A stretch of 30,240 nt of DNA, taken from NCBI GenBank assembly GCA_028097645.1, contig JAOHEU010000008.1, positions 1 through 30,240 of the forward strand. Direction: 5' to 3'. Source of the stretch: Candidatus Pelagibacter sp. (lineage in GTDB: Bacteria > Pseudomonadota > Alphaproteobacteria > Pelagibacterales > Pelagibacteraceae). A model generated the notes under the pieces. That model did not search any database and was not told the origin of the DNA. It saw only the letters and a program-made list of their open reading frames with translations. Below are positions 1-30,240 of the stretch, piece by piece. A program made the position numbers and the translations under genes. The stretch's first letter is position 1. The number at the start of each line of letters is the position of its first letter.

Positions 1-664
1 AGATTGATAGTTTTTGGAAATCAGAACATAATTTAGGAGCAATATTTGCAGTTACACTAATAGTTCCAACCCCACCTCTTTTATTAAATTCAAATGCATT
101 ATCATCATTACCGGTTAATTGAATGAATTCTTTTCCCATTTTAGAAAGTTGTTGATCAACTCTATCTAGATCACCTGTTGCATCTTTAACACCAACAATA
201 TTTTTTAATTCAAATAATCTTGCCATTGTGTCAACCGACATATCAATTACAGATCTCCCAGGTATATTGTAAATAATAATCGGAATTCCACATTTATCAT
301 TAATTGCTTTATAATGTTGATATAGACCTTCTTGAGTTGGTTTATTGTAATATGGTGTAACGATTAAAGCACCGTTCGCACCAGCTTTTTCCGCATGTGT
401 AGTTAATGATATTGCTTCTTCTGTTGAATTAGATCCAGTACCAGCAATCACAGGTATACGACCATTGCTTTCTTTTATACATAAATCAATAACTCTTTGA
501 TGTTCTTGATGACTAAGTGTTGGGGACTCTCCAGTAGTTCCGGCAGGAACTAAACCACTAGTACCATTATCCATATGAAAATGAATTAATTTTATATAAG
601 CTTCTTCATCTAGACCATTATTTTTAAACGGCGTGATTAAAGCAACATTTGATCCTTTGAACAT
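1..664 (-). CDS. dapA: 4-hydroxy-tetrahydrodipicolinate synthase, 3' end cut by window edge
   Basis: Condenses pyruvate with aspartate semialdehyde, the first committed step of lysine and diaminopimelate synthesis, in the cytoplasm. The first 221 codons are visible, read from an ATG at 662-664; family members are about 290 residues, so roughly 70 C-terminal residues lie left of the window. Family residues are in place: the GTTGES loop with T43/T44, Y132 in IIIYNIPGR, and the Schiff-base lysine K160 in VGVKDATGD, each one position earlier than in the E. coli enzyme as I remember it. It is divergent from the lytic transglycosylase gene across 43 bases. Both genes relate to peptidoglycan, one supplying a precursor and the other turning over the wall. 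Confidence 0.96.
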   Translation of the reverse strand, partial: MFKGSNVALITPFKNNGLDEEAYIKLIHFHMDNGTSGLVPAGTTGESPTLSHQEHQRVIDLCIKESNGRIPVIAGTGSNSTEEAISLTTHAEKAGANGALIVTPYYNKPTQEGLYQHYKAINDKCGIPIIIYNIPGRSVIDMSVDTMARLFELKNIVGVKDATGDLDRVDQQLSKMGKEFIQLTGNDDNAFEFNKRGGVGTISVTANIAPKLCSDFQKLSI

Positions 665-707
665 AAATACTTATAACATAGTTTGTAGATTCATATACTA
701 AAACATT
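665..707. promoter_or_regulatory. shared divergent promoter region, dapA / slt
   Basis: Only 43 bases separate the two divergent start codons, so the promoters of both genes must lie here or run into the coding sequences. The stretch is AT-rich. No confident -35/-10 pair can be assigned by eye, and no Shine-Dalgarno sequence stands out before either start. Confidence 0.4.
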
Positions 708-2936
708 ATGGTTAAAAAATTATTATTTATTGGCTTGTTGATACCAATCTTAATAAATTTTAATTATGTTTCAGCTGAAACATCATTAATAGTTCCTATT
801 CAAAAACCTTCTCTTACTGAAAAAGAAATAAAGAAAAAAATATCTAAAAACATTTTAAAACCAATAAAGAAACCAGAAAAAACTCAAAATATTGAAATTA
901 AAGAAAAAAAAATTACAGAAACTAAAGAGATAAAAAAGGATAAAAAATTATCTTTTAAAATTCCAAAAAAGAAACCATCTATAGCTGGATCAACAAAATC
1001 CAGAAGTATTAAAATCTCAAAATATTATAGTAAAAAAGATTTTAATATTGCAAGAAAAGCAATATCTGAAATGCAAAAAGGTAGATGGAAATCATCACTA
1101 AAAATTGCAAAAAAAGCTAGAGATAAATCAATATATAATTTTATTCAGTGGAGATATTTATCAACCCCAGGTAACCAAGCTTCTTTTTTTGACTACAAGG
1201 TCTTTATAGAGAGAAACAGTGATTATCCAAGAATGGATAAATTAAGATCTCTAGCAGAACATAAGCTATCTACATCACAAATATCTCCAAAAAAAATAAT
1301 TAATTGGTTTGATCAAAATGAGCCTATTACTGGTTATGGAAAAATGATACTTGGTGAAAGTTATATTCTAACTGGAAACAAATCCAAAGGAACAAATCTA
1401 ATTAAAGAAGGATGGATTATGGCAAAATTATCCAAGAATGAAGTAAAATTTTTTAGAAAAAAATTCAAAAAATATCTTAATGCTGAAGATTATATCAAAA
1501 GAGCTGATTATCTTGCATGGAATGGCAAATACTGGGATCTTAAAAGGATAACACCCTTCCTACCTAAAGATTATGAACTTTTATATACCGCAAGACAGGT
1601 ATTAATAAGCAAAGGTTATGGAGTTGACCAAGCAATTAAAAATGTACCAGAAAAATTTAAAAATAATGCGGGATTAAATTATGATAGATTAAAATGGAGA
1701 AGGAAAAAAGGCCGAGTAGATTCTTCAGCAGAAATTTTACTAAAAATTAGAAATGACAAAGATTATCTTATTATGCCTGAAAAATGGTGGAAAGAACGTG
1801 AAATAATTTCAAGAGCACTAATTTATAAAAAAAAATACGAGTTTGCTTATAAAATTTCAAGCAACCATGGAATGACTGAAGGATCAGATTTTGCAGCTGC
1901 TGAGTGGTTGAGTGGCTGGATTGCATTAAGCTTTTTAAATGATCCACTGTTAGCTAAAGATCATTTTAAAAATTTTTATAACAATGTTAGTTACCCTATT
2001 AGCACATCTAGGGGTGCATATTGGCTTGCTAGGGCTTTTGAGAAATTAAATGATAGAGAGCAATCTAATAAATGGTATCAAGAAGCAGCAAAATATCTCA
2101 CTACATATTACGGACAATTAGCTTTTTTAAAATTAAATCCAAATAAAAAATTTGAATTAGAAAAAGATATAATAGTTGATAATAAATATCGATTTATTTT
2201 TTTTAATAAAGAATTAGTCAAATTGACATATCTTTTACACGAATTAAAAAAAGATAAATATACTAAGTTCATTCTAAGACACCTTGCAAACGACGATGTA
2301 AAAAAAGGTAGTGAGATATTAGCTGCTGAACTTGCGACTGATATAGAGAGGTATGATTTTGCTATACAAGTTTCAAAAATTGCATCCTACCAAAAAAGAT
2401 TTCACAATAAATTTAACTATCCAATAATAAGCACTCCTAAAAAAATTAATGGTCGAAAAATTCCTGAAAGTGCTTTTATTCTATCTATTATTAGACAAGA
2501 AAGTGAATTTGATTTGAGCGCTAATAGTCATGCAGGAGCTAAGGGTTTGATGCAGCTAATGCCCTACACTGCTAAACTAGTTTCAAAACAAGCAAAACTT
2601 CCTTATTCAAAATCAAGACTAACTACTGATCCTGAGTACAATATTAACCTAGGGTCCCATTATATTGCAGGCCTAATTTTACAATATGATGGCGCCTACC
2701 CCTTTGCTGTAGCAGCTTATAACGCGGGACCAAATAGAGTTAAATACTGGAAAAAAATAAATAAGAACCCTCAAAAAAAACAAATTAATTATGTTGATTG
2801 GGTGGAATTAATAAAATTTAGAGAAACTAGGAATTATGTTCAACGTGTTCTAGAAAATTATAATGTCTATCGTTACATCCTAGAAAAAAAACCAATCCAA
2901 ATGAATGATTTTTTTAAAGATCAACCATTATTTTAA
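708..2936 (+). CDS. slt: secreted soluble lytic transglycosylase (Slt70 type)
   Basis: Cleaves the MurNAc-GlcNAc bond of peptidoglycan in the periplasm, forming 1,6-anhydro products. Residues 1-23 form a signal peptide (two Lys, hydrophobic core, cleavage probably after VSA). A strongly lysine-rich, low-complexity linker follows at about residues 39-105. A long helical region, probably the Slt superhelix, leads to a C-terminal SLT domain. The domain shows the RQESEF motif with catalytic Glu598, the GLMQLMP motif and the AVAAYNAGP motif. At 742 residues it is longer than E. coli Slt (about 645), mostly because of the lysine-rich insert. It stands alone on its strand, and 168 AT-rich bases follow it. 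Confidence 0.93.
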   Translation: MVKKLLFIGLLIPILINFNYVSAETSLIVPIQKPSLTEKEIKKKISKNILKPIKKPEKTQNIEIKEKKITETKEIKKDKKLSFKIPKKKPSIAGSTKSRSIKISKYYSKKDFNIARKAISEMQKGRWKSSLKIAKKARDKSIYNFIQWRYLSTPGNQASFFDYKVFIERNSDYPRMDKLRSLAEHKLSTSQISPKKIINWFDQNEPITGYGKMILGESYILTGNKSKGTNLIKEGWIMAKLSKNEVKFFRKKFKKYLNAEDYIKRADYLAWNGKYWDLKRITPFLPKDYELLYTARQVLISKGYGVDQAIKNVPEKFKNNAGLNYDRLKWRRKKGRVDSSAEILLKIRNDKDYLIMPEKWWKEREIISRALIYKKKYEFAYKISSNHGMTEGSDFAAAEWLSGWIALSFLNDPLLAKDHFKNFYNNVSYPISTSRGAYWLARAFEKLNDREQSNKWYQEAAKYLTTYYGQLAFLKLNPNKKFELEKDIIVDNKYRFIFFNKELVKLTYLLHELKKDKYTKFILRHLANDDVKKGSEILAAELATDIERYDFAIQVSKIASYQKRFHNKFNYPIISTPKKINGRKIPESAFILSIIRQESEFDLSANSHAGAKGLMQLMPYTAKLVSKQAKLPYSKSRLTTDPEYNINLGSHYIAGLILQYDGAYPFAVAAYNAGPNRVKYWKKINKNPQKKQINYVDWVELIKFRETRNYVQRVLENYNVYRYILEKKPIQMNDFFKDQPLF

Positions 2937-2955
2937 ATTTCTAAGTTATTGATTT

Positions 2956-3072
2956 AATATTTTGAGGTTATTTTTATTTATTTAATAATTCAAAATATTT
3001 AGCAAATAAAATTACATGTTTTATATTGCTAATTCAAAATATAAATAATAATTCTAATTTTTTATTCAAAAT
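2956..3072. repeat. AT-rich inverted and direct repeats behind slt
   Basis: A perfect 10-bp inverted repeat, AATATTTTGA (2956-2965) and TCAAAATATT (2990-2999), is separated by 24 bases. The right arm is part of a 12-bp direct repeat, AATTCAAAATAT, at 2987-2998 and 3031-3042. A shorter copy, ATTCAAAAT, lies at 3064-3072. The hairpin could end slt transcription, but no clean T-run follows it and the composition makes chance repeats likely. Confidence 0.3.
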
Positions 3073-3093
3073 TTATTATATAATATCAGATAT

Positions 3094-3098
3094 AGGAA
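3094..3098 (+). promoter_or_regulatory. ribosome binding site for the TTG start at 3105
   Basis: AGGAA lies 6 bases before the TTG. Together with the upstream in-frame stop at 3093-3095 it fixes the start of the glycosyltransferase. Most other genes in the window show no comparable Shine-Dalgarno sequence. Confidence 0.5.
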
Positions 3099-3104
3099 TA
3101 CGTC

Positions 3105-4112
3105 TTGTTTTTCTTAAAAAAGAATATAATTGTAATTAATCATATGACAGAATGTGAAAATTTTTTTGTTGGTATAACATTATTACAAATTAAAATAATC
3201 TTAAAAATTATTCAAAAAAAAAAGTTAAAAAAAAATAATTGTATTCTTTTATATTACAGTACAGAGTCAACAAAATCAGAAAGATATTATTTAAGAAAGA
3301 TTAAACCGTATTGCAAAAAAATAATTTTAATGAGGAATAAAATTCCTTTTCCATTTTATTTTTTTGAAATAAAAAAAAAATTTAAAAACTACTTAATTAA
3401 AAATGCATATATTTCAAATATAAATGGAATTTATGATCAATATTTAATGTCAGTCACCAAGCCTAATAGAATTTTTACTTTTGACGATGGAGCGGGCAAT
3501 TTATACAAAAATACAAAATATAATATTGGAGAAGATTTTAATTATTTAAGAAAAGTCATATATTATTTGCTAGGTAATAGATATTCCACTAATAGATTTA
3601 TCAGAGAACGAGTAAATCACTTTACAATATTCAAAAATTATAAAAATTATTCATCTAAAAAAATAATTAAATTAAACCTTTTTAGAATGAAAGAAATAAC
3701 AAGTTTAAAAAAAATGAAAGAATGCAATATAATCCTAGGAACTGTTATAAATGAATATTTTTTACATATTAAAAATAAATTTTTAATAAAAGATAAAGTA
3801 AAAAAATTTATTAAAAATAGTGGTAAAAGTTTTTTTTACATAAAGCATCCAAGAGGACAAAATATCGATAACCTTTATTTTGATAAATTAAAGATTATTA
3901 ATTCAAAAAAAATTGCTGAAGATTTTATTATTGAGGAATTATTGACAAAATATAAAATTATAAATTTATATGGCTTTCCTGTAAGTACTGCTCAAATTAA
4001 TTTAGAAGGCTTTAAAAATGTAAATAATTTTATATTGCATACAGATAATTTACCTCAACGAGCTTTAGATGGGATGAAAACACTAAAGAAATATAAAACT
4101 ATAAAAATTTAA
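3105..4112 (+). CDS. sialyltransferase-like glycosyltransferase (GT52/polysialyltransferase type)
   Basis: Likely transfers a sugar, possibly a sialic acid-like nonulosonate, onto a surface polysaccharide or lipooligosaccharide. Three motifs shared by bacterial GT52/GT38/GT80 sialyltransferases occur in order: D127-D128-G129 in FDDGAGN, H248-P249 in YIKHPRG, and S294-T295 in VSTAQIN. The start is TTG at 3105: an in-frame TAG lies just upstream at 3093, AGGAA at 3094-3098 sits 6 bases before it, and the next Met (codon 14) would remove the first beta strand of the fold. The gene is extremely A-rich with long A runs. Its stop lies 2 bases from the convergent radical SAM gene. The class is supported by motifs; donor and acceptor are unknown, and no nonulosonate synthesis genes are visible. 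Confidence 0.6.
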   Translation: MFFLKKNIIVINHMTECENFFVGITLLQIKIILKIIQKKKLKKNNCILLYYSTESTKSERYYLRKIKPYCKKIILMRNKIPFPFYFFEIKKKFKNYLIKNAYISNINGIYDQYLMSVTKPNRIFTFDDGAGNLYKNTKYNIGEDFNYLRKVIYYLLGNRYSTNRFIRERVNHFTIFKNYKNYSSKKIIKLNLFRMKEITSLKKMKECNIILGTVINEYFLHIKNKFLIKDKVKKFIKNSGKSFFYIKHPRGQNIDNLYFDKLKIINSKKIAEDFIIEELLTKYKIINLYGFPVSTAQINLEGFKNVNNFILHTDNLPQRALDGMKTLKKYKTIKI

Positions 4113-4114
4113 CT

Positions 4115-5191
4115 TTATTTGCCGATTATTTGTGTTCTTTTGGTGTAGTTTTTAACTACAATTTTTCTTCCATTAACATCAGCTATATCATCGTGGGTTT
4201 TTCTCGGAAGATAACACTTTCTACATACAGGACTTTTGAGATAACCATTCAATTCGGTATGCATTTTTCTTACTGCATTTAATTTTTCTCCGTGCCATAC
4301 GTCATAAACACTCTGATTATTTAAATTTCCGACAACTTCTTTATTCTCTTCATCATTTGAACATTTCATAACCAATCCATCTGCTCCAACAGTTAATCTT
4401 TGATATTGTTGAGGGCACGCAAAATCTTCATCCAAATATTCTATCTCACTATCATTCCATAAATAATCAATTAAAGGATTGAATGCAACTTGATCAACCA
4501 ATGGAGCAAATGTATTATAATATTCATTTGGGTTTTTAGCAATTGCTGGCCATATTCCTTGAACTTTAATTACTGGTTTTTTTAAATTATTTTCATCTTT
4601 GAATTTTTTTATATTTTTAATTTTTTCTAAAAGGTCATCGTACTTTAATGGTTTTCTAATTTCATTATAAGTTTCACCAGTGCCATCTATTGATATTGTA
4701 ATCCAATCAATACCGGCTTCGACAATTTTTTCAAAAAATGGAAGATTTAACTTAAAGCCATGGGTTAAAGTTGAAATTTCTTTAATGCCTTTTTCTTTGG
4801 CGTATCTGATACACTCAACAAAATTTTTATTTAAAGTTGACTCACCTCTTAAGCTCAATCTTAATGCAGGAGTTTTGCCACCTACTTCATCAATAATTTT
4901 TTTAAAAAGTTCAAAATCCATTCTTTTTACATTGACACTTTCTTTAAACTGTTTGGAAATTGTATAACACATTGGACATTTAAGATTACAAATTGAGGAC
5001 AATTCTAAATCAATCAGTAAAGGATAATCTGAAATGATCTGATGTTTCGCATTTTCAATCCAATCTTTTCTATATTTTTTAAACCCCTCATCCCAACCAG
5101 AAGATAATTTTTTTGTAAAATTATAGTCTCTTTCATCGGTATCCATTGAATAGTTACCTTTATTAATTGGAATTTCTTTATTATTTTTCAT
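4115..5191 (-). CDS. radical SAM protein with C-terminal SPASM-type domain
   Basis: Binds a [4Fe-4S] cluster through C68-x3-C72-x2-C75 (CNLKCPMC) and would cleave S-adenosylmethionine to start radical chemistry. The TIM-barrel part holds LRLSLRGESTLN and ITISIDGTGETY, typical of the superfamily. The C-terminal part has further cysteines (C259, C277, C323, C326) in a SPASM-like layout, with the usual GNLNNQSVYDVWHGEK segment, suggesting an auxiliary cluster. It is 358 residues from an ATG. It converges with the glycosyltransferase, and the epimerase genes are divergent from it. That setting suggests modification of a sugar or glycan precursor. Peptide modification is less likely because no small precursor peptide gene is visible. 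Substrate unknown. Confidence 0.82.
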   Translation of the reverse strand: MKNNKEIPINKGNYSMDTDERDYNFTKKLSSGWDEGFKKYRKDWIENAKHQIISDYPLLIDLELSSICNLKCPMCYTISKQFKESVNVKRMDFELFKKIIDEVGGKTPALRLSLRGESTLNKNFVECIRYAKEKGIKEISTLTHGFKLNLPFFEKIVEAGIDWITISIDGTGETYNEIRKPLKYDDLLEKIKNIKKFKDENNLKKPVIKVQGIWPAIAKNPNEYYNTFAPLVDQVAFNPLIDYLWNDSEIEYLDEDFACPQQYQRLTVGADGLVMKCSNDEENKEVVGNLNNQSVYDVWHGEKLNAVRKMHTELNGYLKSPVCRKCYLPRKTHDDIADVNGRKIVVKNYTKRTQIIGK

Positions 5192-5581
5192 AAAAATAAT
5201 TTAATTAGAGTATTGATTCCATCATATTGTTTAAATTTGTTAAATCAAACTTAAATTAATTAAATGAATTTTTACATTGTGTATATGATACTTTTTCTCA
5301 AAATATTTAGTAACATAAGGTCGCTATTAAAAATTTTTATCAAAAACATATGGCTTTCTTAATCCAAAAATAGTTTTTATTTCTTATTAATTCAAAAATT
5401 GTATAAATAATTAGTCAACATTGAATGATTTATTTAATAATAATTAGATAAATCTAAAATAGATAATACTTGAGAAATACCATTTAACATAATCCAGGGT
5501 TTTAATGTTGGTATAGATTTATATTTTTTTAAGAAAGATTTTTATTTTATAAGTAAAATGATATAGAAAACAGCTGATTTT
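5192..5581. other. 390-bp AT-rich intergenic region
   Basis: Lies between the divergent radical SAM gene and the first epimerase, so it must hold both promoters. No open frame of useful length or RNA gene was recognised. One imperfect hairpin can be drawn at 5478-5513: TACC and AACAT on the left pair with ATGTT and GGTA on the right, with a 4-base bulge. Another copy of AATTCAAAA lies near 5389. Nothing else stands out. Confidence 0.5.
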
Positions 5582-6535
5582 ATGAAAAATAAAAAAAAAT
5601 TATTAATATGCGGTGGTACTGGATTTATTGGAAAGAATCTAATTGATCATTTTTCAAAAAAAAAAGAATTTGATGTTTATGCAACTTATAATATTCAAAA
5701 AAAATTTAAAAATAAAAACGTAACATGGAAAAAAATTGATTTAAGAATAAAATCCGAAGTTGACAAAGTTATTAAAAATAAAGATATAGTAATCCAGGCA
5801 GCAGCAACAACATCTGGCTCAAAAGATATTGTAAACACACCCGAATTACACGTTACAGATAATGCAATTATGAATTCTATAATAATAAGAGCTTGTCATA
5901 ATTTTAAGGTTAAACATTTTTTGTTTTTTAGCTGTACAGTGATGTATCCGCACAGCAAAAAATACTTAAATGAAAAATCAATAGAAAATAAGAATATTAG
6001 TAAAGGTAAATATTTTGGTGTGGGTAATACAAAACTATATATTGAAAAAGTTTGTGAATTCTTTTCACAAATTAGTCATACAAAATTCACATGTATACGT
6101 CATTCAAATATATATGGACCAAATGATAAATTTGACCTTGATAAGGGTCATTTTTTTGCAGCAAACTTACTGAAAATCTTAAAGAATACAAATAAAAGAA
6201 TTTCTATTTGGGGAAAAGGAAATGAGATGAGAGATATGCTTTATGTTGATGATTTAATGAATTTTATTGATAAAGCATTAACAAACCAAAAAAAAAAATT
6301 TGGTTTATATAATTGCACCTATGGTAAATCTTTTAAAATTATAGATATTATTAAAGCAATGATTAAAATTAGTAAAAAAAATATTCTTATAACACATGAT
6401 TTAAAGCAGCCTACAATACCAATAAATATTTTGGTCAATTCATCCAAAGCTAGAGATGAATTAAAATGGAAGCCTAAAGTGAATTTAGAAGTAGGAATAA
6501 AAAGGACTATAGAATGGATGAAAAAAAATTATTAA
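5582..6535 (+). CDS. NAD-dependent epimerase/dehydratase (extended SDR), sugar nucleotide type
   Basis: Probably converts a nucleotide-activated sugar for surface polysaccharide synthesis. The N-terminus has the Rossmann motif GGTGFIG (residues 11-17). RHSNIYGP (173-180) and MRDMLYVDDLMNF resemble the substrate-side motifs of GDP-fucose synthase-like and other extended SDRs. The length, 317 residues, is usual. Odd point: at the YxxxK site the lysine is K151 (GNTKLYIEK), but the residue four before it is Val147. The nearest Tyr is Y144, seven before the lysine. The gene overlaps the next by 22 bases, so the two are surely co-transcribed and probably act in one pathway. Substrate cannot be read from the sequence. 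Confidence 0.85.
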   Translation: MKNKKKLLICGGTGFIGKNLIDHFSKKKEFDVYATYNIQKKFKNKNVTWKKIDLRIKSEVDKVIKNKDIVIQAAATTSGSKDIVNTPELHVTDNAIMNSIIIRACHNFKVKHFLFFSCTVMYPHSKKYLNEKSIENKNISKGKYFGVGNTKLYIEKVCEFFSQISHTKFTCIRHSNIYGPNDKFDLDKGHFFAANLLKILKNTNKRISIWGKGNEMRDMLYVDDLMNFIDKALTNQKKKFGLYNCTYGKSFKIIDIIKAMIKISKKNILITHDLKQPTIPINILVNSSKARDELKWKPKVNLEVGIKRTIEWMKKNY

Positions 6536-7515
6536 ATTATTATAAAAATAAAAAAATCCTGGTTACTGGTGGCACAGGATTAATAGGAGTTCCTCTAGTC
6601 AAAAAACTAGTAAGATTAGGTGCAAAGGTTTCAGTAGTTTCTTTAGATAAAAAACCCAAAATAAAAGAAAAATTCAAATTTTTTAAATCTGATTTAAGAG
6701 AATTCAAAAATTGTATGAAACTATGTAAAGATAAAGATATTGTTTTTCATTTAGCCGGAGTAAAAGGTTCGCCATTAATGACATCACAAAAGCCTGCCAG
6801 TTTTTTAGTACCAACTATTACTTTTACCTTCAACATGATGGAAGCTGCAAGAAGATGTAATGTAAAGAGGTTTCTTCTAACAAGTTCAATAGGGGTTTAT
6901 TCTCCTTCTAAAGTATTTAAAGAGGATACTGTTTGGAAAACATTTCCATCTATAAATGATAGATTTGCTGGATGGGCTAAAAGATTATGTGAACTTCAAG
7001 CAGAAGCCTATAGGATTCAATATAATTGGGATTGTATATCAATTATAAGACCTGCAAATGTCTATGGACCATATGATAATTTTGATACTAATAATGCAAT
7101 GGTGATTCCAAGTTTGATAAAAAAAATTCTTAACTCAAAAAAAAAATTGGATGTTTGGGGTGATGGTTCTCCTATTAGAGATTTTATCTTTTCAGAGGAC
7201 GTTGCAGATGGAATGATATTAGCTTTATACAAAAAGATTAATTATCCTATTAATATTGGATCAGGAAAAGGCACAACTATAAAATCTCTTGTAGAAACAA
7301 TAGTTAAAGTTTCAGATAAAAAATTATTAAAGATTAATTGGCAAAAAAATAAACCTAGTGGAGATACTAAAAGATTAATGGATATAAAAAAAGCTTCAAA
7401 AATTGGGTTTAAACCTACAACAGATTTAAGTGATGGTATTAGAAAAACAATTCAATGGTATCTGAAAAACCAATCTAAAGATAATAGATATAATTCATTT
7501 ACAGAGAAAATTTAA
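6514..7515 (+). CDS. NAD-dependent epimerase/dehydratase (extended SDR), second of an overlapping pair
   Basis: Second sugar-nucleotide SDR of the pair. Its ATG lies inside the last codons of the preceding gene (22-base overlap). Residues 17-25 (VTGGTGLIG) form the NAD-binding glycine motif, TSSIGVYSP (123-131) carries the Ser/Thr site, and RPANVYGPYDNFD (179-191) and SPIRDFIFSEDVADGM follow the family pattern. As in its partner, the tyrosine expected four residues before the lysine is absent: the site reads FAGWAK with K156 and Ala152. The two proteins are diverged rather than a recent duplication. Product and substrate are unknown; a deoxy- or epimerised hexose for a capsule or lipopolysaccharide is likely from the setting. 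The tRNA-Ser gene follows on the other strand. Confidence 0.85.
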   Translation: MDEKKLLNYYKNKKILVTGGTGLIGVPLVKKLVRLGAKVSVVSLDKKPKIKEKFKFFKSDLREFKNCMKLCKDKDIVFHLAGVKGSPLMTSQKPASFLVPTITFTFNMMEAARRCNVKRFLLTSSIGVYSPSKVFKEDTVWKTFPSINDRFAGWAKRLCELQAEAYRIQYNWDCISIIRPANVYGPYDNFDTNNAMVIPSLIKKILNSKKKLDVWGDGSPIRDFIFSEDVADGMILALYKKINYPINIGSGKGTTIKSLVETIVKVSDKKLLKINWQKNKPSGDTKRLMDIKKASKIGFKPTTDLSDGIRKTIQWYLKNQSKDNRYNSFTEKI

Positions 7516-7536
7516 TTAGTAGAAATTTACATAAAA

Positions 7537-7628
7537 TGGCGGAAGAGGAGGGATTCGAACCCTCGGTACAAGTTTCCTCGCACGGTCATTTAGCAAACGA
7601 CTGGTTTCAGCCTCTCACCCACTCTTCC
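7537..7628 (-). tRNA. tRNA-Ser (anticodon GCU), CCA encoded
   Basis: Read on the minus strand, the 92-base sequence folds as a class II tRNA. The acceptor stem is GGAAGAG with CTCTTCC, then G and an encoded CCA. A short D stem is followed by the anticodon stem GTCGT/ATGAC around the loop TTGCTAA, giving anticodon GCU for serine AGC/AGU codons. The long variable arm (GTGCGAG, GAAA, CTTGTAC) is typical of tRNA-Ser. The T arm is GAGGG-TTCGAAT-CCCTC. Its 3' end faces the polysaccharide genes, the usual side for island insertion, but no duplicated 3' end was found. Confidence 0.97.
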
Positions 7629-7637
7629 ATATGACAT

Positions 7638-7671
7638 ATTGTATTAAGCGATTGTATTGAAAATTCAATAC
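7638..7671. promoter_or_regulatory. candidate operator upstream of soxB
   Basis: A perfect inverted repeat, GTATTGAA-AA-TTCAATAC, lies at 7654-7671, ending 24 bases before the soxB ATG. A further direct copy of ATTGTATT at 7638-7645 places three GTATT/AATAC half-sites at 7641, 7654 and 7667, exactly 13 bases apart. This looks like a dimer binding site with an extra half-site for a repressor or activator of the sarcosine oxidase operon. No regulator gene is visible in the window. Confidence 0.4.
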
Positions 7672-7695
7672 TAATAAAGTAATTATTCGATAATT

Positions 7696-8949
7696 ATGAA
7701 AAATAAGTATTCAATATTTTCGTTAATAAAAAATGCACTCTCATATCATGAGAATTGGCAACAAGCATGGAAGGATCCTACACCAAAAAAAGAATATGAT
7801 GCAGTTATAGTTGGTGGTGGTGGTCATGGTTTAGCAACTGCTTATTATTTAGCAAAAAAACATAATATGAAAAATATTGCTGTTGTTGAAAAAGGATGGA
7901 TTGGCGGAGGGAATACAGGAAGAAACACCACAATAATTAGATCAAATTATTTGTGGGACGCAAGTGCGGGACTTTATGATCATGCATTAAAAATTTGGGA
8001 GGGTTTATCTCAAGAGCTTAACTATAATGTGATGTTTAGCCAAAGAGGAGTTATGAATCTAGCTCATAACCTTCAAGATGTTAGAGATTTAAAAAGAAGA
8101 ACACATGCTAATAGATTAAATGGTATTGATGCCGTGTATTTAAGTACCGAAGAGGTTAAGAAATTTTGTCCTATCATTAATACATCGCCAGATATTAGAT
8201 ATCCTGTTCTAGGGGGAACATTACAACGAAGAGCTGGTACCGCTAGACATGATGCTGTTGCCTGGGGTTACGCTAGAGGAGCAGATGAAATGGGCGTAGA
8301 TATAATTCAAAATTGTGAAGTTAAAGGAATAAAAAGAAATGGTGATAGTGTTGAGGGCATTGAAACAACAAAAGGTTTTATAAAAACAAAAAAAATTGGT
8401 GTTGTAGCTGCTGGTCATTCAAGTGTTATAGCAAACATGGCTGGTATAAGATTGCCATTAGAAAGTAAACCTTTACAAGCTTTAGTTTCGGAGCCTGTAA
8501 AACCAATAATTGATACTGTAGTAATGTCTAATGCTGTTCATGCATATGTTAGTCAATCAGATAAGGGTGAATTAGTAATTGGTGCAGGAACAGATGATTA
8601 TATTTCTTATTCTCAAAAAGGAAGTCATCAAATAGTCGAAGGTACCTTAAATGCTATTTTAGAACTCTACCCTATTTTTAGTAGAATGAGAATGTTGAGA
8701 CAATGGGGAGGAATTGTAGATATTTGTCCAGATGCTAGTCCAATTTTAAGCAAGACTACTGTTAAAGGGTTATATTTTAATTGTGGTTGGGGAACTGGTG
8801 GATTTAAAGCAACACCAGGATCAGGAGATTTATTCGCGCATACTATTGCTAACGATGAACCTCATAAATTAAATGCTGCATTCAATTTAAATAGATTTGT
8901 AAGTGGTGATCTTGTTGATGAGCATGGTGCTGCTGCGGTTGCTCATTAA
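7696..8949 (+). CDS. soxB: heterotetrameric sarcosine oxidase, beta subunit
   Basis: Flavoprotein subunit that oxidises sarcosine (N-methylglycine). The methyl group goes on to tetrahydrofolate in the alpha subunit, and oxygen is reduced to peroxide. Residues 35-52 hold the FAD-binding dinucleotide fold ([11 protein letters not shown]), followed by [16 protein letters not shown], typical of the family. H185 in [11 protein letters not shown] matches the histidine that carries the covalent FMN in characterised tetrameric enzymes. A C-terminal [13 protein letters not shown] segment completes the FAD site. The length, 417 residues, is normal. It is the first gene of soxBDAG and shares one base with soxD (TAATG). 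In marine alphaproteobacteria this operon is linked to catabolism of methylated amines such as glycine betaine. Confidence 0.97.
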
Positions 8950-9224
8950 TGTTTATCATAAATTGTCCATACTGTGGTGAAAGAGATCAACAGGAATTTA
9001 AAGCTGGGGGTGAGGCCCACATAGAAAGACCAAAACAACCAACCGAATTAAGCGATGATGAGTGGGCAGAGTATCTTTTCATGAGGAAAAATATTAAAGG
9101 AGTTCAATTTGAAAGATGGAATCACGCACATGGTTGTAGAAAATGGTTTAATATGGTGAGAGACACATCAAACGATGAAATAAAATTAATTTATAAAATG
9201 GGTGAAAAACCTCCTTCAGAATAA
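8949..9224 (+). CDS. soxD: sarcosine oxidase, delta subunit (zinc-binding)
   Basis: Small structural subunit of the tetrameric enzyme. C6 and C9 (CPYCG), H59 and C63 (NHAHGC) match the four zinc ligands known in this family, at the same positions as in characterised delta subunits as I recall them. GGEAHIERP and the W-rich middle are also conserved. At 91 residues the length is normal. Its start overlaps the soxB stop by one base, and soxA begins one base after its own stop, so translation is probably coupled through the operon. Confidence 0.96.
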   Translation: MFIINCPYCGERDQQEFKAGGEAHIERPKQPTELSDDEWAEYLFMRKNIKGVQFERWNHAHGCRKWFNMVRDTSNDEIKLIYKMGEKPPSE

Positions 9225-9225
9225 T

Positions 9226-12200
9226 ATGCTAACAAATTTAAGAGTTCAATCGAGTGAATTTATAGATGAAACTATTAGAGTTTCTTTTAAATTTAATGGA
9301 AAAACTTACTATGGATTCAAAGGAGACACATTAGCTTCTGCTCTGCTCGCTAATGATATTCATTTAGTTGGTAGAAGTTTTAAATATCATAGACCAAGAG
9401 GCATAATGACTGCTGGTTCTGAAGAGCCAAACGCAATCGTTCAGGTAAATGATAAAACTAATAGAACAGAACCAAATGTAAGAGCTACAGAATTAGAGAT
9501 TTATGAAGGACTAGAAGCATCTAGCCAAAATTGTTGGCCGAGTGTAAATTTTGATATTGGAGGAATAAATAATGCAATTTCTGCATTTTTACCTGCTGGT
9601 TTTTATTACAAAACTTTTATGTGGCCAGCAAGCTTTTGGGAGAAATATGAATTTTTTATTAGGCACTCTGCAGGTTTAGGTAAATCCCCAACTGATAAAG
9701 ACCCAGATATTTACGATCACAGATATGTTCATTATGATGTGTTAGTAGTTGGAGCTGGGATATCTGGAATTTTAGCAGCAAAAAATGCTGCAAAAAATAA
9801 TTTTAAAACTTTATTGGTTGATGAAAAAAATGAATTAGGTGGCTCTACTATTTATCAAAATGGAGAATTTAATAAAATTGAAAATCGAAGTTCTTCAGAT
9901 TGGATTAAAAAAGAAATTGATGAATTGAATAATATTAAAAATCTAGAAGTTAAAACTAGAACAAGTGTTGCTGCATATCATGGATATAACTATTTATTAG
10001 CGAGAGAAAATTTAACTGATCATTTAGAAAAAAATGACAAACAAGGTAAAATTAGACAAAGACTATTAAAGATCAGAGCTAAAAAAGTTATTCTTGCAAC
10101 AGGAGCATTGGAAAGACCACTTATCTTTAATAATAATGACAGACCTGGGATTATGCTTTCTTCTGCTATAAAAAAATATGCTAATTTTTATGGAGTAGTT
10201 TCGGGTAAAAAAAATGTTTTTTTTACCAATAATGATAGTGCTTATGAAAGTGCGTTATGTTTATATAATAAAGGCATTAAAGTTGAGGCTATTATAGATA
10301 TCAGAGAAAAATCAGACTCAATTATTGTAAAAGCAGTTGAGAATGTAGGTATAAAAATTCATTGGTCTCACACAATTGTAGATACAAAAGGCTATAAAAG
10401 ATTAAATTCTATATCAGCAATGAAACTATCTAATGACGGTTTGTCTGTAACTGGAAATAAAATAGATATTTCTTGTGATTGCTTGGGTGTAGCTGGAGGT
10501 TGGACCCCTGCTGTTCATTTATTTACTCAATCAGGTGGAAAACTAAAATTTGACGAAAACAATAAAGTTTTTTTACCAAATAAATATCCATCTGATCAAT
10601 TAAGTGTTGGATCTTGTAATGGGGATTTTAATTTAAATGAAATTATCAATAATTTATCAACTAATTTAAAAGAATTTTTAAAAATTGATAAAACAGATTT
10701 TGATAATTTATCTATAGAAAGTGAAGGGGAAAATTCAAAAAGGAATATTTGGTTATTACCATCAGATAAACCAATAGGAAAAACAAAACCATTTGTAGAT
10801 TACCAAAACGATGCAACTGCAAAAGATATTAAACTAGCTCTAAGAGAGGGCTTTAGATCAATAGAGCATGTAAAAAGATACACAACAACAGGTATGGGAA
10901 CTGATCAAGGAAAACTAGGGAATATGCATGCATTAGGGATTATTGCAGACACAGCTGGTGTTAAAATGGGAGAACTTGGAACTACAACATTTAGACCACC
11001 TTATACACCACTAACCTTTGGAACTATTGTTGGACGTAATGTTGGAGAATATTTTGATATATTTAGAAGAACGCCTATGAATGATTGGCATAAGGATAAT
11101 AATGCTAAATTTGAAAATGTGGGTCAATGGAAGAGAGCTTGGTACTATCCTGTTGATGGTGAAAGTATGCATGAAGCTGTTCAAAGGGAAAGTATAGCTG
11201 CAAGGGAAAGTGCCGGAATATTAGATGCATCCACTTTAGGTAAAATTGATATTCAAGGAAGTGATGCTTCAGAATTTTTAAATAGAGTTTATACAAATGC
11301 TTGGTCAAAACTTGGTATAGGTAAATGTAGATACGGTTTAATGCTTAATGAAGACGGTATGGTTTATGACGATGGTGTCACTACAAGACTTGGAGAAAAT
11401 CATTATTTAATGACAACAACAACTGGTGGTGCCGCTAATGTTTTAGGTAAACTTGAAGATTATCTACAAACTGAATGGCCTGAACTCGATGTTTATTTAA
11501 CTTCTGTCACTGATCATTACGCTACAGCAAGTATTTGTGGTCCAAACAGTAAGAAAATATTAAATAAAATTATTCCGGATCTAGATTTATCTGAAGAAAG
11601 TTTTCCTCATATGTCGTTTAAGAATGCTCAAATTGGAAATATCAAATGTAGAATAATGAGAATTAGTTTTACCGGGGAACATAGTTACGAAATCAATGTT
11701 CAAGCAAATTATGGAGGAGCTCTTTGGGAAAAATGCATGGAAGCTGGAAAAGAATTTAATATCACTCCATATGGAACAGAAACTATGCACTTATTAAGAG
11801 CTGAAAAAGGATTTATTATTGTAGGTCAGGATACTGATGGAACTATGACTCCTATTGATCTTCAAATGGATTGGATAGTAAGTAAAAAGAAATACGATTT
11901 CATTGGTAAGAGATCACTTTACAGATCAGATACTATGAAGGAGGAAAGAAAACAATTGGTGGGACTTTTAACTGATGACCCAAGTATAGTTTTAGAAGAA
12001 GGAGCTCAAATAGTTTCTGAACTTAATCAATCGCCAGTTAACATGCTTGGACACGTAACTTCAAGCTACTATAGCCCAAATTTAAAAAAATCTATTGCTC
12101 TTGCAGTTGTTAGAAGTGGAAAAAATATGATGGGTAAAAAATTATTTATACCCATGGAAGATAAAACAATTAATGTAACAGTTGCTAATCCAATTTTTTT

Positions 12201-12231
12201 TGACGCAGAAAATAAGAGGTTGAATGCTTAA
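9226..12231 (+). CDS. soxA: sarcosine oxidase, alpha subunit
   Basis: Large subunit (1001 residues) that binds NAD and carries the folate-dependent half of the reaction, forming 5,10-methylene-tetrahydrofolate. Domains in order: an N-terminal ferredoxin-like fold without cluster cysteines (GDTLASALLAN, SFKYHRPRG, about residues 15-70); a Rossmann fold (DVLVVGAGISG, near residue 171) with the oxidoreductase core; and a C-terminal aminomethyltransferase (GcvT-like) domain from about residue 640 (MHEAVQRES, AGILDAS). The ATG at 9226 is chosen because it starts one base after the soxD stop. An in-frame GTG at 9202 would overlap soxD and add 8 residues with no better ribosome site. The stop overlaps soxG by 8 bases. 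Confidence 0.97.
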   Translation: MLTNLRVQSSEFIDETIRVSFKFNGKTYYGFKGDTLASALLANDIHLVGRSFKYHRPRGIMTAGSEEPNAIVQVNDKTNRTEPNVRATELEIYEGLEASSQNCWPSVNFDIGGINNAISAFLPAGFYYKTFMWPASFWEKYEFFIRHSAGLGKSPTDKDPDIYDHRYVHYDVLVVGAGISGILAAKNAAKNNFKTLLVDEKNELGGSTIYQNGEFNKIENRSSSDWIKKEIDELNNIKNLEVKTRTSVAAYHGYNYLLARENLTDHLEKNDKQGKIRQRLLKIRAKKVILATGALERPLIFNNNDRPGIMLSSAIKKYANFYGVVSGKKNVFFTNNDSAYESALCLYNKGIKVEAIIDIREKSDSIIVKAVENVGIKIHWSHTIVDTKGYKRLNSISAMKLSNDGLSVTGNKIDISCDCLGVAGGWTPAVHLFTQSGGKLKFDENNKVFLPNKYPSDQLSVGSCNGDFNLNEIINNLSTNLKEFLKIDKTDFDNLSIESEGENSKRNIWLLPSDKPIGKTKPFVDYQNDATAKDIKLALREGFRSIEHVKRYTTTGMGTDQGKLGNMHALGIIADTAGVKMGELGTTTFRPPYTPLTFGTIVGRNVGEYFDIFRRTPMNDWHKDNNAKFENVGQWKRAWYYPVDGESMHEAVQRESIAARESAGILDASTLGKIDIQGSDASEFLNRVYTNAWSKLGIGKCRYGLMLNEDGMVYDDGVTTRLGENHYLMTTTTGGAANVLGKLEDYLQTEWPELDVYLTSVTDHYATASICGPNSKKILNKIIPDLDLSEESFPHMSFKNAQIGNIKCRIMRISFTGEHSYEINVQANYGGALWEKCMEAGKEFNITPYGTETMHLLRAEKGFIIVGQDTDGTMTPIDLQMDWIVSKKKYDFIGKRSLYRSDTMKEERKQLVGLLTDDPSIVLEEGAQIVSELNQSPVNMLGHVTSSYYSPNLKKSIALAVVRSGKNMMGKKLFIPMEDKTINVTVANPIFFDAENKRLNA

Positions 12232-12787
12232 CTACAATTCACCTATCAACAATCATATAGAATATAACGATATATCCGTTAAAGAAGTTTCCCCTATAAT
12301 GAAACTTAACCTTAGAGGAAAAAAAAGAGAATTCTTTACAACAGTAGGTAAGCAATTGGATATGATTTTACCTACAGAAGCAAATACATCTTCATCGAGC
12401 TCTAAACTTACCTCTATATGGTTAAGTCCAGATGAATGGATGATTGTATCTAACGAAAAAACTGAAAAAGATACAAATAATTACGATCTTGAAGAAAATT
12501 TATATAATAGTATTTCAAAAACTAATTTAGGTGCAGTGGTTGATGTTTCTGATCAATATGTGATGTTGGAATTAGAAGGATCAAAGGTGTATGAGTTGTT
12601 TTCTTCAGGTAGTCCGTTCAATTTTAATGAATTTAAAGAAAAAAAAGGATCCTCAACACAAACATTGTTGAATGGAATTGATGTTATAATTTTGAATAAA
12701 GGCTTAAATTCAGTAAATTTATTAGTTAGACGATCATTTTCAGAACATTTGTATTCTTGGATAAATGATAGTGCGTCAAGGTTATAA
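12224..12787 (+). CDS. soxG: sarcosine oxidase, gamma subunit
   Basis: Fourth subunit, 187 residues, with weak sequence conservation in the family. The LSPDEWMIVS motif near residues 65-75 and the later GAVVDVSDQYVMLELEGS segment are the recognisable parts and resemble a small GcvT-like fold. The ATG at 12224 lies inside the end of soxA, with AGAGG 4-5 bases upstream. Position as the last gene of soxBDAG strongly supports the call. Thirty-four bases separate it from the solute-binding protein gene, so the transport genes may be read from the same transcript. Confidence 0.92.
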   Translation: MLNYNSPINNHIEYNDISVKEVSPIMKLNLRGKKREFFTTVGKQLDMILPTEANTSSSSSKLTSIWLSPDEWMIVSNEKTEKDTNNYDLEENLYNSISKTNLGAVVDVSDQYVMLELEGSKVYELFSSGSPFNFNEFKEKKGSSTQTLLNGIDVIILNKGLNSVNLLVRRSFSEHLYSWINDSASRL

Positions 12788-12821
12788 GGTTATTCTTCTT
12801 AAAATTTAAGTACAAGTAGTT

Positions 12822-13589
12822 ATGAAAAAACTTATCTTGCTTGCACTTATGGTGCTTTTACCCTTCTCAGTTAACGCAGACTCAAAACTAGATCAAATAT
12901 TGGCATCTGGTGAATTAAAAGTTGGAACTACAGGAGATTGGGATCCAATGACAATGAAAGACCCAGCTACCAATAAGTACAAAGGTTTTGATATTGATGT
13001 GATGAATGAATTAGCTAAAGATATGGGTGTAAAAGTCACTTTTGTTCCTACTGAGTGGAAAACTATAGTTTCAGGAATTACTTCGGGTAGATATGATATT
13101 TCAACAAGTGTAACTAAGACTGCTAAAAGAGCTGAAGTAGCTGGATTTACTTCTACCTACTACAAATATGGTACCGTGCCACTTGTGCTTAAAAAGAATT
13201 TAAGCAAATTTTCAACTTGGGATTCTCTAAATAAAAAAGGTGTTAAAATAGCAACTACATTAGGTACTTCTCAAGAACAAAAAGCTAAAGAGTTTTTTCC
13301 AAATTCTACATTGAAGTCTGTTGAAGCTCCAGCTAGAGACTTTCAAGAAGTTTTAGCAGGAAGAGCTGATGGAAATATTACTAGCTCAACGGAAGCTAAT
13401 AAACTTGTGATCAAATATCCTCAATTAGCGATTGTTCAAGATGGAGAAAAAAATCCTGCTTTTCTAGCTATGATGGTTCCAAAATCAGATACAGTTTGGA
13501 ATGAATATGTAAGCAACTGGATAGAAAAGAAAAAAAACTCTGGTTTCTTTGAAAAGTTATTATCAAAATATAATCTTAAAAGTTTATAA
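12822..13589 (+). CDS. periplasmic solute-binding protein, family 3 (amino-acid type; PheC-like)
   Basis: Secreted binding protein of an ABC importer. A signal peptide ([19 protein letters not shown]) is followed by a typical SBP_bac_3 domain: [33 protein letters not shown] and [13 protein letters not shown] with R103 at the usual ligand-arginine site. At the second ligand loop it reads [10 protein letters not shown], where amino-acid binders and cyclohexadienyl dehydratases usually have Asp (ITDATE), so the ligand may not be a standard alpha-amino acid. At 255 residues the length is normal. It is followed by a permease and preceded by soxG, so a glycine, sarcosine or betaine-related ligand is plausible but unproven. 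A PheC-type dehydratase is the alternative; the adjacent permease argues for transport. Confidence 0.85.
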
Positions 13590-13629
13590 TCAGTTAGATA
13601 TTAACAATTAATTCTCTATAATTTTAAGA

Positions 13630-14370
13630 GTGAAAAATATATTTTTTTTACTTTTATTATTTTTGCTCACTTCTTGCACAGATCAGGAATTGGGTTGGTT
13701 TATTATTTCTCCAAATAATGTTGAGGGATTAACTAATTTAAAATTCTTATTAAGTGGATTAACTACAACTATCTTTATCTCAGTGGTATCAATCATTATT
13801 TCAATGATTTTGGGTTTTATTGTTGCAGTACCCTCTTTAGCAAAAAATAAATTTTTAACTTATATTAATATAGGTTATGTGGAGATAGTAAGAGCTGTAC
13901 CATTATTGGTTTTAATTTTATGGATTTATTATGGGCTTCCAATAATGACAGGTATAAGCTTTAGTCCCTTTGTTTCTGGAATAATTGCTCTTTCAATAAG
14001 TGAAAGCGCTTTTCAAGCTGAAATTTTTAGAGCAGGAATAAATTCCATTAAAAAAGCTCAATGGGAAGCTGGAAGTTCCTTAGGCTTAACTTTTTTTAAA
14101 AGATTAAGATTTGTCATATTGCCTCAAGCGATTAAGAATATTTTACCTGCTATAGGCAATCAATTTGTTTATGTGTTAAAGATGTCTTCATTAGTTTCAA
14201 TAATAGGTATTGGTGATTTAACTAGAAAAGCAAATGAATTGGTGGTCTCTACTTATAGACCTTTAGAAATTTATACTTTCTTAATATTAGAGTATTTAGT
14301 TCTGATATTAATTGTTTCATATTTTGTAAGAAGATTAGAAAAAAAATTAAAGCAAGACACTAACAACTAA
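13630..14370 (+). CDS. amino-acid-type ABC transporter permease (HisM/GlnP family)
   Basis: Inner-membrane channel subunit of a polar amino acid ABC importer. RAVPLLVLILWIYYGLP (88-104) and the ATPase-contact loop EAGSSLGLTFFKRLRFVILPQA (from E146) are family hallmarks. Several membrane spans follow residue 38. It starts at GTG 13630; an in-frame stop at 13609 leaves no earlier ATG or GTG. Unusually, the N-terminus (FLLTSC, C16) reads as a lipoprotein signal ahead of about 20 polar residues and the first permease span; it could also be just an extra first span. No ATP-binding subunit gene lies in the window, so the ATPase must come from elsewhere. Forty bases separate it from the binding protein gene. 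Confidence 0.88.
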   Translation: MKNIFFLLLLFLLTSCTDQELGWFIISPNNVEGLTNLKFLLSGLTTTIFISVVSIIISMILGFIVAVPSLAKNKFLTYINIGYVEIVRAVPLLVLILWIYYGLPIMTGISFSPFVSGIIALSISESAFQAEIFRAGINSIKKAQWEAGSSLGLTFFKRLRFVILPQAIKNILPAIGNQFVYVLKMSSLVSIIGIGDLTRKANELVVSTYRPLEIYTFLILEYLVLILIVSYFVRRLEKKLKQDTNN

Positions 14371-14453
14371 AAAAAATTATTACGCATAACGAAAATTCCT
14401 TAGATTTAGAAATAAATGTTGAGAGAAACTATAATCATTATGTTTACAAAATT

Positions 14454-14795
14454 ATGGTTCCTGTATTTTTAATATTATGTGTTGCTTGGTTTGTGCTATG
14501 GATACCAACAAAATATTTTGAAGCAAGACTTGCAACTTCAATGGTCGCTCTTTTATCTTTAATTGCATATAATTTTGTTTTTGCAAATGATATTCCAAAA
14601 TTAGAGTATCTTACAGCTTTGGATAAATTCATTTTACTATCATATATATTTTGCTGTATCCCAACTTTTATGAGTATTTGGTTCAGCAGACTTTATAAAA
14701 TAAAACAAGCTAAAATAGCAAAAGTTAACAGTAAAATTAGAATATATGGTGGATTTGTTTACTTAATCCTAACTATGCAAATATTTTATATATAA
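14454..14795 (+). CDS. pentameric ligand-gated ion channel pore domain, extracellular domain missing
   Basis: Residues 2-18 match M1 with its conserved proline (MVPVFLILCVAW). Residues 24-43 match M2 (ARLATSMVALLSLIAYNF), followed by the M2-M3 loop DIPKLEYLTALDK with the family proline and tyrosine. M3 spans 56-77 and M4 96-112. This lines up end to end with the transmembrane half of prokaryotic Cys-loop-type channels such as GLIC. The same frame is open upstream to 14364 without ATG, GTG or TTG, and that part still reads as the pre-M1 beta strand (LDLEINVERNYNHYVYK). The roughly 190-residue extracellular ligand domain is absent, and the permease gene sits where it should be. Probably a 5'-deleted remnant; a working pore-only protein started at ATG 14454 is possible. 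Confidence 0.75.
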   Translation: MVPVFLILCVAWFVLWIPTKYFEARLATSMVALLSLIAYNFVFANDIPKLEYLTALDKFILLSYIFCCIPTFMSIWFSRLYKIKQAKIAKVNSKIRIYGGFVYLILTMQIFYI

Positions 14796-14799
14796 AAAT

Positions 14800-15177
14800 A
14801 TGAATTTAAAAAATACATTCAAAAAATTTGTCTTATTAGATCTATTTTTATTAATATTAGGAATTTCTTCAATTTTTTTTGAAAATGAAACAATTATAAG
14901 TTTTAATGAAAGTGTTAGTCCAATGAGTGACATGTTTGGACTAATAATTTTATTTTATTTTATTACATTTTTGGTTTGTTTATTTTGCTTATATAAATTT
15001 AAAAAAATTGGTAAACAATTATACGCATTCTTATTTGTACTTGGAGTTATTTTGTCACTTTTAATGGGTGACTCAGCTCAAGGACCGATTTCATATGTTG
15101 TTGATGGATTAGGATGGGCAAATGCGGGAGCAATACTTGTTTTACTTTATTTTAGCCCAATTAAGAAAGAGTTTTAA
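14800..15177 (+). CDS. small four-span membrane protein of unknown function
   Basis: I do not recognise this 125-residue protein. Hydrophobic segments at about residues 9-27, 45-66, 75-90 and 99-118 suggest four membrane spans, with a loop at 28-44 that is polar and acidic (ENETIISFNESVSPMSD). The last loop holds GDSAQGP and the last span VVDGLGWANAGA. It starts 4 bases after the channel remnant stops, so the two are probably read together. The start is the first ATG after that stop. It has no cysteine cluster, catalytic motif or signal peptide beyond its first span. Confidence 0.65.
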   Translation: MNLKNTFKKFVLLDLFLLILGISSIFFENETIISFNESVSPMSDMFGLIILFYFITFLVCLFCLYKFKKIGKQLYAFLFVLGVILSLLMGDSAQGPISYVVDGLGWANAGAILVLLYFSPIKKEF

Positions 15178-15223
15178 TTAAATAAATCATAGAACAATCC
15201 TAAATTTTTAGATAAGAATTTAT

Positions 15224-15388
15224 ATGCAAATTTTAGGATATATTTTAATAGGACTTGGTGTATTAGACTTTCTTTTAGGAAACTTTGGTGGAATGAATCT
15301 TACAGGATTTATGGGACCCTTATCATCTTTTTCACCAATTATTTTAATAGTTGTTGGTGGTTTATTAACCAGAGTTGGTAACAAATAA
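15224..15388 (+). CDS. 54-residue hydrophobic miniprotein
   Basis: Reads from ATG 15224 to TAA 15386-15388. The first half (QILGYILIGLGVLDFLLGNFGG) and the second (SSFSPIILIVVGGLLTRVGNK) are two short membrane spans joined by a glycine-rich turn. Clean stop placement, balanced hydrophobicity and a basic C-terminus support a real gene. It ends 9 bases before the convergent nuclease gene. A longer frame on the opposite strand at 15220-15534 runs from inside the nuclease gene and is judged spurious. Function unknown; it resembles generic two-span miniproteins. Confidence 0.6.
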   Translation: MQILGYILIGLGVLDFLLGNFGGMNLTGFMGPLSSFSPIILIVVGGLLTRVGNK

Positions 15389-15397
15389 TACTTCGTT

Positions 15398-15901
15398 TTA
15401 TTTTTTTTGTGATTTTCTAAAATCCCAAGGAAATTCAAACTCAGTTTGCCATAAACCAAGTTTATTAGTTTTTGCATACTCTTCATCTTCGACAAATTTT
15501 TTCGAGTATTTTCTGTAAGCAAATGCAAACCCACTTCTAACTAAATATTTAGATAAACTTTCATCATTAACAAAACATTCTGCTAAAACTCTATTATATT
15601 GATCAGGCTTATCTTCGTTAACACATGTAACTTCATTATTACCAATTTTTTCAATTAAAACTAACTTTGACCAATATCCGCAAAATACTTTTACTTTTTC
15701 AAAAGTACATTGTTGTCTTTTTCCTCGATAATAACTCTCTGGAGTATCAATACCAGAAAATCTAATTTTTTTTCCATCTAAATGTATTGTATCTCCATCT
15801 ACCACTCTTATATCCTGGGCTTCAGCTTGATTAATATTATAAGTAAATATTAATAGACAAATACTAATAACTAAAATGGCTTTTCTTTTGTTTAAATACA
15901 T
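15398..15901 (-). CDS. secreted thermonuclease-like nuclease (SNase fold)
   Basis: Likely a calcium-dependent extracytoplasmic nuclease that could recover phosphate and nucleotides from DNA or RNA. A signal peptide (residues 1-28, ending QAEA) precedes an OB-fold SNase domain. VVDGDTI (33-39) gives the first acidic metal site. R47, D52, T53 and E55 in RFSGIDTPE keep the exact spacing of the staphylococcal R35, D40, T41 and E43. R104 in YNRVLAECF matches R87. Four cysteines (C65, C74, C93, C109) could form disulphides. GLWQTEFEFPWDFRK is a typical end of the family. Its ATG lies 38 bases inside the end of the MATE gene on the same strand, so it is the last gene of a minus-strand run. Confidence 0.9.
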   Translation of the reverse strand: MYLNKRKAILVISICLLIFTYNINQAEAQDIRVVDGDTIHLDGKKIRFSGIDTPESYYRGKRQQCTFEKVKVFCGYWSKLVLIEKIGNNEVTCVNEDKPDQYNRVLAECFVNDESLSKYLVRSGFAFAYRKYSKKFVEDEEYAKTNKLGLWQTEFEFPWDFRKSQKK

Positions 15902-17234
15902 TGTTTAAAAAATATCCAATGAATATGATTAGAGCAATACCCATAAACCAGTTAGTAGCCATTATTGTGTAAAATATATCATTATAATCGCCACCCTTAA
16001 TATTTATGACATACCATAAAGATAAAAAAGGAAATGCTGTTAACCTTAAAATACTTAAATATAAACTATATATAGGTTTTTTTAGAGCTTGAAATACTGC
16101 AGTTGTAATAAAGAATACAGGGTAGATAGGACCAATTAATGCTGCAACCTTTAGATATATAGCCCCATGTTTAATTGCTTCAGAATTATCTGTAAATTGA
16201 GATACAAAAAACTCTGCTCCAAAAAATAATATTATACCAGCACCAACCATAAAAGAAGATCCAAATAGAAGAGCCTTCGTATATAATTCTCTTATTCGAT
16301 TAAATTTTTTTGCACCAAAATTTTGTCCCCCAATAGAAAGTACAGCAGTGTTAAGACCAATAACAGGTAATAAGAAAACTTGTTCAACTCTTAAAGCAGA
16401 ACCATAACCAGCTGTAGCCATTTCTCCAAATTGTCCAATAAAATATAAAATATTAAATATACCCACTCCAATGAAGAGCATACTAAACATTATAGGAAGC
16501 GCTTGAGAAAATAATTCTCTAAGCATATCTAATTTTGGAATAAAACATTGGATGTATAAATATTTACGTAATTTACATGAGTTAATTTTATAAGCTAAAT
16601 AAAATGTACCAATAGATTGTGAAATTACAGTTGCAATTGCTAGTCCACCAATACCAAAAGCTGGAATAAATCCATAACCCCAAATAAACAATGGATTTAA
16701 AAAAATATTTAAGAAAAAACTAAAAATTAGTACGTTTCTATAACTTTTTGTATCACCTTGTGCGTTTAGTGCACCATTTAGTGAAATTTGAATCATTACA
16801 ATAAATGTACCGTAAAAAATAATATCTAAATATTCTCTTGTTAAAGCTATACTCGCTGCATCTGATCCCATTACTCCTAAAAGAAAATTGGAAACATTTA
16901 AACCAAACAATGTGACAATAACTGAGGTTATAATTGCAAAAACTACTGATTGAGCAATAAATAATGAGGCCTTATTAATTTTCTTTTCACCTAATAAATT
17001 ACCAATGCATGCATTCGTTGCTGCACCAATACCTACACCAACTGCTATAATTACAAAATATATTGGAAATGATTTTGCTATCGCACCTATTGCTTCAGCT
17101 GAAATTCTACCTGCAAACCAAGTATCAACTAAATTATAGAAAGTTTGAAATAACGATCCTACACTTGCAGGTATTGTTACTTTTCTAAGAAGATCCCAAA
17201 TAGGATCTTTTGTTAAATTTATTTGTTTAGACAA
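15864..17234 (-). CDS. MATE-family multidrug/metabolite exporter
   Basis: Inner-membrane antiporter with about twelve spans, exporting cationic or amphipathic compounds with sodium or protons. IPASVGSLFQTFYNLVDTWFAG is the classic MATE N-terminus, repeated in weaker form in the second half (LPIMFSMLFIGVG ... GYGSALRVEQ). The start is uncertain. TTG 17234 gives LSKQINLTKDPIWDLL, which reads like a natural N-terminus, and lies 7 bases after the trhO stop. In-frame TTG 17291 and GTG 17279 would overlap trhO and add up to 19 residues that look unlike the family. No start has a clear ribosome site. Substrate is not predictable from sequence. Confidence 0.9.
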   Translation of the reverse strand: MSKQINLTKDPIWDLLRKVTIPASVGSLFQTFYNLVDTWFAGRISAEAIGAIAKSFPIYFVIIAVGVGIGAATNACIGNLLGEKKINKASLFIAQSVVFAIITSVIVTLFGLNVSNFLLGVMGSDAASIALTREYLDIIFYGTFIVMIQISLNGALNAQGDTKSYRNVLIFSFFLNIFLNPLFIWGYGFIPAFGIGGLAIATVISQSIGTFYLAYKINSCKLRKYLYIQCFIPKLDMLRELFSQALPIMFSMLFIGVGIFNILYFIGQFGEMATAGYGSALRVEQVFLLPVIGLNTAVLSIGGQNFGAKKFNRIRELYTKALLFGSSFMVGAGIILFFGAEFFVSQFTDNSEAIKHGAIYLKVAALIGPIYPVFFITTAVFQALKKPIYSLYLSILRLTAFPFLSLWYVINIKGGDYNDIFYTIMATNWFMGIALIIFIGYFLNNVFKQKKSHFSY

Positions 17235-17241
17235 AATTATT

Positions 17242-18150
17242 TTATTTAAATTCTTTCTGGAATATATGCTTTGATCCACTCTTTTTAGCAAGGTTTATTT
17301 GTTTTTGTCTCATTCTAAATCTTGCTTTTTGAGTTTCTGTTAAATTATCGTGACAATTTGGGCAAGAAACACCTTCTTCATATTTCTTAGATTTTTTATC
17401 TTTAGGAGAAATTGGTTTTCTACATCCACTGCACATAAAGTATGTTCCAACTTTAAGACCATGTTGAAGACTGATTCTGTTATCAAAAACAAAACACTCC
17501 CCTTTCCATAGACTATCTTTTTCTTTAGTCTTTTTTAAATAATTTAAAATTCCACCATTCAATTGATAAATGTTTTTAAAACCTTTCTTTTTCAAATATA
17601 CAGAAGTTTTTTCACACCTAATTCCACCAGTACAAAACATTGCTACAGGTTTGTCTTTTTTAAGTTTATTTAGATATTTTGGAAAATCTCTAAAATTATT
17701 CACATCAGGGTTAACTGATTTTTTAAACGTACCAACATCAAATTCAAAAGGTTTCCTTGTATCTATTATATGAGTATCTTTTTTTTTGATTAATTCATTC
17801 CATTCCTTGGGATCTAAATGCGTATTTAAATTTCTTTCTTTAGAATTAAGAGTTAAATTCATCGGAACTACTTCTTTTTTAACTTTTACTTTAGGTTTGT
17901 GAAATGGTTGAAACTTACTCTTAGAGTTATTGCTGTTATCAAATTCTTTAAAAGCAAACATTTTTTTTAATTTATTAATAGTGCTTTTAATATCTTTAAG
18001 ATTACCAGATATTGTTCCGTTTAATCCCTCATTTGCAATAATTATTGTTCCTCTAATTTTCTTACTTATCAAAAGATCTTGAAGTAAAACTTTATTTTTT
18101 TTTACTGATCTAATCTTTATAAATTTATAAAAACCAAAAACTTCAACCAT
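17242..18150 (-). CDS. trhO: tRNA uridine(34) hydroxylase (rhodanese family)
   Basis: Oxygen-dependent hydroxylation of U34 in tRNA, forming 5-hydroxyuridine in the wobble position. An N-terminal acylphosphatase-like domain (IIIANEGLNGTISG, 36-49) leads to a rhodanese domain with the active loop CTGGIRCEK (C173, with C179) and HIIDTRKPFEFDVGTF. The C-terminal tail has two CxxC pairs (C240/C243 and C263/C266), probably a zinc site, then a basic helix. At 302 residues the length is normal. It shares one base with the upstream methyltransferase gene (TAATG). Confidence 0.93.
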   Translation of the reverse strand: MVEVFGFYKFIKIRSVKKNKVLLQDLLISKKIRGTIIIANEGLNGTISGNLKDIKSTINKLKKMFAFKEFDNSNNSKSKFQPFHKPKVKVKKEVVPMNLTLNSKERNLNTHLDPKEWNELIKKKDTHIIDTRKPFEFDVGTFKKSVNPDVNNFRDFPKYLNKLKKDKPVAMFCTGGIRCEKTSVYLKKKGFKNIYQLNGGILNYLKKTKEKDSLWKGECFVFDNRISLQHGLKVGTYFMCSGCRKPISPKDKKSKKYEEGVSCPNCHDNLTETQKARFRMRQKQINLAKKSGSKHIFQKEFK

Positions 18151-18800
18151 TATAAAACTCTACAAACGGTCATCCCATCACCTAATGGCACTATGATTTG
18201 CTCTACTCTATTATCATTAGAAACATGTAAATTAAATTCTCTTATATTAACTGTGTACTTGTCTAGATTGTTTTCATCAGCAACTTCACCATGCCATAAA
18301 ACATTATCAATAATTATCAAGCCACCTCTATTTATTAGTTTTAAGGATTTCTCATAATATTCTCTATAATTCATTTTATCAGCATCGATAAAAACCATAT
18401 CAAATTTATCATTTTTTAATTCATCTAAACTCTCAAGAGCTGGTTTAATTATTGTTTTAATTTTATGATTTTGGTTAGCTTTTTTAAAAAAACTTGAGGC
18501 TATTTTGTTTGTTTCCTCATTTTTATCAAGAGCTATAAGTTTTCCATCTTCTGGTAAGGCTAGTGATATTGATAGCGCACTAAGTCCAGTAAAAGTTCCA
18601 ATCTCTAGTACATTTTTAATATTAGAAATTTTTATAATTAAACGAAGAAAATGACATTGAGATGGATCAACCTGCATCCTCTTGATGTCACCTAGTGTAT
18701 TATTATAATCAATTATTTCTTGCTGAACTGGATGTAATTTTAAACCAAAATCATTAATATAATTTTGTAATTTATTTGTTATTTCAAGGTTTGCACCCAT
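18150..18800 (-). CDS. class I SAM-dependent O-methyltransferase (caffeoyl-CoA OMT-like)
   Basis: Cytoplasmic methyltransferase of the Methyltransf_3 family; small bacterial members methylate catechol-like hydroxyls, but the substrate here is unknown. VLEIGTFTGLSAL (64-76) is SAM motif I, D92 in ALDKNE is the ribose-binding acid, and D139-x-D141-K142 (FIDADK) with D165-N166 (IIIDNVLWHG) form the metal site. The length, 216 residues, is usual. It lies 4 bases after gatB and overlaps trhO by one base, so it is probably co-transcribed with gatCAB. Confidence 0.92.
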   Translation of the reverse strand: MGANLEITNKLQNYINDFGLKLHPVQQEIIDYNNTLGDIKRMQVDPSQCHFLRLIIKISNIKNVLEIGTFTGLSALSISLALPEDGKLIALDKNEETNKIASSFFKKANQNHKIKTIIKPALESLDELKNDKFDMVFIDADKMNYREYYEKSLKLINRGGLIIIDNVLWHGEVADENNLDKYTVNIREFNLHVSNDNRVEQIIVPLGDGMTVCRVL

Positions 18801-18804
18801 CTTA

Positions 18805-20280
18805 TTAAAGCTTTTTCTTTAATATCTCGTTTATTAATTGAGGATTTGCTTTACCACCTGAAACTTTCATTGCTTGGCCTACAAAGAAACCAAATAATTT
18901 TTCTTTTCCGTTTTTATATTCAATAGCTTTTTCTCTATTATCATCAATAATCTTATCTATTAAAGCTTCTAAAGCTTTCGGATCACTTTCTTGTTTAAGT
19001 CCTTTTTCTTCAACAATAATTTGGGGATCTTTGTCTCCATCCATCATTAATTCAAAAATAGTTTTAGCAATTTTTCCAGAAATTGTTCCATTTTTAATTA
19101 AATTAACCAATTTTGCTAAATTTTTTGCACTTATCGGACTTTGAGAAATTTCCAAATTTTTATTATTTAAAACTGCAAACAATTCTCCAGTAATCCAATT
19201 AACTGCTAATTTGATATCTTGGTTTTTTCCCATCTTTGCAACTACTTCTTCAAAATATTTAGCAGTTTCAATATCAGAGACTAAAATTGTTGCTTCATAA
19301 GGAGAAACTTTAAATTCATCTATAAATCTTTTCTTTTTATCATCTGGTAACTCAGGAATATCAGCTTTAAGTTCATTGATAAATTCATCTGTAACTTCCA
19401 ATGGTAATAAATCTGGATCAGGAAAATATCTATAATCATGGGCATCTTCTTTAGATCTCATTGATCTCGTCTCATTTTTTTTTGTATCAAATAATCTTGT
19501 TTCTTGATCAATGGATTTACCTTCTTCAATTAAATCAACTTGTCTATTAGCCTCATAATCAATAGCCATCTGCATAAATTTAATAGAATTTACATTTTTA
19601 ATTTCACAACGTGTTCCAAGTTCTTTTGAGTCTTTTAATCTAACTGAAACGTTTACATCAGCTCTTAGTGATCCTTCTTGCATATTACCATCACATGTAC
19701 CTAAATACCTCATTATAGATCTTAGTTTTTTAATATAAGCACTTACTTCATCTGGAGTTCTTAAATCTGGTTTACTTACTATTTCCATTAGAGCTACACC
19801 TGATCTATTTAAATCAACTAAGGTATTTTGTGGATCCATATCATGAATACTTTTTCCAGCATCTTGCTCTAAATGAAGTCTTTCAATACCAACTTCCTTT
19901 TGACCTACTGGCATATCAAGAATAACGGTACCCTCACCTACAATCGGATATTTAAATTGTGAAATTTGGTAACCTTGAGGTAAATCTGCATAAAAATAGT
20001 TTTTTCTATCAAATACTGATCTTTTATTAATTTCTGCTTTTAACCCTATTCCAGTCTTAATCGCTTGCTTTACACAAAATTCATTGATTACAGGTAACAT
20101 ACCTGGAAAAGCTGCATCTACTAAACTTACTTGCGTATTAGGTTCAGCGCCAAATTTTGTAGAAGAAGATGAAAATAATTTTGAATTAGAGGTTACTTGA
20201 GCATGTACTTCTAAACCAATAACAACCTCATAAATATTATTATGTCTTTCGATTAAATATTCAGATTTATCTTTAGCCAT
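18805..20280 (-). CDS. gatB: aspartyl/glutamyl-tRNA amidotransferase subunit B
   Basis: Kinase and tRNA-binding subunit of GatCAB, which converts Glu-tRNA(Gln) (and Asp-tRNA(Asn)) to the amide form. [15 protein letters not shown], the [24 protein letters not shown] segment and SLRADVNVS are family signatures. A YqeY-like tail (about residue 350 on) ends in [13 protein letters not shown]. At 491 residues the length is normal. The ATG shares one base with the gatA stop. Its presence implies the indirect route to Gln-tRNA; no glnS is visible here. Confidence 0.97.
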
Positions 20281-21737
20281 TATTTAATCCACCAGTCAGT
20301 AATTTTATTTTTAAAATTTATTTTATCCTCCATTGCATAAGCAACATTCAATATTTCCTGCTCCTTAAAAGCTTTACCTATAATTTGTAACCCAAGAGGA
20401 TAACCAGATGCATCATGACCAGCTGGAATTGATATTGCTGGTAAACCTGCTAGATTTACAGGTACGGTAAATATATCATTTAAATACATAGAAACTGGAT
20501 CATCTTTTTTCTCACCGATTTTAAAAGCTGAGCTGGGAGTGGATGGAGTTAATATTGCATCAACTTTTTTATAAGCTTCATCGAAATCATTTTTGATTAA
20601 TTTTCTAACTTTTTGAGCTTTCAAATAATAAGCATCATAATATCCCGAAGACAAAACATATGTGCCTATCATTATCCGTCTTTGAACTTCTGCGCCAAAC
20701 CCCTCAGATCTAGTCTTTTCATACATATCAATTAAATTTTCACCCTTTGCTCTAAAGCCATATTTTACACCATCATATCTTGCTAAATTTGATGAAGCTT
20801 CAGCCGGCGCAACTATATAATAAGTAGGTAATGCGTAACTAGTGTTCGGTAAAGAAATATCTATTATTTCAGCACCACATTCTTTTGCGTACTGTATTCC
20901 TTTTTGCCATAAATCTTCTATTTCTTTAGGGTTCCCCTCTACTCTATATTCTTTAGGTATACCAATTTTTTTACCTTTAATATTTTTGGTTAATTCTTTC
21001 CTGTAATCATTTCTTTTAAAATCAATCGAAGTAGAATCTTTTTTATCATAAGTACTAATGACTTCTTGAAGTAGTGCACAATCTTCAACATTTTGAGCCA
21101 TTGGCCCTGCTTGATCTAATGAAGATGCAAAAGCAACAATTCCATATCTTGAACAGCTACCATAAGTAGGTTTTAAACCTACTGTACCGGTAAATGACGC
21201 TGGTTGTCTAATAGAACCACCTGTGTCTGTACCAATTGTGATTGGTGTAAGTTGACCAGAAACTGCTGCTGCAGATCCACCAGATGAACCCCCAGGTACT
21301 AATCCATTATCTATAGGGTTTTGCACATTACCATAAAAACTTGTTTCATTTGAAGATCCCATGGCAAACTCATCACAGTTTAACTTTCCAAGCAGTATAG
21401 CACCTTCGTTCCAAATATTTTGTGTAACAGTAGACTCATAAGTGGGAATAAAGTTTTCTAAAATCTTGCTGCCTGCAGTAGTTCTAATATTTTCAGTACA
21501 AAAGAGATCTTTAACGGCCATAGGTATTCCAGGTAATTTTAAATCTAAATTTGGATTTTGATCAAATTTTTTAGCTTTATTGATTGCATTAGAAAAATCT
21601 TCTGTAATATAAGCATTTAATTCTTTTGATTTTTCTGAACGATCTACGAATGCTTGGGTTACTTCCTCAGAAGATAGTTTTTTATTTTTAATATTCTTAA
21701 CTAATGAAGTTAATGACTGAGTTGTTATATCTGACAT
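20280..21737 (-). CDS. gatA: aspartyl/glutamyl-tRNA amidotransferase subunit A
   Basis: Glutaminase subunit of GatCAB, supplying ammonia through hydrolysis of glutamine. The amidase-signature triad is complete: K76 in AVKDLF, cis-Ser S151 in [13 protein letters not shown] and nucleophile S175 in [12 protein letters not shown], with the same spacing as the staphylococcal enzyme. At 485 residues the length is normal. It shares one base with gatC upstream and one with gatB downstream, giving strict stoichiometric expression of the complex. Confidence 0.98.
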
Positions 21738-22024
21738 TATTCCACAACCTTTGGTACAACAAAAAAATCTTCATTATCTTCAGGCGAATTTTTTATAATT
21801 TGTTCTCTTATATTCTCACTTTTGACTTCATCAGATCTAAATTTCAATGTAGTTTCAGCAACTGATGTTAATGGTTCAACTTTATCTGTATTTAATTCAT
21901 TTAATTTTTCAATAAATTCAAAAATTGAGTTTAAATCACCAGCGAGTTTTTCAGCTTTTTGTTCATCAACTGAAATTCTTGATAATTTAGAGATATGCTT
22001 TATGGTTTTAAGATCAATGCTCAT
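21737..22024 (-). CDS. gatC: aspartyl/glutamyl-tRNA amidotransferase subunit C
   Basis: Small subunit (95 residues) that holds GatA and GatB together. [14 protein letters not shown], the [21 protein letters not shown] segment and the C-terminal FFVVPKVVE are diagnostic. The ATG at 22022-22024 is chosen since [15 protein letters not shown] is the normal family start. A GTG at 22054 would add ten residues and run into the short divergent promoter region. First gene of the minus-strand run that ends with the nuclease. Confidence 0.96.
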
Positions 22025-22074
22025 ATGGTATTTAAATATGTCGCAAACTATCACTTAAGTTAAAAATATACAAT
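22025..22074. promoter_or_regulatory. divergent promoter region, gatC / ruvX
   Basis: Fifty AT-rich bases separate the two start codons, so both operons are probably driven from here. TATACA just before the ruvX ATG could be a -10 box for a nearly leaderless transcript, but no matched -35 element can be assigned with confidence. Confidence 0.35.
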
Positions 22075-22530
22075 ATGATCACTATTGAAGATTTAAAAAA
22101 AAAGCAGTCAGAAACCAGCCGATTGATTGGATTAGATCTAGGTTCAAAAAGAATTGGTGTGTCCATATGTGATGAAAAGCAATCTATAGCGACACCATTT
22201 AAAACGATTAATAAGACTAATACTAATGAATTAATTGAAGAATTAAAAAAACTGATTAATGAATATGATATTAAAGGTATTATAATTGGCAATCCAATCA
22301 ACATGGATGGATCATTGGGTAGATCGGCTCAATCAGTAAATGATGTTTCGAATAATATAGATAAAGCTATTGATGTAGATGTATGTCTTTGGGATGAAAG
22401 ACTTTCAACGGTTGGGGCTTTTAATCTATCTAGCCAACTAGATGTTAATGTAAGTAAAAGAGAAAAGAATATAGATCAAAATGCTGCAGCTTTTATACTT
22501 CAAGGAGCTATAGATTTTTTAAAGAATTAA
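22075..22530 (+). CDS. ruvX: Holliday junction resolvase-like protein / pre-16S rRNA nuclease YqgF
   Basis: RNase H-fold protein involved in 16S rRNA 5' processing and proposed to act on Holliday junctions. LIGLDLGSKRIGVSICD (with D21) is the first acidic strand, IIIGNPINMDGSLGRSAQ the central motif, and LWDERLSTVGA holds the second acidic pair; the DQNAAAFILQG segment ends the active site. At 151 residues it is of normal size, with a short charged N-terminal extension. It heads the plus-strand run; pyrB follows after 42 bases. Confidence 0.95.
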   Translation: MITIEDLKKKQSETSRLIGLDLGSKRIGVSICDEKQSIATPFKTINKTNTNELIEELKKLINEYDIKGIIIGNPINMDGSLGRSAQSVNDVSNNIDKAIDVDVCLWDERLSTVGAFNLSSQLDVNVSKREKNIDQNAAAFILQGAIDFLKN

Positions 22531-22572
22531 TACTTGCCATAACACTACTTTATAGTTATAGAGTTAATTTTA

Positions 22573-23514
22573 ATGGCAACTAAATCAAACAAAGCTGTTA
22601 AAATTTCTCAAAAACATTTATTAGGTATCCAAGATTTATCAATTAATGATGTAAATCTGATTTTAAACGAGTCACAATCATTCATCAAACTTAATCAAAG
22701 TAAAAACAAAAGATTAAATGTTTTGAATGGAAAAACACAAATTAATCTATTTTTTGAGCCATCTACACGAACACAAAGTTCATTTGAACTAGCAGGTAAA
22801 CGTTTGGGGGCAGATGTAATGTCTATGAATATGGGGAACTCTGCCATTAAAAAAGGTGAAACATTGATAGATACCGCTATGACTTTAAACGCAATGCACC
22901 CTGATATAATTGTAATTAGACATCAAGACTCAGGTGCTTGTAATTTATTATCTCAGAAAGTTAATTGTGCTGTACTAAATGCTGGTGATGGTAGAAGAGA
23001 ACACCCTACTCAGGCTTTATTAGATGCATTAACAATAATTAATAGAAAGAAAAAAATTCAAGGATTAAAAATTGCAATTTGTGGTGATATTCTCCACTCA
23101 AGAGTTGCAAGATCAAATATTTATTTGCTCACAATGTTGGGAGCAGAGGTTAATATTGTTGCACCAACAAACTTAATGCCAAAAGAAATTGAAAAATTTG
23201 GGGTTAATACTTTTACAGATATGAAAAAAGGACTTAAAGATTGCGATATAGTAATGATGTTAAGACTTCAAAATGAAAGAATGACAAGTTCATTTCTATC
23301 ATCAAACAGAGAATATTATGAATATTATGGATTAACACCGGATAAACTTGATCACGCAAAGTCAGATGCAATTATTATGCATCCTGGCCCAATGAATAGA
23401 GGAATTGAGATCGATACAAGACTAGCTGACGATATTAATAAAAGTGTAATAAAGGAACAAGTTGAACTTGGTGTAGCTGTTAGAATGGCTTGCTTGAAAA
23501 TATTTTGTGAATAA
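22573..23514 (+). CDS. pyrB: aspartate carbamoyltransferase, catalytic subunit
   Basis: Second step of pyrimidine synthesis, joining carbamoyl phosphate and aspartate. S64-T65-R66-T67 in [12 protein letters not shown] binds carbamoyl phosphate. The KKGE loop (93-96) and HPTQALLD (from H144) complete that site, and [12 protein letters not shown] near the end is the aspartate-side motif. At 313 residues the length is normal. No regulatory PyrI gene is present. The next gene, pyrC, begins on the base after its stop, consistent with a PyrB-PyrC complex. Confidence 0.97.
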
Positions 23515-24801
23515 ATGAAGAAACAATATTTTATAAACGCAAACATTATTGACCCTTATAATTCATTAAATGAAAATGGTGGTTTAATAATATCAGAAGA
23601 CGGAAAAATTGAAGCAATAGGTAAAAAAGTAAACTCTAATAATTTGCCGACTAGAGAAAAGCCCATAGATCTAAAGGGTAAATACATCTTTCCTGGACTT
23701 GTAGATATGAGAGTTTTCGTTGGTGAACCAGGTTATGAATATAAAGAAAATTTTAGAACTTTAAGTAACGCAGCATTATCTGGTGGAGTAACATCTGTTG
23801 TTACAATGCCTAATACAGATCCAATAATAGACAATGTATCAATTGTAGATTTCTTAAAAAGAAGAGGAAGAGATAAATCTAAAATTAATATTTTTCCTTG
23901 TGCGTCTTTAACACATAACATTGAAGGTACTAACATGACCGAATTTGGTTTGTTGGCCAAAAAAGGAATAATAGCTTTTACAGATGGTGTTAAGACTATT
24001 CAAAATACAAGTTTAATGTCTAGAATAATGAATTCAGCTAAAGACTTGGATTGTTTAATAATGCAACATGCTGAAGATTATCATCTTTCAAAAAATGGAA
24101 TGATAAATTCAGGCATTATCGCAACTAAACTAGGCTTATCAGGAATACCTGATATTGCAGAGAGAATAATCATAGAAAGAGACTTGGCACTTCTTGAAAA
24201 AAACAAATGTAGATATCATATATCTCAACTCTCAGCTGGAAAATCAGTTGAAGTAATTAAAGAGAGAAAAAATGATATTAAATTTACATGCGGTGTCTCA
24301 ATAAATAATTTATCTCTTAATGAAAATGATATTGGTGATTTTAAAACATTCTTAAAATTATCTCCTCCTTTAAGAAAAGAAGAGGATAGAGAAGCGCTCG
24401 TTCAAGGGTTAAAAGACAAAACTATCGATGTAATAGTTTCAGATCATAAGCCTGAGGATGAAGAGTCTAAACGATTAACTTTTTCACAAGCAGCAACTGG
24501 TGCTTCAGGAATAGAAACATTATTATCTCTATCATTAGAATTATATCATAATGGATCTGTAAAACTTGACACTATTATTCAGTCATTAACATCAAATCCT
24601 GCAAAAATTCTGCGAATTAATAAAGGAAATCTTTCAATAGGAAATGATGCAGACTTTTGTATTGTGGATTTAGACAAACCTTGGATAGTAAAAAAAGAAA
24701 ACTTAATTTCAAAATCTAAAAATACTTCAATTGAAGATAAAAAACTTCAAGGTAAAGTAACTAATACCTTTGTAAAAGGTAAGGAATTATTTAAGATATA
24801 A
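23515..24801 (+). CDS. pyrC: dihydroorotase-family protein with degenerate metal site (PyrC/PyrX type)
   Basis: Class I dihydroorotase fold, 428 residues, expected for the third step of pyrimidine synthesis. However, the metal-binding HxH motif is lost: the segment reads PGLVDMRVFVGEPG, with R66 and F68 where active enzymes have His. Other site residues remain: D157 (FTDG), H185 (QHAED), H235 (YHISQLSAGKSVE) and D310 (SDHKPED). Such proteins pair with PyrB as non-catalytic partners in some bacteria, and this form is frequent in alphaproteobacteria to my knowledge. It starts immediately after the pyrB stop and is followed 2 bases later by plsY. Activity is doubtful; a second, canonical dihydroorotase may exist elsewhere in the genome. 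Confidence 0.88.
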   Translation: MKKQYFINANIIDPYNSLNENGGLIISEDGKIEAIGKKVNSNNLPTREKPIDLKGKYIFPGLVDMRVFVGEPGYEYKENFRTLSNAALSGGVTSVVTMPNTDPIIDNVSIVDFLKRRGRDKSKINIFPCASLTHNIEGTNMTEFGLLAKKGIIAFTDGVKTIQNTSLMSRIMNSAKDLDCLIMQHAEDYHLSKNGMINSGIIATKLGLSGIPDIAERIIIERDLALLEKNKCRYHISQLSAGKSVEVIKERKNDIKFTCGVSINNLSLNENDIGDFKTFLKLSPPLRKEEDREALVQGLKDKTIDVIVSDHKPEDEESKRLTFSQAATGASGIETLLSLSLELYHNGSVKLDTIIQSLTSNPAKILRINKGNLSIGNDADFCIVDLDKPWIVKKENLISKSKNTSIEDKKLQGKVTNTFVKGKELFKI

Positions 24802-24803
24802 TA

Positions 24804-25382
24804 ATGGATTATTTTATTGTTGGTATTGTCTCATATTTAATGGGTTCTATTCCATTTGGTTTGATCTTGACTAAAATATTTTTGAATAAAGATATTAGGG
24901 AAATAGGTTCTGGGAATATAGGTGCAACAAATGCCTTAAGAACAGGAAATAAACTTATAGGCTATTCAACATTAATACTAGATATAGCTAAAGCTATAAT
25001 TCCAGTTATTTTTGTTAAAATTAATTATCCTGACTTAATATATATAGCTTCTTTATGTGCCTTTTTAGGACATGTGTTTCCTATTTGGCTTAAATTTAAA
25101 GGTGGTAAAGGTGTGGCTACTTATGTTGGAATTTTATTTTCTATAAATTTATTACTAGGAATTATATTTACAGCAAGTTGGGGTATTATATTTTTAATGT
25201 TTAGATACTCTTCACTCTCATCTATTATAGGCTCTATATCAATACCTATTTATATCCTGATAACAGACCAAATAAGTAATGCTATTTTTTTTGGAATAAT
25301 GTTTGTTTTGATCTTCTTTACCCATAGAGAAAATATTAAACGATTGAAAAATAAAGAAGAAAGTAAGACAAAAATTTATTAA
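24804..25382 (+). CDS. plsY: acyl-phosphate:glycerol-3-phosphate acyltransferase
   Basis: Inner-membrane enzyme making lysophosphatidic acid from acyl phosphate and glycerol-3-phosphate, the first step of phospholipid synthesis. The three family motifs are visible: GSIPFGLILTK, the GSGNIGATNALRTG loop, and GHVFPIWLKFKGGKGVAT. Five or so hydrophobic spans fill the 192 residues. It starts 2 bases after pyrC. In many alphaproteobacteria dprA lies between plsY and topA; here only 37 bases separate them. Confidence 0.96.
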   Translation: MDYFIVGIVSYLMGSIPFGLILTKIFLNKDIREIGSGNIGATNALRTGNKLIGYSTLILDIAKAIIPVIFVKINYPDLIYIASLCAFLGHVFPIWLKFKGGKGVATYVGILFSINLLLGIIFTASWGIIFLMFRYSSLSSIIGSISIPIYILITDQISNAIFFGIMFVLIFFTHRENIKRLKNKEESKTKIY

Positions 25383-25419
25383 TTTGACTATCAAAGACTT
25401 TTGAGTAGTTTGTTAAATT

Positions 25420-28008
25420 ATGAATCTAGTCATAGTTGAAAGTCCAGCAAAAGCTAAAACAATTAATAAGTATTTAGGTGATAATTATACGGTTTTAGCT
25501 AGCTATGGTCACATTAGAGATTTACCATCAAAAAATGGTTCGGTTGATCCTGATCAAAATTTTAAAATGGAATGGGAAGTTGATAGCTTTTCTAAAAAGT
25601 ATTTAAAAGAAATTACTGATGCAGCAAAAGATTCAAGTAAAATTATTTTAGCAACAGACCCAGATCGTGAAGGTGAAGCGATAGCTTGGCACGTAAAAGA
25701 GTATTTAAATGAAAAAAAACTTTTAAAAGATAAAGAAGTTGAAAGAGTTGTTTTTAATGAAATTACCAAAAAGGCAGTAACATACGGCATAGATAATCCA
25801 AGACAAATTGAACCCCTACTTGTTGATGCTTATATGGCTAGAAGAGCTCTAGATTACTTGGTTGGTTTTAATATATCCCCTATTCTGTGGACCAAACTAC
25901 CAGGATCTAAATCTGCTGGTAGAGTACAATCCGTAGCTTTAAAACTTATAACTGAAAGAGAACACGAAATAGAGTCTTTCAATCCAGAAGAGTTTTGGAC
26001 CCTAAGTATTAATTTTCAAGATGAAAAGAAAAATTTAATTACTTCAAGTATTTCTCAATTAGAAGGAAAAAAAATAGAAAAATTTTCTTTTAAAAATAAA
26101 AATGAAATTAATGATGCTATAGCAAGTATTGAGAATAAGAAATTCAACATAAGTGATATTTCTTCAAAAATTGTTAGCAGAAACCCATCTGGTCCATTTA
26201 CAACATCAACTTTGCAACAAGTTGCTTCAAGTAGATTGGGATTTGGAGCTTCTAGAACAATGCAAATTGCTCAAAGATTATACCAAGGTATTGAGATAGA
26301 TGGGGAAACAATAGGATTGATTACCTATATGAGAACTGATGGGACAAACCTTTCAGCTGATGCAGTTTCAGATTTTAGAGATTTTATTAAAAAACAATAT
26401 GGAAATGAATATTTGCCTGAAAAACCTCTAAATTATTCAGGAAAGAAAGCCAAGAATGCTCAAGAAGCTCATGAAGCTATAAGGCCAACAGATATAAGTA
26501 GATCACCAGACACTGTTAAGAAATATTTAAGCACAGATCAACAAAAATTATACAATTTAATTTGGGGTCGAGCTTTATCATCTCAAATGGAGACTGCAAA
26601 ATTTGACAGAAACACAATAACAATAACTACAGAAGATGGTGGAACAATATGCAAATCTAGCGGATCTGTATTAAAATTTGATGGTTTCTTGAAAGTATTC
26701 CCAAGTCAAAGCAAGGACGAGGATGAAGCTACTTTACCTGAAATGTCAAAAGGACCAATTAATATTGAGTCCCTTATTGACGAACAACATTTTACTCAAC
26801 CTCCTCCAAGATATTCTGAAGCAAGCTTAGTAAAAAAATTAGAAGAACTTGGTATAGGCAGACCTTCAACTTATGCAAGTATCATATCTACAATTGCAAA
26901 CCGAGGGTATGCAGAAATTCTTAACAAAAGATTTTTTCCCACAGATCGTGGAAAATTAATATCTGCTTTTTTAGAAAAACTATTTTCTAAATATGTCGAT
27001 TATAATTTTACAGCTGGATTAGAGGACCAATTAGATGAGATAACGACTGGAAAAGAAAGTTGGATAAAAGTTTTAGAAATGTTTTGGAAAGATTTTAATA
27101 ATAACGTTTCAGAAGTAAAAGAAAAAAGAACAAGAGAAGTTTTAGATTTATTAAATGAAAGTCTAGGAACATTAATTTTTGACAAAGATAAAGATGGTAA
27201 AGTTGTTAGAAAATGTCAATTATGTGAAACTGGATCATTAAGTTTAAAGAATAGTTTTAGAGGTGGTGCCTTTATTGGGTGTTCAAATTACCCTGAATGT
27301 AAATTTACAAGACCCTTGTCTAAAGCAAAAGCGGCAGCACAATCTCAATTAGCAGAACCAAAATTTATAGGTAAACATGAAAATGGAAATGATATATTTT
27401 TAAAAAATGGAAGATTTGGTCCTTATCTTCAATATGAAAAAATACCTGAGGAAAAAACTGATGAAAAAATCACAAAGAAAAAAAGGAAAACAAAAAAACT
27501 TAAAGCTGATGTAAACGAACTTTTAAAAAATGTTTCAATACCAAAAGGCTTAGAATTAGAAAGTATTGATTTAGAAAAAGCTCAATTTTTATGTTCTTTA
27601 CCTAAGTCTTTAGGGTTAAACCCAGAAAATCAAAAAGAGATTACTTTAAATACTGGAAGATTTGGTCCATATCTAAAATGTGAAAACAAGTCTGCAAGAA
27701 TAGAAAATATTGAGGAAATATTTTCAATCGGCCTTAATAGAGCAATTACTTTAATAGCTGAAGCAAAACCAGGCAGAATGTCTTCATCTATAATCAAAGA
27801 TTTAGGAGAACATCCAGAGGATAAAAAGCCTGTAAGAGTGATGAAAGGTCAATACGGACCATATATTAAATATAAGTCTTTAAACGCAACAATACCTGAA
27901 GAAAAAGACCCAACAGACCTAACTATGGAGGAGGCTTTAATCCTTATTGAGAAAAGAAAAGAATACGATAAAAATAAGAAAACAAAAAAAAAGAAAAAGG
28001 TAAAATAA
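25420..28008 (+). CDS. topA: DNA topoisomerase I
   Basis: Type IA topoisomerase that relaxes negative supercoils by single-strand passage. The TOPRIM domain opens the protein (IVESPAKAKTINKYLG, ATDPDREGEAIAWH). Y303 in GLITYMRTDG is the catalytic tyrosine, and GRPSTYASII is a conserved core motif. After the core there is one zinc ribbon (CQLCETG ... GCSNYPEC). Three GxxGPYx repeats follow (NGRFGPYLQ, TGRFGPYLK, KGQYGPYIK), then a lysine-rich tail. At 862 residues the size is usual for alphaproteobacteria. It overlaps the next gene by one base (TAATG). Confidence 0.98.
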   Translation: MNLVIVESPAKAKTINKYLGDNYTVLASYGHIRDLPSKNGSVDPDQNFKMEWEVDSFSKKYLKEITDAAKDSSKIILATDPDREGEAIAWHVKEYLNEKKLLKDKEVERVVFNEITKKAVTYGIDNPRQIEPLLVDAYMARRALDYLVGFNISPILWTKLPGSKSAGRVQSVALKLITEREHEIESFNPEEFWTLSINFQDEKKNLITSSISQLEGKKIEKFSFKNKNEINDAIASIENKKFNISDISSKIVSRNPSGPFTTSTLQQVASSRLGFGASRTMQIAQRLYQGIEIDGETIGLITYMRTDGTNLSADAVSDFRDFIKKQYGNEYLPEKPLNYSGKKAKNAQEAHEAIRPTDISRSPDTVKKYLSTDQQKLYNLIWGRALSSQMETAKFDRNTITITTEDGGTICKSSGSVLKFDGFLKVFPSQSKDEDEATLPEMSKGPINIESLIDEQHFTQPPPRYSEASLVKKLEELGIGRPSTYASIISTIANRGYAEILNKRFFPTDRGKLISAFLEKLFSKYVDYNFTAGLEDQLDEITTGKESWIKVLEMFWKDFNNNVSEVKEKRTREVLDLLNESLGTLIFDKDKDGKVVRKCQLCETGSLSLKNSFRGGAFIGCSNYPECKFTRPLSKAKAAAQSQLAEPKFIGKHENGNDIFLKNGRFGPYLQYEKIPEEKTDEKITKKKRKTKKLKADVNELLKNVSIPKGLELESIDLEKAQFLCSLPKSLGLNPENQKEITLNTGRFGPYLKCENKSARIENIEEIFSIGLNRAITLIAEAKPGRMSSSIIKDLGEHPEDKKPVRVMKGQYGPYIKYKSLNATIPEEKDPTDLTMEEALILIEKRKEYDKNKKTKKKKKVK

Positions 28009-28469
28009 TGAATTTTGAAGATAAAATTAAAGAGCTAAAAATTGAGTTACCTGAAGCTAAAACCCCTGTTGGAAATTATGATGCAACTAAAATAGTTGGA
28101 AATTTACTTTATGTATCAGGACAGGTGTCAATAAATATTAATGGAGAGTTAATTAAAGGTAAAGTTGGTAAAGACTTAACTACAGATGAGGCTTATAAAG
28201 CTGCGGAAAGATGTGGAATAAGTATCATATCTCAAGTTAAAAGTGCTTGTGAAGGAGACCTTTCAAAAGTTAAGTCTTGCATTAAACTTACTGGATTTGT
28301 CAATTCAACAGAAGATTTTACAGAGCAACCAAAAGTAATAAATGGTGCTTCAGATATAATTGTTTCAATCTTTGGTAAAGCCGGTATGCATACGCGTGCT
28401 GCAGTGAGCGCTAATAGTCTACCTTTAGGTGTGTCTGTAGAAGTTGATGCAATTTTTGAGTTAAATTAA
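28008..28469 (+). CDS. RidA/YjgF family protein (long form)
   Basis: Enamine/imine deaminase family; classical members remove reactive 2-aminoacrylate-type intermediates. At 153 residues it belongs to the longer subgroup, whose substrates are less certain. NLLYVSGQVSI, VKSCIKLTGFVNST and the C-terminal HTRAAVSANSLP with the key arginine, then VSVEVDAIFEL, are typical. Translationally coupled to topA by a one-base overlap. Its stop lies one base from the convergent ugd gene, with no visible terminator between them. Confidence 0.92.
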   Translation: MNFEDKIKELKIELPEAKTPVGNYDATKIVGNLLYVSGQVSININGELIKGKVGKDLTTDEAYKAAERCGISIISQVKSACEGDLSKVKSCIKLTGFVNSTEDFTEQPKVINGASDIIVSIFGKAGMHTRAAVSANSLPLGVSVEVDAIFELN

Positions 28470-28470
28470 G

Positions 28471-29769
28471 CTATCTACCAATACCAAAATAATCAATTTT
28501 TAATTTTTTCATTTTTGTCGGTGAGTAAATATTTCTCAAATCAAAAATTTTAAATTTGTTTTTTTTAACAATTTTTTTAAAGTTTAATAATTTGAAATCA
28601 TTCCATTCAGTGTGTAAAACAATAAGATCACTATTTAAGCAAGCAGAAGATATATCATTATAATATTTTACATTTTTTAATTTTTTAAATTCATGTTTTT
28701 CTCCAGAAGGATCATAATAACGAATATTAGATTTTTTTTTGTTCAAATATTTTATCATTGGCACACTTGAAGCTTCACGCATATCATCTGTATTTGGTTT
28801 AAATGTAACACCTAAAAAAGTAACAGTTTTATTTATTAATTTACCATCAAGAATTTTTTCTAGTCTTTGAGTTAATAAAAGTTTTCTGCTATTATTTGAC
28901 GAGATAACACTTTTGACAATTGTTAAATCAGTTTTAAATTGATTTGCAGTATCAATTAATGCCTTTGTATCTTTAGGAAAACATGATCCACCATAAGCTG
29001 GTCCAGCTCTTAAAAATCTTTCACCTATTCGTTGATCTGAGCCCATTCCCTGAGAAACATCTTTAATATCAACACCTGTTTTTTCACATAAATTTGCTAA
29101 TTCATTTACGAAAGATATTTTTGTTGCCAAAAAAGCATTTGATGCATATTTAATTAATTCAGCACCTCTTCGTGATGTATTAAAATATCTACTATTTTTT
29201 TTAATAATTGGCATGTAAAGAGATTTCATTTTAGAATTAGCTTTTTTGCTATTAGTTCCAATAATTACACGATCAGGTCTTGAAAAGTCACTAATAGCTT
29301 CTCCCTCTCTTAAAAACTCCGGATTAGATACAACATCAACAAGATTTTTCTTCTTAAGTTTAAGAAGAATTTTTTCTATTTTATCACCTGTGGTTACTGG
29401 GACGGTAGATTTAGTAACTATTATTTTGTATTTAAAAATAATTTTTTTTAATTCGTGAACTACTTTAAAAACATATTTTAGATCAGCTGAATTAGAATTT
29501 TTTTTAGTAGGTGTACCTACACAAATAAATATGATATCTGATTGAGTAACTGCTTTTCTTAGATTGGATGTAAAAATCAATCTTTTATGTTTAGAATTTC
29601 TTCTTAAAATTTCTTCTAAGCCGGGCTCATATATTGGAACAATTCCTTGATTTAACAAGTCTATTTTATTTTTGTCATTATCAACACAATAGACTGTATT
29701 GCCTAAATCCGAAAAGCAAACACCACTTACAAGACCAACGTAGCCAGTTCCTATCATACATAATCTCAT
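28471..29769 (-). CDS. ugd: UDP-glucose 6-dehydrogenase
   Basis: Oxidises UDP-glucose to UDP-glucuronate with two NAD molecules, for surface polysaccharides. MRLCMIGTGYVGLVSGVCFSD is the NAD-binding start. STVPVTTG and PEFLREGEA are substrate-domain motifs, and C263 in AYGGSCFPKDTKAL is the catalytic cysteine. VTFLGVTFKPNTDDMREA near residue 315 marks the C-terminal domain. At 432 residues the length is normal. The start overlaps the galU stop by 4 bases (ATGA), so the two are one operon with galU first. This pair could feed the glycan block at 3-7.5 kb. Confidence 0.97.
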   Translation of the reverse strand: MRLCMIGTGYVGLVSGVCFSDLGNTVYCVDNDKNKIDLLNQGIVPIYEPGLEEILRRNSKHKRLIFTSNLRKAVTQSDIIFICVGTPTKKNSNSADLKYVFKVVHELKKIIFKYKIIVTKSTVPVTTGDKIEKILLKLKKKNLVDVVSNPEFLREGEAISDFSRPDRVIIGTNSKKANSKMKSLYMPIIKKNSRYFNTSRRGAELIKYASNAFLATKISFVNELANLCEKTGVDIKDVSQGMGSDQRIGERFLRAGPAYGGSCFPKDTKALIDTANQFKTDLTIVKSVISSNNSRKLLLTQRLEKILDGKLINKTVTFLGVTFKPNTDDMREASSVPMIKYLNKKKSNIRYYDPSGEKHEFKKLKNVKYYNDISSACLNSDLIVLHTEWNDFKLLNFKKIVKKNKFKIFDLRNIYSPTKMKKLKIDYFGIGR

Positions 29770-30240
29770 AGTCTTTTAATTTCCAAACTAGAGTTAATGT
29801 ATCCATTCATAGTGCCGCAATCCAAATATTTTCCTTCAAAATTATGTGCAATAAATTTTTCATTATCATTAATTAAAGCTTGAATGGCATCTGTGATATG
29901 TATTTCTCCACCTTTGCTAGGTTTTGTTTTTTTTAGTTTGTTAAAAATTGATCTTGGTAAAATATATCTGCCTATAACCGCTTTATTTGATGGCGCATTT
30001 TTTAAGTCAGGTTTTTCAATTACTCCATTTATTGAATAATCAGTTTTATTAAGTTTTTTATTAAGTTTATAGATGCCCCATCTTGAAACAGTTTTTTTGT
30101 TAACACTCATGCTTGCCATAACAGATGCTTTATATTTTTTATGAGAAGTAATCATAGATTTTGAGCAATTTTTTTTGATTATAAGATCATCAGGTAATAA
30201 CATTAAAAAATATTTATCTTTAATATATTTTTCAGTTTTA
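29766..30240 (-). CDS. galU: UTP-glucose-1-phosphate uridylyltransferase, 5' end cut by window edge
   Basis: Makes UDP-glucose from UTP and glucose-1-phosphate. The frame stays open to the right edge, so the N-terminal half is outside; about 158 C-terminal codons are visible. FLMLLPDDLI is the nucleotide-sugar strand, followed by NKAVIGRYILP, GGEIHITDAIQALI and GKYLDCGTMNGYI, all diagnostic of bacterial GalU. An ATG at 30203 falls in the middle of a core beta strand and is not the true start. Directly precedes ugd in the transcript. Confidence 0.92.
   Translation of the reverse strand, partial: KTEKYIKDKYFLMLLPDDLIIKKNCSKSMITSHKKYKASVMASMSVNKKTVSRWGIYKLNKKLNKTDYSINGVIEKPDLKNAPSNKAVIGRYILPRSIFNKLKKTKPSKGGEIHITDAIQALINDNEKFIAHNFEGKYLDCGTMNGYINSSLEIKRL

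Follow-up and report, generated by a model that had tools for sequence, protein, structure and literature searches.

The 30,240-nucleotide stretch of DNA analysed here (the window) carries the 3' third of a gene for a pentameric ligand-gated ion channel (pLGIC), set directly behind the stop codon of an ABC permease gene. We consider it likely that a deletion or an illegitimate recombination left this piece as a non-functional channel remnant; that assessment covers both deletion in place and a variant in which only a 3' fragment of the gene ever arrived. To the right of the joint lies the nearly unchanged 3' third of a full-length channel and to the left an intact permease, and the corresponding slot in relatives carries complete channels. 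An earlier note on this DNA had suggested a deletion-type joint at the permease stop, and the near-identical full-length channels and the intact permease make this the best reading.

The open frame at 14364–14795 on the forward strand has 143 codons and ends with a stop at 14793–14795 (ORF table). By sequence homology and hydropathy it encodes the pLGIC transmembrane domain, M1–M4. When the frame was compared with the PDB using phmmer, the matches included 6fl9 (E 1.4e-16), 6v4a (E 1.3e-15), ELIC entries (about 1e-12) and GLIC entries (about 1e-9). Hydropathy gave four spans, at frame residues 30–48, 56–74, 89–107 and 125–143, and the alignment retains the prolines of M1 and of M2–M3. Pfam Neur_chan_memb scored the frame at 26.1 bits (E 1.2e-5), just below the cut-off of 28.1. 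Since the complete relative P0232 also falls below that cut-off, at 22.7 bits, the low score is a property of the subfamily and not a sign of decay. The PDB matches, the Neur_chan_memb profile search and the four spans all bear out the earlier identification of the frame as a pLGIC pore domain. That identification aligned M1–M4 from 14454 and read the frame upstream, to 14364, as the pre-M1 strand; the channel homology begins at codon 14367. The coordinates are collected in Table 1.

Table 1. Features around the permease–channel joint (window positions).
Feature	Position	Strand	Basis or remark
Amino-acid-type solute-binding protein gene, SBP_bac_3	12822..13589	+	Pfam 1.3e-28; 94.9–95.7% to G222/G175/G041
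ABC permease gene, BPD_transp_1, complete	13630..14370	+	Pfam 8.9e-23; relatives' 3' ends
Joint: permease stop and A-run	14364..14376	+	channel homology from codon 14367 = P0232 residue 360
3' part of pLGIC gene: end of pre-M1 strand, M1–M4, stop codon	14367..14795	+	homology
Promoter-like match TAGAAA-17-TATAAT, 10/12	14407..14435	+	promoter scan; ends 19 bases 5' of ATG 14454
M1 hydrophobic span, conserved proline	14451..14507	+	hydropathy and alignment
113-aa ORF, the longest with a conventional start codon, beginning inside M1	14454..14795	+	ORF list, hydropathy
M2 span, pore-lining	14529..14585	+	hydropathy and alignment
M3 span	14628..14684	+	hydropathy
M4 span	14736..14792	+	hydropathy
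125-aa hydrophobic ORF, cargo gene, no known family	14800..15177	+	best homologues 74% (G563), 70% (G492)
54-aa hydrophobic ORF	15224..15388	+	paralogues (41–45%) in six SAR11 channel loci examined
SNase-family nuclease gene, right border of slot	15398..15901	-	Pfam 5.4e-17; synteny

The 6fl9 and 6v4a entries are presumably sTeLIC and DeCLIC. The transmembrane domains of sTeLIC, DeCLIC, ELIC and GLIC are homologous to the window frame from pre-M1 through M3 and, in part, over M4. All four have complete extracellular domains, whereas the window has none. The counterpart of P0232 residues 1–359 is absent from the window, and searches with full-length relatives as queries (E 0.01) found no ligand-binding domain outside 14364–14792, in agreement with the earlier note. 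P0232 has an FPFD Pro-loop, and the domain that carries it is absent here; a passage of PMC4795631 gives the Pro-loop motif of the pLGIC ligand-binding domain as Y/FPxD.

The ORF and codon check likewise agreed with the earlier note that no ATG, GTG or TTG lies upstream of 14454. The first such codon in frame is ATG 14454, inside M1, and upstream of it the frame offers just ATT 14376, ATT 14379, ATA 14412 and ATT 14451. Promoter-like sites number 12 in the region, against 13.9 ± 3.9 in shuffled sequences, so the match at 14407–14435 is probably due to chance. No terminator was found in the scanned region, and a Shine–Dalgarno comparison did not distinguish ATG 14454 from other starts. As far as sequence can tell, little suggests that the pore piece is actually made.

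A profile search, with the window's own frame included in the profile, yielded 658 proteins; the best 120 of the 658 and another 120 matches were compared with the window. Among the matches listed, five full-length proteins of 499–501 aa were near-identical over the remnant. Of the 142 residues after the joint, 1 differs in P0232 and in P0234, 2 in P0202, and 4 in P0233 and in P0241, while P0231, also full-length, differs at 13. The sole P0232 difference is D for N at 14403, where P0202 has the same residue as P0232. In the genome samples searched, the closest genome-derived sequences were 67–69% identical to the window frame. Near SAR11 relatives of the channel are proteins of about 460–500 aa, and a scan of genome contigs gave six channel loci, each with a stop-to-stop frame of 495–524 aa. 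Pelagibacter pLGIC genes are on record in a passage of PMC4795631. Set against the full-length SAR11 channels (P0232, 501 aa; L001, L003–L006, L057), the remnant corresponds to their C-terminal 142 residues, 141 of them identical in P0232. The window is without three things that those channels have: the N-terminus, a usable start, and the ligand-binding domain that bears the FPFD Pro-loop.

Because only 1 of 142 residues separates the remnant from intact full-length channels, the truncation, judged from these alignments, is either very young or an assembly chimera. For the same reason an undamaged frame is hardly informative about function. The earlier note regarded such a frame as unexpected for an old pseudogene; the remnant is not an old pseudogene, and at this distance from intact channels no decay is to be expected. 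The frame has 0 stops and almost no change from intact channels, and 77 of its 1278 possible single changes would yield a stop. An old but selected pore-only gene was rejected as the main reading once full-length channels 1–4 residues away turned up.

Two observations concern the N-terminal half of the SAR11 channels themselves. Sequence searches of Pfam, NCBIfam and the PDB gave nothing for residues ~30–250 of P0232 (alignment A4) at the thresholds applied to this half, and the length of these proteins suggests that about 150 residues precede a possible ligand-binding domain.

On the left of the joint, an operon at 7696–12787 precedes the solute-binding protein gene and the permease gene. The permease ends in QDTNN-stop, much as its counterpart in G032 ends in QDGNN-stop, and this resemblance indicates that the permease is whole and that its stop is most likely native. 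Where P0232 reads ENYYDKD-LKKIITHNEN, the window reads the permease stop and then LKKIITHNEN; the bases at the joint are CTAAAAAAAATT. The frame was correctly said to begin at the permease end, since the channel homology starts at codon 14367, at the stop codon 14368–14370. The description of the two genes as fused head-on did not hold. They lie in tandem on the same strand, and there is no in-frame fusion; the channel is read in another frame, whose first 7 nt are also the last 7 of the permease gene. A frameshift that would carry translation over from permease to channel was rejected, because a shift inside the permease would meet TAA 14361–14363, which stands in the channel frame directly before 14364. 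No ATPase gene lies beside the amino-acid-type pair at 12822–14370. G041 and G032 have the same pair before the nuclease, likewise without an adjacent ATPase gene.

The DNA is of SAR11 type, and the window shares its synteny with the genomes of a single family that includes a Pelagibacteraceae record. In the compared region its proteins are 60–97% identical to those of G222, which belongs to the same genus as G387. The permease had matches in 193 genomes, and the best 20 of these 193 loci were examined for what lies between the permease and the gene pair of nuclease and MATE. This slot was empty in 15 of the 20, with the nuclease at most ~40 bases from the permease. The gap measured about 310–325 bases in G032 and G079, with an 87-aa ORF inside it in G032; other genes filled the slot in G222 and G355, and one locus ended at a contig edge. 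Complete channels abut the nuclease, in the same orientation as in the window, in G387, G640, G447 and G567. The earlier expectation of a full channel beside this transporter in related species is thus partly borne out: the channel stands at the locus in these four genomes, where it adjoins the nuclease, but a place beside the transporter was not seen. In G387 and G640, the two whose far side was readable, the island, ~15 kb in the ORF tables, reaches soxG, and the solute-binding protein and permease genes are missing there. Among the genomes searched, no relative was found with the permease and a full channel in one piece.

Since its contents vary between nothing, other genes and a complete channel, the site is, on these gene orders, a cargo slot for which the channel island is one alternative content. 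The SAR11 hypervariable regions HVR1–4 of PMC2217521 are similar, in that genes turn over locally there while the rest of the chromosome keeps its synteny. The 125-aa membrane-type ORF of the window was matched in 11 of 300 genomes, in several cases weakly, and no channel was near it in the four loci looked at.

Further truncated copies were sought in two genome samples, each out of a larger group. The family sample of 397 genomes gave 49 channel matches in 44 genomes, and the genus sample of 300 gave 29 in 26. Four of these 78 rows were common to both searches, leaving 74 distinct matches. A further draw, which contained nearly the same 300 genomes since G222 and G387 belong to one genus, is not counted separately. 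Frames shorter than 340 aa occurred in four rows representing three places: G012:C13, G525, and G079:C1, which is in both lists. The short frames of G012:C13 and G525 run into contig ends, and both were rejected as further truncated genes; in G478, too, the frame (351 aa) starts at the end of a contig. The weak match at G079:C1 was dismissed as chance and not a channel, with no full-length channel matching there at E 0.01. Thus the 74 distinct matches from the two samples include no second decapitated channel gene away from a contig end.

P0004, a 113-aa protein with the same Met start and 13 member sequences, might look like another copy of the truncated gene, but we did not accept it as one. 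At variable positions it is nearer to full-length P0231, and its longest contig has 875 bases. Many database fragment proteins share this Met start, which contig fragments or frameshifts can cause. The exact joint sequence had 0 matches in viral_contigs and none in the 101 loci compared. A phage or viral origin was rejected as well: there was no match among 50,697 phage records at E 1e-5, and none of 6 pattern-matching stretches in viral_contigs encodes a relative. The titles and abstract openings listed in the literature searches contained no published report of a natural bacterial pore-only pLGIC.

In our preferred explanation, a cargo slot of a SAR11 chromosome recently underwent a deletion or an illegitimate recombination, through which the permease stop codon became joined to codon 360 of a gene for a full-length pLGIC. 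This would have cost the gene its signal peptide, its N-terminal region and its ligand-binding domain. The joint may have formed at a short A-rich microhomology, and a short TAA/A-run common to both sides would account for a precise join that left the permease undamaged. Having neither a proper start nor an export signal, the remnant would give no working channel and would be expected to decay. Three points can be held against this reading. The undamaged, stop-free frame is what a young remnant should show but is equally compatible with use; a promoter-like match, probably due to chance, ends 19 bases before ATG 14454; and the genomes searched gave no relative with permease and full channel together, the permease being absent at the far end of the island in G387 and G640. 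Within this explanation, it is also conceivable that only a 3' channel fragment arrived, perhaps with the 125-aa and 54-aa genes, and that this lineage never had a complete channel here. The window's nuclease and MATE resemble the channel-free type (the MATE is 97% identical to that of G222 versus 38–41% to those of G387, G640, G447 and G567), and the 125-aa gene occurs away from channels, as noted above. However, complete channels sit in this very slot, in the same orientation, in four relatives, and we find such a partial arrival doubtful.

The joint could instead be an artefact, in which an assembler or single-cell amplification linked a permease fragment to the channel-bearing fragment of a related strain, so that the arrangement is present in no cell. 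The near-identical full channels in public data fit such an origin, as does the failure to find a second copy of the joint in viral_contigs or the 101 loci. A passage of PMC4795631 adds the warning that assembly errors may lie behind pLGIC fragments linked to unrelated sequence. Against an artefact, the permease retains its full C-terminus and the genes downstream lead up to the right border that is also found in relatives. The sequence shared at the joint also appears to amount to no more than a few bases or an A-run, and usual assembly k-mers are longer than this. On balance we regard an artefact as rather unlikely. A third account, in which translation from ATG 14454, or from ATT 14376/14379 just past the permease stop, yields a pore-only subunit, strikes us as very improbable. 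Such a subunit would make a cation pore, either constitutive or modulated in some other way, or would join and block full-length subunits as dup-alpha7 does. The open frame, the four spans, the retained prolines of M1 and M2–M3 and the 10/12 promoter-like match just before ATG 14454 are consistent with it, and there is a precedent in human CHRFAM7A isoform 2. A passage of PMC8998457 describes this isoform as a protein that still has the TM regions but neither the signal peptide nor any of the binding site, and reports a dominant-negative effect of dup-alpha7 in co-expression. On that description both it and the window frame are natural pLGIC gene pieces with TM regions and neither signal peptide nor binding site. 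However, CHRFAM7A is an expressed partial duplicate beside a full subunit, whereas the window remnant shows no sign of expression. The frame has hardly diverged from intact genes and hence gives no indication that it has been selected as a gene in its own right, ATG 14454 cuts into M1, and nothing comparable recurs among the 74 distinct channel matches. With promoter-like sites at shuffle level and no terminator found, the pore-only channel from ATG 14454 that the earlier note entertained was not borne out; its sole hint is a promoter-like match no commoner than in shuffled sequence.

The full-length SAR11 channels have surroundings of their own. Seven loci (L057:11439–16214, L085:1–4756, L001:4–4403, L003:1937–6420 and L004–L006) share a cassette that consists, in order, of a caspase-like protease, a trypsin-like protease whose C-terminus carries Asp-rich repeats, a 155-aa gene of no known family in divergent orientation, and the channel; the Pfam assignments Peptidase_C14 and Trypsin come from L057 only. 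More distant channels are without parts of this cassette. The cassette may serve in stress, death or defence, and the pLGIC term was absent from the papers listed on that question. The protease–channel cassette looks worthier of study than the remnant. In the same islands as the channel, L081:1379–6184 (G387) and L084:9362–14673 (G640) hold arrays of 7 and up to 8 related proteins, respectively, of about 190–235 aa with a DIRDFEIEGxSxGDSLLD-like start. Four genomes (G185, G381, G491 and G502) each have two channel-like genes about 1.5–2.5 kb apart, possibly heteromer pairs.

The remnant would represent ordinary gene loss caught early; what stands in the variable slot belongs to a gene of a known kind and not to a new kind of channel. 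It also cautions that an open frame, even one whose hydrophobic pattern is perfect, is no proof of a reduced protein that functions. Were the pore-only reading true, the locus would provide a natural experiment on whether the pore domain works without its sensor, and a subunit that leaks cations or poisons full-length channels would be a bacterial counterpart of dup-alpha7. More broadly, the pLGIC, a relative of neurotransmitter receptors, is patchy cargo in SAR11, with any match in 44 of the 397 family genomes, and is present or absent at one fixed slot. This patchy occupancy should be useful for asking what bacterial pLGICs do.
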